A stretch of DNA of 52,854 bases. It comes from Chloroflexota bacterium (lineage in GTDB: Bacteria > Chloroflexota > Anaerolineae > UBA1429). The notes beneath the pieces were generated by a model, which saw only the letters and a program-made list of their open reading frames with translations, did no database searches and was not told the origin of the DNA. How positions within the stretch are numbered: the first letter of the stretch is position 1; each line of letters starts with the position of its first letter. A program made the position numbers and the translations under genes. Shown here in pieces: positions 1 to 52,854 of the stretch. The stretch is taken from contig JAAYAW010000097.1 in assembly GCA_012719135.1 (NCBI GenBank), positions 1 to 52,854 on the forward strand, written 5' to 3'.

Positions 1-1430
1 AACTCCTCACGAGGCATCCCCGGGCGTAATGGCTGCGCCTTGTGAAAGGCCCGCAAGAGAGATTCTGCGCGCTCCATAGTGCGGTCCCAGTGCAGGCGCG
101 ACAGGACCAGGTCCGTTGCGGCCGGATCTGTTGACACTACCGGTGCGTCTCCCAGAACGAGGGCAGCTCCACGATCGAGCAGATCGCCCAGGGCCTTCCG
201 TACGTCGTCTGGCTCCATCCCGCACTCTCTGAACAGCGCGCCGACAGCCAGCGCCCCCCTCTCCTCCAGCAGCGCGAGCAATCTCGCCGCCGGATCACCG
301 GTATCAAGCGCCTCCAGGCGTGACAGCACGTCTTGATCCAGGCGCCTGTGCCTGCGCACGGGATGGACCTCGACCAATCCTCCACCTCCGAGTGTCATGC
401 TCGGAGAAGGCAGTCTGATAACAAAGCGATCGCCGCGGGCCAAGGCCACAGGCTCCCGCAGCACGATCTGAGCCCAGCCCGAATGCCCGGCGGAGAGCTC
501 ATCGCAATCTAGCAGGCGCACCCGTCCCAGAACGCTCGCCGAACCGCTAAAGAACTCGACCTCCATGCCATGCTGGATCGCGATCGGTGACTCCAGGACT
601 GACCTCAGACGGGCATCAACGAGAGACGTCGCTCTGAACACCCCTGGCTTGGCAACCACCTGGCCTCGAGAGATATCCGACACGTCCAGCCCGGTAAGGT
701 TGACCGCGACGCGCATCCCTGGGATCGCCTCCTCAACCTTGGCCTTGTGTGCCTGCAGACCTCGGATGCGCGCCGTCAGGCCTCCGGGGACGATCTCAAC
801 CGCATCACCAACGCGAAACCTTCCACCGGATAGTGTTCCTGTGACCACCGTGCCAAAGCCAGCGATAGAAAACACCCGATCGATGGGCAGCCGCGGCATA
901 TCCAGGTCCGCGCGGCCTTGCGCAGAGTCCAGCAGAGTGTCGATCGAAGACAAAAGCTCAGGAAGACCTTGCCCTGTCACGGATGAAACCGGCACGATTG
1001 GGGCATCGGCCAGCGCCGAGTGCGCCAGAGTCTCTCTGAGTTCTTCAACAACAAGGTCCAACCAATCCGGATCCTCTATCAGATCAGCCTTGGTTAGCGC
1101 CACAACACCCAAAGGCACCTTGAGCAGGTCGAGGATCGCGAGATGCTCACGTGTCTGTGGCATCACCGATTCATCGGCAGCCACGACGAGCACGGCGAGA
1201 TCGATCCCGCCCACGCCCGCCAGCATGTTCCTGATAAAGTCTTCGTGGCCGGGGACATCGACGACGCTGATCTCCCGACCGCTGGGCAGAGTGACCCAAG
1301 CAAAGCCAAGGTCAATCGTCATCTCGCGCTGCTGTTCCTCGCGCAGACGGTCAGGGTTGATGCCGGTCAGCGCCCGAACCAGGCTGGACTTGCCGTGATC
1401 GACATGCCCGGCGGTGCCCACCACGAACAC
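1..1430 (-). CDS. selB: Selenocysteine-specific elongation factor SelB (3' end outside window)
   Basis: SelB is the translational GTPase that delivers selenocysteinyl-tRNA to UGA codons marked by a SECIS element. Reading leftward from a GTG at 1428-1430, the protein opens with the P-loop GHVDHGKS (residues 8-15), followed by a switch region of SelB type (LREEQQREMTIDLGFAW), DVPGHE and TKAD. Beta-barrel domains follow. Close to the window edge is a winged-helix segment with the signature AFHKAQPLRPGMPREE, typical of the SelB C-terminal half and absent from EF-Tu. About 476 codons are visible with no stop, so the gene continues beyond base 1. It starts 3 nt after the stop of the upstream coiled-coil gene, so the two are probably cotranscribed. 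The presence of selB implies a selenoprotein pathway, but I see no selA, selD, tRNA-Sec or SECIS in this window. Confidence 0.95.
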   Translation of the reverse strand, partial: MFVVGTAGHVDHGKSSLVRALTGINPDRLREEQQREMTIDLGFAWVTLPSGREISVVDVPGHEDFIRNMLAGVGGIDLAVLVVAADESVMPQTREHLAILDLLKVPLGVVALTKADLIEDPDWLDLVVEELRETLAHSALADAPIVPVSSVTGQGLPELLSSIDTLLDSAQGRADLDMPRLPIDRVFSIAGFGTVVTGTLSGGRFRVGDAVEIVPGGLTARIRGLQAHKAKVEEAIPGMRVAVNLTGLDVSDISRGQVVAKPGVFRATSLVDARLRSVLESPIAIQHGMEVEFFSGSASVLGRVRLLDCDELSAGHSGWAQIVLREPVALARGDRFVIRLPSPSMTLGGGGLVEVHPVRRHRRLDQDVLSRLEALDTGDPAARLLALLEERGALAVGALFRECGMEPDDVRKALGDLLDRGAALVLGDAPVVSTDPAATDLVLSRLHWDRTMERAESLLRAFHKAQPLRPGMPREE

Positions 1431-1433
1431 TGG

Positions 1434-2669
1434 CTAGCCCTCGGATTCAAGCGTTTCCAGGAGGCCGGTAAGTAGTTGCTGTAGGTCTTTCTGAGCGACC
1501 TCGAGAGCGCGCCGCGCAGAAGCCCTGGACCCGGCCTTTTGCTCTGCCAGCGCATCGGCCAATCGCCCCAGACGTTCGGTTGCGGCCAGAGCCGCGGCGG
1601 TGACATCCTCAACCCCGTGCTCAACTGTGGCCAACCTCGACTGGACGGCATCATCGAGCGATTCACGCTCGGCGCGGGTCTGCTCCCGGCGTTCGGCGTC
1701 CTGAGCCCAGCGCTGGTCGTTCTCGACGCGATACTCTCTCAGTTCCTGCCTGAGCTGCTCCTCCATCACACGCTGCAACTGACGCAGGCGGTCCTGCTGC
1801 TGGCTGAGATCATGCGCGAGCGCCTGCACATCTCGTAGCACGGCACGGTTCTTCTCATGCTGGTCCGCATAGAACCGCATCTGATCCGCCCAGGTTTCGA
1901 TCTGATGGCTGCTGGCATCCAGGCGACGCCCCCACTCCGTCAGCGTCTGGGCACGATCTCGATCGCTCCGTCTCTGTCTCTCCGACAGATCCTGTTGCTG
2001 GGTGTTGAGTTCCTGGCGCACGGTCTGGAGCTCTGCGATCTGCTGCCCAACCTTGCTTTGCTCATTCTCCAGAGGAAGGATTCTCTGCATCAGGCTCTGG
2101 CGAACCGTAGCCAGTTCAGCAACCTGCTCGATCAGTTGTTGAATCTCTACGTTACTGCGCGAGATTGCGTCCTGAAGCAGCCTCCGTCCCTCTTCGCCCT
2201 GCGCGGCGGACCGGGAAAGCACCTCGATCTGGCCCTGCTGGCGCGCCAGTATCTCGTTGAGCCGCCGGTCTTCGGCCTGGTTCACAGCTGCGGCCTGTTC
2301 CAGGGGACCCAGGCGAGAGAGCTCGGCCCGAACCTCCTGCAAAGCCCGCAGATCCTTCTCCCTCTCGCCCTGACGCACGCGAAGCGCCTCCGTTTCGCGC
2401 TTTTGCACATCCTGCCGGAGATCGCCCATCATGGCCACCACTTCGTCGCGCATGTTCTGGCTCGCCTGCCGAACTTCGGGCAGGGACTGAAGCTGGTTCT
2501 GCATTTTTGTCAGCCGGTCCTCCAGGCTCAATATGCGCTGGGCCTGGTCCACGATGGTGATCTGTTGCTTGTCGACGATGTTGCGGAGCTCTTCGACGAT
2601 GCCCTTTTCGCGACGGACTTCCTCGTCCAGCCAGCTCAGGTTGAGGCCGCCGGTCTGCGCTACTGCCAT
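1434..2669 (-). CDS. Long coiled-coil protein of unknown function
   Basis: A 411-residue protein that is almost wholly predicted coiled coil: continuous Glu/Gln/Arg/Leu-rich heptads run from about residue 15 to 390, with very few prolines, aromatics or cysteines. I see no signal peptide or membrane segment, so it is probably a soluble cytoplasmic rod. The ATG at 2667-2669 is preferred because upstream in-frame codons run back into the preceding gene; AGGGAG lies upstream of it. It sits 35 nt after the L,D-transpeptidase gene and 3 nt before selB, suggesting one transcript. I do not recognise a family beyond generic SMC-like/tropomyosin-like composition. A structural or scaffolding role is only a guess from composition. 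Confidence 0.8.
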   Translation of the reverse strand: MAVAQTGGLNLSWLDEEVRREKGIVEELRNIVDKQQITIVDQAQRILSLEDRLTKMQNQLQSLPEVRQASQNMRDEVVAMMGDLRQDVQKRETEALRVRQGEREKDLRALQEVRAELSRLGPLEQAAAVNQAEDRRLNEILARQQGQIEVLSRSAAQGEEGRRLLQDAISRSNVEIQQLIEQVAELATVRQSLMQRILPLENEQSKVGQQIAELQTVRQELNTQQQDLSERQRRSDRDRAQTLTEWGRRLDASSHQIETWADQMRFYADQHEKNRAVLRDVQALAHDLSQQQDRLRQLQRVMEEQLRQELREYRVENDQRWAQDAERREQTRAERESLDDAVQSRLATVEHGVEDVTAAALAATERLGRLADALAEQKAGSRASARRALEVAQKDLQQLLTGLLETLESEG

Positions 2670-2704
2670 ATCGTGTCCTACTCCCTGTTGCTTTCTAGCA
2701 CGCA

Positions 2705-4270
2705 CTAGTCGTTGACAAAGACGACCGTCCCGATGGTGGCCCAGTCGTAGAGCCACTTGGCATCATTCGTCCCGAGCACGATGCATCCGAACGAGCAGCG
2801 CGTTCCCAGTGAGCCTGCCCAGAGCGTCGTTCCGCTGCTCAGAATGGGGAGGGCATGGAAGCCGTTCTCGGTGCCCCCGGCCCAGTATATGCCGAGCCAG
2901 TAGGGCATATTCAGGTCCCAGGCTGAGCCGTAGGCGTTATCCATCTTGGTCTGCACCTGGAATCGACCCGTCTTGGTTGGATGGCTGGGCCGACCATAGC
3001 AGATCGGAAAGCTCTGGATGACCTCGTTGTTCTCATAGACGCGTGCGCGATAGTCCGAGAGAGACACCTCGATCCTCCGCGGAGGCCGGATCGCCTCGAC
3101 AACTTGCTTCACCAGCGCTTCCGCCTCTTCGTCACCCTCCAGGATCTGCTCGCACAGCGTCGCCTGAGCCAGCGCATCATCCAGGCTGTCGGACTGCAAC
3201 TGCAGCTCCGCCAAGTGGCAGTGCGCCTGGCCCAGCATAGAGCGCGTATCGCGAAAGTCCGGGCGGCGCTCATAGACCTGAGTGAGCAGCGCGACGGCAT
3301 TCGCCCAATCCTGCTCCAGGTACGCCTCCAGCGCAGATCGGTACAGCTGGATATCCCGCCGTGTTGATTGAAGGTTCGGGCTGTCAGCATCCAATATGAT
3401 CGCTCTGTCTAGATCGCGACGCGCCAGCTCCAATTCGTTCTCATCTATGTAATCCAGCGCACGCTCATAGAGCGCCGCCGATAGCCTCTCCCGCGCCTTG
3501 GTGCTCTGAGGATCCATAGCACGGATCTGATCCAGCGCGATGATCGCAGCGCCCCAGTCGTCCTGCCCAAAGGCGATCTCGACTTTGGTCCACAGAGGCC
3601 GCGCCAAGCTCTCGACACTGGGCGTAGGCGTCGCATCGATGATCGGAGTCGGCAGCACCATCGCTGCGACGGCCGGCGCCGCCTGCGAGGTCTGGTTTAC
3701 CAGCAGGATCACGACTCCCGCGAGCACGGCGATCACCCCGAGGCTGATTACCGCCACTCCCACGGACTTGGCACGATCCAGCCACGAACTCACGTCAAGC
3801 CGTAGCCGCCGCCTCTGCCCCTGGAACCTGCTTGCAGCAGCCTTGCGCTTGCCCGCGTCCGCGGTGCCCGATCGAGGCCGATCGGTCGGAATACGGCGGC
3901 CGCTGGGCCCCCTTGGCGTCGCTCTGTCGACGGTCGGACGGCCAGCCTCCGCCGAGGGACCACTGTCGGTCGCGGCGGAAACCGCGCTGGGTTTGTGTGC
4001 CTCAACCCAGGCCACCCCTTCGCGTAGACTTGGGCTCTCCGGGCTGAACCGTAGCCCCTCTCGAAGATAGCGCAGGCTCTCTTCGCGGGTCTCAGCCAGC
4101 CAGGCCATCCACAGCCAACCGTCCTCGTTATCCGGGGCGATCTGGATCACCCTGCGGAACAGCATCTCCGCTTCGTTACGGTCGCCTCTCCGCGCCAGGC
4201 GGATGCCGTCCTCTACCATGCCAGCCACGTTCATGTGCGAACCGGCGTCTGCCCGCGTGTCGTCTAGCAT
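2705..4270 (-). CDS. Membrane-anchored L,D-transpeptidase (YkuD fold) with TPR-like regions
   Basis: 521 residues. The N-terminus (about 12-90) has a TPR-like helical region (MVEDGIRLARRGDRNEAEML), followed by a Pro/Arg-rich linker and one membrane segment near residues 170-192. A second TPR-like stretch covers about 225-385. The last 120 residues form a YkuD L,D-transpeptidase domain, which makes 3-3 peptidoglycan cross-links or attaches proteins to the wall. The domain has a catalytic-region His (NGFHALPIL) and the catalytic Cys in CSFGCIVLG. Most family members have SHGC; here the residue before Gly-Cys is Phe. The topology puts the N-terminal helices in the cytoplasm and the enzyme outside. 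The gene is first in an apparent operon with the coiled-coil gene and selB, behind the promoter at 4325-4353. The exact start is uncertain: an in-frame Met 12 residues later is also possible. Confidence 0.88.
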   Translation of the reverse strand: MLDDTRADAGSHMNVAGMVEDGIRLARRGDRNEAEMLFRRVIQIAPDNEDGWLWMAWLAETREESLRYLREGLRFSPESPSLREGVAWVEAHKPSAVSAATDSGPSAEAGRPTVDRATPRGPSGRRIPTDRPRSGTADAGKRKAAASRFQGQRRRLRLDVSSWLDRAKSVGVAVISLGVIAVLAGVVILLVNQTSQAAPAVAAMVLPTPIIDATPTPSVESLARPLWTKVEIAFGQDDWGAAIIALDQIRAMDPQSTKARERLSAALYERALDYIDENELELARRDLDRAIILDADSPNLQSTRRDIQLYRSALEAYLEQDWANAVALLTQVYERRPDFRDTRSMLGQAHCHLAELQLQSDSLDDALAQATLCEQILEGDEEAEALVKQVVEAIRPPRRIEVSLSDYRARVYENNEVIQSFPICYGRPSHPTKTGRFQVQTKMDNAYGSAWDLNMPYWLGIYWAGGTENGFHALPILSSGTTLWAGSLGTRCSFGCIVLGTNDAKWLYDWATIGTVVFVND

Positions 4271-4324
4271 AGCGCCTCACTTGGATTGCGGTAAGGTCTG
4301 CGTCACACTGCCCCACTCGGCGCG

Positions 4325-4353
4325 ATTATAACACCGGGCTCACCTCACGGCAA
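4325..4353 (-). promoter_or_regulatory. Sigma-70-type promoter for the L,D-transpeptidase operon
   Basis: On the minus strand, TTGCCG (4348-4353) and a perfect TATAAT (4325-4330) are separated by exactly 17 nt. The start codon lies about 55 nt downstream. It is divergent from the promoter at 4412-4440. Confidence 0.8.
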
Positions 4354-4411
4354 CCACTGCGCCCGCCCAGCCCACAGAGGGCGGAACGGCCATGGTGATC
4401 GCCGACTGCGG

Positions 4412-4440
4412 TTGACACATCTGCGAGGCCCCCATATACT
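4412..4440 (+). promoter_or_regulatory. Sigma-70-type promoter for the SWIM zinc-finger gene
   Basis: TTGACA (4412-4417), a 17-nt spacer, then TATACT (4435-4440). Transcription would begin near 4447, giving an unusually long leader of about 118 nt before the ATG at 4565. Confidence 0.8.
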
Positions 4441-4467
4441 CGACCCGTACCATACGATCGCCAGGAG

Positions 4468-4515
4468 ATGACCGACTTGGAAACGGCGAACGGCGAGAAC
4501 CGACTGTTGAGCTGA
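4468..4515 (+). other. Possible 15-codon leader peptide
   Basis: An ATG at 4468 opens a 15-codon frame (MTDLETANGENRLLS) ending in TGA at 4513-4515, at the first base of the terminator-like hairpin. AGGAG abuts the ATG with essentially no spacer, which is poor for initiation, so translation is doubtful. There is no run of one regulatory codon as in amino-acid attenuators. It is listed because of its position between promoter and hairpin. Confidence 0.25.
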
Positions 4516-4546
4516 CACCAGCGCGTTTTGCCTGGTGTTTGTTATT
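4515..4546 (+). terminator. Terminator-like hairpin inside the leader of the SWIM gene (candidate attenuator)
   Basis: ACACCAG (4515-4521) and CTGGTGT (4532-4538) form a 7-bp stem with a 10-nt loop, followed by TTTGTTATT. The shape is that of an intrinsic terminator on the plus strand only. No plus-strand gene ends upstream; the only plus transcript here comes from the promoter at 4412-4440. The hairpin therefore sits in that transcript's leader, before the Shine-Dalgarno GGGGAGG and the ATG at 4565. Confidence 0.5.
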
Positions 4547-4564
4547 CTCCGGGGAGGCGCACCT

Positions 4565-4819
4565 ATGGATTCCGGTATGATCAGTAAGATCCAGAAGGCC
4601 AAAAGATACGCCGAAGAGCCTGATCGCGTAGAGATCAAAGAGTTCGTCGCTCGCTTCCAGGGCGAGCATGATACGTACGAGGTTTCGTATCGCAACGGCA
4701 CTTGGGATTGCCAGTGCGAGTTCTTCCTGCAACGGGGCTTGTGCAGCCATACCATGGCCATGGAGCGCCTGCTCCTGCCCATGGTGGTGGTAGGGCATCC
4801 TCGCACCGAGGACGCCTGA
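4565..4819 (+). CDS. Small SWIM zinc-finger protein
   Basis: 84 residues. The C-terminal half carries the SWIM signature C-x-C-x(n)-C-x-H: WDCQCEFFLQRGLCSHTMAME. In this family the motif binds one zinc and mediates DNA or protein contacts. The N-terminal half (RVEIKEFVARFQGEHDTYEV) resembles the beta-strand lead-in usually seen before SWIM motifs. The protein is complete by itself, without the helicase or transposase domains SWIM motifs often accompany. The ATG at 4565 is chosen because GGGGAGG ends 8 nt before it; an upstream in-frame ATG at 4535 falls within the hairpin tail. Function is unknown; small DNA- or RNA-binding accessory factor is an inference. Confidence 0.82.
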   Translation: MDSGMISKIQKAKRYAEEPDRVEIKEFVARFQGEHDTYEVSYRNGTWDCQCEFFLQRGLCSHTMAMERLLLPMVVVGHPRTEDA

Positions 4820-4953
4820 CAGCCACGATCCGCGGGGAGGCTGATGCAGAGCCGGTCTTCCCATCCGTTCTGTGGCCATGCCCGCCTCCGGGCAGGGCTC
4901 CACGACGTTCGTCTAGTCGCCGCCTGCCGCGTTGCTATGGAGGCTGTACGCCT

Positions 4954-5322
4954 GTGGTGGTCAGTGTTGGAGTGGATATCATCGCTGTGGCGCGCATCGC
5001 GCGCACGCTCGCCAGGCACGGGGATCGCTTTCTGCACAAGGTCTATACGCCGGCAGAGGCGGCCTACTGTCGCGGGCGACCTGCAGAACTCGCCGTACGG
5101 TTTGCAGCCAAGGAGGCGATCTCCAAAGCGCTGGGGACCGGCATCGCCGGCATCTCGTGGACCGAAATGGAGATCCTGGCCGATCGCCTCGGAAAGCCTA
5201 CGGTGACTCTCCACGGCCGGGCGCTGCAGCGCGCGAGAATCCTCGGTCTGGAAGAGTGGGCTGTCAGCCTATCGCACAGCGACACGGACGCCATCGCCAT
5301 GATCGTAGCCACGGGCAAGTGA
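4954..5322 (+). CDS. acpS: Holo-[acyl-carrier-protein] synthase (AcpS)
   Basis: AcpS transfers 4'-phosphopantetheine from CoA to the serine of apo-ACP, activating fatty-acid synthesis. The 122-residue protein has the usual AcpS length and both magnesium/CoA motifs: VGVDII near the N-terminus (Asp 8) and RFAAKEAISKALGTGI (Lys-Glu 53-54). A LSHSDTDAIAMI strand lies at the C-terminus. The start is a GTG at 4954, 10 nt after GGAGG (4939-4943); a second GTG follows directly. The open frame extends far upstream but that part has no family resemblance. The gene lies 134 nt after the SWIM gene and could share its transcript; a GC-rich palindrome follows at 5446-5465. Confidence 0.93.
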   Translation: MVVSVGVDIIAVARIARTLARHGDRFLHKVYTPAEAAYCRGRPAELAVRFAAKEAISKALGTGIAGISWTEMEILADRLGKPTVTLHGRALQRARILGLEEWAVSLSHSDTDAIAMIVATGK

Positions 5323-5445
5323 GCGCCGCAGAGAGTTCGTCCAGCCCCGGTCCTTGGGCCCTCCCCGGGCACAGGCCAGCATCCGCGCGAAGGTTTCGCT
5401 CTCCAGGGTCTAGAACGCAAAATCGGCCGAGTACCCAGAACACAA

Positions 5446-5465
5446 GGGGGCCGCGCGGCCCCTTT
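5446..5465 (+). terminator. Probable intrinsic terminator after acpS
   Basis: A perfect 16-nt GC palindrome (5447-5462, GGGGCCGC/GCGGCCCC) is followed by TTT. The T tract is short. The remaining bases 5323-5561 between acpS and the convergent threonine aldolase gene show nothing else I can name. Confidence 0.5.
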
Positions 5466-5561
5466 CGTGAGCCACACCCGCCCCCAAGCTTCCCGTATAG
5501 ATCCAGCCATGCGGCCGGGCTGGGTCGATTCTCCTCACAGCGTCCTGGATTAGCTTTGCCT

Positions 5562-6608
5562 CTACGCCGCCAGCGCCGTGACTACCCGACGCACCGCCAG
5601 CAGGGTGCGATCGATATCGTCGGCCGTGATCCCATAGTGGGTGACCGCCCGAAACCGCTCCGCATCCAGTGCGTTTATCCGCACCCCTTCTGCCGCGAGA
5701 CCCTGCTGCACAGACGGGATAGTCAAGCGGGGATCACTAAAGCCGAACATGACCATGTTGGTCTGGACCCGTCCGGGATCGACGGACACGGAGGCGATTT
5801 GGGCAAGCCCCTCGGCCAGCCACCTGGCGTTCGCGTGATCATCGGCCAGCCGTTCCACCATCTGCTCCATCGCCACAAGCCCTGCCGCCGCGATGACGCC
5901 CGCCTGACGCATGCCGCCACCCAGCATCTTGCGCAGCTTGCGTGCCCGCTGGATGAACTCTGCAGCGCCCACGACCAGTGAACCCACAGGTGCCGCCAGG
6001 CCCTTGGATAGGCAGAACTGCACTGTGTCCACATGCGAAGCAATCTCCGACACGGGTACGTTCAGGGCGACGGCGGCATTGAAGACCCGAGCCCCATCGA
6101 GGTGGACGGAGACGCCATGCCTTCGCGCCACACTCTGGATCTGTGCCATGCTCTCCAGCGGCACAACGGTGCCGCCACAGCGGTTGTGCGTGTTCTCCAG
6201 GCAAATGAGGCGCGTAGGAGGAAAGTGGATGTTCTCCGCGCGAATGGCCTCCTCTACCTTCTGAGGATCCAGCGACCCATCGGCCAGGTTTGGCACCGTA
6301 TGAATGTGCGCTCCGCCCAGCGCCGATATGCCCCCTACCTCGTAGATGAAGGTATGCGCGAACTCACCCATGATGATCTCATCGCCACGTCCGCAGTGTG
6401 TCAGCATCGCGATGAGGTTTCCCATCGTTCCGCTGACGGCAAAGAGCGCCGCCTCTTTTCCCAGCATCGCGGCGGCATACTCCTCCAGGCGGGTTACCGT
6501 GGGGTCCTCCCCATAGACGTCATCTCCCACCTCTGCTTCGTACATGGCCTTGCGCATCGCCTCGGTCGGGTGCGTTACGGTATCGCTGCGCAGATCGATC
6601 GTATACAC
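5562..6608 (-). CDS. ltaE: Low-specificity threonine aldolase (PLP-dependent)
   Basis: The enzyme cleaves L-threonine/L-allo-threonine to glycine and acetaldehyde using pyridoxal phosphate. The start of the protein (YTIDLRSDTVTHPTEAMR) and GDDVYGEDPTVTRLE are hallmarks of the family. LENTHN and HLDGARVFNAAV mark the cofactor pocket, and the Schiff-base lysine lies in CLSKGLAAPVGS. I place the start at a GTG (6606-6608) because GGGAGG precedes it by 5 nt; an upstream in-frame ATG at 6680 would overlap the promoter. Length is 348 residues, normal for the family. The gene has its own promoter (6646-6674). Confidence 0.93.
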   Translation of the reverse strand: MYTIDLRSDTVTHPTEAMRKAMYEAEVGDDVYGEDPTVTRLEEYAAAMLGKEAALFAVSGTMGNLIAMLTHCGRGDEIIMGEFAHTFIYEVGGISALGGAHIHTVPNLADGSLDPQKVEEAIRAENIHFPPTRLICLENTHNRCGGTVVPLESMAQIQSVARRHGVSVHLDGARVFNAAVALNVPVSEIASHVDTVQFCLSKGLAAPVGSLVVGAAEFIQRARKLRKMLGGGMRQAGVIAAAGLVAMEQMVERLADDHANARWLAEGLAQIASVSVDPGRVQTNMVMFGFSDPRLTIPSVQQGLAAEGVRINALDAERFRAVTHYGITADDIDRTLLAVRRVVTALAA

Positions 6609-6645
6609 CGGTACCTCCCTATCGCTGCCAGAATCCGTGCTCGCT

Positions 6646-6674
6646 AGCATAGTACAGATGCATGGCGGAGACAA
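6646..6674 (-). promoter_or_regulatory. Promoter for threonine aldolase
   Basis: On the minus strand, TTGTCT (6669-6674), a 17-nt spacer and TATGCT (6646-6651). The expected start site is about 30 nt before the GTG at 6608, which also supports that start choice. Confidence 0.7.
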
Positions 6675-6726
6675 CTGCACTGTGGAGACCTGTTCTGGAT
6701 AGAGAAGCGAGCGCGGACTGAGGCGA

Positions 6727-7641
6727 TCAGGACCCCTGCAAGCGCCGGATCAACTGCGCCATGTCGGGCGGCACTGGCGCCTCGAAGGTCATCTCAAGCC
6801 CGGAGACCGGATGCTCGAATGACAATCGACAAGAGTGGAGCATCTGACGCGGAGCCTCGAGAGCGTCTCTCGTGGGCCCGTAGACGCGGTCACCAACCAC
6901 CGGGTGCCCGATAGCCTTCATGTGGACCCGTATCTGGTGCGTGCGCCCCGTGAGCAGCCTGATGGAAAGGAGCGCCGCCGTTTTGTAGCGTTCCACCACC
7001 TCGTACTCGGTCCGGGCGTAGCGCCCCTCAGGGACGACCGCCATGCGGACGCGATTGGCGGGGTCACGCCCAATGGGCGCCTCGATGGCAGCGCGGGCGG
7101 GCGATGGCGTGCCGTGCACCAAGGCCAGGTACTCCTTGCGCACTTGCCGACGCCGGAACTCCCGCTGCAGCACGGACAGAGCGCTCGCTGTCCCCGCAAC
7201 GACGATGACACCCGAGGTATCGCGATCAAGACGGTGAACGATTCCCGGGCGCAGCGGATCCATGCCGGCATCCGCCAGGCTGGGCCGATGGGCCAATAGC
7301 GCATCCACCAGCGTCAAACCCCTCTGGCCAGCAGCCTGATGCACGACCAAACCGGCTGGCTTATCGATCACGATCAGCGCGCTGTCTTCATACAACACCG
7401 AGAGAAGGGGCGCGCCCTGTGCTGTTGCCTCCACCGGCGCTTCCGAAATCTCGGCGGTGACGAACTCGCCCGCGGAGAGGGTGTAGCTTGCCCGACGCAG
7501 TTCGCCATCCACCTGTACTCGACCGGATGCAATCAGCTTTTGTATGGCGCTCCGGGAGATCGTGTCGAGCGCTCCGGCGAGGAACCGATCAAGCCGAACG
7601 CCGCCCTGCCCATCCGGAACGACGATCTCAATCGCCGCCAT
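6727..7641 (-). CDS. rluD: RluA/RluD-family 23S rRNA pseudouridine synthase
   Basis: Converts specific uridines in structured RNA to pseudouridine, most likely in large-subunit rRNA. An S4 RNA-binding domain occupies about residues 13-70 (VRLDRFLAGALDTISRSAIQKLIASG in two parts), followed by the catalytic domain with the signature HRLDRDTSG at residues 136-144; Asp 139 is the expected catalytic residue. LTGRTHQIRVH and PVVGDRVYG complete the fold. The length of 304 residues is typical. It follows lspA by 8 nt, a pairing seen in many bacteria. An in-frame TTG at 7653 overlapping the lspA stop is an alternative start; neither has a clear Shine-Dalgarno. The exact target uridines cannot be read from sequence, so the symbol is tentative. 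Confidence 0.93.
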   Translation of the reverse strand: MAAIEIVVPDGQGGVRLDRFLAGALDTISRSAIQKLIASGRVQVDGELRRASYTLSAGEFVTAEISEAPVEATAQGAPLLSVLYEDSALIVIDKPAGLVVHQAAGQRGLTLVDALLAHRPSLADAGMDPLRPGIVHRLDRDTSGVIVVAGTASALSVLQREFRRRQVRKEYLALVHGTPSPARAAIEAPIGRDPANRVRMAVVPEGRYARTEYEVVERYKTAALLSIRLLTGRTHQIRVHMKAIGHPVVGDRVYGPTRDALEAPRQMLHSCRLSFEHPVSGLEMTFEAPVPPDMAQLIRRLQGS

Positions 7642-7649
7642 GAGAAGGC

Positions 7650-8186
7650 TCAATCATGTGGAGCAACCGGATCACTCACAGGCTCGGACGCCTCCTTGGC
7701 GGCAGCGGCAGTGCCCGGAGTATCCACAAACAGGGCATACACGCCGAGGAGTATCGAGCCGATGGTGATGGCACTATCGGCAACGTTAAAGATCGGGAAC
7801 CAGCCAAGATCCACAAAATCGGTGACCACGCCCCCGAGCCTCAGCCGATCGATGAGGTTCCCGATAGCGCCGCCGAGCTGGAGACCAAGCGCGACCCTCA
7901 AGAGGGGGCGCCGCTCCGCGAACGGCCGGAAGTAGAGCACGATGAGCAGGATCGCGCCGAGGGCCGCGTAAGCAAAGAGCTTGCCCAGCCCCTGGCCGAA
8001 CCCGAAGGCCGCCCCGGCATTCTCGATGTGGGTCAGTCGGACGTAGGGGTCCAGGAAAGCGGTGATCGAGACGCTCCTGTTCAGCGGAATTGCCTGCCGT
8101 ACAAGCGACTTGGTCCACTGGTCGAGAGCAACGACCAAGAGAGCCAATCCTCCCAATACCAGATTCGAGCGTCTTGCGCTGCTCAC
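7650..8186 (-). CDS. lspA: Lipoprotein signal peptidase (signal peptidase II)
   Basis: An inner-membrane aspartyl protease that removes the signal peptide of lipidated prolipoproteins. Four hydrophobic segments are visible. The catalytic aspartates lie in GGVVTDFVDL (Asp 123) and FNVADSAI (Asp 137), with the conserved ENAGAAFGF and GAIGNLIDRL. A GTG at 8184-8186 is preferred as start because AGGGA precedes it; this gives 178 residues. An upstream in-frame ATG at 8219 would overlap the preceding gene by 20 nt. A likely client is the predicted lipoprotein at 50646, which has a lipobox-like LPLGC. It is cotranscribed with the flanking dehydratase and pseudouridine synthase genes by spacing. Confidence 0.94.
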   Translation of the reverse strand: MSSARRSNLVLGGLALLVVALDQWTKSLVRQAIPLNRSVSITAFLDPYVRLTHIENAGAAFGFGQGLGKLFAYAALGAILLIVLYFRPFAERRPLLRVALGLQLGGAIGNLIDRLRLGGVVTDFVDLGWFPIFNVADSAITIGSILLGVYALFVDTPGTAAAAKEASEPVSDPVAPHD

Positions 8187-8199
8187 AACTCGTCCCTTG

Positions 8200-9369
8200 T
8201 CACTCTGGCATACCTCCACTGGCGCTCTGCATGGGCGTCACCCTGGATGAATCTACGTTCGACGCTTCCACAACCCGGTGGGAGCCGAGCACCAACGGAT
8301 TCAGCCGGTGCCCCAATCCGGGCCCCTGAGGGAGAAGCAGATATCCCTCCTCGATCCGTTCGGGTGGATCCATCAAGTCGGCTCGCCAGCTTGCCTCGCC
8401 CCAGGCGTATTCCAGGAACATCAGGTCCGTCAACGTGCTGGCCACCTGAGCCGTGGCTGCAGTGGAAACGGGGCCCGAGGGATTATGCGGCGCCACCAGC
8501 AGCCCGGCCATCCGGGCCGCCTCCGTGATGATCTTGGTCTCCAGCAGCCCCCCATCGTGCTTGACGTCTGGCATCAGCACATCAACGACCCGAGAAGAGA
8601 AGAACGGGGCAAAGCCCTCGATGCCGTACACATTCTCCGCCGCGGCGGTCGCGACTGGCAGTTGCCCGGTGAGATGAGACAGTGCCTCCAACTGCGTGTC
8701 CGGCACCGGCTCCTCGATCCACAGCACATCGAGAGCCGCCAACTCCTGCGCCACCTGCCGGACGTCCCCGGCATCGAACCGGCCGTGGCAATCGACCATC
8801 AGTTCGACGCCCGGTCCGATGGCCTCGCGAACGGCACGCACGCGCTGGATGCCCAGGCGCCATGGTGCATCCGTGGCTGTTCGCCTGCGGCTGGCGCCCG
8901 AGACCTCATCGAACGGGGCGAGCTTTATGCCCGTAAAGCCCTCGCTGACAGCGGCCGCTGCCGCGATAGCGAACGCCTCCGGAGAGCGAGCCTCGACATG
9001 CCTGTTTATGTTCGCGTACAGCCGAATGCGCTCACGCACGGCACCTCCCATGAGGGCATGAATGGGAGCCCCCAAGGACTGCCCCAGGAGATCCCACAGA
9101 GCCTGCTCAAGGCCGCTCCAGGCCGTGCGGCGTACGCGGCCCAGATCACCCCTGGCTGCCCAGGCCCGGATCGCGCCAATCCTCCTGGGATCCTCGCCAC
9201 GCAGTCGCTCCTGATACTGGGACAACACCTGCACCAGAAGCGCATCGTTCCCACTGTGGCTTGCTTCCCCCAAGCCCGTCAGTCCGGCGTCCGTGTGAAC
9301 CTGGATAAAGACCCAGTCCCCCCGGTGATTCACGTGCACGATCACGGGCTCTATTGAGGTGATGCGCAT
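8200..9369 (-). CDS. Enolase-superfamily protein (mandelate racemase/galactonate dehydratase-like)
   Basis: 389 residues with the two-domain enolase-superfamily layout: an N-terminal capping domain (MRITSIEPVIVHVNHRG) and a barrel. Visible catalytic features are GIKLAPFDE (base region), MVDCHGRFD and WIEEPVPD (metal ligands), MPDVKHDGG, and the late APHNPSGPVSTAA with a His typical of sugar-acid dehydratases of the galactonate/gluconate group. It therefore probably dehydrates an acid sugar, though the substrate is not readable. The ATG at 9367-9369 gives the canonical N-terminus; the frame stays open far upstream, but that is antisense to the aldose epimerase gene. It heads a probable transcript with lspA and is divergent from the epimerase gene, which fits sugar catabolism. 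Confidence 0.9.
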   Translation of the reverse strand: MRITSIEPVIVHVNHRGDWVFIQVHTDAGLTGLGEASHSGNDALLVQVLSQYQERLRGEDPRRIGAIRAWAARGDLGRVRRTAWSGLEQALWDLLGQSLGAPIHALMGGAVRERIRLYANINRHVEARSPEAFAIAAAAAVSEGFTGIKLAPFDEVSGASRRRTATDAPWRLGIQRVRAVREAIGPGVELMVDCHGRFDAGDVRQVAQELAALDVLWIEEPVPDTQLEALSHLTGQLPVATAAAENVYGIEGFAPFFSSRVVDVLMPDVKHDGGLLETKIITEAARMAGLLVAPHNPSGPVSTAATAQVASTLTDLMFLEYAWGEASWRADLMDPPERIEEGYLLLPQGPGLGHRLNPLVLGSHRVVEASNVDSSRVTPMQSASGGMPE

Positions 9370-9411
9370 CTGCCCAATCCCGCCTTGCGTTCCCAGCTGG
9401 CCGATTGCGTG

Positions 9412-9417
9412 TATAAT
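9412..9417 (+). promoter_or_regulatory. Probable -10 element for the aldose epimerase gene
   Basis: A perfect TATAAT 48 nt before the ATG. The only TTG-type -35 (TTGCGT at 9385) is 21 nt away, too far for a standard promoter, so only the -10 box is claimed. Confidence 0.4.
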
Positions 9418-9465
9418 GCAGGCACAGCGGCCACACCGATGGAGGCCAGCATACCAGGAGGTATC

Positions 9466-10446
9466 ATGCCACAGTATACACACAGCTACGAGACCGATCC
9501 AAACACCGGGCTCCCCGCACTCAAGATGGGCCTGGTGGCCGATGACCCCGCCGATAGCGTTTCTCTCGCCTTTGCGCCCACCCAGGGATGCAACCCCTAC
9601 AGCTTTCAGGTAGGCGGACGGGAGTACATGTTCGGCGCCTTTGAGAGAGATGGTCAGAAGCGGATCATGGGCAGCCCGATTCTGTATCCCATGCCGAACC
9701 GGGTCAAGAACGCGACGTTTACCTTTGACGGGCGCGTCTTTACCTTTGAGCCCAACGAGCGCACGCACTTTATGCACGGCCTGGTGCAGCGTGCCGTATG
9801 GGATGTGGATGAGCCGGTGGAGGGCGAATCCAGCATCTCGGTCCGCACCTCGATCAAGTGCGTTCCAGGAACTCCCATGTACGAGCGCTTCCCGATCGAG
9901 AACACTCTGGAGCTCGTCTACCGCCTGGAGCCGCGGACCATGCACATGGACTTTACCGTGTCCAACACCGATGCGGTGTACCGGCTGCCCTTTGGGCTGG
10001 CCATCCACCCAACGTTTAACGTATATGGTCCAAGAGAAAGCGTTACGATCGAGTGCCCGGCCACCAAGTGGATGGAGCACGAGACGCAGATTCCGTCGGG
10101 GCGTCTGATCGACATCGCCAACGGGCCTGCGGACCTCCGCACACCAAAGCCGATCTCCGAACTTGAGCTGGACGACGTCTTCTTTGGCCTGGAGCGGGCC
10201 AAGCCCCAGGTGATCCGGTATCACAGCCTTGGCAAAGCCCTCACCCTGTATGCCGATGACTTTTTCACGCACAGCGTGATCTATGTGCCCAAGGGCATGC
10301 CGTTCTTCTGCGTAGAGAATCAGTCGTGCTCTACCGATGCGCACAACCTGTATGCCCAGGGACTGCAGGATGCCGCACACCTGACGATCCTGGAGCCCGG
10401 AGAGACGCTCTCCGCGTCCATTACCTTCCAACTCAGCGACCTGTAG
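9466..10446 (+). CDS. Aldose 1-epimerase family protein
   Basis: A 326-residue beta-sandwich protein of the aldose 1-epimerase (GalM-like) superfamily, which interconverts anomers of free sugars. Family-like motifs are GSPILYPMPNRV near residue 70, THFMHGLVQRAVWDV (the His region of the active site), LAIHPTFNV (second His) and the late ELDDVFFGL. The ATG at 9466 follows AGGAGG by 4 nt. It is divergent from the enolase-superfamily gene, so the two may serve the same sugar pathway. It could instead act on a sugar phosphate; the substrate is not readable. Confidence 0.88.
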   Translation: MPQYTHSYETDPNTGLPALKMGLVADDPADSVSLAFAPTQGCNPYSFQVGGREYMFGAFERDGQKRIMGSPILYPMPNRVKNATFTFDGRVFTFEPNERTHFMHGLVQRAVWDVDEPVEGESSISVRTSIKCVPGTPMYERFPIENTLELVYRLEPRTMHMDFTVSNTDAVYRLPFGLAIHPTFNVYGPRESVTIECPATKWMEHETQIPSGRLIDIANGPADLRTPKPISELELDDVFFGLERAKPQVIRYHSLGKALTLYADDFFTHSVIYVPKGMPFFCVENQSCSTDAHNLYAQGLQDAAHLTILEPGETLSASITFQLSDL

Positions 10447-10465
10447 CGCAACCGCCGCACGGAGA

Positions 10466-10499
10466 GAGCCGGGTTGACTCGATCGAGTCAGCCCGGCTC
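10466..10499 (+). terminator. Long inverted repeat after the aldose epimerase gene
   Basis: GAGCCGGG...CCCGGCTC (10466-10473 and 10492-10499) encloses a palindromic core TGACTC/GAGTCA around GATC, with one G-U type mismatch. It would fold into a hairpin of about 15 bp, but no T tract follows. It probably aids termination or RNA stability; a protein-binding palindrome is possible. The rest of 10447-10630 shows nothing else. Confidence 0.45.
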
Positions 10500-10630
10500 G
10501 TTCGTGGTGTCGACGTCAGGTAGCGGCCGGTTCCCTCCGGCTGCCCCTCCACGAGAGCCGCCGTCTGCAGGTGGTAAGGCCCGCGCCCGACTGTCGGCCG
10601 AATCACCGGCCCGGTAGCCATCGGCAGCCA

Positions 10631-10659
10631 TTGACAGGTTCGCGCCCGGCCACTATCTT
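10631..10659 (+). promoter_or_regulatory. Promoter for the UroD-like gene
   Basis: TTGACA (10631-10636), a 17-nt spacer, TATCTT (10654-10659). The ATG at 10690 lies 30 nt downstream. Confidence 0.75.
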
Positions 10660-10689
10660 GCAGGTACAGGCCGCAGAGTGAGGGTACCC

Positions 10690-11667
10690 ATGGCGACTAT
10701 GACTCCGCGTGAACGCTTCATCGCAGCGCTAGAGCGTCGGCCTCTGGTGGGCCGAGTGCCCCACTTCGAGCTCGTCTTCTTTCTCACCATGGAGGCCTTC
10801 GGGAAGGTGCACCCTTCCCAGCGGGCGTATCACCAATGGGATCAGATGTCCGAGCCCGAGCGAGCGCTGCACCGCGCCGAGATGGCGGGCCTGTACGTGC
10901 AGACGGCGGAACGCTATGAGCATGACGCGATCTTTCTCCACCCCAACCCGGATACCCTCGATGAGACCTTGCGCCTGATCGATGCCATTCGGGACAAGTC
11001 CGGCTCTCGCTACTACCTCACCCTTCATGGCGACGCGACCTACTCGATCCCCAGCGGCAGCGAGATGGAGGATTGGTGCGCCTGGGTACACGATCATCCC
11101 CAACAGGCCCTCGATATCGCTCAGCGACGAGTGGACGCCATGCTGGAAAAGTGCCACGCCCTTCGGCGGCATGGCGGTCTGGACGGCCTCACTCTGTGTT
11201 CCGACTATTGCCTGAACACGGGTCCCTTCCTGAGCCCACCGATGTTTCGCAAATTCGTGAGCCCATTCCTGCGGCAACTCGTCCAGGGGCAGCGCGAGCT
11301 CGGGTTCTACGTCATCAAGCACACGGACGGCAACATCATGCCGATTCTGAGCGAGCTGGTTGAGGCCGGTCCGCACGCACTGCACTCCATCGATCCCCAA
11401 GCCGGTGTGGACCTCGGACAGGTGAAGCAGTTGGTGGGCGATCGCGTGGCGTTGATCGGCAACGTCAACTGTGGCCTCCTGACCTCCGGCTCAGAAGCCG
11501 AGGTGGCCGCCGATGTGCGACGTTCCCTGTCTCAGGGCATGGCGGGCTATGGCTACATCTTTTCCACCAGCAACTGCATCTTTACGGGAATGCCACTGCA
11601 GCGCTACGACCTCATGCTGGACATATGGCGGCGTGAGGCGACGTACCCCGCGGAGGACGTATCGTGA
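10690..11667 (+). CDS. Uroporphyrinogen decarboxylase-fold protein (UroD/methyltransferase family)
   Basis: 325 residues beginning MATMTPRERFIAALERRP, the characteristic opening of UroD-superfamily proteins. TLCSDYCLNTGPFLSP, FYVIKHTDGNIMPIL and GNVNCGLLTSG follow the strand-loop pattern of that barrel. The superfamily includes haem-pathway UroD and corrinoid-linked methyltransferases (MtaA/CmuA type). The absence of other haem genes and the sequence style argue for the latter branch or an uncharacterised one, and I cannot assign a substrate. A GTG at 10678 is also in frame, but the ATG at 10690 follows GTGAGGG well. The end overlaps the next start by 4 nt (GTGA), indicating translational coupling with the esterase. 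Confidence 0.82.
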   Translation: MATMTPRERFIAALERRPLVGRVPHFELVFFLTMEAFGKVHPSQRAYHQWDQMSEPERALHRAEMAGLYVQTAERYEHDAIFLHPNPDTLDETLRLIDAIRDKSGSRYYLTLHGDATYSIPSGSEMEDWCAWVHDHPQQALDIAQRRVDAMLEKCHALRRHGGLDGLTLCSDYCLNTGPFLSPPMFRKFVSPFLRQLVQGQRELGFYVIKHTDGNIMPILSELVEAGPHALHSIDPQAGVDLGQVKQLVGDRVALIGNVNCGLLTSGSEAEVAADVRRSLSQGMAGYGYIFSTSNCIFTGMPLQRYDLMLDIWRREATYPAEDVS

Positions 11668-12461
11668 GCAGAGAGGTCCGTACTAAAGGATCGCCCGAGC
11701 CTTTTGAGCTCCGACCGGAACACTGTCGTGCGGGGTGTCTGCTGATCCACGGGCTGACGGGATCGCCAGCGGAGATGCGCCCCCTGGCGGAGCAACTGGC
11801 GGCAGAGGGGTATCACTGCCTCGCACCGCTCCTGCCGGGACACGGCACGACCCTGGCGGACCTGCATTCAGTGCGCTGGCCTGAGTGGATCCGGGCGGCC
11901 GAGGCAGGGCTGGCCCGCCTGAGAACCCAGAACCAGAGCGTGTTCGCTGCAGGGCTCAGCCTGGGCACCCTGATCGTGGCGTATCTGGCACGGAGGAACC
12001 CGGAGATCCATGGGCTCGCCCTGCTGTCGCCGGCCATCGCCGTCAGCAACCAGTTATTGCCTCTGGCACCCCTTTTGCACGCGATCAAGCCGACTTTCCC
12101 CAAAGGACCGAGCGGTCTGCAGGCTCCCGATGCCCGAACCATGCTCTGGCACTATGACCGCTGGTCCACGCACGCGCTGGGTGAGCTTTGGCACCTGCAG
12201 CGGCGCGTTAGGCGGGAGCTCGGCCACATCTCCGTCCCGGCTTTGATCGTGCACTCCACTCAGGATACGGCACTAGCCCCGAACGCCGCCGAGTACATGT
12301 TCCGTCACTGGGGCACTCCAGACAAGCAGATCCTGACGCTGGAGCATTCGGCCCACGTCGTAACCGTCGACACGGAGCGAGAGAAGGTATTCTCTGCGGT
12401 GTCGGCGTTCTTCGATGGCCGGCTCGTTACGCGTACAGCCGGCGAAACAGAGGGAAGCTAG
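11664..12461 (+). CDS. Alpha/beta-hydrolase (carboxylesterase/monoacylglycerol-lipase type)
   Basis: 265 residues. The oxyanion strand LLIHGLTGSPAEM lies near residue 26. The nucleophile is in AGLSLGTL (G-x-S-x-G), the acid in HSTQDTALAP, and the catalytic His in LEHSAHVVTVD. These fit the carboxylesterase Est/YvaK and monoacylglycerol-lipase group acting on short esters or acylglycerols. The GTG start overlaps the stop of the UroD-like gene as GTGA. A membrane protein gene follows 19 nt later. Substrate unknown. Confidence 0.88.
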   Translation: MSREVRTKGSPEPFELRPEHCRAGCLLIHGLTGSPAEMRPLAEQLAAEGYHCLAPLLPGHGTTLADLHSVRWPEWIRAAEAGLARLRTQNQSVFAAGLSLGTLIVAYLARRNPEIHGLALLSPAIAVSNQLLPLAPLLHAIKPTFPKGPSGLQAPDARTMLWHYDRWSTHALGELWHLQRRVRRELGHISVPALIVHSTQDTALAPNAAEYMFRHWGTPDKQILTLEHSAHVVTVDTEREKVFSAVSAFFDGRLVTRTAGETEGS

Positions 12462-12480
12462 CTATACGGAGGCGTACCCC

Positions 12481-13071
12481 ATGAGATCGAAACCACTGAC
12501 CGCCTTTGCGCTCGTACTGGTGATTGCGGTAGCGATCACGGTCATCCTGCTTTCGGCAGCAGAGACGCCCGGGCTGTACGGTTGGGCCAGGGGCGCCGCC
12601 CTCGTAGGGTACCTGTTTGCAGTGCTTTCAATCATCTCGTCCGCCTACGTCCGCCCGCTGGTGCGCCGATATCGCCAGCCTTTTGTCCGCCTGCACCACT
12701 GGGTCTCGCTCTCGGCTCTCCTGCTGCTGACGCTGCATCCCGTGTTGCTCGTGATCGTGATGGGATCGCCCCAAGTGCTCACCGCCGCCTACACGTCCGG
12801 CGAGTTCTTCCGCTACGGAGGGTCCCCGGCGCTGGTCGCGTTCATGCTGGCCGCCGCGGCAGCCCTCGCGCGGGCGCGCTGGAACAAGACATGGCGCTAT
12901 ATACACTGGCTCAACTATCTCGCGCTCGTGCTGGGAACCATCCACGCCATACTCGCGGGAACCAGCGCGGCTGTCTTGCCTGGCATGACCTGGGTGTTCG
13001 CGCTGGCCGGCGTCGCTGGCGTCATCGTGTATCCCGTGAGAAGGTTGCGCGAGAGGGTCAGCCGAGGCTAG
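12481..13071 (+). CDS. Ferric-reductase-like transmembrane haem protein
   Basis: A 196-residue membrane protein with about six hydrophobic helices. The histidines expected to bind two haems in the ferric-reductase/MsrQ family are visible: LHHWVSLSALLLLTLHP in one helix pair and RYIHWLNYLALVLGTIH in another. It lacks FAD and NAD(P)H domains, so it would need a partner for electrons, as MsrQ does. No msrP-like molybdoenzyme gene is in the window. The ATG at 12481 follows ACGGAGG. It may share a transcript with the esterase. The function is inferred from the helix/histidine pattern. Confidence 0.75.
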   Translation: MRSKPLTAFALVLVIAVAITVILLSAAETPGLYGWARGAALVGYLFAVLSIISSAYVRPLVRRYRQPFVRLHHWVSLSALLLLTLHPVLLVIVMGSPQVLTAAYTSGEFFRYGGSPALVAFMLAAAAALARARWNKTWRYIHWLNYLALVLGTIHAILAGTSAAVLPGMTWVFALAGVAGVIVYPVRRLRERVSRG

Positions 13072-13168
13072 ATCTCGTGGGATACGCCCACCGGCTGGCG
13101 TTCCCCTGGGAGAGGCGGGTTCACTGACATTCGCCACGCCCTGGCGAGGGACGCCAAGCCCGTGGGGG

Positions 13169-13190
13169 AAAAACGGCGCCCATCGCGCCG
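13169..13190 (-). terminator. Intrinsic terminator for the MFS gene
   Basis: On the minus strand, CGGCGC and GCGCCG (13185-13190 and 13174-13179) pair across a 5-nt loop and are followed by TTTTT (13173-13169), starting 8 nt after the MFS stop codon. Confidence 0.65.
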
Positions 13191-13197
13191 CCCGATG

Positions 13198-14424
13198 TTA
13201 CTCGAGGGTTCGCAGGGCGGAGATCTTGAACCACACCAACATGAAAATGATCAGGAGGAGCACGCCCTGCCCGGCGAACACCGCTGGCACGCCAAAATGG
13301 TCCGCCAGCGCGCCGGCCGGGATCGTGCCAAGCGGCGTCAGCCCCCAAAGCATGGTGTACGTGCTCATCACGCGTCCGCGATACTCGTCCTCGCAGTAGG
13401 TCTGCACCAGGGTCTGATTGGCCACCATGCCGGCGTTGTTCCCCATACCCACCATGATCAGCAGGATGAAGGCAACCACAAGGCTGCGCGTGAGCGACAG
13501 GACTATCAGCCCCACAGCCATCAGCATGCCGGCGATCAGCAGCAGACGGCCCTTTTTCTTAAAGTCCCCGAGCGCAGCCACGCCCAGTGCGGCAATCAGC
13601 CCACCAATGCCGGATGCAGAAGCCAACAGCCCCAGCCCGGATGCCCCCAGCCCCATGATCTTGTCCGCATACTGCGGCAACAGCGTACCATAGGGCATGG
13701 CGAGGAGCACTCGCGCCAGCGACAGCGATATGACTCCCAGGAGTCGCGGCTCGCGCTTGATGTACTCCAGTCCCGATACGATTTCCCGGCCGATGGAACG
13801 CCTCGGGCCCTGGCGAACACCCGTCAAGGGCAGCTGTATGACGGTGTAGAGCGCGATGACGTAGAGCACCGCAATGAGTGCATATACCGACCAGACGCCA
13901 AAACCATCGATCATCAGGCCCGCGCCCGAGGCGCCAAAGATGCCCATCAGCCCCATGCCCACGGCCGTGAGAGAGACCGCGTTGAGCAGCGTCGATCGAT
14001 CGACCAGATCGGCCAGAAGCGCGTTCTGCGCGGGCATCATAAAGGCGCCAAGGGCACCGCCCAGCATGCCACTCACCGCCAGATGCCAGACCTGAATGCG
14101 ACCGGTTACGATCAAAAGGGTGATCGCGGCCATGTTCACGATCATACCAGCACGCGTGACCGATAGGATGTGGCGCCGTTCCAGACGATCGGACATTACG
14201 CCGGCATAGGGGGAGATCAACAGCGTGGATAGGGCCCCAAAGGAACCCACCCATCCCAGGGCAAAACCCGATCCGGTCAGTGCGTAGACGAGCCAGCCCT
14301 GAGCCACAACGCTCATCTGCATGGTGGCGGAAGCAGCCAGCCGACCTAGCCAGAACCACCGGTAGTCACGGCTGTGGAGCGCCCGGAACAGCGGCAGCTG
14401 TTGCAGGCGAAGCGTGAACGACAT
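13198..14424 (-). CDS. MFS transporter (EntS/MFS_3-like exporter)
   Basis: A 408-residue integral membrane protein with about 12 hydrophobic helices. The loop between helices 2 and 3 has the MFS signature-like GVMSDRLERRHIL. The opening LFRALHSRDYRWFWLGRLAASATMQMS resembles the MFS_3 group (EntS-type exporters of siderophores, macrolides or other compounds). The ATG follows GGAGGGTGA. The gene stands alone on the minus strand, with its own terminator and an inverted repeat upstream. Substrate unknown. Confidence 0.88.
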   Translation of the reverse strand: MSFTLRLQQLPLFRALHSRDYRWFWLGRLAASATMQMSVVAQGWLVYALTGSGFALGWVGSFGALSTLLISPYAGVMSDRLERRHILSVTRAGMIVNMAAITLLIVTGRIQVWHLAVSGMLGGALGAFMMPAQNALLADLVDRSTLLNAVSLTAVGMGLMGIFGASGAGLMIDGFGVWSVYALIAVLYVIALYTVIQLPLTGVRQGPRRSIGREIVSGLEYIKREPRLLGVISLSLARVLLAMPYGTLLPQYADKIMGLGASGLGLLASASGIGGLIAALGVAALGDFKKKGRLLLIAGMLMAVGLIVLSLTRSLVVAFILLIMVGMGNNAGMVANQTLVQTYCEDEYRGRVMSTYTMLWGLTPLGTIPAGALADHFGVPAVFAGQGVLLLIIFMLVWFKISALRTLE

Positions 14425-14501
14425 GAGTCACCCTCCGACCAGTTGTTCTCCGTCTGTCCGCTGCCGCGAGCACTCACCCAACAGCGTAGCAGACGAGATG
14501 C

Positions 14502-14529
14502 GACCCAGCGATGCCCCGCACGCTGGGTC
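14502..14529. repeat. Inverted repeat upstream of the MFS gene
   Basis: A perfect 9-bp inverted repeat, GACCCAGCG (14502-14510) and CGCTGGGTC (14521-14529), with a 10-nt loop, about 80 nt upstream of the MFS start. It could be a leader hairpin or an operator for a regulator not in this window. The remainder of 14425-14680 shows no gene. Confidence 0.4.
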
Positions 14530-14681
14530 CTGCTAGCATTGGATGATACACCCCAACGGTGCACCGCGCGAATGAGACGAAACCCAGCGCTCAGCAAGCC
14601 CCTCACGAGGATTCGGCAGCATGAATATCGGCGGGCCGTTGCGGGTCGCGCCTGGCCCATTTCTGTGCGTAAGGCGCCAAA

Positions 14682-14690
14682 TGCTATAAT
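14682..14690 (+). promoter_or_regulatory. Extended -10 promoter for the M23 peptidase gene
   Basis: TGC directly precedes a perfect TATAAT (14685-14690), an extended -10 element. The region 17 nt upstream (TCTGTG) is a weak -35. The ATG is 34 nt downstream. Confidence 0.6.
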
Positions 14691-14723
14691 GACGGGCAAG
14701 ACAGGCTCATCGAGAGGCAAGAG

Positions 14724-15800
14724 ATGTTGGGACAGGATCGCAAGCCGGGCCTCACATGGCAAGTGGCCTTCGCCTTGGCAATGGCTGTACTCGTGCTTGT
14801 ACTGCTTGGTACGGTTCTCACGCGCGAGCCCGATCAAGCGCCTAACCGCATCCAGGCGTTCATCGAAAGCAAGCTTGCCGGCCTCTCAATCGCCGAGGCG
14901 GGCGCGCCTTCGGACGAGGCCGCTCAGCCTCCGGTCGACTCACATCCGGCAGGTGCAGGTTCCCCGATCGGCGAGAGCATGCCACCGCAAGAGAGCGCCA
15001 CCCCTACCCTTCAGATCTCAACAGCGCCCACACTCAAACCGGTCGATGCCATCCGGCGGGATCATTATTGGCTGGAGAGGCCCATCGCCGCTCCGGCAGA
15101 GCTGCGCATAGCACGATACTACCCTTACGGATCGCGCATGGATGGCTCGTATCCCGTGCACTATGGTGTCGAAATGGTCAATCCGGAAGGCACGCCCGTG
15201 CTGGCCCCCGCTTCCGGTGTTGTGGTGGCTGCGGGCAGCGACGAACAGCACGTCTACGGGGCCCGCCCGGGTTTCTACGGGCAGCTCATCATCCTGCAAC
15301 TGGACCAGCGCTTCCAGGGAAGACCCGTCTATGCGGTCTTTGGGCACCTCTCCGCCGTTCAGGTAGCCATCGGGCAAACCGTCTCCCTCGGTCAGCAGAT
15401 CGGCCTGGTCGGGGCAAGCGGCGATGCCGAGGCTCCTCACTTGCACACGGAGGTCCGCATCGGCAAGAATGACTATGGGTATACGGCCAACCCCGAGCTG
15501 TGGTACCGGCCACTGGAAGGCCGAGGCACGCTCGCCGGCGCGCTCCTGGACTCGCGGGGAAACCTGGTCGACACAGAGACCAAGATCGTCCTGACGTCCG
15601 CGGCGGGTGCGACGCTGGAGACTTTCACGTACCCGCTCGATTACGTCAATCCAGATCCCGAATGGACGGAAAACTTTGCCGTGGGGGATCTACCTGCGGG
15701 CGCATGGACGGCGGAGATCTGGTACCAGGGCCGGCTCTACACAGAGGAGTTCAACGTCTCCGCCGGCCAGACCACCTGGTTGCCCATCCGCGCGGGGTGA
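14724..15800 (+). CDS. Membrane-anchored M23-family peptidase with C-terminal beta domain
   Basis: 358 residues: one N-terminal membrane anchor (about 13-33), a Pro/Ser-rich linker, an M23 (LytM/peptidoglycan endopeptidase) domain at about 140-265 and a C-terminal beta-rich domain to 358. M23 zinc motifs are seen as VHYGVEM, FGHLS and PHLHTEV. In most members the first motif is H-x-G-x-D; here Glu replaces the ligand Asp, so the site may bind zinc differently or have lost activity. The domain would lie outside the cell. The C-terminal part (LVDTETKIVLTS, AGAWTAEIWYQG) reads like an Ig-like accessory domain. It precedes the adenosine-specific kinase gene by 53 nt with no terminator. Confidence 0.87.
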   Translation: MLGQDRKPGLTWQVAFALAMAVLVLVLLGTVLTREPDQAPNRIQAFIESKLAGLSIAEAGAPSDEAAQPPVDSHPAGAGSPIGESMPPQESATPTLQISTAPTLKPVDAIRRDHYWLERPIAAPAELRIARYYPYGSRMDGSYPVHYGVEMVNPEGTPVLAPASGVVVAAGSDEQHVYGARPGFYGQLIILQLDQRFQGRPVYAVFGHLSAVQVAIGQTVSLGQQIGLVGASGDAEAPHLHTEVRIGKNDYGYTANPELWYRPLEGRGTLAGALLDSRGNLVDTETKIVLTSAAGATLETFTYPLDYVNPDPEWTENFAVGDLPAGAWTAEIWYQGRLYTEEFNVSAGQTTWLPIRAG

Positions 15801-15853
15801 CCCAGGCCCTCTAGCGCCGTTCCTGGCCTTGCCCACCATTCAGGAGGAGCAAC

Positions 15854-16339
15854 ATGCAGCTTGAACTCGTTTCGATTGACAAGCCGGAGAACGTGAACGT
15901 CATACTCGGACAGGCGCACTTTATCAAGACCGTAGAGGATCTCCACGAGGCGCTTGCAGCTGCCGTACCGGGCATCCAATTCGGACTTGCCTTCTGCGAA
16001 GCCTCGGGCGCCTGCCTTGTGCGCTCCAGCGGTACCGACCACACCCTGACAAAGCTCGCTGAACAGAACGCACTGGCGATCTCCGCCGGGCACGCGTTCG
16101 TGATCTTTCTCGCCGAGGGGGCTTACCCTGTCAACGTGCTCAATGCCATCAAGGGTGTCCCTGAAGTCTGCCGGATCTACTGCGCAACAGCCAACCCCGT
16201 TCAGGTCGTCCTGGCGCAGACTGAGCAAGGCCGTGGAATCATGGGCGTTGTGGACGGGGCCTCGCCGCGGGGAGTGGAAGGACCTGAGGACGTAGCCTGG
16301 CGCAAGGACCTCTTGAGGACGATCGGGTACAAGCTCTAG
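15854..16339 (+). CDS. Adenosine-specific kinase (PF04008-type)
   Basis: 161 residues matching the small adenosine-specific kinase family known from archaea and thermophilic bacteria: MQLELVSIDKPENVNVILGQ at the start, IQFGLAFCEASGACLVR, SAGHAFVIFL, and CATANPVQVVLAQTEQGRGIMGVVDG. The family is structurally unlike ordinary ribokinase-type adenosine kinases. AGGAGG sits 6 nt before the ATG. It is probably in the M23 transcript, which ends at the strong hairpin 16342-16381. The biological role of the family is thinly studied. Confidence 0.88.
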   Translation: MQLELVSIDKPENVNVILGQAHFIKTVEDLHEALAAAVPGIQFGLAFCEASGACLVRSSGTDHTLTKLAEQNALAISAGHAFVIFLAEGAYPVNVLNAIKGVPEVCRIYCATANPVQVVLAQTEQGRGIMGVVDGASPRGVEGPEDVAWRKDLLRTIGYKL

Positions 16340-16341
16340 TG

Positions 16342-16381
16342 GGCAGGGCGCAGGGCGGCCGAAGCTCCCCTGCGCCCTGCC
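16342..16381. terminator. Hairpin between convergent genes
   Basis: A perfect 14-bp stem, GGCAGGGCGCAGGG (16342-16355) and its complement (16368-16381), with a 12-nt loop. It fills the gap between the adenosine-specific kinase and the convergent amidohydrolase. There is no T tract on either side, but its position suggests termination from both directions. Confidence 0.6.
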
Positions 16382-16389
16382 AGTTGAGT

Positions 16390-17715
16390 CTACTCAGCCT
16401 TCCAGGTCTCGTCTGCATCCAGGCTACGCATGAAGGCAAGGTACTCGCCTCTGGTCATCTCTGGGGTGGACGCGACGAGCATCTCCCGGGCACTGCCGGC
16501 ACCCTCGGCGAGAAGGTCGACCAGAGTCATGGCGGCCGCCTTTGCCGGGATGATGTACGCCACCTCCGGATCGGACGGCAGGTAGTCCGCGCCGTGGCCC
16601 GTCCCTGAAAAGCCTGCGGCCTGAGCCTCGATTGCGGGCATGATGTGGCTGATATCACCCATGTCTGTGGATCCGGCTCCGAACGCCGAGTCCCACCAGC
16701 CATCAGCGCGGACCAGGTCGATGGCATTCGCCCTGTAGAGCTTGGCGAGCGCCGTGGCCGGCTTCCGAGGCAAGTAGCCCGGAAGAGTCCGAATTCGCAC
16801 CGTGGCACCCAGAGCCATCGCGCCGGCCCGCAGGCACCGGTCTACCTTGCTAGCTGCCTCCACGATCGCGTCCACGGAGGCGCCCCGCACGTAGGTCTCC
16901 AGGCGCACGTCGGCGGGTATGACGTTCACCAGATCGCCACCGTGTGTGATGATGGGATGCACGCGGATATGGTCGTCATCCTGAAAGGTCTCCCTCAGCA
17001 TGTCGATGGCCTGCAGAGCCAGCGTAGCAGCCTTGAGCGCATTGACTCCGCGGTGCGGCGCGCCCCCGGCGTGAGACGCTCGGCCTATGTAGGTTATGAG
17101 TTTGACCACGCACCCGTTCGTAGGGCCGCCCACGCTGAGCTTGCCCGTTTCGCGCGATGCCTGGTGCGTCAGCATGGCCATGTCAACGTCGTCAAAGGCG
17201 CCCAGCCGGACGAGTTCCGGCTTGCCCCCCAGGAACTCGATTATGCCCTGCTCCTTTAGCGCAAGCCGATACCCGACCTCGACGTACTCCTCAGCGGGCA
17301 CCGCCATCAACGCCACTCTTCCCGCCAAGTCAGGCATGACAGCGCCCTCGACAAGCCCGTACGCCACGCCCAGGAGATTGGCGATCTGCGCGTTGTGTCC
17401 ACAGGCATGGGCTGCACCTGTCACCGGATCGGCGTCCGGATGCTCCGGCACCACGATAGAGTCCAGTTCGCCCATATACGCAATAGTCGGCCCGGGTGAG
17501 CAGCCGTCGAGCACTCCCTTTACCCCGGTGATCGCCAGCCCGGTTTCGTGCGGCACACCGAGCCGGCCGAGGTGTTCGCTCACGATCGCAGCCGTCCGAA
17601 CCTCTTTGTAGCCCAGTTCGGGATGCAGGCGAATATCTTCGCCGATCGAAACGATGGTATCGCGACGGGCATCGATCGCCTCGCACACGCGTTTCTTGAG
17701 CTCGTTACGCTCCAT
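16390..17715 (-). CDS. M20-family amidohydrolase (AbgB-like)
   Basis: 441 residues. The metallo-aminoacylase pattern is clear: DIRLHPELGYKEVRTA, AYMGELDSIV, AHACGHNAQ (metal ligands), PAEEYVEV, and a dimerisation domain with GRASHAGGAPHRG. The closest style is p-aminobenzoyl-glutamate hydrolase subunit B (AbgB) and related N-acyl amino acid or indole-amide hydrolases; the substrate cannot be decided. The ATG at 17713-17715 follows GGAGGG; an in-frame codon at 17739 is rejected because it touches the stop of the upstream gene. It lies just downstream of the beta-glucosidase gene and shares its promoter at 19110-19138. Confidence 0.9.
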   Translation of the reverse strand: MERNELKKRVCEAIDARRDTIVSIGEDIRLHPELGYKEVRTAAIVSEHLGRLGVPHETGLAITGVKGVLDGCSPGPTIAYMGELDSIVVPEHPDADPVTGAAHACGHNAQIANLLGVAYGLVEGAVMPDLAGRVALMAVPAEEYVEVGYRLALKEQGIIEFLGGKPELVRLGAFDDVDMAMLTHQASRETGKLSVGGPTNGCVVKLITYIGRASHAGGAPHRGVNALKAATLALQAIDMLRETFQDDDHIRVHPIITHGGDLVNVIPADVRLETYVRGASVDAIVEAASKVDRCLRAGAMALGATVRIRTLPGYLPRKPATALAKLYRANAIDLVRADGWWDSAFGAGSTDMGDISHIMPAIEAQAAGFSGTGHGADYLPSDPEVAYIIPAKAAAMTLVDLLAEGAGSAREMLVASTPEMTRGEYLAFMRSLDADETWKAE

Positions 17716-17739
17716 AGATCGCACCCTCCAACCTGGCAC

Positions 17740-19074
17740 TCAATTCAGGACTACGGCATTCTCCTGCGCTACCGACTGGCAAAAGAGCGCACTGTCCTTC
17801 GGGTAGCGCCTGAGGCTCTGGAAATCCACATACACGATGCCAAACCGCCGGCTGTACCCATAGGCCCACTCAAAGTTGTCCATGAGTGACCAGACGAAAT
17901 AGCCCCGCAGTGGAACCCCCTGGGCAATGGCCTTGTGTGCAGCCGCAAAGTGCGCCCTCAGATAGGCAGTACGCTTGGCGTCGTGTACCTGGCCATCGGA
18001 GGTCAATACATCCTCGTAGGCACAGCCGTTCTCGGTTACATAGATCGCCCGCGGGGAATAGTCGGCGTATACGCGGGTGAGGATATCGGTCAGGCCCTGC
18101 GGGTACACCTCCCAGTCCATCTGGGTGTACTCACCCTCTGGATGCAGGGTTTGAACGCCCATGGGTCCGGATGGATCGCTCGCGACCAGATGCCGTGAGT
18201 AGTAGTTGATACCCAGAAAGTCGATCGGCCGAGAGATGATCGACAGGTCGGCCTGCTCGACGCGAGGAACCTGAGCCCCCGCCAAGGCCCAGATATCCTC
18301 GGGATAGTGGCCCTTGAAGACCGGATCGAGGAACCACCGGTTGGAGAAGCCATCCTGAATGCGTGCGGCATCCAGATCCTCCGCGCTCGTTGTGGCTGGA
18401 TAGGTCGGATACAGGTTGAGCGTAATACCCACCTGGCTGCCCGGGCTAGCCTGCCGGATGACCGGCACGGCCAGTCCATGAGACAGGAGCAGGTGGTGGC
18501 CCACCTGTAGTGCGAGGCCGGGATCCTCCCATCCGGGCGCATGCGTACCATAGAGGTTACCCACCATGGCAACCACCCACGGCTCGTTGTGGGTGATCCA
18601 GTGGTGCACACGATCACCAAGGCGATCGGCCACGATTCGGGCATACTCGACGAACCGGGAGGCCGTATCCCTTGACGCCCAACCGCCCACACGCTGCAGC
18701 GCCGTCGGCAGGTCCCAGTGGTAGAGTGTGGCATAAGGCTCGATGCCAGCCTCGAGAAGCTCGTCTACCAGGCGGCTGTAATAGTCAAGGCCGACATCGT
18801 TGACCTCACCTATGCCCTCCTTGAGGATGCGGGGCCAGGAGACCGAGAAACGGTAGGCTCGAAACCCCAGCCGCGCCATGAGGGTTACGTCCGCTCTGTA
18901 AAGGTGGTAGTGATCGACGGCCACATCACCGTTGTCGCCCTCGAATACCTTGCCGGGCCAGCGGCAAAAATCATCCCATATGCACTGGCCGCGCTCCTCG
19001 ACACCCCCTTCGATCTGAAACGAGGCTGTGGCAGAGCCCCACGCGAAATCCGCCGGAAAACGGAGCCTGGACAT
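17740..19074 (-). CDS. Glycoside hydrolase family 1 beta-glucosidase
   Basis: 444 residues, standard for GH1. The start, FPADFAWGSATASFQIEGG, is the family's N-terminal signature. The acid/base Glu lies in HWITHNEPWV (THNEP where many have TFNEP), and the nucleophile Glu in IYVTENGCAYED. SLMDNFEWAYGYSRRFG forms the aglycone-site end. The protein has no signal peptide, so it would act on imported cellobiose-like disaccharides or phospho-free glycosides in the cytoplasm. It is the first gene of the two-gene minus transcript with the M20 amidohydrolase. Confidence 0.95.
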   Translation of the reverse strand: MSRLRFPADFAWGSATASFQIEGGVEERGQCIWDDFCRWPGKVFEGDNGDVAVDHYHLYRADVTLMARLGFRAYRFSVSWPRILKEGIGEVNDVGLDYYSRLVDELLEAGIEPYATLYHWDLPTALQRVGGWASRDTASRFVEYARIVADRLGDRVHHWITHNEPWVVAMVGNLYGTHAPGWEDPGLALQVGHHLLLSHGLAVPVIRQASPGSQVGITLNLYPTYPATTSAEDLDAARIQDGFSNRWFLDPVFKGHYPEDIWALAGAQVPRVEQADLSIISRPIDFLGINYYSRHLVASDPSGPMGVQTLHPEGEYTQMDWEVYPQGLTDILTRVYADYSPRAIYVTENGCAYEDVLTSDGQVHDAKRTAYLRAHFAAAHKAIAQGVPLRGYFVWSLMDNFEWAYGYSRRFGIVYVDFQSLRRYPKDSALFCQSVAQENAVVLN

Positions 19075-19109
19075 CTCTCACCTCCTGGATCATCGTTGAC
19101 CGCCGTCCC

Positions 19110-19138
19110 ATCTTATGGTGGCGTCCCGCGTGAGTCAA
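19110..19138 (-). promoter_or_regulatory. Promoter for the beta-glucosidase/amidohydrolase pair
   Basis: On the minus strand, TTGACT (19133-19138), a 17-nt spacer and TAAGAT (19110-19115), about 35 nt before the ATG. Confidence 0.7.
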
Positions 19139-19181
19139 TCACACAGCCTAACTGAAGGCGTTGTGGGTGGCGTTTCTCCTT

Positions 19182-19208
19182 TTGCATGTTTCGCCAGCGT
19201 GTTATAAT
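19182..19208 (+). promoter_or_regulatory. Probable promoter for the arrestin-like gene
   Basis: A perfect TATAAT (19203-19208) with TTGCAT (19182-19187) at a short 15-nt spacing. The leader to the ATG at 19302 would be about 90 nt, with no recognisable riboswitch. Confidence 0.5.
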
Positions 19209-19301
19209 GGCATCGACGATTGCGCCGTATGAGAGCTGGGTGCACGAGGCCATGTCGCGCAGCCTCCGTACAGCGCGCCGCGTACGACAGAGGAGGGTGC
19301 C

Positions 19302-20540
19302 ATGATGCAGAAGGTACGAGCTTGGCTGGATGCAGTACTCGACCGCGCCGAGCGGCATCCGAGGATCGCGCCGGTACTGCAACTGGCCGACGAGAACATA
19401 GTGCTCGGCGTCGTGGCCGGAGGCGTGCTGTTTCTGCTCATTGGCCTAATCGGCGGGGCAGCCAACCGCGGGTTCGCTGGCCTGTTGGTCGGTGGAATCT
19501 GTGGCGCCCTGTTCGGTGCGGCCGCCGGTGGGTTTGCCGGGCACCTTCTGCCCTCTCGTGACGGCGAAACGTCGGTGGATATAGACGTCGCTGAGCACCC
19601 TGAGGGTTACGTTAGCGGCGAGGCGATCAGCGGCTACCTGGTCATCAACTCCAAGCGCAACAGCCGTATCAATGGCGGCAGCGTGTACCTGACCTGCCGA
19701 GCCATGTTTGTCCATGAGGGCAGCAACGAAGCTGACGGCTCCCAGGCCGAGCTCGTTCGCAGCACCAAGACCCTCCACATGCAGGAACTGCCCATCGTGC
19801 CATCGGGCCTTCTCCGGCGCAACATGCCGGTGCGCTACCCCTTCCGTCTGGTGCTCCCGGATGACCCGGTGCCCACACACCATGGCTATGGCTGCGCGGT
19901 TCGCTGGACGCTATCCGCTCGCGTGGACGGAACAGCTCAGCCTCTGGGGCAGGCGCACACCGAGATGCTGGTTCGCTCGAGTGTCGCCACAGGGGCAGGC
20001 ATGCATGCCGAGCGTGTGACGACGTCCTCTGTCGCTGGCGAGTTGGCCCTGGCACTGCAACACACGACGTTCTCTGAGGGAGAAACCATTCGCGGCCGCG
20101 TGATCGTCAGCCCGTCCGAGGACTTTGCGGCGACGGAGATCCGGGCCATGCTTCTGAGGGTGGAGAACCACCCGCTGGGTAACGACACGATCGTGTACAT
20201 CAACGGTTGGAATGCCGACACGGGCCGCTATCGCGGCGAGAGCCAGCCAGGGGGACAGGGCACTACCTACGTATGGCTTGAGGACGAGGCCGACCTTGGT
20301 ACTGACGTCCGCTTCTCTTTGGGAGAGAAGCGTTTGTATGACTTTGCGTTCGACGTCCCCCAGCAGTGGCGCCCCACGTTTGCGACCGACGACGGCACCG
20401 TGACCTGGCGAGTGGTGGCCGCCCTCTCACGGGCAAATGGCCAGGACATGCGCGTACATCAGGGCATTACTGTGCATACTGCAGCGCCCCGCGTGGCTCG
20501 CGTGATGGCCTCCAGCACAGAGGAAGAAGAGGTGGGTTAG
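19302..20540 (+). CDS. Membrane protein with arrestin-like (Spo0M-like) beta domains
   Basis: 412 residues. After a short amphipathic N-terminus come two hydrophobic segments (about 34-52 and 57-83, Gly/Ala-rich), then two beta-sandwich regions. The first (YVSGEAISGYLVI...) and second (TFSEGETIRGRVIVSP) share the same opening pattern E-x-I-x-G, as in arrestin-fold pairs. The closest named relative I can suggest is the Spo0M/arrestin-like family, with low certainty. AGGAGGG lies before the ATG at 19302; a second ATG follows directly. The C-terminus is acidic (EEEE). It lies just upstream of ffh but with a separate promoter. Function unknown; membrane-tethered adaptor is an inference. Confidence 0.65.
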   Translation: MMQKVRAWLDAVLDRAERHPRIAPVLQLADENIVLGVVAGGVLFLLIGLIGGAANRGFAGLLVGGICGALFGAAAGGFAGHLLPSRDGETSVDIDVAEHPEGYVSGEAISGYLVINSKRNSRINGGSVYLTCRAMFVHEGSNEADGSQAELVRSTKTLHMQELPIVPSGLLRRNMPVRYPFRLVLPDDPVPTHHGYGCAVRWTLSARVDGTAQPLGQAHTEMLVRSSVATGAGMHAERVTTSSVAGELALALQHTTFSEGETIRGRVIVSPSEDFAATEIRAMLLRVENHPLGNDTIVYINGWNADTGRYRGESQPGGQGTTYVWLEDEADLGTDVRFSLGEKRLYDFAFDVPQQWRPTFATDDGTVTWRVVAALSRANGQDMRVHQGITVHTAAPRVARVMASSTEEEEVG

Positions 20541-20580
20541 CCGGGCGCGTCCCCTTCCGCCAAGCGTGCTCCACCCGGGT

Positions 20581-20609
20581 TTGACGCCAAGCCCTGGGCA
20601 CTATAGAAT
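20581..20609 (+). promoter_or_regulatory. Promoter for the ffh operon
   Basis: TTGACG (20581-20586), 17 nt, TAGAAT (20604-20609), 36 nt before the ffh ATG. Confidence 0.75.
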
Positions 20610-20644
20610 AGTGCGATTGGAGTTGCGCGATACAGGCAGGGGTC

Positions 20645-21970
20645 ATGTTCGAATCTCTATCTGACAAAGTCCAGGAGGCTTTCCGCAAGCTATCGGGCAA
20701 GGGGCGGCTCTCCGAAACGGACGTCAAAACCGGCTTACGCGACGTACGCTTGGCCTTACTTGAGGCGGACGTCAACTACCGTGTCGTCAAGGACTTTACG
20801 GATCGGGTAGCGGAACGCGCCATTGGCGAGGGTGTGATCCGATCTCTCACGCCCGCTCAGATGGTCATCAAGATCGTCCACGAGGAGTTGATCTCGCTTC
20901 TCGGCGAGCCGGCCAAGCTGGATCTGGGGGGCACGCCCCCCGTCGTGTTGATGCTGGTAGGCCTGCAGGGCTCGGGCAAGACCACGATGGCGGCCAAGCT
21001 CGCTGTGCATCTTCGCAAGCTGGGTCATCGTCCGTTGTTGGTCGCTGCAGATACCTATCGCCCGGCAGCTATTCAGCAACTGGAGACCCTGGGGCGCGCC
21101 ATCGACATCACGGTACACAGCGAGGGCGACCGCGTCGCACCGCCGCGCATCTGCAGGAACGGTGTCGATCGCGCCAGGCGTGAGGGCTACACGGCTGTTC
21201 TGCTTGATACGGCCGGACGGCTGCAGATCGATGACACGATGATGAGCGAACTCGAGTCCATTCGTGAGCTCACTTCACCTCGTGAGTGCCTGCTCGTTGT
21301 GGACTCTATGACCGGTCAGGAAGCAGTCGCCGTGGCGGAAGAGTTCAACAAGCGCATCGGCGTGACGGGCCTTCTCCTTACCAAGGTCGACGGTGATGCC
21401 CGCGGCGGAGCGGCGCTTTCCGCTCGATCAGTCACTGGCGTGCCGATAAAGTTCATGGGCAGCGGCGAAAAGCCGACGGACTTGGAGCCCTTCTATCCGG
21501 ACCGCCTGGCTTCGCGTATCCTGGGCATGGGTGACATGCTCACGCTGATCGAGCGAGCTGAGGCGACCTTCGATCAGAAGCAGGCTGCGGACCTAGAGCG
21601 TAAGATGCGTTCGTCGGCATTTACGCTGGAGGACTTTATCGAGCAACTGCACGCCGTCAAGAGCATGGGGCCTTTGAACGATCTCCTTGAGATGATTCCA
21701 GGGATGTCGCAGGTCACCAAGCAACTGCCAAGCGATGCAACGGAGCGGGGACTCAAGACGACCGAGGCGATCATCAGCTCGATGACCATTCAGGAGCGCC
21801 GGGCGCCTCGAATCATCAACGCCAGCCGCAGGCGTCGCATCGCCCGCGGAAGTGGCACCAGCGTTCAGGAAGTGAACAATCTGCTGCGCCAGTTCGAGCA
21901 AATGCAGCAGATGATGAAGCAACTGCAGAGCGGGCGCGGTATGCGCGGCCTTATGCCGAGGCTCCGCTGA
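20645..21970 (+). CDS. ffh: Signal recognition particle protein Ffh
   Basis: The SRP54-type GTPase that binds signal sequences on ribosomes and docks with FtsY at the membrane. It has the N domain (1-90), then the G domain with GLQGSGKTT, DTYRPAAIQQLE, DTAGRLQIDD, TKVDGDARGGAAL and GSGEKPTDLEPF. A methionine-rich M domain (about 320-441) carries the RNA-binding RIARGSGTSVQEVN and the finger-loop Met cluster FEQMQQMMKQLQ. The length of 441 is normal. It starts an apparent operon with rpsP, khpA and rimM, a common arrangement. No SRP RNA gene is seen nearby. Confidence 0.98.
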   Translation: MFESLSDKVQEAFRKLSGKGRLSETDVKTGLRDVRLALLEADVNYRVVKDFTDRVAERAIGEGVIRSLTPAQMVIKIVHEELISLLGEPAKLDLGGTPPVVLMLVGLQGSGKTTMAAKLAVHLRKLGHRPLLVAADTYRPAAIQQLETLGRAIDITVHSEGDRVAPPRICRNGVDRARREGYTAVLLDTAGRLQIDDTMMSELESIRELTSPRECLLVVDSMTGQEAVAVAEEFNKRIGVTGLLLTKVDGDARGGAALSARSVTGVPIKFMGSGEKPTDLEPFYPDRLASRILGMGDMLTLIERAEATFDQKQAADLERKMRSSAFTLEDFIEQLHAVKSMGPLNDLLEMIPGMSQVTKQLPSDATERGLKTTEAIISSMTIQERRAPRIINASRRRRIARGSGTSVQEVNNLLRQFEQMQQMMKQLQSGRGMRGLMPRLR

Positions 21971-22022
21971 CCGCTTTTCAGGCGATATAGACTCGGATAG
22001 ATCAAGCCAGAAGGAAGGAAGC

Positions 22023-22322
22023 ATGGTTAGAATTCGACTGCTCAGGGTCGGTAGCATACGTCAGCCCAGCTATCGCATCGTGGTTGCCGACCAGCGAAGC
22101 CCGCGTGACGGGCGGTTCATTGAGACGATCGGTCACTTTAACCCGCGTACGGAGCCGAACACCATCGTGGTCGATCGTGAGCGGGCTCTGCATTGGCTCA
22201 AGCGTGGCGCGCAGCCTTCAGACGCTGTGAATCGCCTGCTGGAAAAGACCGAGGTTATGGCCGTTCATCGCGGAGAAAAGACGCTCGAAGAGGTCATGGC
22301 GGAAAGCCCCGCACAGGCCTGA
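22023..22322 (+). CDS. rpsP: 30S ribosomal protein S16
   Basis: A 99-residue S16 with the classic opening MVRIRLLRVGSIRQPSYRIVVADQRSPRDGRFIETIGHFNP (split here by eye into the family's first two strands) and ALHWLKRGAQPSDAV. S16 helps fold 16S rRNA in the small subunit. AAGGAAGGAAG precedes the ATG. It is 52 nt after ffh and 35 nt before khpA. Confidence 0.97.
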   Translation: MVRIRLLRVGSIRQPSYRIVVADQRSPRDGRFIETIGHFNPRTEPNTIVVDRERALHWLKRGAQPSDAVNRLLEKTEVMAVHRGEKTLEEVMAESPAQA

Positions 22323-22357
22323 GCTCACCGGTATCACCATCGAACGGGAGGGACGGC

Positions 22358-22588
22358 ATGCGCGAACTCGTCGAGTACATGGCCAAGGAACTGGTAGACA
22401 GCCCCGATGAGGTCCGCGTACAGCAAGTGCGCGGCAATCAGGCGGTCATATTCAAGCTCTACGTCGCACAGGATGACAAGGGCTGGGTGATCGGGCGCAA
22501 GGGGCGCGTGGCGAACGCCATGCGAGCACTGCTGCAGGTCGCGGGCACCATCCAGGGGCGCCGCCGAGTCGTGCTCGACATCGTATGA
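22358..22588 (+). CDS. khpA: KH-domain RNA-binding protein KhpA
   Basis: 76 residues, essentially a single type-II KH domain. The RNA-binding loop is visible as VIGRKGRVANAMRALL (GxxG core), with MRELVEYMAKELVDSPDEV at the start. KhpA, with KhpB, binds many RNAs in Gram-positive relatives and affects cell division and wall growth. GGGAGGG precedes the ATG at 22358. The stop overlaps the rimM start as ATGA. The location between rpsP and rimM is the conserved one. Confidence 0.95.
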   Translation: MRELVEYMAKELVDSPDEVRVQQVRGNQAVIFKLYVAQDDKGWVIGRKGRVANAMRALLQVAGTIQGRRRVVLDIV

Positions 22589-23139
22589 GCCAGGCTCGGG
22601 CCCGGAGTTCACGCCGGAGCAGCACGCCAGAAGAGAGAGACGCAGCGTATCTGGTGGTCGGACAGATCGTGGCTCCCCGCGGGCTGCGCGGCGAGCTCAA
22701 GGTGCGCGTAGAGACGGAGAATCCAGATCGTTTTGAGGATCTGGATCACCTCTACGTTGGCCCTGAGCGGCGGCGCTATACCCTCAGAGGGGCTCGCCAG
22801 ATGAAGGGGTTTGCCTTGCTCCTTCTGGACGGAGTGGCCGATCGCGACGCGGCCGAGCAGCTGCGAGGCTTGTTCCTCTATGTGGACCAGGGGAACGCAC
22901 TGCCCCTCGGTGAGGGCGAATACTATCAGCATCAGATCGAAGGGCTGGAGGTGTTCAGAGAGGACGGCCAACGTCTGGGCGAGGTGACAGGCGTTCTCGA
23001 GACCGGGGCAAACGACGTCTACGTTGTCCATGGGCCAGCCGGAGAAATACTCCTGCCGGCCATCCGCGATGTTATAAGCGCCATCGATCTTGAAGCAGGG
23101 ACCATGACGGTTCGCATACCGGAGGGCCTGATCGACTAG
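22585..23139 (+). CDS. rimM: 16S rRNA processing protein RimM
   Basis: 184 residues. RimM binds S19 and assists maturation of the 30S head. The N-terminal domain has VGQIVAPRGLRGELKVRVETENPDRFE (family opening, here in two strands), and the C-terminal PRC-barrel has YYQHQIEGLEVF, GEVTGVLETGANDVYVV and EILLPAIRDVI. It begins inside the khpA stop (ATGA). In most bacteria trmD follows directly; here dprA follows by 24 nt and trmD is about 6.7 kb away. Confidence 0.96.
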   Translation: MSQARARSSRRSSTPEERDAAYLVVGQIVAPRGLRGELKVRVETENPDRFEDLDHLYVGPERRRYTLRGARQMKGFALLLLDGVADRDAAEQLRGLFLYVDQGNALPLGEGEYYQHQIEGLEVFREDGQRLGEVTGVLETGANDVYVVHGPAGEILLPAIRDVISAIDLEAGTMTVRIPEGLID

Positions 23140-23163
23140 GGCGGCTGCCGGGGGGTCCGAGCC

Positions 23164-24249
23164 TTGAGCGACATCAGGTACTGGATCGGCTTTCAGTTGG
23201 TGCCGGGCATCGGACCCGTGCGTCTGCGAACCCTGCTGGACCATTTTACCGATCTGGAAACGGCCTGGCATGCCAGTGCCGTTTCTTTGCGTGCCTCGGG
23301 GCTGAACCAGGGCGCCGTGGAAAAGCTGCTCTACCTGCGATCGCGAATCGACTTGGATAGCGAGTTGGAGCGCCTCCAGCAACTCGGCATCGGGGTAGTC
23401 ACGTGGGAGTCACCGGACTATCCTCGCCTGTTGCGGGAAATCGATCAGCCGCCTGCCCTGCTCTACGTGCGCGGGAGCCTGCTCCCGGCCGATGAGTTCG
23501 CTGTGGCCGTTGTCGGCACTCGCAATGCTACCGGCTACGGGAAGACCATCGCTGAGCGCCTCGCTGGCGGGCTGGCGGAGAACGGGGTGACGGTGGTGAG
23601 CGGCCTAGCGCTGGGCATCGACGGCGTCGCGCATCGCGCCGCCCTGGACGCCGGAGGGCGCACAATTGCCGTGCTCGGCAGTGGACTCGATTATGTCTAT
23701 CCGTACAGGCATCGTGCGCTGGCGTCCGAGATCGTCGAGTCCGGAGCGCTCATTTCGGACTATGCGCCAGGCGTCAAGCCCGAAGCCCACAACTTTCCGC
23801 CTCGAAACCGGATCATCAGCGGTCTTTCGTTGGGCACCATCGTGGTGGAGGCAGACCGGCAGAGCGGAGCCTTGATCACACTGCAGTTTGCTCTGGAGCA
23901 GGGCCGTGAGACCTTTGCCGTCCCGGGGAATATCCAGGCTCGCACCTCCGCGGGCACGAACGACGCCATTCAGCGCGGGGAGGCCAAGCTCGTCACGTCA
24001 GTCGAAGACGTGCTCAACGAGCTGAACCTCACGATGATCGTGGAGCATAGGGAAGTGGCCGCCCAGGTGCCCGAGAACGCCAATGAGGCGCTTCTTCTTG
24101 AGAACCTGGGAGCCGAGGCGATACACGTGGACGACCTGGCCCGACAGACGGGCCTGCCTGCCTCGGAAGTAACGGGTACTCTGCTCATGATGGAACTCAA
24201 GGGCATGGTTCGCCGCGTCGACCAGATGAGCTATGTGCTCGCCCGCTGA
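23164..24249 (+). CDS. dprA: DNA-processing protein DprA
   Basis: DprA loads RecA onto incoming single-stranded DNA during natural transformation. The 361-residue protein has an N-terminal SAM/HhH-like region (VPGIGPVRLRTLLDHF), and a Rossmann core with VGTRNATGYGKTIAERL, SGLALGIDGVAHRAAL, GSGLDYVYPYRH, FPPRNRIISGLS and SGALITLQFALEQGRE. A C-terminal winged helix follows (ALLLENLGAEAIHVDDLARQTG). The start is a TTG at 23164, 24 nt after rimM, with GGGGGG-rich sequence before it. No comE-type uptake genes are seen here except a remote HhH domain in the protein at 32472. Confidence 0.96.
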   Translation: MSDIRYWIGFQLVPGIGPVRLRTLLDHFTDLETAWHASAVSLRASGLNQGAVEKLLYLRSRIDLDSELERLQQLGIGVVTWESPDYPRLLREIDQPPALLYVRGSLLPADEFAVAVVGTRNATGYGKTIAERLAGGLAENGVTVVSGLALGIDGVAHRAALDAGGRTIAVLGSGLDYVYPYRHRALASEIVESGALISDYAPGVKPEAHNFPPRNRIISGLSLGTIVVEADRQSGALITLQFALEQGRETFAVPGNIQARTSAGTNDAIQRGEAKLVTSVEDVLNELNLTMIVEHREVAAQVPENANEALLLENLGAEAIHVDDLARQTGLPASEVTGTLLMMELKGMVRRVDQMSYVLAR

Positions 24250-24270
24250 ACCAGTGACAGGAGGAGCGCC

Positions 24271-25365
24271 GTGCACAGCCTCGATCTTTCGGATGTCTAC
24301 ATCACCGTTTTGGCAGGTGGCTCGGGCACGCGCCTCTGGCCTCTCTCTCGCCGTGCCTCGCCCAAGCAGGTCTTGCCGCTGCTCGGCGAACACTCCTTGC
24401 TCCAAAGCACGGTGGATCGGATACGGCCGCTGATCCCGCCGGAGCGGATCTGCATCCTCACCGGCCCCGAACACGTTCCCTGGATCGCATCACAGTTGCC
24501 CGAAATCCCTCAAGAGAACGTGTTCGTTGAGCCCGCTCCCCGTGGCACGGCCCCTGCCCTCGGTCTCGCGGCGGTGCGACTGTTCGCGAGGTCCGGAGGA
24601 TCCGCCGTAATGGTCTCAGTACACGCCGACCACGTGGTAAAGGATGAAGAGGCCTTCCGCCGCGCTATCTGCGCCTCCACCGTCGTGGCGCGATGCGGTT
24701 CTCTGGTAACCGTGGGCATCGTTCCAACGGGCCCAGAGACGGGATTCGGATACATCGAACGTGGCGACTGGGCGGCTCGTGAGCAGGATGCGGACATCTA
24801 CCGAGTGGTGCGGTTCACAGAAAAGCCCGCCTACGATCGAGCGGTCGAGTTCCTGGCCACCGGACGCTACTACTGGAACTCGGGCTACTTTACCTGGACA
24901 CTGGAGCGCATTCTCTCCGAGTTTGAGCGACAACAGCCCGAGCTCAGGGAGCAGATAGACCGCGTCGGCCGTGCAGCCGACCCCCTTGGGCCTGAGGCGC
25001 GGGACGCCTGGGAAGCGATCAGACCCGTCAGCATCGACACCGGCATCATGGAGCATGCGGATAACGTCGCCGTGGTGCCCGTGGAGATGGGTTGGAGCGA
25101 TGTAGGGAGCTGGGCGGCGATATACGACGTTCTCGACAAGGATGAGCTGGGAAACGCGCAAATCGGCGGCACGGCGCTCAGTGTCGGATCGCGCAACAAT
25201 CTCGTTCACTCCACAGCCGGGCGTGCAATCGCTACCGTGGGCGTAGAGAACCTGGTCATCGTCGACACAGGGGACGCGCTCTTGGTGCTTCATCGCGACC
25301 ACGCGCAGGATGTCGGCAAGCTCGTGGAGACCCTGAGGCAATTGGGTCGGGACGACATCCTCTAG
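24271..25365 (+). CDS. manC: Mannose-1-phosphate guanylyltransferase
   Basis: Makes GDP-mannose from GTP and mannose 1-phosphate for glycan synthesis. 364 residues: nucleotide-binding LAGGSGTRLWPLSRRASPKQVLPL at the start (pyrophosphorylase signature, read as two motifs), FVEPAPRGTAPALGLAA, RFTEKPAYDRAVEFL, YYWNSGYFTWTLERIL and DVGSWAAIYDVL. It lacks the C-terminal isomerase domain of bifunctional enzymes. The GTG start follows AGGAGG by 7 nt, 21 nt after dprA. It is likely cotranscribed with cinA. GDP-mannose could feed the GT4 glycosyltransferase at 35570, but that link is an inference. Confidence 0.95.
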   Translation: MHSLDLSDVYITVLAGGSGTRLWPLSRRASPKQVLPLLGEHSLLQSTVDRIRPLIPPERICILTGPEHVPWIASQLPEIPQENVFVEPAPRGTAPALGLAAVRLFARSGGSAVMVSVHADHVVKDEEAFRRAICASTVVARCGSLVTVGIVPTGPETGFGYIERGDWAAREQDADIYRVVRFTEKPAYDRAVEFLATGRYYWNSGYFTWTLERILSEFERQQPELREQIDRVGRAADPLGPEARDAWEAIRPVSIDTGIMEHADNVAVVPVEMGWSDVGSWAAIYDVLDKDELGNAQIGGTALSVGSRNNLVHSTAGRAIATVGVENLVIVDTGDALLVLHRDHAQDVGKLVETLRQLGRDDIL

Positions 25366-25428
25366 CTGAGTCTGCGTATCCCTCTCAAGGGACCAGCAAG
25401 CGACACCTGGCGTGTAGGAGACGACACC

Positions 25429-26664
25429 GTGCAGGCAGAGATCGTTACCATCGGAACCGAGTTGCTCCTGGGCGAAATCGTGGACACCAACTCGGCGTGG
25501 ATCGCCCAACAACTCACCACTATCGGACTCAATCTGTACTATACAACTACCGTGGGTGACAACCTCACACGCATCACCGACGTCCTCACACGCGCTCTGG
25601 AGAGAGCCGATGTGGTGATCACCACCGGGGGGCTCGGCCCCACGGTTGATGACATGACGCGAGAGGGCGTGGCCGCTGCCACCGGGCGTGATCTGTACCT
25701 GGACGAGTCTCTTCTGGAGGAGATTCGCGCCATGTTCGGCCAGCGCGGACATCAGATGACCAGCAATAATGACCGCCAGGCACGCCTCCCACGGGGTGCA
25801 GAGATCATACACAACCCGGTAGGCACGGCGCCCTGCTTTGCAGTTGAGCAAGGGGACCGCTTGATCATCAGCCTGCCCGGCGTCCCTTCGGAGATGCGCT
25901 ACCTCATGGAGCACGAGGTCCTGCCTCTGCTCAAGCGGCGGTTCGGTCTGGCCGAGGTGATCAAGAGCCGCGTGGTCCGCACGTGTGGAATCGGGGAGAG
26001 CGCCGCGGATGCCTTGATCCCCGACCTCATGGTCCTGACCAACCCCTCCGTCGGCACCCGTGCCCACCCCGGACAGACGGACATCGTCATTACGGCCAAG
26101 GCGAACAGTGAGGCGGAGGCCGCGGCACTCATCGCGCCCGTGGAGGCTCAGATCCGCGAGCGCCTCGGGTTTCGCGTCTTTGGCGTGGATCAGGATACGA
26201 TCGCGGGAGCGGTCGCACGGGATCTCGCCACCACGGGGCTCAGCCTGGCTCTGGTGGAACTGACCACAGAAGGCGAACTCGCTCAGCAGATGGCCGATGC
26301 GTCTCGAGCGCACCGTGGAACGTTCGGTGGCGCTCTGGTGGTTTCCGATCAGAGCGCACTTGTCCGCGGGCTCTCACTGGAAGAGCCTCTCGATGACGCT
26401 TTCCCCAGCCAATCCTGGGCCGATAGCGCGGCTTCCGCGGCCCGCGCTCGATTCGGTGCGGACCTCGCGCTGGCCATCTTGGGCCCGCTCAACCCGGGCT
26501 CGCCCGATGCGGGCGAGGCCTACCTTGCACTGGCTACACCGGACGGAATCCGCGCTGGCGAAGCCCGTCGCACGCGAGAGGGTACGATCGGGCGATGGTC
26601 ACTAATCTACGCCGGGATGGATCTGGTTCGCGCATACCTCCTCGCCGGCAACAAGCAGCACTGA
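25429..26664 (+). CDS. cinA: CinA-family protein with a degenerate deamidase domain
   Basis: 411 residues. The N-terminal MoCF-like domain (1-165) is well kept: IGTELLLGEIVDTNSAWIA, VITTGGLGPTVDDMTRE, SLPGVPSEMRYLMEHEV. The C-terminal part (about 255-411) corresponds to the PncC-type nicotinamide-nucleotide deamidase domain by length and position. However, the usual catalytic ESCTGG is replaced by VELTTEGELA and the usual TGIAGPGG loop by ILGPLNPGSPD. It may thus keep the ADP-ribose pyrophosphatase half and have lost deamidase activity. GTG start after GTAGGAGA. It sits in the ffh-dprA-manC run and next to a phosphoesterase. Confidence 0.92.
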   Translation: MQAEIVTIGTELLLGEIVDTNSAWIAQQLTTIGLNLYYTTTVGDNLTRITDVLTRALERADVVITTGGLGPTVDDMTREGVAAATGRDLYLDESLLEEIRAMFGQRGHQMTSNNDRQARLPRGAEIIHNPVGTAPCFAVEQGDRLIISLPGVPSEMRYLMEHEVLPLLKRRFGLAEVIKSRVVRTCGIGESAADALIPDLMVLTNPSVGTRAHPGQTDIVITAKANSEAEAAALIAPVEAQIRERLGFRVFGVDQDTIAGAVARDLATTGLSLALVELTTEGELAQQMADASRAHRGTFGGALVVSDQSALVRGLSLEEPLDDAFPSQSWADSAASAARARFGADLALAILGPLNPGSPDAGEAYLALATPDGIRAGEARRTREGTIGRWSLIYAGMDLVRAYLLAGNKQH

Positions 26665-26677
26665 GAGGGTAGCAGCC

Positions 26678-27163
26678 ATGAGGCTTGGCATACTGAGCGA
26701 CATCCACGACAACATATGGGCGCTGGGAACTGCGTTGGGCCTGCTTAAGGATTGCGATGCCCTGCTTTGTCTCGGAGATATTTGCTCTCCATTCACAATG
26801 GTTTCCATCGGCGAGGGCTTTGAAGGGCCGATTCACGTAGTGTGGGGAAACAACGATGGCGATCGGTTGCATGCGGCTCACAGTGTGGAGCGTTTGGGCC
26901 GCGTGACCTTTCATGGTGAGTTGGGCGAGCTGGAGCTGGGCGGTCAACGCGTCGCCATCACGCACTGGCCGGATATCGGCCAGGCTCTCGCCCGTGGCGG
27001 GACCTACGATCTCGTATGTCATGGTCACAACCACAGGCGGAGCGTCGCGTCGTTCGAGCGCACGACGCTCCTGAACCCGGGCGAGGTCATGGGGCGTTTC
27101 GGAGAGCGCAGTGTCGCCGAGTATGACACGTCCACACGTGCAGCGAACCTGCTGCTGTTCTGA
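26678..27163 (+). CDS. YfcE/MJ0936-type metallophosphoesterase
   Basis: 161 residues of the small calcineurin-like phosphoesterase family. The metal-site motifs appear in order: ILSDIHDNIWAL (D-x-H), CLGDICSP (G-D), VWGNNDGDR (G-N-x-D), ITHWPDIGQ and VCHGHNHRRSV (G-H-x-H). Relatives hydrolyse phosphodiesters such as cyclic nucleotides or model substrates. It begins 13 nt after cinA and ends at a strong terminator, so it closes the ffh operon. The natural substrate is not readable. Confidence 0.92.
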   Translation: MRLGILSDIHDNIWALGTALGLLKDCDALLCLGDICSPFTMVSIGEGFEGPIHVVWGNNDGDRLHAAHSVERLGRVTFHGELGELELGGQRVAITHWPDIGQALARGGTYDLVCHGHNHRRSVASFERTTLLNPGEVMGRFGERSVAEYDTSTRAANLLLF

Positions 27164-27180
27164 GCCACGTGCGTGTAGCA

Positions 27181-27216
27181 CCGGGGATCCGCCGTGGACG
27201 GCGAATCCCCGGTTTT
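27181..27216 (+). terminator. Strong intrinsic terminator of the ffh operon
   Basis: A 13-bp stem with one mismatch (27181-27193 with 27200-27212) and a 6-nt loop, followed by TTTT (27213-27216). Confidence 0.9.
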
Positions 27217-27245
27217 CGTGCCAGGTTGTGTTCTACCTGCGCAAC

Positions 27246-27263
27246 CGCGAATGGTCATTCGCG
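27246..27263. promoter_or_regulatory. Perfect palindrome upstream of the sigma-factor gene (candidate operator)
   Basis: CGCGAATG and CATTCGCG form a perfect 8-bp inverted repeat around GT. It is in the short gap between the terminator and the sigma gene, where the promoter must lie. I do not see a convincing sigma-70 pair; GCAACC (27241) could be an ECF-like -35 but this is weak. There is no T tract, so it is not a terminator. Confidence 0.5.
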
Positions 27264-27314
27264 TAGAGTATGGTGAACGGAGACGCGGTTGGATCTCGGG
27301 GAGGCAATGTTGGG

Positions 27315-27947
27315 GTGGCGTCCGTTGATGACGAGCGCCTGTGGGTACTGCGTGCCCAACAGGGCGACCAGGAAGCGTTTGCGAACCTAGTCGAAGCGTA
27401 TCAGCGTCCGGTGTACAGCCTCGCGTATCGCATGTTGGGGAATCCTAGCGATGCCGAAGATGCTGCGCAGGAGGTGTTCGTACGCGCATTTACGCACATG
27501 GAGAGTTACGATGCCACGCGCAAGTTCTCATCCTGGATTCTCTCCATCGCCTCCCACTACTGTATTGACCGGCTTCGGCGGGGGCACGGGCGCCAGGTCT
27601 CGCTTGACGACATGGAGCCCGATCGATGGCTCCCGGACACGGCCCCCGCTCCGGAGAGCGAGGCCATGGACCGCGATCGCGAGGAACAGATACGTCGACT
27701 GCTGGCGCTGCTGCCAGAACAGCACCGGCTCGTGATCATACTGAGATACTGGCACGATTTATCGTATGAGGAGATCGCCCAAGTGACATCCACGACCGAG
27801 AGTGCCGTCAAATCCCGTCTGCACAGGGCTCGTGAGGCCATGGCCGAGGCCCTGGCCGCGGACAGGGAAGCGGCTGCCCTTCCTCGGGCAGAGGATCAAG
27901 TCTTGGCGGAAAGGAACAGGAGCCATGCCCTATATCGGGCCATCTGA
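27315..27947 (+). CDS. ECF-type RNA polymerase sigma factor (SigW-like)
   Basis: 210 residues with sigma region 2 (about 10-90: GDQEAFANLVEAYQRPVYSL, NPSDAEDAAQEVFVRAF, FSSWILSIASHYCIDRLRR) and region 4 (about 125-180: LLALLPEQHRLVIILRYW, SYEEIAQVTSTTESAVKSRLHRARE). Regions 1 and 3 are absent, as in ECF factors. The GTG at 27315 is preferred because GGGGAGG (27298-27304) lies 10 nt before it; an in-frame ATG at 27270 has no Shine-Dalgarno. The 3' end overlaps the next gene by 23 nt, which suggests coupled translation with a membrane-bound anti-sigma factor. The regulon is unknown. Confidence 0.93.
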   Translation: MASVDDERLWVLRAQQGDQEAFANLVEAYQRPVYSLAYRMLGNPSDAEDAAQEVFVRAFTHMESYDATRKFSSWILSIASHYCIDRLRRGHGRQVSLDDMEPDRWLPDTAPAPESEAMDRDREEQIRRLLALLPEQHRLVIILRYWHDLSYEEIAQVTSTTESAVKSRLHRAREAMAEALAADREAAALPRAEDQVLAERNRSHALYRAI

Positions 27948-28473
27948 GACCGTCCAGGAGAGTGCGCGGCGGACACGCCGGCTGTACGGGCGTTCGACCT
28001 CGGTGAGGCCTGTGAGCGCCGAGTCTCTTGGCGTCACCGCCGAGAGCGCTGCCGAACTGGATACCCTCCTGGCTTCGGTGACGCTAGTCGATCCTCCGCC
28101 ATCGTTCGCCATCCGGGCCATGGCACGCGTGGAGCAGAGCAGGCGGCGAATGCGAGCACTACGAATTATCCGTATTGGGCTCGCGCTAGTTGTGCTCGCG
28201 GCTGGCCTGGCGGCAGGGACCGGCATGCTGGTCACCGCACTGCGATCCGCCGATCCGCAGATCGTCAACGGGTTGGCGCGTATCCTGTCACAACTGGCCG
28301 CGATCCCGGGCGCCGTACTGCTCGCCATCCGGGTGATCGTGCGAACGCTGCCCGGACATCCCACCGCGCTACTGGCCGCATGGGCTGCCGTAGCCATCCT
28401 CGTTGGAGGCCTTTGGATCAAGGCGCTCGCCGCTGCCCAGCCAGATGGGCTCCGTATCCGCCAGCGCGCCTAG
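27925..28473 (+). CDS. Putative membrane anti-sigma factor
   Basis: 182 residues. A basic cytoplasmic N-terminus of about 75 residues is followed by two hydrophobic segments (about 79-101 and 125-175, the latter possibly two helices). It has no H-x3-C-x2-C zinc motif, so it is not a classical ZAS-domain anti-sigma factor. The assignment rests on position: it overlaps the sigma gene by 23 nt, with AGGAG before its ATG, and has the usual cytoplasmic-head/membrane layout. It could instead be an accessory membrane protein. Confidence 0.6.
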   Translation: MPYIGPSETVQESARRTRRLYGRSTSVRPVSAESLGVTAESAAELDTLLASVTLVDPPPSFAIRAMARVEQSRRRMRALRIIRIGLALVVLAAGLAAGTGMLVTALRSADPQIVNGLARILSQLAAIPGAVLLAIRVIVRTLPGHPTALLAAWAAVAILVGGLWIKALAAAQPDGLRIRQRA

Positions 28474-28515
28474 GGGAACACAGTTGACCCGAACACGGGG
28501 CAATCGGAGGTATTG

Positions 28516-29655
28516 ATGTATTCGAGGCTCAGAACATACATGGTCGTCGTTATTCTGCTAATGGCATCCAGCCTGATGCCAGTATCCGCCGACTCCGGTG
28601 ACATATCGCTTTTTGGACAGAGCCTGGTGATCAGATCGGGAGAGCGGATCGCCGGTAACGCCTCCGTCGTGGGAGGCTCTGCAGAGATCCAGGCGGGAGG
28701 AACACTCACCGGTGACCTCGCTGTCGTGGGGGGCAATGTCCGCATCGCGGGCACCGTCGAAGGCGCAGTGGTCGTCATCGGCGGCAAGCTGGAACTGGAT
28801 GGCACAGCCCGGATCGTGGGCGACCTCGTAGCCATGGGTGAGTTCGTTCGGGATCCCGATGCACAGGTGATTGGGAACGTCGTCGCGGGGGCTGAGGCCA
28901 CCGGGCGCATGGCACAGCTTGGCAGTGCCTTGCGAGGCGACCTTGGCGCAACGCCGCCGCTGATAGATCGAGCGTCCGAATCGGCTCCGGTGCTTACTCT
29001 GAAGCGGATCCTCGGATGGATTGGTGGCTTGATGGTTCTGCTGGTCATTGGCGTCGTTGCAGCCTTCGTCTTCCCCGGACCCATCGATCACATGGGCGAC
29101 GTGATGTCGCGGTCGTCGATGCTCTGTCTGGGCATGGGGGTACTCACTCTCGTGGCCGCGTCTATCCTGATGCCCCTCCTGACGATCATCATTGTGGGCA
29201 TACCTGTCGTCATGGTGCTGGGCGTAGCTCTGGCACTGGGATGCCTCCTGGGCTGGATCGCATCGGCTGCCGTCGTAGGCGACAGAGTCGTGCGGGCCAC
29301 TTCGGGCTTTGGCCGAGGCGGCAGAGTGGCGGTAGGCATTGTGCTGCTCACACTCATCGGGCGCATACCCTGCCTTGGCGGGCTGGCCACCTTGCTGGCG
29401 GTGTGTTGGGGCCTCGGCTCGGTGGTGTTGACCCGCTTTGGCACCAGTGAAGAGCGGATCTGGGCCCCCTTTGCCTCACTGGCCGGCGATGCTGCGGCTT
29501 CGGCGGCGCCCCAGTCACCGCCTGAGAAGCCGGCGTACCCGTCCCCAGCGGCGAGCCACACCGAAGCAGCCACAGTCGAGCCTACGGCAAAGGACGACAC
29601 CAGACCGCTGGATGACTCCGATCTGGATTCCGAAATGGACGAATATACGGGTTAG
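28516..29655 (+). CDS. Bactofilin-like polymer-forming membrane protein
   Basis: 379 residues. A signal peptide or signal anchor (about 7-25, ending near SADSGD) is followed by right-handed beta-helix repeats (about 30-115) of the polymer-forming cytoskeletal (bactofilin) type: GNASVVGGSAEIQAG, GDLAVVGGNVRIAG, GAVVVIGGKLELDG, GDLVAMGEFV. Four or more membrane helices (about 158-320) follow, then a Pro/Ala-rich acidic tail. With a signal sequence the beta-helix would face outside, unlike cytosolic bactofilins. GGAGGT precedes the ATG at 28516. It is the third gene of the sigma-factor transcript and ends at a strong terminator. Confidence 0.85.
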   Translation: MYSRLRTYMVVVILLMASSLMPVSADSGDISLFGQSLVIRSGERIAGNASVVGGSAEIQAGGTLTGDLAVVGGNVRIAGTVEGAVVVIGGKLELDGTARIVGDLVAMGEFVRDPDAQVIGNVVAGAEATGRMAQLGSALRGDLGATPPLIDRASESAPVLTLKRILGWIGGLMVLLVIGVVAAFVFPGPIDHMGDVMSRSSMLCLGMGVLTLVAASILMPLLTIIIVGIPVVMVLGVALALGCLLGWIASAAVVGDRVVRATSGFGRGGRVAVGIVLLTLIGRIPCLGGLATLLAVCWGLGSVVLTRFGTSEERIWAPFASLAGDAAASAAPQSPPEKPAYPSPAASHTEAATVEPTAKDDTRPLDDSDLDSEMDEYTG

Positions 29656-29680
29656 GGCGCCAAGTTTTACGCCAATCATA

Positions 29681-29710
29681 GAGGAGGCGGGCGTGCCCGC
29701 CTCCTCTTTT
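29681..29710 (+). terminator. Strong intrinsic terminator of the sigma/bactofilin transcript
   Basis: GAGGAGGCGGGC (29681-29692) pairs perfectly with 29695-29706, followed by TTTT and further T-rich sequence. Confidence 0.92.
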
Positions 29711-29802
29711 CGTTTGTTCGTGCTCTCGGCAGGCATTTGCATCGCCCCGCCTCGTCTCTGAACGCCGCCGGCGCCCCGGGCCAGGCTGAGATCACATGGT
29801 AC

Positions 29803-29831
29803 TTGCCGCCACGCGATCAAGACGGTAGAAT
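29803..29831 (+). promoter_or_regulatory. Promoter for trmD-rex
   Basis: TTGCCG (29803-29808), a 17-nt spacer, TAGAAT (29826-29831). The trmD ATG is only 20 nt downstream, so the leader is very short. Confidence 0.7.
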
Positions 29832-29851
29832 GCCATGATCGAAAGGAGCCC

Positions 29852-30640
29852 ATGCGTTTCGACATTTTTACGCTGTTCCCGGCGGTATTCGACGGCATCT
29901 TTGAGGAGAGCATCGTCCGCCGTGCCATCGACGCGGGCCTGGTGGAGATACACCGGCACAACATCCGAGACTATGCGCCAGGGAAGCACCGGGTGACCGA
30001 TGACCTCCCCTATGGTGGCGGCGGAGGTATGGTCCTCAAGCCCGAGCCGATAGGATACGCTCTCGAAGCTGTACTAGATGCTGACCTGCTTGCGGAGCAG
30101 AAGGCTACCGGCGATACGCAGATCCCGGTGCTGCTGATGAGCCCAGCGGGTCGCCGCTTTGACCAGCACATTGCTCAGTCGCTCGGGAGATTCGATCGCA
30201 TCGCGCTGATCTGCGGGCGCTATGAGGCGGTGGATGAGCGGGTCAGTGACCTCTTTGTGACGGACGAGTTGTCGCTGGGCGACTTTGTGCTTTCCGGCGG
30301 CGAGATCCCGGCGATGGCGATCGTTGAGGCCGTTACCAGACTGATTCCCGGGGTCCTCGGCGACATGCGCGCCCTTGTACAGGACTCGTTTTCCAGCGGC
30401 CTTCTGGAGCATCCCCAGTATACCCGTCCGCCCGAGTTCCGCGGGCAAGCTGTACCAGAAGTCCTTCTCAGTGGCGACCATGCGCGAGTGGAGCGCTGGC
30501 GCCGCGAGCGCTCGCTGGAGCGCACCTGGCGACGCCGTCCCGATCTCCTATCCTCGGTGGATTTGTCTACCTCTGACCGCTCGTGGCTTGGCATCGTTGA
30601 GGGCCGCGCTATCGTCAATGCACTGGATTCGCCCGAGTAG
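29852..30640 (+). CDS. trmD: tRNA (guanine-37-N1)-methyltransferase
   Basis: Methylates G37 next to the anticodon, preventing frameshifts. 262 residues with the SPOUT trefoil-knot motifs: [15 protein letters not shown] at the start, [58 protein letters not shown] and [20 protein letters not shown] precedes the ATG. It is usually beside rimM and rplS; here it has its own promoter and is paired with rex. Confidence 0.97.
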
Positions 30641-30682
30641 TTGCCTGTCATAGCCAGCTCCCATCATACGGAGAGCGCCTAC

Positions 30683-31300
30683 ATGCCTCAGACTATGGTA
30701 CCGGATGTGGTCGTACGTCGCCTCCCGCTCTATCTGCAGGCCCTCAACCACCTTGCAGAGGCGGGCAGAACGCTGGTCTCTTCGACAGAACTTGGCGAGG
30801 CGGTCGGCGTCAGCTCGGCCCAGATACGCAAGGATCTATCGTTCTTTGGCGAGTTTGGCAGACCCGGGCTCGGTTACGAGATCCGGTACTTGATATCGGC
30901 ACTTCAGCGGATCCTGCAACTGGACAAAGACTGGCATATGGTGATCATCGGGGCGGGAGCCTTGGGGCACGCCCTGGCGAACTACCGCGGCTTTGAGGAT
31001 CATCGCTTTGCCATCGTCGGCGTATTCGATCACGATCCAGACCGAGTGGGCGCCCGGGTCGGTCGTCTGCTCGTCGAGCCGATGGAGCTACTGCCCAGCC
31101 GAATACGGGAAAACCATGTGGACATCGCGATCCTATCGGTACCGGCGCGTTCGGCCCAGGCCGTGGCAGATCAGGTCGTCGCCTGTGGCGTGCGCGCGAT
31201 TCTCAACTATGCCCCCATGGCACTCTCCACTCCCCAGGACGTGCACGTCACTTACATCGATCCAATCGCCCGCCTGCAGGCCATGACGTACTACCTCTAG
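30683..31300 (+). CDS. rex: Redox-sensing transcriptional repressor Rex
   Basis: 205 residues. The N-terminal winged helix carries TELGEAVGVSSAQIRKDLSFFGEFG (recognition helix with the family's QIRKDLS), followed by GxGYE-type hinge and a Rossmann domain with IIGAGALGHAL and VGVFDHDPDRVG. Rex senses the NADH/NAD+ ratio and represses fermentative or respiratory genes. The ATG at 30683 follows GGAGAG; an in-frame TTG at 30641 directly after the trmD stop is less likely. It is cotranscribed with trmD. I looked for TTGTGAA-type Rex sites nearby and saw none that were convincing. Confidence 0.96.
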   Translation: MPQTMVPDVVVRRLPLYLQALNHLAEAGRTLVSSTELGEAVGVSSAQIRKDLSFFGEFGRPGLGYEIRYLISALQRILQLDKDWHMVIIGAGALGHALANYRGFEDHRFAIVGVFDHDPDRVGARVGRLLVEPMELLPSRIRENHVDIAILSVPARSAQAVADQVVACGVRAILNYAPMALSTPQDVHVTYIDPIARLQAMTYYL

Positions 31301-31324
31301 GCTCCGCGCTGTGCCGGAATTGGA

Positions 31325-31350
31325 GACGCCGCCCGGGCATGGGCGGCGTC
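31325..31350. terminator. Bidirectional hairpin between rex and mreB
   Basis: GACGCCGCCC (31325-31334) and GGGCGGCGTC (31341-31350) form a perfect 10-bp stem with a 6-nt loop. No T tract on either side; its position between convergent genes supports termination. Confidence 0.6.
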
Positions 31351-31368
31351 GAGAAGGGACAGTCCGGC

Positions 31369-32370
31369 TCACACCGGGGCCAGAGACCGCCGGAGGATCG
31401 GCAGGTGCCGCAACGCTTCACCGGCGCCCAGCGCCGTGCAGAGCATGGCGTTCTCGGCTACATGGCAGGGGATACCAGTCTCCTGAGTGAGGTACCGATC
31501 CACGTTCCGAAGAAGCGCTCCTCCCCCGGAGAGCACCATCCCACGATCGATGATGTCCGAAGCCAGTTCCGGCGGTGTCTTTTCCAGAACCGACCGCACG
31601 GCCCCTGCCACGGCGGTCAACGGCTCGGAGAGAGCATCGGTGACTTCGGCCGACGTAACCGTGATCGTTCGCGGCAGTCCTGCGACGGTATCACGACCGC
31701 GAACCTCCATGGTGAGCGGCTCATCGAGCGGCAGGGCACTGCCGATGCTGATCTTGAGCTCCTCCGCCGTATGCTCTCCGATCATCAGGTTGTACTTGCG
31801 CCGGACATAGTTGGTGATCGCCATGTCAAAGCTGTTGCCAGCCACCCGCACAGAGCTGGATACCACGATGCCGAACATCGAGATCACCGCCGCCTCGCTG
31901 GCGCCGCCACCGATGTTTACGATCATGTTCCCGGAGGGTGTGCCGATCGGCATATCGGCGCCCAGAGCCGCCGCAAGCGGCTCGGGAAGAAGGTATGCGA
32001 CGCGCGCGCCTGCCTGTATGGCCGCATCCCGGACTGCGCGGCCCTCGACGCTCGTTACGCCCACGGGCACGCTGATCATGATCTCCGGCCGTCGCTCCAT
32101 GCGGCTGCACACCTTGGAGATAAAGTAGCGGAGCATTGCCTCGGTCACGACATAGTCCGCGATGACGCCGCTTCGCATCGGGCGCGCCACCTCGATGGTC
32201 TCCGGCGTTCTCCCCAGCATCGCGCGCGCTTCATTCCCAACGGCCAGAATCCGGTTGTCGCTGACGGAGATGGCCACCACGGAAGGCTCGTTCAGCACCA
32301 CGCCCTTGCCGCGTACATATACGATCACGTTGACCGTACCGAGATCAATGCCGATTTGCTTCCCGAACAT
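31369..32370 (-). CDS. mreB: Rod shape-determining protein MreB
   Basis: A bacterial actin that organises elongation-mode wall synthesis. 333 residues with actin-fold motifs: [25 protein letters not shown] (phosphate 1, here T-V-N where many have T-A-N), [42 protein letters not shown] (phosphate 2) and [12 protein letters not shown] (adenosine motif). It has its own promoter (32406-32434). mreC, mreD and rodA are not beside it, unlike the usual mreBCD cluster. The upstream gene encodes a membrane coiled-coil protein. Confidence 0.95.
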
Positions 32371-32405
32371 CCAGCCTCCCGCCGCTTTGGACTGCTATCT
32401 GGCGC

Positions 32406-32434
32406 ATATTAGCATAAACAACAGGGTGGGCCAA
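32406..32434 (-). promoter_or_regulatory. Promoter for mreB
   Basis: On the minus strand, TTGGCC (32429-32434), a 17-nt spacer ending in TGC, and TAATAT (32406-32411), that is, an extended -10. The ATG lies about 36 nt downstream. Confidence 0.65.
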
Positions 32435-32471
32435 CTGGCCGCGGCCACGCCGGCTGCCATCGTCCGTTCGG

Positions 32472-33941
32472 TTACAGGTCCAGTTCCGGCTCATCGCCCT
32501 CTTCGCCTGAAAGCTCGCGAAGTAGCTCCATCAATCCATCAAAGAAACCTTGGTATCGGACCAGCCGCTCTTCCATGGAGCTCACTTGTCCTTGCATGTC
32601 GTCAATCGACTGCTCGAACAGCGCGAGTGCGGACTCCTGATCATCCAGACGCCCTTCCACTCCAGCGATCAGGGCGCTGTGTCTCATCTCCAGCTCAGCC
32701 AGATCTGAGCTCAGTCCCTTGAGATTGTCACCCAGGACGGAAAGCTGCGCCTGCCGTGCTGCTGCGTCCTCCTCGATCGCAGAAACCCGCGACCGAAGAT
32801 CCTCAAGAGCCGTAATTCGAGCCTCCAACGTGGCAGAGCGCTCCGCCAGCGACTGAAGCTCGGTCCACGTCGTCTCCTGGTTCTGCTGCATGGTCGCCAT
32901 GTTGTCACTCAGGGCACCCACAAGTGATCGCGGCGCGTAACGCAGCGTGCCTCCCAGCGCGCCGAATACCAGCAGGGTTCCCAGGATGCCGAGCAGACCG
33001 CCGAGAGCGATCAAGCCGATGTCGTGCCAGGACCGGCGCTTGGGCGCATCGGATGGGGCCATGCTGCCCACAGGGGCAGGCTCGCGGCCCGCGTCGCTCG
33101 CCTCAGGGAGTTCGCCGGCCGCTGTACCGGAGGGGACAGCAGAACCGGCGCTCTCAGATCCGGCTCGCGTTCCGGCCGCCGCACGAACCAACTCGTCCGC
33201 CTCTGGCTGCTCAGGCTGGTCCGACGGCAGGACAGCCCAATCATCGCAATACGTCTCTGACGCTTCGCTCTTTGCATCCGCCTCATCCCTGGCATCACCG
33301 TCTGGATGAGCGCCCTCGCAGACCACGGCTTCCGCGCCCTCTGAGTGGTCCTGAACACCGCCTGGCGAGTCGCTCTCAACCGCACAGGCGTCGCCCTCTG
33401 TATCGCGCGGCTTGCCATCGGCGTCTTCCAGCGCCGGAAGTTCCATCTGAGGCTCCTGGAAGCCCTCTGTCAAGCCGATCGCGTCGTCCGGTGCCTCAGC
33501 ACCAGACGCAAAGGTGCAGGAGGAGACATCCTCTTCGTGCACATCCGCGGGCAGCCCCTCGACCGGAACACCGGCCAGGGGCGAGCCTTCTGGCCGAGCT
33601 TCAAGCGTTGCGTCCTCGTCCATGGGGGCGAGGTCGGGAGTGTGCTCTCGGCCCACACCTGTGGACACACTAACCATGTCTTCAGGTTGCGCCGCCTCTG
33701 ATGAGGGCTCTGCATCCGCCTGCGCCCGCGCGAGGTGCTCACCCAGCCGTTCGAGCGTGGCTGCGTCCATTCCTGGGAGATTCTGCAGCGCCGCCGTGCT
33801 ATCCAGAGGGCCGAACTCGTCACGATGCGCGATGATCGCCGCAGCCACGTGGGGAGCCACCCCAAGCAACCGAACGAGATCGTCCTCGGAGGCCGTGTTC
33901 AGGTCGAGTTCGCTACCGGTTATCGGTGATATATCTTGCAT
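32472..33941 (-). CDS. Membrane protein with N-terminal helix-hairpin-helix and C-terminal coiled coil
   Basis: 489 residues in four parts. Residues 12-72 form a ComEA-type helix-hairpin-helix domain (LDLNTASEDDLVRLLGVAP, LQNLPGMDAATLERLGEHL). Residues 75-300 are an acidic, low-complexity linker rich in Glu, Asp, Ala, Ser and Pro. Residues 308-330 form a membrane helix. Residues 345-470 are a coiled coil, ending in an acidic tail. In this order the HhH domain lies in the cytoplasm and the coiled coil outside, the reverse of secreted ComEA. GAGGTG precedes the ATG at 33941. Function unknown; a membrane-tethered DNA- or protein-binding factor is an inference. The leader 33942-34100 has no gene; a possible TAGAAT lies at 34100-34105. 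Confidence 0.75.
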   Translation of the reverse strand: MQDISPITGSELDLNTASEDDLVRLLGVAPHVAAAIIAHRDEFGPLDSTAALQNLPGMDAATLERLGEHLARAQADAEPSSEAAQPEDMVSVSTGVGREHTPDLAPMDEDATLEARPEGSPLAGVPVEGLPADVHEEDVSSCTFASGAEAPDDAIGLTEGFQEPQMELPALEDADGKPRDTEGDACAVESDSPGGVQDHSEGAEAVVCEGAHPDGDARDEADAKSEASETYCDDWAVLPSDQPEQPEADELVRAAAGTRAGSESAGSAVPSGTAAGELPEASDAGREPAPVGSMAPSDAPKRRSWHDIGLIALGGLLGILGTLLVFGALGGTLRYAPRSLVGALSDNMATMQQNQETTWTELQSLAERSATLEARITALEDLRSRVSAIEEDAAARQAQLSVLGDNLKGLSSDLAELEMRHSALIAGVEGRLDDQESALALFEQSIDDMQGQVSSMEERLVRYQGFFDGLMELLRELSGEEGDEPELDL

Positions 33942-34154
33942 GTCAGCACCTCACGATCTAGCGCGCACCAAACCGCCCGCCCGTAACTGCCCCGGACTGC
34001 TGCTATCCAGCCTCTGGCGATGACAGCGCATGTGAGCATCGATCCAGGGGCGGTCGCTGCAATCTAGCTCCTCGCCAACTGAGCCGCTGCCTTTGCCCTA
34101 TTCTACCTGCTGGTCGCCATGAGTCCAGCACACCGGACGACGGGCCCCGGGCAG

Positions 34155-34184
34155 TTGACCGCCCCGTCTCTGTCCAGCTAGAAT
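34155..34184 (+). promoter_or_regulatory. Promoter for pyrimidine-nucleoside phosphorylase
   Basis: TTGACC (34155-34160), an 18-nt spacer, TAGAAT (34179-34184), 39 nt before the ATG. Confidence 0.7.
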
Positions 34185-34223
34185 GAGGTTGCCCCTGCCA
34201 CGCACGCTGCAAACAAGGAGCCT

Positions 34224-35543
34224 ATGTTGGACGCCATCCAGATCATTGAGAAAAAACGAGATGGCCTGGCACTCTGCGCGGAAGAGATCGCCTTCATGGT
34301 GTCAGGATATGCGGAGGATCGCATTCCGGACTACCAGGCCGCGGCCTGGGCCATGGCGATCTACTTCCGGGGTATGACGGCGCAGGAGACGGTCGATCTG
34401 ACCATGGCCATGGTCAGATCGGGCAGCACGATCGATCTATCACCCATCGGTTCAACGGTCGTAGACAAGCACTCCACAGGAGGAGTGGGCGACAAAACCA
34501 CGCTGGTGGTCGCCCCGATGGTGTCAGCGGTCGGCCTTCCGGTCGCCAAGATGTCCGGCAGGGGGCTGGGCTTTTCCGGGGGCACCCTGGACAAGCTCGA
34601 ATCCATTCCGGGCTATCGCACGCGACTCTCTATGGCCGAGTTCTACGATGTGGTTCAGAAAAGCGGGATCGCCGTGATCGGCCAGACCAAGGACCTGGCC
34701 CCCGCCGACGGCAAGCTGTACGCACTCAGAGATGTCACGGGCACTGTCCCAAGCCTGCCGTTGATTGCCAGCTCTATCATGAGCAAAAAGATCGCGGGAG
34801 GGGCGGACGCAATCGTGTTGGATGTCAAAGTGGGGCGAGGAGCCTTCATGTCCACGCTGGAAGAGGCACGCGAGCTCGCCCAACGCATGATCGCGATCGG
34901 CCAGAGCGTGGGACGCCGGGTGACGGCCGTGCTCTCTGGAATGAACCGGCCGCTTGGCCGTGCTGTGGGCAACAGCCTGGAGGTGATCGAAGCCATCGAG
35001 CTACTCAAAGGTCGCGGGCCAGAGGATCTCAGAGAGCACTGCATGGCTGTGGCTGCCGAGATGGTGCTCCTGGGCCGTCCGGACATGGATCTCGCCGGCG
35101 CTCGGGCACGGCTCCAAGCCGCCCTTGTGTCCGGCGAGGCTCTGGCGTGCTTCGCCCGGTGGATACGCGGCCAGGGGGGAGACGCAGCGGTTATCGAGGA
35201 CTATGGGCGCCTGCCCTGCGCGCCGGTCCAGCACGCCATTGCCGCACGCGCCAGCGGTTATCTCTCCAGCCTGGACGCCCGCGCCTTTGGCGTCGCCTCG
35301 GTCGAACTGGGCGCCGGCCGCCATACCAAGGATGATCAGATCGATCCCAGCGTGGGCATCCTGCTGAATGTGACGATCGGTGATTATGTCGAGCGCGGTG
35401 CGCCCATGATGACCGTTCACGCCAAGAGTCGGGAGTCCGCGGAGGCAGTGGAACAACAACTGCTGGAGGCGTGCGTCATCTCACCGAAGCGCCCCGCCGC
35501 GCGTCCCGTGATCGAAGACATCATCCGTGATCCATCGGTCTGA
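34224..35543 (+). CDS. pdp: Pyrimidine-nucleoside (thymidine) phosphorylase
   Basis: Phosphorolyses uridine, thymidine or deoxyuridine to base and (deoxy)ribose 1-phosphate. 439 residues: the N-terminal helical domain (IIEKKRDGLALCAEEIAFMV), the signature DKHSTGGVGDKTTLVVAPM with SGRGLGFSGGTLDKLE, LPLIASSIMSKKIAGGADAIVLDVKVG (substrate-binding Lys/Arg region, two motifs) and a C-terminal domain with GAGRHTKDDQIDPSVGI. AAGGAG precedes the ATG. It ends 26 nt from the convergent glycosyltransferase gene. Uridine versus thymidine preference cannot be read reliably. Confidence 0.96.
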   Translation: MLDAIQIIEKKRDGLALCAEEIAFMVSGYAEDRIPDYQAAAWAMAIYFRGMTAQETVDLTMAMVRSGSTIDLSPIGSTVVDKHSTGGVGDKTTLVVAPMVSAVGLPVAKMSGRGLGFSGGTLDKLESIPGYRTRLSMAEFYDVVQKSGIAVIGQTKDLAPADGKLYALRDVTGTVPSLPLIASSIMSKKIAGGADAIVLDVKVGRGAFMSTLEEARELAQRMIAIGQSVGRRVTAVLSGMNRPLGRAVGNSLEVIEAIELLKGRGPEDLREHCMAVAAEMVLLGRPDMDLAGARARLQAALVSGEALACFARWIRGQGGDAAVIEDYGRLPCAPVQHAIAARASGYLSSLDARAFGVASVELGAGRHTKDDQIDPSVGILLNVTIGDYVERGAPMMTVHAKSRESAEAVEQQLLEACVISPKRPAARPVIEDIIRDPSV

Positions 35544-35569
35544 CCGGCTCCGCCCTGCTCAGGAGGAAC

Positions 35570-36766
35570 TCACCAGTCCGTCAGGGTGCGTTCGGCCACC
35601 ACGCGGCGATACACGGATTCCGTCTGTGAAGCGATCACGTCCCAGTTGAACACCGTGCGCACCTGGTGTAGGGCGTTCTGGACGCGCATGGCTGCCCACT
35701 CCGGGTGCTGCAGGGTATGCGTTATGCCCCAGGCACAGGACGCAGGATCTCCCGGATAGACGGTGATGCCGGTCTCGCCGTGGGTGACCACTTCCCGCAA
35801 GCCGCCTACCTCACTCGCCACAACGGGCACCCGCGCCGCCATGGCCTCTAGCGCCACGATGCCAAAGGGCTCGTACAGGCTTGGAAAGACCGCGCAATCC
35901 GCTACTCTAAAGAGCCGGTTGCGGTCCTCCTCTGAAACAAAGCCGGGCATCTTTACCCGGTGCTCCAGATGCAGGCTGGCAACCAGCGCACGCATAGCCT
36001 CAAGCTCGGGCCCCCGGCCGGCGATCACGAACACCGTGTCGGGCATGGAGGCCAGGACGGCGGGGACAGAACGGATGAGTGTCTCGATGCCCTTTTCGTA
36101 CACGATTCTGCCGACGTGGAAGACGATCTTCTCGTGCGGCCGGGCATAGTTCCGCCGAAAGTCCGCCAGATCGACGCCCTCCAGCGCATCAAAGGCGGCC
36201 GTGCTGACGCCATTGGGTATCACATCGATCTTGTCCGTCGGCGTCTGGAAATAGGCTTGCAGTTCGTGGCGCATAAACTCGGTACAGGCGATCACCCGCC
36301 AGGCCTCATACGTCAGCTCCCACTCCACCGAGTTGATGGCGCGGGCCTGGTCCGATGCCAGTTCGCCACGCCCACGCCCTCGCTCCGTAGCGTGAACCGT
36401 GGCCACCAGAGGCAAGTGACTGTCAAGCTTGATGGTGCGCGCGCTCACTGCGGTGAGCCAGTCGTGATTATGCAGCACGTCAAAGGGGCCGGCCTGCCCC
36501 AGCAGTTGCTGGCAGTAGGCCGCCAGCACGTGGTTGGTCTGCATCGCTTCGTCATAAAAGCTCATGCCCGGCGCCACAGACACGGGTACACGATGGACGT
36601 GCAGCGAATCACTATCGGTATGAGCCTCGCCGCCCTGGCGGCTGGGCGTGACCACGTGCACCTCGATCCCAAGCCGCGCCAGAGCGGGCGCCAGGTCAGC
36701 AACATGCTGGCCCAGGCCTCCCACGATGTGGGGCGGATACTCCCAGCTCAGCATCAGAACGCGCAT
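35570..36766 (-). CDS. GT4-family glycosyltransferase
   Basis: 398 residues with the GT-B fold. The N-terminal domain opens MRVLMLSWEYPPHIVGGLGQHV, the glycogen-synthase/sucrose-synthase-like GGLG acceptor loop; DVLHNHDWLT and VIPNGVSTAAFD follow. The C-terminal donor domain has HVGRIVYEKGIETLI and the E-x7-E motif EPFGIVALEAMA. Such enzymes transfer sugars from nucleotide-sugar donors; neither donor nor acceptor is readable. The ATG at 36766 has GGGAGGTG before it. It has its own promoter (36800-36828), divergent from the Cys-motif gene. Confidence 0.93.
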   Translation of the reverse strand: MRVLMLSWEYPPHIVGGLGQHVADLAPALARLGIEVHVVTPSRQGGEAHTDSDSLHVHRVPVSVAPGMSFYDEAMQTNHVLAAYCQQLLGQAGPFDVLHNHDWLTAVSARTIKLDSHLPLVATVHATERGRGRGELASDQARAINSVEWELTYEAWRVIACTEFMRHELQAYFQTPTDKIDVIPNGVSTAAFDALEGVDLADFRRNYARPHEKIVFHVGRIVYEKGIETLIRSVPAVLASMPDTVFVIAGRGPELEAMRALVASLHLEHRVKMPGFVSEEDRNRLFRVADCAVFPSLYEPFGIVALEAMAARVPVVASEVGGLREVVTHGETGITVYPGDPASCAWGITHTLQHPEWAAMRVQNALHQVRTVFNWDVIASQTESVYRRVVAERTLTDW

Positions 36767-36799
36767 CGGGCACCTCCCAGAGCTCCAGTTCCTGACCGC

Positions 36800-36828
36800 A
36801 TTATAGGCACGGTCTCGTAGTCGGGCAA
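36800..36828 (-). promoter_or_regulatory. Promoter for the GT4 glycosyltransferase
   Basis: On the minus strand, TTGCCC (36823-36828), a 17-nt spacer and a perfect TATAAT (36800-36805), about 33 nt before the ATG. Confidence 0.8.
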
Positions 36829-36906
36829 CGCCCGAACGGCTCGCGTTCTCGATCGCCCAGGGACACTGGCCTGAAGATACCGTTCAGGTGAGGCCAAAGG
36901 CCCGGC

Positions 36907-36935
36907 TTGTGCAGGTATGAGCGCCAGAGTAGAAT
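36907..36935 (+). promoter_or_regulatory. Promoter for the Cys-motif gene and map
   Basis: TTGTGC (36907-36912), a 17-nt spacer, TAGAAT (36930-36935), 29 nt before the ATG at 36965. Confidence 0.65.
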
Positions 36936-36964
36936 GGATGCACCAATCTCTACGGAGGCCCGCA

Positions 36965-37357
36965 ATGGACCAGTTGCAGACGGCAGCGGCACGCTACGCA
37001 AAGAACGGCGAGATCAGTTGCCCCGATGCTCATCGCCTCGCGGCAGAGCTGGGCATGACGCCAGGGCAGTTGGGCAAGGCGATCACGGAATCGACCGAGT
37101 TCCGCTTCTACCGTTGCCAACTCGGCGTCTTTGGGTACGGCCCGAAACCGGAGGGCCTCTCCAAGATCATCCTTCCGGCCAAGCACGTGCCTCCAGCGAT
37201 TCGCGCCGAGATTGAGAGCGTCACGGTGGACGGCAAGCTGCCCTGCGCGGAAGTGTGGGCTATCGCGGATCGCAACGCCTATCCTCGCCTCGGCCTGGCG
37301 AATATCGTCGAGGCCATGGGATTGCGCGTGATCCCCTGCCAGCTGGGATGCTTCTAG
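36965..37357 (+). CDS. Conserved protein with two copies of a Cys/CQLG motif domain
   Basis: 130 residues made of two similar halves. The first reads NGEISCPDAHRLAAELGMT and ends YRCQLGVFGYG; the second reads DGKLPCAEVWAIADRN and ends IPCQLGCF. Each half has G-x-[IL]-x-C near its start and C-Q-L-G-x-F at its end, about 35-40 residues apart, with a helical region between. Single-copy proteins with this motif occur in anaerobic bacteria, from memory, sometimes near molybdenum/tungsten or Fe-S genes; I cannot name a function. Paired cysteines suggest metal or Fe-S binding. CGGAGG precedes the ATG. It is followed by map after 6 nt. Confidence 0.72.
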   Translation: MDQLQTAAARYAKNGEISCPDAHRLAAELGMTPGQLGKAITESTEFRFYRCQLGVFGYGPKPEGLSKIILPAKHVPPAIRAEIESVTVDGKLPCAEVWAIADRNAYPRLGLANIVEAMGLRVIPCQLGCF

Positions 37358-37363
37358 CGGGCC

Positions 37364-38131
37364 ATGCCGATCCTTATAAAGAGCGACTCTGACCTCGCGA
37401 GGATGAGGCGGGCGGGCCGGGTGAACGCGCTTGCCCTTTCGGCCGTATGCCAAGCCGTGAGGCCGGGCATTACAACCAGGGAACTGGATCGGATTGCGGA
37501 AGATGTGATCCGGTCCCATGGGGGAGTTCCGGCCTTCCTAGGCTATCCCAACCCAGACCCATTCGGGCCCGCGTACCCCGCCACCATCAACGCCAGCGTG
37601 GGCTCGGAACTGGTGCATGGCATCCCTGGCAAACGGCGTCTGCGCGAAGGCGAGATCATCAGTATCGACGTTGGCACCATACTGGATGGCTATGTAGGCG
37701 ACTCTGCCGTCACGGTGCCGGTAGGAGCGATCTCGACCGAGGCCAAGCGGTTGCTCGAGGTGACCGAACAGGCTCTCCGGATCGGTATCGCGGCTTCGCG
37801 CGTGGGGAGCCGCTTTGGCGACGTCTCAGCGTCCATCCAGGAGTATGTCGAGGCACAAGGCTACAACGTCGTCCGAGAGTACACAGGCCACGGTGTTGGC
37901 CGAGACATGCACGAAGACCCGCAGATCCCGAACTGGGGCAAGCGCGACCGGGGCGCTCCTCTGCGGGCAGGCATGACCTTTGCGTTGGAGCCCATGGTCG
38001 CCATCGGATCGCCCGATCTCTATGTCAAGAGGGACGGCTGGACCGTGGCAACCACGTCGGGAAACCTGTGCGCCCACTTTGAGCACACGCTGGCCGTTAC
38101 GGACGGCGAGCCAGAGATACTGACGCTGTAG
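37364..38131 (+). CDS. map: Type I methionine aminopeptidase
   Basis: Removes the initiator Met from new proteins. 255 residues with the pita-bread fold's metal ligands in order: ISIDVGTILDGYVGDSAVTV (two Asp), TGHGVGRDMHEDPQIPN (His), TFALEPMVAIG (Glu) and AHFEHTLAVTDGEPEILT (Glu). The N-terminal IKSDSDLARMRRAGRVNALAL is typical. It lies 6 nt after the Cys-motif gene and appears cotranscribed. Confidence 0.97.
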   Translation: MPILIKSDSDLARMRRAGRVNALALSAVCQAVRPGITTRELDRIAEDVIRSHGGVPAFLGYPNPDPFGPAYPATINASVGSELVHGIPGKRRLREGEIISIDVGTILDGYVGDSAVTVPVGAISTEAKRLLEVTEQALRIGIAASRVGSRFGDVSASIQEYVEAQGYNVVREYTGHGVGRDMHEDPQIPNWGKRDRGAPLRAGMTFALEPMVAIGSPDLYVKRDGWTVATTSGNLCAHFEHTLAVTDGEPEILTL

Positions 38132-38171
38132 ACATGCCCTCGGGCACAGATCACGTTCATAGGAGTGCGCC

Positions 38172-38510
38172 ATGATCGTCCAGAACGGAGATAGAAGGCC
38201 GCGCGATCTGCAGCCCGGCGTCCTGCACACGGTGCTGGCCTACAGCGACGACCTGATGCTATGCGAGGTATGTTTTGAGGAGGGGATATCGCTGGCGGAG
38301 CACAGTCACCCGCACCAGCAGGCCATGTACGTGGTAGAGGGTAGCGTGGAGCTGTCGCTGGGAAGCGAGAAGAGGGTACTCGCCGCCGGTGATAGCTGCT
38401 CTATCGCGGCGGACCTGGCACACGGCGTGAAGGCGTTGACCAAGGCACGGGTTCTGGACGTGTTTACGCCGGCACGGCAGGACTTTTACCCCTTCGCCCC
38501 AGCCCGGTAG
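38172..38510 (+). CDS. Small cupin-domain protein
   Basis: 112 residues, a single cupin barrel. Motif 1 is visible as EHSHPHQQAMYVVEGSVELSLG (His/His/Gln/Glu metal-ligand region, read in two pieces), and motif 2 as GDSCSIAADLAHGVKAL with a final His. Such proteins bind a metal and act as isomerases, dioxygenases or sensors; the activity cannot be assigned. TAGGAG precedes the ATG. It may be the last gene of the map transcript; it converges on the cNMP/PH gene with a 25-nt gap. Confidence 0.88.
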   Translation: MIVQNGDRRPRDLQPGVLHTVLAYSDDLMLCEVCFEEGISLAEHSHPHQQAMYVVEGSVELSLGSEKRVLAAGDSCSIAADLAHGVKALTKARVLDVFTPARQDFYPFAPAR

Positions 38511-38535
38511 CCAGCGCAACGCATCGGGAGCGCCT

Positions 38536-40269
38536 CTACGCCCCGTCCGGTTCCGGTGGATCGGCGTCCCCGGTAGCCGATGGCGCAGCAGCAGACGGTT
38601 CCTGAAGCTCCCGGTAAACCGCGAACCACTCGGCCATCTCCTGGCGGCGCCTGGCCGCCTCCTGTTGCCGGCCGCGCTCGCGGTAGGCCTCGATTCGCCG
38701 GAATATCTCGGCCTGCACCTCGGCTGGCTTGTGCACGCGGTCAAAGGTAAAGTCGCCCGTCCCCGCTGTCTGCACCACGACGTTCCCATAGCCCCACAGG
38801 GCAGCCCAGAAATGCGGGATGACAAACCGCACATTCTGAATGACGCTGAGGCTGGCTTCACGGCGTTCGGAGTGGAGCGAAAAGGGGCGCTGCTCGACAT
38901 CGACGATCCGGTCATCGGTCACCATGTAGCGGTCGTTGGCCCAATCGATGACGGCCCAGAGCAGCCAAAAACCGGCTGCCATCGCCAGCACAAGCGTGAC
39001 TACAGGGTAAAGCGCGAACCTATCCGCCAGCAGGGACGGTTCGCCAAACCAGGACAGAACGGCCACCAGGGCCGAGAGCGCCGTCGCCAGGCCCGGAATC
39101 AGGGCGGATCGAACCAGAAAGATCGGGTGCTTGCGCCACACGACCTGATCCGTACGTACCACGGCCCTGGGGACGAGGCCGCCCGAACGCATCAGATCCA
39201 GAAAGCGCGTCGCCCACGTGGCTTGCTCAGCGGGCTCCTCCGAGGGGTCCGGACTGTGCTCCGCGGCCTCTCCCGGCGTATCGGCGTCCGGCAGTCTCTC
39301 TCGGGTATCGATTCCGAGTTGGCTTGCCAAGGCGTCAGCCATCAGCCGGCGTTCGGCCGCATGCCGCGTGGCCTGCGATCGCTCGGATTGCTCCCAGATT
39401 GCATCGCGAACATCTTCGGGCCTGGGCATCTGCTGCAGGGCCAGCGTCCCGGTCTGGGCCGCCGTCTCGATGATGACGGTGCCATAGTTCAGGACCCTTC
39501 CCAGTAGCGTCGAGATGATGTTGATGTTCTGGATGCGGTCGATCGGTACCTCATTACGTGCCTCGTAGAACAGCGCCACCTGCTCGCGATAGCTGATGCG
39601 CTGGGTGGTCACGACGAGCTGGTCGTTAAGCCAGTCAAACCAATGCCAGCTGACAAAAGCAAGGTAGAGCGCGGCTGGGATCAGCAGCCAGAGCGTGGGA
39701 TCCCAACTGGCGCCCCGCTTGGCCAGGTACGCGATCACCGATCCGATCACCAGCGCCATCGCCAGCGTGCCGGCCGCCAGTGTGAGGACCAGCGGTCCCC
39801 AGTGGCGATGGCTGTACAATACCACGCGTTCAGACTCTGCCAGCCAAGGGAACTCTGGCATCTCCAGGCGAGCGGCGACGTGCACGGGCACCGACATCGC
39901 GCGGCCGATCGCGGGCTCCCGATCGAGCAAGTCCTCAAAAACCGCGCGCTCGATCGTCCAGAGGTTCATCGGCGTTCGGGAGATGACGGTGGCATCTCTG
40001 GGCTCGGAAACAAAGAGCGAGGTGACGCCATAGCAATCGCCCGCCCGCAGCGTGCCCACCGGCCGCGCAAAGCCCTTGTCGTCCACGCGTTGGACCAGAG
40101 CGTCTCCGCTATCAATGAGGAAAAAGGTCGTTCCGATATCCGCCTGGCGGCTGAGGGTGGTCCCGGCAGACACTCGATGCTCGCGCGCGAGGGCCGCCAC
40201 CTGAGCCAGCTGAAGCGGCTCGAGATGCTGGAATAGATCCGTACTTGCCAGCCGCTCGATCAAGTCCAT
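38536..40269 (-). CDS. Membrane protein with cyclic-nucleotide-binding and two bacterial PH (bPH2) domains
   Basis: 577 residues. Residues 1-125 are a cNMP-binding/Crp-like beta barrel (FFLIDSGDALVQRV, GDCYGVTSLFVSEPRDATV). Two helix pairs in the membrane (about 155-210 and 385-435) are each followed by a bacterial PH-like (bPH2/YdbS) domain: LVVTTQRISYRE...VPIDRIQNINI and YMVTDDRIVDVEQ...SLSVIQNVRF. The repeat unit (helix pair plus DRI..IQN motif) is thus duplicated. An acidic linker separates the copies, and the tail is charged. It may respond to a cyclic nucleotide at the membrane. Whether the pocket still binds ligand is uncertain, because the conserved Arg of the phosphate cassette is followed by PRDATV rather than the usual RSA-type sequence. 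Confidence 0.85.
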   Translation of the reverse strand: MDLIERLASTDLFQHLEPLQLAQVAALAREHRVSAGTTLSRQADIGTTFFLIDSGDALVQRVDDKGFARPVGTLRAGDCYGVTSLFVSEPRDATVISRTPMNLWTIERAVFEDLLDREPAIGRAMSVPVHVAARLEMPEFPWLAESERVVLYSHRHWGPLVLTLAAGTLAMALVIGSVIAYLAKRGASWDPTLWLLIPAALYLAFVSWHWFDWLNDQLVVTTQRISYREQVALFYEARNEVPIDRIQNINIISTLLGRVLNYGTVIIETAAQTGTLALQQMPRPEDVRDAIWEQSERSQATRHAAERRLMADALASQLGIDTRERLPDADTPGEAAEHSPDPSEEPAEQATWATRFLDLMRSGGLVPRAVVRTDQVVWRKHPIFLVRSALIPGLATALSALVAVLSWFGEPSLLADRFALYPVVTLVLAMAAGFWLLWAVIDWANDRYMVTDDRIVDVEQRPFSLHSERREASLSVIQNVRFVIPHFWAALWGYGNVVVQTAGTGDFTFDRVHKPAEVQAEIFRRIEAYRERGRQQEAARRRQEMAEWFAVYRELQEPSAAAPSATGDADPPEPDGA

Positions 40270-40324
40270 GGCGCCTCACCCATACCACGTTGTGGAGAAT
40301 ACCCTGCTCGCCTTCACGCACTGC

Positions 40325-40353
40325 ACGTTAGCCGTGCGGATCTTGCTTGTCAA
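40325..40353 (-). promoter_or_regulatory. Possible promoter for the cNMP/PH gene
   Basis: On the minus strand, a perfect TTGACA (40348-40353), a 17-nt spacer and a poorer -10 TAACGT (40325-40330), about 55 nt before the ATG. Confidence 0.5.
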
Positions 40354-40457
40354 GCATCGGGAGGGGCAGTACGCTCAGCAAGGCTCTTGTTCACCGTCAC
40401 CGGGCAACTCGTCCACTCCGCATCCCGCAGCATAGACTCACGAGGGGGACCCTGCAT

Positions 40458-41108
40458 ATGAGCATCGCGAGATTGAACGCTTCCCCTACGGCCAGGTTAT
40501 GGATCGGCGGTTCGCCATGCTCTGGCAAGAGCACGATCGCGTCCCGCCTGAGCTCGCGTTACGGGTTTGGCTTGTACCACTGCGATGAGCACTGGGACCG
40601 GCACCTGGCATCAGCCTCCGCGGTCGCTCAACCGCGCATGTGTCGCCTCCGCGGAATGAGCGCGGACGAGATCTGGCTGCGCCCCGTGGACGATCAGGTG
40701 GAGGACGAGTTGGCCCTCTACCAGGAGCAGTTCCCCATGATCCTCTCGGATCTGGCTGGTTCTGTGGATCGTGTTGTTGTCGCGGAAGGCGCCGCGCTGC
40801 TGCCAGAGTGTGTTGCTCCTCTGATCACGGACCCGCGCCAGGCCGTGTGGATCGTACCGACAGAGGCGTTTCAGCGCCGCACCTACCGAACTCGCGGGCC
40901 GTGGGTGGAGCAAGTATTGTCACGCTGCAGCGATCCGGCAGAGTGCTGGGAACGCTGGATGGCACGCGATGCCGCCTTTGCGCTCCGGGTGGCAGAGCAA
41001 GCCAACACCCTGGGCTTGAGGGTGATCTGGGTAGATGGCTCCAGGGGGATCGACGCCATCCTGGCCGAGACGCAAAGCTGGCTGAGTAGCCCGTCTGGCT
41101 TAGCGTAG
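40458..41108 (+). CDS. P-loop NTPase/kinase of unknown substrate
   Basis: 216 residues beginning with a Walker A, WIGGSPCSGKSTIASRL (residues 15-31), followed by GFGLYHCDEHWDRHL, which looks like the substrate-Asp region of small-molecule kinases. A lid-like Arg segment (PTEAFQRRTYRTRG) follows, and VDRVVVAEGAALLPECV fits the Walker B strand. It resembles the adenylate/uridine/chloramphenicol-kinase type of P-loop proteins, but I cannot name the substrate. The ATG at 40458 follows AGGGGG. It ends at a strong hairpin shared with the convergent dehydrogenase. Confidence 0.82.
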   Translation: MSIARLNASPTARLWIGGSPCSGKSTIASRLSSRYGFGLYHCDEHWDRHLASASAVAQPRMCRLRGMSADEIWLRPVDDQVEDELALYQEQFPMILSDLAGSVDRVVVAEGAALLPECVAPLITDPRQAVWIVPTEAFQRRTYRTRGPWVEQVLSRCSDPAECWERWMARDAAFALRVAEQANTLGLRVIWVDGSRGIDAILAETQSWLSSPSGLA

Positions 41109-41126
41109 CTGGGACTTGCCAAATTG

Positions 41127-41161
41127 GCCCCCGGGCGCTGTACCGGTCCGCGCCCGGGGGC
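41127..41161. terminator. Bidirectional terminator
   Basis: A 12-bp perfect GC stem (41127-41138 with 41150-41161) with an 11-nt loop, between the convergent kinase and dehydrogenase genes. On the plus strand CTCCTGTCTCTTG follows. Confidence 0.7.
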
Positions 41162-41177
41162 TCCTGTCTCTTGTGAT

Positions 41178-42134
41178 CTACTTGTTGACGATGTTCATCG
41201 GCTTGCGGTTGATGTAGCCAGCCACGTTATCCACCGCGGTCTGCATCAGCCGAGCGCGCGCAGAGCGCGTCGCCCATGAGATGTGAGGTGTCACATAGCA
41301 ATTCTTCGCCGTGAGCAACGGGTGATCGGCTGGCGGAGGCTCCACATCAAGAACGTCCAGCCCGGCACCGCCCAACTCATCGTTGTTCAGCGCATCGGCA
41401 AGGGCCTGGCTGTCAATCACCGGCCCACGGCTGGTGTTAATGACAAAGGCGGTCTTTTTCATCAGCTTGAGCGTCTCCGCGTTCAGCATCCCTTCGGTCT
41501 CTGGCGTCAGCGGGGTATGGAAGGTCACCACATCGCTGCGCTGAAGCAGCGTGCGAAAGTCGACCATCTCGACCTCCGGGTCCCCCGGATCCTGCACGAA
41601 CTCGTCAAAGGCCAGGATCTTCATGCCAAAGGACTTGGCCACGGCGGCCGAGTTGCGCCCAATCCGCCCAAAGCCGACCACGCCCATGGTCAGGCCGTGC
41701 AACTCTACCATGGGGAAATCCCAGTAACACCAATCATCCGAGGACGACCAGCGCCCTGCTCGCACCGTATCGGCATGGTAACCGACGTGCTGAGCGAGGT
41801 TCAGCACATGCGCCATCATCATCTGGGCGACAGACTGCGTTCCATAGGTCGGGATATTGGCCACCAGAATCCCCTTCTCCTTGGCGGCGGCCGTGTCGAT
41901 CACGTTATAGCCCGTCGCCAGCACGCAGATGAACTTGAGCTCGGGCAACTGCTCCATGGTCTCGCGATCGATGACCACCTTGTTGACCAACACGACCTCG
42001 GCACCACGAGAGCGCTCGATCACCAACTCGGGGGGTGTCCGGTCATAGATCACCGTGTCACCGAGTGCTTCCAGTCCTTCCCAGGTCAGATCCCCGGGGT
42101 TAAGAGTGCCACCGTCTAGCACCACGATCTTCAT
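41178..42134 (-). CDS. D-isomer specific 2-hydroxyacid dehydrogenase
   Basis: NAD-dependent oxidoreductase, 318 residues. The nucleotide-binding GVVGFGRIGRNSAAVAKSFG is near residue 150. The catalytic residues are visible: Arg in INTSRGPVIDSQAL, Glu in VDVEPPPADHPL and His in VTPHISWATRSA. The protein is closest in style to glycerate/hydroxypyruvate dehydrogenases, where the usual ALDV appears as GLDVLDVE. An L-serine pathway role (SerA-like) is possible, but no ACT domain is present. The ATG at 42134 follows AGGAGG. It has its own promoter and is divergent from the AEC transporter. Confidence 0.93.
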   Translation of the reverse strand: MKIVVLDGGTLNPGDLTWEGLEALGDTVIYDRTPPELVIERSRGAEVVLVNKVVIDRETMEQLPELKFICVLATGYNVIDTAAAKEKGILVANIPTYGTQSVAQMMMAHVLNLAQHVGYHADTVRAGRWSSSDDWCYWDFPMVELHGLTMGVVGFGRIGRNSAAVAKSFGMKILAFDEFVQDPGDPEVEMVDFRTLLQRSDVVTFHTPLTPETEGMLNAETLKLMKKTAFVINTSRGPVIDSQALADALNNDELGGAGLDVLDVEPPPADHPLLTAKNCYVTPHISWATRSARARLMQTAVDNVAGYINRKPMNIVNK

Positions 42135-42209
42135 CAGATCCTCCTGAACCTTGTCTATTGCGCCGCTGCGTCACGACTCGAGCGCACCGGATCGACTATA
42201 CCTTACTCT

Positions 42210-42237
42210 ATCATATCCGAACTCCGGCGAGAGCCAA
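42210..42237 (-). promoter_or_regulatory. Promoter for the hydroxyacid dehydrogenase
   Basis: On the minus strand, TTGGCT (42232-42237), a 16-nt spacer and TATGAT (42210-42215). Its -35 is only 12 nt from the -35 of the divergent promoter at 42250-42278. Confidence 0.6.
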
Positions 42238-42249
42238 GTCGCCGGGCAG

Positions 42250-42278
42250 TTGGCAGTCCGTATGTGTTCAGTTATAGT
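42250..42278 (+). promoter_or_regulatory. Promoter for the AEC transporter
   Basis: TTGGCA (42250-42255), a 17-nt spacer, TATAGT (42273-42278), 35 nt before the ATG at 42314. Confidence 0.7.
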
Positions 42279-42313
42279 GAGGCGTCCCCGGATACCCGCG
42301 CGAGGGAGCAGCC

Positions 42314-43222
42314 ATGGCCCTTGGCCTGTCCATCTTTATGAACAACGTCTTGCCCTCCTTTGCGGTGATCGGCGTTGGGTATGTACTGGAACGCCTCATC
42401 AAGGTTGACAAGCGTACCCTTTCGCGGCTCGCCATTTATGTGCTCACCCCCTGCCTCGTGTTCTCATCGATCGTCAAGTCCCAGGTGGATCCTGCAGAGT
42501 TCGGTCGGCTGACGGCCTACGTCATCGCCTTCACCCTCGTGATGATCGCCGCCGGCCTCGCCGTAGGGCGCCTGCTCGGCTGGAGCCAGCAAGCGATCCG
42601 TGCGCTCATGCTCAGCATCGCCTTTACCAACTCGGGAAACATGGGCCTTTCCATCATCCTATTCACCTTCGGCGAGGCGGGCTTTGCGCTGGGCGCTACC
42701 TACTTCGTCGCCACGAACCTGACAGCCAACACCTTGGCCGCCTTTATCGCGGCGCACGGGCGCGGCTCCCTGGGGCAGACGCTCCTGCAGGTGCTCAAGC
42801 TGCCGGGCATCTATGCCTTTGCGCTGGCGCTGCTGCTTCGCTCCGCGGCCCCCTTGCCCAACGCGGTCATGCGACCGGTGGAGCTGATCGCGCAGGCCCA
42901 GATTCCCATCATGCTGATGATGCTGGGCGTTCAACTGGCACAGACCCGTATCGGAAAGCGCATCAAGGACATATCCATCGGCGTCATCCTGCGACTCGTG
43001 GGAGGTGCCGCCCTAGCCTTTGGCCTCGCGCCGCTGCTGGGCCTCAGCGGACTGGCCCGCGACGTGGCCATCGCTCAGTCCGCGACGCCCACAGCCGTCA
43101 GTTCCGCACTGATGGCCATCGAGTTCGGCGCGGATGCAGACTATGTGGCCAGTGTCATCTTTTTCTCGACGCTGCTGAGCAGCATCACGATGAGTGCCCT
43201 ACTGGCGCTCCTCACCACCTAG
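42314..43222 (+). CDS. AEC-family (auxin efflux carrier) transporter
   Basis: 302 residues with about ten hydrophobic helices. The AEC family pattern is clear: FMNNVLPSFAVIGVGYVLER at the start, FTNSGNMGLSIILFTFGEAG with the conserved Asn-Gly helix break, IPIMLMMLGVQLAQTR and AQSATPTAVSSALMAIEFGADADYV. The family exports small carboxylates, malate or auxin-like acids. Next to a divergent 2-hydroxyacid dehydrogenase and upstream of an M20 dipeptidase, an organic-acid substrate is plausible but not shown. GAGGGAG precedes the ATG. Confidence 0.92.
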   Translation: MALGLSIFMNNVLPSFAVIGVGYVLERLIKVDKRTLSRLAIYVLTPCLVFSSIVKSQVDPAEFGRLTAYVIAFTLVMIAAGLAVGRLLGWSQQAIRALMLSIAFTNSGNMGLSIILFTFGEAGFALGATYFVATNLTANTLAAFIAAHGRGSLGQTLLQVLKLPGIYAFALALLLRSAAPLPNAVMRPVELIAQAQIPIMLMMLGVQLAQTRIGKRIKDISIGVILRLVGGAALAFGLAPLLGLSGLARDVAIAQSATPTAVSSALMAIEFGADADYVASVIFFSTLLSSITMSALLALLTT

Positions 43223-43242
43223 AAAAACCTGAAAGGAACACC

Positions 43243-44622
43243 ATGGAGACCGTAGAGCGCTATCTCAACGCCAACCAGGAGCGGTTTGTTCAGGAGATGA
43301 TCGCGTTCCTATCCATACCCAGCATCTCGGCATTGCCCGAGCATGCCTCGGATGTACGTGAGGCCGGCTCATGGGCCGCTGACCGGTTGCGCGCTGCGGG
43401 CATAGAGCACGTCCAGATACTCGAGACCGGCGGGCACCCCGTCGTCTATGGCGATTGGCTTCATGCTCCCAGCAAGCCCACAATCCTGATCTATGCTCAC
43501 TTTGACACACAGCCTGTTGACCCCATCGATCTCTGGCACCACGCACCCTTTGAGCCGACGATCGAGGGAGATCGCATCTACGCACGCGGCGCCACGGACG
43601 ACAAGGGCAACTTGCTGGCCCCCGTCGTGGCGCTGGAGGCTCTCCTGACCACACGGGGCACTCTACCCGTGAACATCAAGGTCCTGTTCGAGGGCCAGGA
43701 AGAAATCGGCAGCCCGCAGCTCCCGGCGTTCATCTCCTCGCACCGTGAACTGCTGGCCTGCGACGCCGCCCTGAGCGCGGATACCGGGCAGTTCTCCGAA
43801 GATCAGCCATCGCTGACGGTCGGCCTCAAGGGCATCTGCGGGCTGCAGATCGACATGGAGGGGCCGGATCATGACGTGCACTCCGGGGTGTACGGTGGGG
43901 CCATCCAGAACCCGCTGCACGCGATGGTCCGCCTGCTGGATTCGATGCGCAGCGCGGCAGGCAAGATCACCGTCAATGGGTTCTACGCCGGCGTGGCCCC
44001 GCTCAGCCCGGAGGATCGAGAGGCCATCGCTGCGGTTCCGTTTGACGAGGAGGCCTATCTGCAGGATCTTGGCGTCACGGCGCTCTTTGGCGAGCCCGGC
44101 TACAGTCCCAGGGAGCGAGCCTGGGCACGACCAACGCTCGAGATCAATGGCCTGTGGGGCGGATTCACGGGACAGGGCACCAAGACGGTCATCCCCTCCA
44201 CGGCCCACGCCAAGATCACCTGTCGTCTGGTGCCCGATCAGGATCCGGCGCGTGTGATCGAGTCGATCCGCTCGCATGTGGCCAAGAACACCCCGGCAGG
44301 AGTCGAGGTGACGGTAACCGCCACAGAATCCGGGTCGCGTGCCTACCTGATCCCAACGGACGATCCCTATCTGGCCGCGGCGCGAGAGGTCCTTCGGACG
44401 CTCTACGGCCGCGAACCCTATCTGGAGCGCACCGGGGGCAGTGTGCCCATCACCACGTCGTTCAAGGACATCCTTGGGATCTACACAGTGAGCTACGGGT
44501 TCGGGCTCCCGGACGAACGCATCCATTCTCCCAACGAGTTCTTCCGCCTCAGCAGTTTCCGGCGCGCGCAGAGCGCCTACTGCCGGATCCTGGATCGCCT
44601 CTCACAGCCCCTGGGCGCATGA
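43243..44622 (+). CDS. M20-family dipeptidase (CNDP/ArgE-like)
   Basis: 459 residues. Metal and catalytic motifs are in order: LIYAHFDTQPVDP (His, Asp), YARGATDDKGNLLAP (bridging Asp), LFEGQEEIGSPQ (catalytic and ligand Glu), LSADTGQFSED (Asp) and YSFG/SPNEFFRLSSF-type ending with IHSPNEFF (His). The long form and GLKGICGLQIDMEGPDHDVHSGVYGG lid segment match carnosinase-type dipeptidases rather than ArgE. The ATG lies 20 nt after the AEC gene with AAAGGAA before it, so the two are cotranscribed. No signal peptide, so it probably acts in the cytoplasm on dipeptides. Confidence 0.93.
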   Translation: METVERYLNANQERFVQEMIAFLSIPSISALPEHASDVREAGSWAADRLRAAGIEHVQILETGGHPVVYGDWLHAPSKPTILIYAHFDTQPVDPIDLWHHAPFEPTIEGDRIYARGATDDKGNLLAPVVALEALLTTRGTLPVNIKVLFEGQEEIGSPQLPAFISSHRELLACDAALSADTGQFSEDQPSLTVGLKGICGLQIDMEGPDHDVHSGVYGGAIQNPLHAMVRLLDSMRSAAGKITVNGFYAGVAPLSPEDREAIAAVPFDEEAYLQDLGVTALFGEPGYSPRERAWARPTLEINGLWGGFTGQGTKTVIPSTAHAKITCRLVPDQDPARVIESIRSHVAKNTPAGVEVTVTATESGSRAYLIPTDDPYLAAAREVLRTLYGREPYLERTGGSVPITTSFKDILGIYTVSYGFGLPDERIHSPNEFFRLSSFRRAQSAYCRILDRLSQPLGA

Positions 44623-44630
44623 CTCTGAAT

Positions 44631-44670
44631 CGCTGGGGGTGGCACGCCCATCCGAGCGCCACCCCCAGCG
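44631..44670. terminator. Hairpin between convergent genes
   Basis: CGCTGGGGGTGGC (44631-44643) and its exact complement (44658-44670) make a 13-bp stem with a 14-nt loop, between the dipeptidase and the convergent acetyltransferase. Confidence 0.65.
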
Positions 44671-44682
44671 GCCTGGCACAGG

Positions 44683-45921
44683 CTATAGATCCCAGTCCAG
44701 GCTTGGCCGGGGCAGCCGCAGCAACCGATCGAGCTGAGCCAAGAGGTCATCGGGGCCCTGTAGCCGATCCGTGGTCGCCAGGCCGTATGCCGTAGCCGAT
44801 CCCAGCCACAACCTGGAGAACGCACCTACTCCGGCCTTTAGCGTGGGCAGCCGGACGTCATGGCCGCGCACGATGGTGGACTCAGCCCCCAGATCGACGC
44901 GATAGTCCCCACCGATCCCGCGCCAGCCGCTGCTCTCTGGCAGGTAATCCACAATCGGATCCACCAACTCGAGGTTGAACGCCAGTTGGCCAGTGGGCAA
45001 ACGCAGCCGGGATACGCAACTGGTGACGTCAAGTATCCGGCACTGCCAATAGGCGCTCGCGCGGATGCCGACGGGTACGCGGCTCTGCCCGGCGATGCGC
45101 GACTGCCGGAAGGGTTGCTCGATGAGGTCCTGGAGCAGGATACCCGGTGGCTCTGGCATGGTTACCCGATCGACCTGATCCCCGAGGGCTTTGACCATGC
45201 GTAGCAGGTCAAGCAGTTCGTTGCCATTGCGATAGGCGTAGAACATGATCCGGTAAGGCCCATGCTCCTGACTCTCAGCGCGGATCCAGCAAAAGTGGGA
45301 CAGTGCGCCCCCCTCTCCATCGGCATAGCCCAGACCAAAGGCCTTCTCTCCGCCCTCCAGCATCTCCCCCTTGGTCAACTCAACCGGGAGCATGCTGAGA
45401 GATCCGTGCGCCCTCCAGCGGGCCAGTCGGGCTGCGTGTACCTCAGCGGCGTCCGCGACCGACAGGCGCCTGGGCATACGCGGCCTGCCGCTTACCCGCA
45501 GACGCGCCGGGTCGAACGCCCAGGTATGCTCATAGGCCCCTGTGCCCATGCCCAGCCTGTCGTAAAAGCCCTGGTCAAACATGCCCAGGCCAGCTACTGC
45601 GGCTCCCGCCGCCGCCTGCTCCGCCAACGCCGCAGCAGTGAGCCGTGTCGCAAAGCCCTGCTTGCGCGCGATTCTGCCCGTCGCGACCCCCGTGACTCCG
45701 GCAAAAGGTAACGCCTCATCCAGATACCGCAGTGTACCGGGGGAGGTCAGCACAAGGCACTCCGCCTCTCCGCTCACCAGCGCCACGTGGGCGTCGCCTG
45801 CGCTCACCCAGGTATCCAGGGCCTCGCGCGCCGTGCCCTCGTCCCCAAGCCAGCCTATCTCGCGCCAGATTCGATGCACCGCACCACGATCGCGCTCCGG
45901 ATCATATCGACGTACCTGCAT
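44683..45921 (-). CDS. Eis-like GNAT N-acetyltransferase
   Basis: 412 residues with the three-part architecture of Eis-type acetyltransferases. A first GNAT domain (1-150) carries GVATGRIARKQGFATRLTAAAL, the acetyl-CoA binding loop (R-K-x-G-F-A), and GMFDQGFYDRLGMGTGAYEHTW. A second GNAT-like region (about 175-300) follows, and then a sterol-carrier-protein-like domain (about 310-412). The Eis C-terminal carboxylate is expected here; the last residues are SLDWDL. Eis acetylates amines such as aminoglycosides in mycobacteria, but the natural substrates elsewhere are unknown. The ATG at 45919-45921 follows GAGGAGG; a long in-frame upstream extension lacks family similarity. Confidence 0.86.
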   Translation of the reverse strand: MQVRRYDPERDRGAVHRIWREIGWLGDEGTAREALDTWVSAGDAHVALVSGEAECLVLTSPGTLRYLDEALPFAGVTGVATGRIARKQGFATRLTAAALAEQAAAGAAVAGLGMFDQGFYDRLGMGTGAYEHTWAFDPARLRVSGRPRMPRRLSVADAAEVHAARLARWRAHGSLSMLPVELTKGEMLEGGEKAFGLGYADGEGGALSHFCWIRAESQEHGPYRIMFYAYRNGNELLDLLRMVKALGDQVDRVTMPEPPGILLQDLIEQPFRQSRIAGQSRVPVGIRASAYWQCRILDVTSCVSRLRLPTGQLAFNLELVDPIVDYLPESSGWRGIGGDYRVDLGAESTIVRGHDVRLPTLKAGVGAFSRLWLGSATAYGLATTDRLQGPDDLLAQLDRLLRLPRPSLDWDL

Positions 45922-45955
45922 GGGGACCTCCTCAGATTCGCGTGGCAACCGCCGC

Positions 45956-45983
45956 ATTATAGGGCGCGCCCCGCGAGTGACAA
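45956..45983 (-). promoter_or_regulatory. Promoter for the Eis-like gene
   Basis: On the minus strand, TTGTCA (45978-45983), a 16-nt spacer and a perfect TATAAT (45956-45961). The ATG at 45921 is about 35 nt downstream, which supports that start. Confidence 0.75.
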
Positions 45984-46008
45984 GGCAGGGCGGAGGCGGC
46001 GCCCTCCC

Positions 46009-46037
46009 TTGACTCGAGCATGGCCTGGATCTATACT
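46009..46037 (+). promoter_or_regulatory. Promoter for the isoprenoid/PBP operon
   Basis: TTGACT (46009-46014), a 17-nt spacer, TATACT (46032-46037). Because it overlaps an in-frame ATG at 46020, the true first start must be downstream, at 46071. Confidence 0.75.
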
Positions 46038-46070
46038 CGATTACAAGCAACGCTGAAAGGAACGTATTCC

Positions 46071-47090
46071 TTGCTATCTGACCGCAAAGAAGAGCACTTG
46101 CGCATTGCCTCAACGCGAGACGTTCGGTCCGGGCGTGGCACGGGCCTGGATCGGTATGCGCTCTGGCATTGCGCGCTGCCAGAGATGCGCCTTGAAGACG
46201 TCAACACCGAGACATCCTTTCTGGGGGCCACACTGGGCGCTCCGCTTCTCATCTCCGCCATGACCGGTGGGACACCGCGGGCCTCCCAGGTGAACGCCAA
46301 CCTGGCGCAAGCGGCGCAGAGCAATGGCCTGCCCTTTTCCGTGGGATCGCAACGCATCGGGCTTGAGCAGCCCGCCCTGATGTCCACCTATCGCGTACGC
46401 GAGTTCGCGCCGGACGTCTTCCTCATGGCCAACTTGGGCGCAGTCCAGCTGAACTATGGCGTCACGATCGACGCCTGCCTGCGAGCCGTCTCCGAGATCG
46501 GTGCCGATGCTCTGGCTCTACACCTGAACCCGCTTCAGGAAGCCATTCAGCCACAGGGCAACACGGATTTCGCGGGCCTGATCGGCAAGATCAGGGAGCT
46601 GTGTGCGCGGGCCCCCTGCCCGGTGATCGTCAAAGAAGTGGGATGGGGTATCTCGCCCGCCGTCGCCCGCACTCTGCAAGAGGCAGGCGTTGCGGCCATC
46701 GACGTCGCCGGCAGCGGGGGCACCTCGTGGAGCCGCGTAGAGGCGCACCGGGTGGCCTCCGAAGAGGATGCGAGCGTCGCGGCTGCCTTTGATGATTGGG
46801 GCATCCCCACGGCGACGGCTCTGATACGCGCCCGAGAGGCGTGTCCCCAGTTGCCGTTGATTGCCAGTGGAGGAATCGAATCTGGCACGGATATCGTCAA
46901 GTGCCTGGCGCTCGGCGCGAATGTCGCGGGCATGGCCAGGCCGCTGCTGGCGGCAGCTCTCGAGTCGGCAGAAGCCACCAGCGCCGTTGTAGGCATTGTC
47001 CTGCGGCAGGTGCGGATCGCGATGTTCTGCCTGGGCGTCACTCGCGTTTCGGAGCTATCGCCGGAGCATCTCTATCAGAGGGAAGCCTGA
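46071..47090 (+). CDS. fni: Type 2 isopentenyl-diphosphate delta-isomerase
   Basis: FMN- and NAD(P)H-dependent enzyme interconverting IPP and DMAPP. The start is placed at a TTG (46071) after AAAGGAA; it gives the typical N-terminus LLSDRKEEHLRIAS, and the ATG at 46020 lies inside the promoter. Family motifs: APLLISAMTGGTPRASQVN, LPFSVGSQRIGLE, LHLNPLQEAIQPQGNTDFAG, VIVKEVGWGISPAVAR, DVAGSGGTSWSRVEAHR, IASGGIESGTDIVKCLALGA. 339 residues. Its stop codon abuts the start of the polyprenyl synthase gene. It supplies building blocks for the next enzyme. Confidence 0.96.
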   Translation: MLSDRKEEHLRIASTRDVRSGRGTGLDRYALWHCALPEMRLEDVNTETSFLGATLGAPLLISAMTGGTPRASQVNANLAQAAQSNGLPFSVGSQRIGLEQPALMSTYRVREFAPDVFLMANLGAVQLNYGVTIDACLRAVSEIGADALALHLNPLQEAIQPQGNTDFAGLIGKIRELCARAPCPVIVKEVGWGISPAVARTLQEAGVAAIDVAGSGGTSWSRVEAHRVASEEDASVAAAFDDWGIPTATALIRAREACPQLPLIASGGIESGTDIVKCLALGANVAGMARPLLAAALESAEATSAVVGIVLRQVRIAMFCLGVTRVSELSPEHLYQREA

Positions 47091-48116
47091 ATGCGGCTCG
47101 ACCTTGCACCGTATCTGGATGCCATCGAGTACAGCATGCAGCGAGCGGTGCCGCCTGGCGGGCCGCCGTACGATGGTCTGTACGGGATGTTGCGATACCA
47201 CCTGGGCTGGCAAGACGAGGCCGGCCTGGCCGGTTCTCAGCGACGCGGGAAGCGGATACGCCCGCTGCTCTGTCTGCTCAGCTGCGAGGCCGTGGGAGGA
47301 GCCTGGCAGGGAGCGCTTCCTGCAGCCACGGCCGTTGAACTGATCCACAACTTTACGCTCATTCACGATGACATAGAGGATGACAGCCCTACTCGCCACG
47401 GCCGGCGCACGCTGTGGACCGTATGGGGCCTCGCTCAGGGGATCAACGCTGGCGATTGCCTCTGGGCTCTTGCGCGCGGGAGCATGTACGGACTCCAAGC
47501 GCTTGGGCACCTGCCCGAAGTCGTTCTCGAGTCGGCCCGGCTATTGGATCGGGCGTGCTTGCGCCTGTGTGAAGGTCAGTATCTCGACATCTCTTCCGAG
47601 GGGGACACTGGTCTGGTCCAGGACGCCTATATGTCCCTGATCCGCGGCAAGACCGCCGCACTGGTCTCGGCGGCGTTGACGATCGGTTGCGTGCTCGGCG
47701 GGAGCGATTCGAGCACGGTTGCCGCCGCCTCGGACTTTGGTGAGGCGATGGGACTCGCTTTCCAGATTACGGACGACCTACTGGGCATATGGGGCGATCC
47801 AGCCATCACGGGAAAATCGGCTGCCAGCGATCTTCTCTCGCACAAGATGACGTTCCCGGTGATTCATGCCCTGAGTTGGGAGCGAGAGCGAGGGCAGAGA
47901 ACCCTCCATGAGCTGTACAGCCGCCCCCCCGATGTGGATAGCAAAGCCCTGATGCTTTCTGTGCTGGAGCGGTCCGGCGCGAAAGAGGCCACAGAACAGC
48001 GTGCGGCCTCCTTTCGCCATGACATGGATCGGGCCTGGAACTCTATGAACCTGCAGGGGATCGCCGCAGAGGCGCTCTATGAGCTTGCGCAGTCGATCAT
48101 CGGACGCCAGAGCTAA
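47091..48116 (+). CDS. Polyprenyl diphosphate synthase (geranylgeranyl/longer-chain type)
   Basis: 341 residues. The first Asp-rich motif is IHDDIEDDSPTRHGRRT (DDxxD plus Arg), and the second is QITDDLLGIWGDPAITGKSAASDLLSHKMT, where DDLLG replaces the more common DDxxD, a variant also usual in some actinobacterial enzymes. RGKRIRPLL near residue 52 binds IPP. Chain length cannot be read with confidence: GGPP or longer for quinones, carotenoids or lipid carriers. The gene begins directly after the fni stop and overlaps the PBP gene by 38 nt. Confidence 0.93.
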   Translation: MRLDLAPYLDAIEYSMQRAVPPGGPPYDGLYGMLRYHLGWQDEAGLAGSQRRGKRIRPLLCLLSCEAVGGAWQGALPAATAVELIHNFTLIHDDIEDDSPTRHGRRTLWTVWGLAQGINAGDCLWALARGSMYGLQALGHLPEVVLESARLLDRACLRLCEGQYLDISSEGDTGLVQDAYMSLIRGKTAALVSAALTIGCVLGGSDSSTVAAASDFGEAMGLAFQITDDLLGIWGDPAITGKSAASDLLSHKMTFPVIHALSWERERGQRTLHELYSRPPDVDSKALMLSVLERSGAKEATEQRAASFRHDMDRAWNSMNLQGIAAEALYELAQSIIGRQS

Positions 48117-50649
48117 CGGCCACCTGACACGCCGGGGCGGACGGCGCACGGTCCGCGGAGCATCCGGCGTACCGACCGCAAGGTCCCGGGCGTTGCGATG
48201 GGGCCTCGCAGTTGGCACGGCTTCCCTGGTGATCTTTCTGATCGCCCTGTACCTGCCGACGGACCTGCCCTCCCGTATTCGCGCCGCATCCGCACCATCG
48301 TCCTTCATATACGACAGGGGCGGAGCGTTGCTGTATGAGCTCTATGATCCCGAGGGCGGCGCTCAACGTACTGTGTCGCTGGAACAGGTGCCAGAGGCGC
48401 TGATACAGGCCGTCATCGCGACTGAGGACGCAGGCTTTTATCACAACGCCGGCCTCAGCCCGCGCGCGATCCTACGTGCGCTGGGGCTCAACCTTCAGGC
48501 GGGCCGTATCGTCTCCGGCGGCAGTACCATCACGCAACAGGTTGCGCGGCAGCTCCTTCTGGGCAGCGGGCGCTATGACCAGACTCTAGTCCGCAAGCTC
48601 CGAGAGGCATGGCTTGCGCTCCGGCTCAATGCCGTACTATCCAAGGATGAGATCCTCGCACTGTACCTGAACCATACGTACTTTGGCAACCTCTTTTACG
48701 GCGTCGATGCCGCTTCCCGTGGTTACTATGGCAAACCTGTCCGCGACCTCAGCCTGGCCGAGAGCGCCCTCTTGGCCGGGATACCACAATCCCCGGTGGC
48801 CTACAATCCCCTGAACCATCTGGAGTCTGCGCGCGAGAGACAGCGTACCGTCCTGGATCTGATGGTCAGGGCAGCGTACATCGATGAGCAGACGGCAGCC
48901 CGCGCGCACGCTGAACCACTGACCTTTGCGGGCTCTCCGTACTCCCTGCGCTCGCCGCACTTTTCGGTGATGGTGCGCGATGAGCTCTCACGGCTCGTAG
49001 GCGAAGGTGCGGTCGCACACGGGGGGCTGAGCGTCCGAACTACCCTGGACTGGGGTCTTCAGGAGCGCGCCGAGCAGATCGTGGCTCTGCATCTGGCGGA
49101 GCTCAATGTCCCGGCTGACGATGCACCATCCCGACGCGTCGGCAACGCGGCTGCCGTGGTGCTCGATAGCACGGGGGCCGTCCGGGCGCTCGTGGGCAGC
49201 GCCGACTATTGGGATACGGATACCGCTGGAGCGGTCAACGGCGCGACGGCGCTACGCCAGCCCGGATCGGCACTCAAGCCCCTGACGTACGCCGCTGCCT
49301 TCGAACGCGGCTACTCGCCGGCGACCTCGATCGCCGACGTTTCCACCGTCTTCAGAACGGCCGAGGGAACGGCCTATGTGCCCGTGAACTATGACGGCCG
49401 CGAGCACGGCCTCGTATCGCTCAGAGAGGCGCTCGCCAACTCGTACAATATCGCTGCCGTTCGACTTCTCGATGCCATCGGCGTACAGGCGCTTCCCGAG
49501 ATGGCGCAGAGGCTGGGCATCGACACCCTCAACGATCCGAACCGGCAGGGGCTGGCCCTGACCCTGGGGGGAGCGGAGGTTCGACTGCTCGACCTCACCG
49601 CGGCCTATGCCTCCTTCGCCGCCGAAGGGCGACTCGTACCCGCACGGCTGATCGAGCAGGTCACAGACGGCGAGGGGAACGTGCTCTACCAGTACAGCCC
49701 GGCTCCTACAGTTCAGGCTATCGACCCGCGAATCGCCTATCTGGTTACCGATGTGCTCTCCGACGGTGAGGCGCGGGTACCCGCCTTTGGCAGAGCCGGC
49801 GCGCTGGATCTGCCCTATCCCGCTGCCGTCAAGACGGGCACCAGCAATCAGTGGCGTGACAACTGGACCATCGGCTACACCCCATCCTGGACCGTCGGGG
49901 TATGGGTGGGCAACGCCGATGGCAGCTCCATGCAGGGGGCTACCGGACTGACTGGGGCTGCACCGATCTGGAACAGCCTCATGCGTACGGCTCACAGGCA
50001 ACCGCCGCCCACGTTTGTGGTGCCAGAAGGGCTGGTTGAGGTCGAGGTATGCCCTCTCTCGGGCCAACTGCCGGGGCCGGCGTGTACCCAGCGGCGCCTG
50101 GAATGGTTCCTGAAGGAATCTGCCCCCGTGGAGCAGTGCGACCTTCACACTCTCGTAGCCCAGGACGCACTCACCGGTGCACGAGCCGAGCAGGACACGC
50201 CACCGGAACGCGTCATCGTTCGCTCGGCCGTTATTTGGCCCCCCGAAATGCTGCAGTGGGCCATCGACTCTGGCCTGGACTCGGAGACAGGACTTGCGTC
50301 GGGAGACGCTCGCGCAGGGACGCCCAGCACTGATGCCCCGATCCGCCTGGGATCGCCGGCCGATGGCGACGTCTTCCGGATTTCTACCGCTCTGCCCGCC
50401 GAGAGCCAGAGGCTGCGTATCACGGCCGTGTGCGGGATCTGCCAGGGTGGCGGCAGGCTATCGCTGGAACTCGACGGAAAAGACTGGCACGAATGGACCG
50501 GTCCGCCCTATACTGTGTATTGGGGCTTGACTGAGGGAGATCATGTGCTCACGTTGGCCTACAGCGACGGTGCAGGCATGCAGCGGCGTAGCGCCCCTGT
50601 GCGCATCAAGGTTGTCAGAGCGACGTCATCAGGAGGAGTTGACCCATGA
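48079..50649 (+). CDS. pbpC: Bifunctional peptidoglycan synthase, PBP1C-like
   Basis: 856 residues. A basic cytoplasmic N-terminus and one membrane anchor (about 40-58) are followed by a GT51 glycosyltransferase domain (about 75-250: VIATEDAGFYHNAG, GGSTITQQVARQLLLG, LALYLNHTYFGN). The transpeptidase domain (about 300-640) has RQPGSALKPLTY (S-x-x-K), NSYNIAAVRL (S-x-N) and AVKTGTSNQWRDNWTIGYTP (K-T-G). The C-terminus has VCPLSGQLPGPACTQR and a final beta domain like the PBP1C-specific C-terminal region. It overlaps the previous gene by 38 nt and the next by 4 nt (ATGA). The pairing with an alpha-2-macroglobulin-like gene is the known pbpC-yfhM association of Gram-negative bacteria. The start is the first in-frame ATG, with AGAGG before it. 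Confidence 0.92.
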   Translation: MSLRSRSSDARANGHLTRRGGRRTVRGASGVPTARSRALRWGLAVGTASLVIFLIALYLPTDLPSRIRAASAPSSFIYDRGGALLYELYDPEGGAQRTVSLEQVPEALIQAVIATEDAGFYHNAGLSPRAILRALGLNLQAGRIVSGGSTITQQVARQLLLGSGRYDQTLVRKLREAWLALRLNAVLSKDEILALYLNHTYFGNLFYGVDAASRGYYGKPVRDLSLAESALLAGIPQSPVAYNPLNHLESARERQRTVLDLMVRAAYIDEQTAARAHAEPLTFAGSPYSLRSPHFSVMVRDELSRLVGEGAVAHGGLSVRTTLDWGLQERAEQIVALHLAELNVPADDAPSRRVGNAAAVVLDSTGAVRALVGSADYWDTDTAGAVNGATALRQPGSALKPLTYAAAFERGYSPATSIADVSTVFRTAEGTAYVPVNYDGREHGLVSLREALANSYNIAAVRLLDAIGVQALPEMAQRLGIDTLNDPNRQGLALTLGGAEVRLLDLTAAYASFAAEGRLVPARLIEQVTDGEGNVLYQYSPAPTVQAIDPRIAYLVTDVLSDGEARVPAFGRAGALDLPYPAAVKTGTSNQWRDNWTIGYTPSWTVGVWVGNADGSSMQGATGLTGAAPIWNSLMRTAHRQPPPTFVVPEGLVEVEVCPLSGQLPGPACTQRRLEWFLKESAPVEQCDLHTLVAQDALTGARAEQDTPPERVIVRSAVIWPPEMLQWAIDSGLDSETGLASGDARAGTPSTDAPIRLGSPADGDVFRISTALPAESQRLRITAVCGICQGGGRLSLELDGKDWHEWTGPPYTVYWGLTEGDHVLTLAYSDGAGMQRRSAPVRIKVVRATSSGGVDP

Positions 50650-52854
50650 GCGGATGGAGCAGGTTAGTCTATGTCGCGGTTCTGGTTGCCATGCTCGCAC
50701 TGCCCCTGGGCTGTGGCCGCTCCGAGGCACTCCCCACACCGATCCCCAGGCTGGCGCAGATCACCAGGGATCTGCCTAGTCCGGAGCCGACGGCCGAGCC
50801 CAGTGCAACGCCCGCGCCGCCTCACGCTCCGCGCCTGTTGGAGGCTACGCCGGCCCCGGGTCAGGAACTCTCGCTCGGCGAGCCGATCGTGCTGAGTTTC
50901 GACCAGCCGATGGACTCTGAAAGCGTCGAGGGAGCGTTCGAGATCTCCCCAAACGTCGAGGGAACCTTTCAATGGCCCGATTCGGCCACGCTCCACTTCC
51001 TGCCGCACGAGGATGCTCTCGTTCGTGACGCCGAATACCGCATTACCGTCAAAACTGGAGCGCGCAGTCTACAGGGCCTGGCGCTCAACCGTGAGATCAC
51101 GTTCCGCTCACGAGTCGTCGGCTACCTGGAGGTCAGTGACGTCTTTCCTGGCGTCGATGCAGCCGGCATTGCTCCGGATACACGCATCATTGTCACCTTC
51201 AACCGGCCGGTCGTGCCTCTGACCGGAATTGATGACCAGGCAGGGCTGCCCTCCCCGCTGGAGATCTCCCCCGCTGTGCTGGGGAAAGGCGAATGGACCA
51301 ATACGTCCGTCTACGTGTTTACCCCTCAGGAGGCGCTCTCGCCAGGCACCACCTATACCGTGAGGGTGGCCGGGGGGCTCTCATTCGCGGGAGCTGAGCT
51401 CGCCGATACCTTCGAGTGGAGCTTTACCATCCAGCCTCCGTCCGTGTCGCTGGAGACTCCGCTGCCAGACCAGATACTCGTCGATCCCAACACGGCCATC
51501 GTCCTCGCCTTTGACCAGGGGATGGATCGGTCCAGCGTATCCGAACGTTTGCAGGTGACCAGGAGCGACAACGGCACCCCAATCACCGGTCGGCTGGATT
51601 GGCTGGCAAACACGCTCACCTTCCTGGCGGAAGAACCGCTGGAGCGCGGCACAGCGTATGACGTCCGCCTGCCGGCCGGCAGCGTGTCCGCATCGGGCCA
51701 GGTCGCGATCGAGGAGGATCGCCTGTGGTCATTCACCACGGCGCCCATGCCGGAACTGGTCTCCAGTAACCCGCGGGACGGTGCCGAGGGTGTGGATCTC
51801 TACGGCTCTCTCCAGATCGTCTTCTCAGCGCCGATGGATCCCGAGACCACGGTCAAGGCTCTGGAGATCTCCCCGGCGGTACGCATGTACCCATACTGGC
51901 AAGGGGATCAGACCGAGTTGTGGGTGTCCTGGAGCCTGCAGCCTTCGACGCCGTACACGGTGACTCTGTCAGAGGAGGCCAGAGACCTCTTTGGGGAGCC
52001 TCTGGCAGAGCCGCTGACGTTGCGGTTCGTCACACGCCCCGCCTCGCCCAGCATCGATCTCCTGACAGAGGGACCGATCGGCATCTATAGTGCCCTCGCG
52101 GACACGCTCGCCTCCGTCAGACACATCAACGTGTCTCGGATCGACATGGCCCTGTACGAGCTGACCCCTGCGCAACTGGTTATGTTAACACGCGAAGGCG
52201 GGTGGCCCGACTGGAGCCGGTTCAGCCTCTCCGGTGCGAATCGCCTCGCGACCTGGTCTCTGGACGCAGAAGCGCCCCTGAACAGCGCGCAAGTCGCCGT
52301 CTCTGCCCTTCCCCAGAACGCCTCCGGTCCGATGGAGCCGGGCATTTACCTGCTAAGGGTCGGCGCCCCTGAGGTGGACGGCAGCCAGTTCCACGCCTTT
52401 GTGGTTACGGGGCTCAACATCATGCTGAAGACAACGGATGAGCAGGCGCTCGTGTGGGTGACGGATCTGCAATCTGGCGAACCGGTGCCCAATGCCGACC
52501 TGACCCTGTACGACTATTACGGGGAGCCAGCCGGCTCAGGCCGCACAGATCGGGACGGGCTGGCGATGCTGGACATGCCCGATCAGGAGCGATGGGAGAG
52601 CGTCACGGTGCTGGCCGAGTCCCGGCTGGGCCTGGGTGCTGTTGTGTCGAACTGGACCGACGGCGTCAGCCCCTGGGACTATCAACTTCCCGTCAACTGG
52701 GAAGCCCGGTCTTTCAGGGCTCATCTATTTACCGATCGGCAGATCTACAGGCCTGGACAGACGGTGTACTACAAGGCGTTCCTGCGGCTGGATGACGATG
52801 GCGAGTACAGCCTGCCGGAGATGGGCACGCCAGTTCAGGCTTCGCTGATCGATA
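50646..52854 (+). CDS. Alpha-2-macroglobulin-like lipoprotein (3' end outside window)
   Basis: The 736 codons visible run off the right edge. A hydrophobic signal with the lipobox LPLGC (Cys near residue 19) is followed by a Pro-rich spacer. Several bacterial Ig-like (Big_5) repeats then follow, each with a version of PMD...V...F.ISP: SFDQPMDSESVEGAFEISP, TFNRPV, AFDQGMDRSSV, VFSAPMDPETTVKALEISP. Near the edge are macroglobulin domains, including LFTDRQIYRPGQTVYYKAFL, the MG2 hallmark. Such proteins trap attacking proteases. The thioester and bait regions would lie beyond the window. It starts inside the PBP1C stop (ATGA). Lipidation would need the lspA product. Confidence 0.9.
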   Translation, partial: MSGWSRLVYVAVLVAMLALPLGCGRSEALPTPIPRLAQITRDLPSPEPTAEPSATPAPPHAPRLLEATPAPGQELSLGEPIVLSFDQPMDSESVEGAFEISPNVEGTFQWPDSATLHFLPHEDALVRDAEYRITVKTGARSLQGLALNREITFRSRVVGYLEVSDVFPGVDAAGIAPDTRIIVTFNRPVVPLTGIDDQAGLPSPLEISPAVLGKGEWTNTSVYVFTPQEALSPGTTYTVRVAGGLSFAGAELADTFEWSFTIQPPSVSLETPLPDQILVDPNTAIVLAFDQGMDRSSVSERLQVTRSDNGTPITGRLDWLANTLTFLAEEPLERGTAYDVRLPAGSVSASGQVAIEEDRLWSFTTAPMPELVSSNPRDGAEGVDLYGSLQIVFSAPMDPETTVKALEISPAVRMYPYWQGDQTELWVSWSLQPSTPYTVTLSEEARDLFGEPLAEPLTLRFVTRPASPSIDLLTEGPIGIYSALADTLASVRHINVSRIDMALYELTPAQLVMLTREGGWPDWSRFSLSGANRLATWSLDAEAPLNSAQVAVSALPQNASGPMEPGIYLLRVGAPEVDGSQFHAFVVTGLNIMLKTTDEQALVWVTDLQSGEPVPNADLTLYDYYGEPAGSGRTDRDGLAMLDMPDQERWESVTVLAESRLGLGAVVSNWTDGVSPWDYQLPVNWEARSFRAHLFTDRQIYRPGQTVYYKAFLRLDDDGEYSLPEMGTPVQASLID

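Follow-up and report, generated by a model that had tools for sequence, protein, structure and literature searches.

The three genes and their products

The window, by which we mean the whole 52,854-nucleotide stretch of Chloroflexota DNA analysed here, contains three consecutive genes encoding an ECF sigma factor, a putative membrane anti-sigma protein, and a protein with a predicted signal peptide, a beta-helix and several membrane helices. The trio is flanked on both sides by strong hairpin terminators. The features are:

26678-27163, upstream gene, phosphodiesterase-like, terminated by the hairpin that follows
27180..27213, + strand, intrinsic terminator of the upstream gene (RNA fold -27.2 kcal/mol, z -3.9)
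27241..27246, + strand, -35 element GCAACC of the putative autoregulatory ECF promoter (profile score 21.8)
27246..27263, + strand, palindrome CGCGAATG-gt-CATTCGCG, spanning the promoter spacer and the adjoining edge of each element (-35 and -10)
27262..27265, + strand, -10 core CGTA, 15 nt past the -35 element
27315..27947, + strand, SigW-like ECF sigma factor (Pfam Sigma70_r2/r4_2; closest solved chain SigW 5wuq)
27925..28473, + strand, putative RsiW-like membrane anti-sigma protein, zinc motif lost (family profile, gene overlap, hydropathy)
28516..29655, + strand, predicted extracytoplasmic bactofilin-fold membrane protein, 379 aa (AlphaFold2 model, fold match, relatives)
28516..28590, + strand, signal peptide, cleavage expected after Ala25 (V-S-A; family cleavage pattern)
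28603..28887, + strand, right-handed beta-helix, residues 30-124 (DSSP; AlphaFold2 pLDDT over 93)
29002..29436, + strand, membrane region of about five helices, predicted N-out/C-in (hydropathy peaks; K/R distribution over 27 members)
29596..29610, + strand, DTRPL motif in the predicted cytosolic C-tail ([DEGN]T[RK][PKR]L near the C-terminus in relatives)
29680..29707, + strand, terminator of the trio (12-bp stem, -25.6 kcal/mol, z -4.9, then TTTTCGTTTGT)

A previous, sequence-only reading of this DNA had described three open reading frames, a 23-nt overlap of the first two and two strong bounding terminators, and all of these are present. The anti-sigma ATG at 27925 falls within the end of the sigma ORF, giving the overlap 27925-27947, and both hairpins are supported by folding energy and z-score. 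For the upstream terminator, 0 of 200 shuffles were equally good, and TTTTCGT directly follows the hairpin.

In its longer form the sigma ORF spans 27270-27947, from an ATG at 27270 (225 aa). The start is probably the GTG at 27315, which follows GGGGAGG, because the ATG lies only 4 nt past the -10 element. The identification as an ECF sigma factor is backed by Pfam matches to Sigma70_r2 (E 4e-22, residues 40-104) and Sigma70_r4_2 (E 2.5e-18, residues 139-191); regions 2 and 4 are the only ones present. Among solved structures the best chain is SigW of B. subtilis (5wuq, E 3e-33), the next being at 1e-21. The protein scores below the curated cut-offs of both SigW equivalog models, with 154.6 bits for NF007223 (cut-off 209) and 141.7 for TIGR02948 (cut-off 243.1). 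It is SigW-like, not SigW.

The second protein looks like a membrane anti-sigma that would bind and inhibit its cognate sigma factor, as had been supposed. The profile of its family (A3) has RsiW as its first match (5wuq_C, E 2e-14), and the zf-HC2 domain is recognised in 12 of the 16 members aligned. Several features of a class I anti-sigma are found: an N-terminal sigma-binding part, recognised by the profile, an adjoining ECF gene, and a membrane anchor, with at least two helices predicted from hydropathy. Searches of Pfam and NCBIfam with the window's own protein gave no reliable match, its AlphaFold2 model is moderate (pLDDT 78), and a fold search with that model returned nothing informative. 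The zinc motif Hx3Cx2C is absent from the window's protein, as the sequence-only reading had noted, but this is nothing unusual. The motif is kept in 25 of 30 loci of the class and in 53 of 74 loci from named genomes, and its ligands are lost in the window copy and in its genus mate (L004), a pattern that points to an ordinary, lineage-specific loss from zinc-bearing relatives. Among class I anti-sigmas that sit in the membrane, only some 48% have the motif (PMC7406223), which makes such a loss unremarkable.

The third ORF starts at ATG 28516 (alternatively TTG 28513) and ends at 29655. Comparison of its AlphaFold2 model with solved structures by VIA-align placed three bactofilins at the top (6rib, 6ria and 2n3d; Z 14.8, 12.9 and 12.3; rmsd 1.5-2.1 A), and the next row has Z 10.6 at rmsd 11. 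The beta-helix superimposes on 6rib over 90 residues at 1.5 A with 29% identity. Foldseek by itself gave no significant match for this protein, and the window's copy matches neither the Pfam bactofilin model PF04519 nor, reliably, anything in NCBIfam; 22 of the 27 members of its family alignment do match PF04519 (best E 1.5e-7). In the window's genome that Pfam model has a single match, in a different gene that lies on another contig. On the strength of the modelled fold and the relatives' PF04519 matches, the third protein is a predicted bactofilin-fold beta-helix. The model places helices C-terminal to it at residues 158-185, 201-224, 226-259, 267-281 and 287-307. The C-tails of relatives are divergent apart from [DEGN]T[RK][PKR]L, which occurs in most close relatives (L003-L006, L008-L012, L022) and is lost in L007.

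Conservation, promoter and candidate regulon

Within the class, 223 of 298 genomes have a relative of the third protein; in a sample of 121 genomes from across the phylum, 63 have a member of the family. At 28 of the 29 best other loci a homologue of the sigma gene lies immediately 5', and a membrane protein from the second protein's family is encoded in between at all 29. A search of named genomes from the sigma side yielded 80 loci, nearly all from Chloroflexota. Contigs that turned up in both searches point to Anaerolineae as the class of the window. In 62 of these, from several classes, the sigma, anti-sigma and bactofilin-type genes stand in this order, a count that admits an unassigned ORF in the anti-sigma's place; the trio-bearing genomes include those of Herpetosiphon aurantiacus DSM 785, Ktedonosporobacter rubrisoli, Roseiflexus sp. 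and Levilinea saccharolytica. The trio is thus present in the relatives, from which its absence would have counted against the sequence-only reading, and the gene order, judged from these genomes, is old and kept across Chloroflexota. In one genome, of Thermoflexus type, the operon contains an inserted gene for a Toast_rack lipoprotein between the anti-sigma and the third gene, and similar ORFs occur there in two more loci (L104, L069 and L124 in all).

Upstream of their sigma genes, these relatives have in common GCAAC[CT] (in some, GAAAC[CT]), a spacer of 15-16 nt, and CGTA. The promoter precedes the sigma gene in 27 of 28 class relatives, against a mean of 0.07 in dinucleotide shuffles and none in the reversed or reverse-complement controls, and in 52 of 78 named loci. 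The spacing is N15 at 56 sites and N16 at 23, and the family consensus is TGCGTATAG. With its AAC in the -35 and CGT(A) in the -10 element, GCAACC-N15-CGTA is, from its sequence and position, the predicted autoregulatory SigW-type promoter of the sigma gene. AAC...CGT is a general signature of ECF promoters, common to ECF sigmas, and CGTA is also the -10 element of the Bacillus SigW consensus.

A promoter profile trained only on the sigma promoters of other genomes was then applied to both strands of 1.695 Mb of the window's genome (64%; 1,419 called genes). Nine sites exceeded the threshold of 18 bits, eight of them immediately 5' of genes and all with spacing 15; all top sites have CGTA at N15. 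One of the eight gene-preceding sites falls at the beginning of an ORF that was called too long. The genes following the eight sites, with site scores, are:

28.1, unknown protein, then an ArsA-like ATPase
27.0, Ser/Thr kinase with FHA
25.2, PspC
22.8, LiaI/LiaF-like membrane protein
22.6, DUF4342 pair
21.8, sigma gene of the trio
20.7, YccF with a GlsB-like partner
20.5, membrane PDZ protein

The labels LiaI/LiaF-like, GlsB-like and ArsA-like are our own reading. The YccF and PDZ sites are the least secure and the weakest may be due to chance, because the reversed control also gave three sites above 18 (20.4, 19.7 and 18.6). A loose promoter pattern run over the whole genome showed no excess over its backward control (32 vs 55), so only the profile and the location test were used. 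In other genomes the same promoter lies within 250 nt of pspC orthologues in 13 of 29 cases, with 0.06 expected. For the LiaF-like gene a site was present in 2 of 8 loci, its own included, which are too few orthologues. We regard the eight promoter-preceded genes or operons as a candidate SigW-like envelope-stress regulon. The earlier description of the module as self-contained does not hold, given that seven other genes or operons in the genome bear the same promoter.

The proposed stress response and its alternatives

We propose, with a probability of about 0.7, that the trio is an operon that regulates itself and forms the core of a cell-envelope stress response of SigW/RsiW type in Chloroflexota. 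The order of the genes, the promoter, the homologies, the export signal and the fold, as a prediction, can be read from the sequence; activation by release, regulon membership, a scaffold or sensor role and any polymerisation are what we infer. The membrane anti-sigma would keep the ECF sigma at the membrane, and disturbance of the envelope or membrane would release it. The freed sigma would then transcribe its own operon from GCAACC-N15-CGTA, producing more sigma, anti-sigma (as negative feedback) and the third protein, as well as unlinked membrane-protection genes, namely those for PspC, the LiaF/LiaI-like protein, YccF with its GlsB-like partner, DUF4342, the membrane PDZ protein and the kinase-FHA. 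The third protein would be exported and its signal peptide cleaved, leaving the beta-helix on the outer face of the membrane, where about five helices, followed by a cytosolic tail, would anchor it. There it would most likely serve as an envelope-strengthening scaffold. It may also act as a sensor that feeds back on the anti-sigma, because its gene adjoins that of the anti-sigma across the phylum. PrsW cuts RsiW in Bacillus. A gene for PrsW was not found in the genome, in which M50 proteases exist, so at least one step of activation must differ from Bacillus; should activation proceed by cleavage of the anti-sigma, a protease other than PrsW must make the initial cut.

That the third protein is mainly a co-regulator, contacting the anti-sigma within the membrane or on its outside and relaying the stress signal rather than acting as a structural effector, is a real possibility, to which we give somewhat less than an even chance. 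RseB acts on RseA in this manner. The third gene stays beside the anti-sigma gene across the phylum while the other regulon genes are scattered, and both the membrane region and the motif of the cytosolic C-tail are conserved. Effector genes, too, often remain in sigma operons, however; the Toast_rack-type lipoprotein gene splits the two genes in some lineages, and a haloarchaeal homologue with this architecture lacks a neighbouring sigma gene.

It is unlikely that the genome's other promoter sites are served by other ECF sigmas of similar specificity, with the trio's sigma controlling its own operon only. The generality of the AAC...CGT signature and the presence of 10 Sigma70_r2 genes in the genome would allow it. 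ECF sigma genes usually control themselves, and such a promoter is missing from all five of the other small, ECF-type sigma genes that were scanned (best score 5.4, vs 21.8 for the trio); one more, on contig C55, lies outside the scanned part. The identity of N15 and CGTA at all top sites likewise speaks against this reading.

A more far-reaching version of the envelope-stress reading, which we consider quite improbable, would make the third protein effector and sensor at once: an outer-face polymer of bactofilin type, forming a lattice that reports envelope damage to the neighbouring anti-sigma with its several helices. The bactofilin-type protein, PspC and the LiaF-like protein would share a cytosolic tag, [DE]T[RKQ][PKR]L, read as phosphothreonine by the co-regulated kinase-FHA. 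Of the 11 proteins encoded by the candidate regulon 4 contain this motif, as do 4 of 1,408 others (Fisher 1.4e-7, a value that is optimistic as the motif was widened, by Q, after the proteins had been viewed). The third protein may also be a monomeric beta-helix rather than a polymer.

The sequence-only reading had given the third protein a signal peptide, a beta-helix and several membrane helices, with its bactofilin-type part outside the cell; the cleavage pattern, AlphaFold2 and VIA-align support the former, and topology prediction agrees with the latter. In 27 of 27 family members a signal-peptidase site is present, with V or A at -3, A or G at -1 (G in one member only) and Q, D or E at +1, preceded by a positive n-region. 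On the basis of this site and of the K/R distribution in the loops, the beta-helix is predicted to lie outside the membrane and the tail in the cytosol. N-terminal transmembrane helices do occur in about 3% of bacterial bactofilins (PMC12448750), and the N-terminal helix could by analogy be an uncleaved anchor with the beta-helix inside. The invariant V/A-x-A pattern (apart from the single G), the positive n-region and the N-out/C-in arrangement of the K/R loops make this very improbable.

The palindrome had been put forward as a regulatory site. The perfect repeat is indeed present at 27246-27263, but its regulatory role is not borne out: in the promoters of 79 relatives the longest palindrome arms measure 0-5 bp in 77 cases and 7 in two, and none reaches 8. 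Nor is it unusual in itself, since inverted repeats with perfect 8-bp arms and spacers of 0-8 number 20 in the window and 7-22 in block shuffles. A conserved operator is ruled out by these counts, and the likeliest reading is that the palindrome arose by chance in the promoter spacer; the real feature at this position is the overlapping conserved ECF promoter. A self-contained three-gene module governed by a regulator that binds CGCGAATG/CATTCGCG would fit a perfect palindrome and a trio bounded by terminators, but is hardly tenable when the overlapped promoter elements are kept without it in 79 relatives, its occurrence is within chance and seven other sites in the genome carry the promoter.

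Relation to known systems

Operons that combine a sigma, its anti-sigma and a target gene are already known, as are bactofilin-fold proteins with membrane helices, a haloarchaeal relative among them. Our searches of one literature library, which are not proof, found no paper joining a bactofilin to an ECF operon and none describing a bactofilin outside the membrane; in the same library no relevant paper on bactofilins with phage shock was found. To our knowledge, the envelopes and stress responses of Chloroflexota have been little studied. If our reading is true, a fold known from the cytoskeleton inside bacteria has a second use beyond the membrane, where a protein that carries it is the signature product of a phylum-wide sigma operon for envelope stress. 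Chloroflexota would gain a defined and testable sigma/anti-sigma switch, with its promoter and regulon, and SigW and Psp/Lia, stress systems best known from Bacillus, would be tied to a deep bacterial lineage.

The bactofilins of PF04519 (BacA, CcmA and the Thermus bactofilin) have the right-handed beta-helix in common with the third protein. They differ in location: known bactofilins work at the inner membrane face (PMC12448750), whereas for the third protein export by means of a cleavable signal peptide and anchoring by C-terminal membrane helices are predicted. The 'polymer-forming cytoskeletal protein' of Haloarcula pelagica (WP_284011324.1; tblastn E 2e-7 over 73%) resembles the third protein in having an N-terminus like a signal peptide, repeats of beta-helix type and a membrane region at the C-terminus, but has no sigma or anti-sigma gene adjoining. 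YvlB/LiaG and LiaF (DUF4097/toast-rack) are, like the third protein, membrane-anchored repeat-domain proteins, in their case of the SigW/Lia stress systems (PMC9239133), and belong to a different domain family. Class I (ASD) anti-sigmas are membrane-anchored, and the trio's relatives bear their Hx3Cx2C zf-HC2 domain; the window copy and its genus mate differ by the loss of the ligands, which is common in the class (PMC7406223).

The nearest known system is SigW-RsiW of B. subtilis, whose sigma and anti-sigma are the closest solved ones by sequence to the trio pair. The trio differs in its third gene, for a bactofilin-fold protein, in a -35 element that is mostly GCAAC, and in an anti-sigma with at least two predicted membrane helices, where RsiW has one, and, in the window copy, without the zinc motif. 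SigW of B. subtilis controls yvlABCD, in which YvlC is a PspC homologue and YvlB a DUF4097 protein (PMC3498285, PMC9239133). The two systems are alike in their two-gene core, in their autoregulation, which for the trio is predicted, and in a regulon, candidate in our case, that contains a PspC protein and membrane proteins of the envelope.

A short motif shared by some candidate regulon proteins

The predicted cytosolic tail of the bactofilin-fold protein carries a short motif, of the form [DE]T[RKQ][PKR]L:

29596-29610, plus strand, DTRPL in the bactofilin tail

The same motif occurs at three further loci of the window's own genome (L142, L172 and L051), being found as DTKRL in PspC, as DTQPL in the C-terminus of the LiaF-like protein and as ETQPL in the unknown protein of the ArsA operon. 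In this genome, 4 of the 11 genes with a candidate promoter encode it, versus 4 of the 1,408 others, for a motif whose definition was partly post hoc. In genome G115, neither the bactofilin nor the LiaF-like protein has the motif. A further LiaF protein (LiaF-like_C, E 2e-13) is encoded in genome G000 (contig C48:32499-33059); its gene has a promoter-like site that is weak, at 12.7 bits, below the level of the reversed-sequence control.

Other C-terminal endings of the third protein

In a separate branch (loci L070, L080, L088, L107, L126 and L127), the third protein has a Y[FWL]VQ[GA] tag, near-invariant, at its C-terminus, an ending found on no further ORF within the fetched loci. At L018, and also at L067, L068, L091 and L108, it bears a C-terminal helix-hairpin-helix/DUF4332-like extension, assigned by a Pfam match for one aligned member and by eye for the remaining members; this extension is expected to be cytosolic.

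Operon variants and neighbourhood

At L104 (1309-2184), L069 and L124, an inserted lipoprotein gene separates the anti-sigma gene from that of the bactofilin; its product has a Toast_rack_N domain (PF17115) in L104, the only one tested. Loci L090 (4036-4638) and L117 (5846-6442) each carry, after the gene for the bactofilin, a second sigma-factor gene that is more distant. In the window, 1.7 kb downstream of the trio and on the other strand, lies a gene identified by eye:

31369-32370, minus strand, MreB-like actin gene
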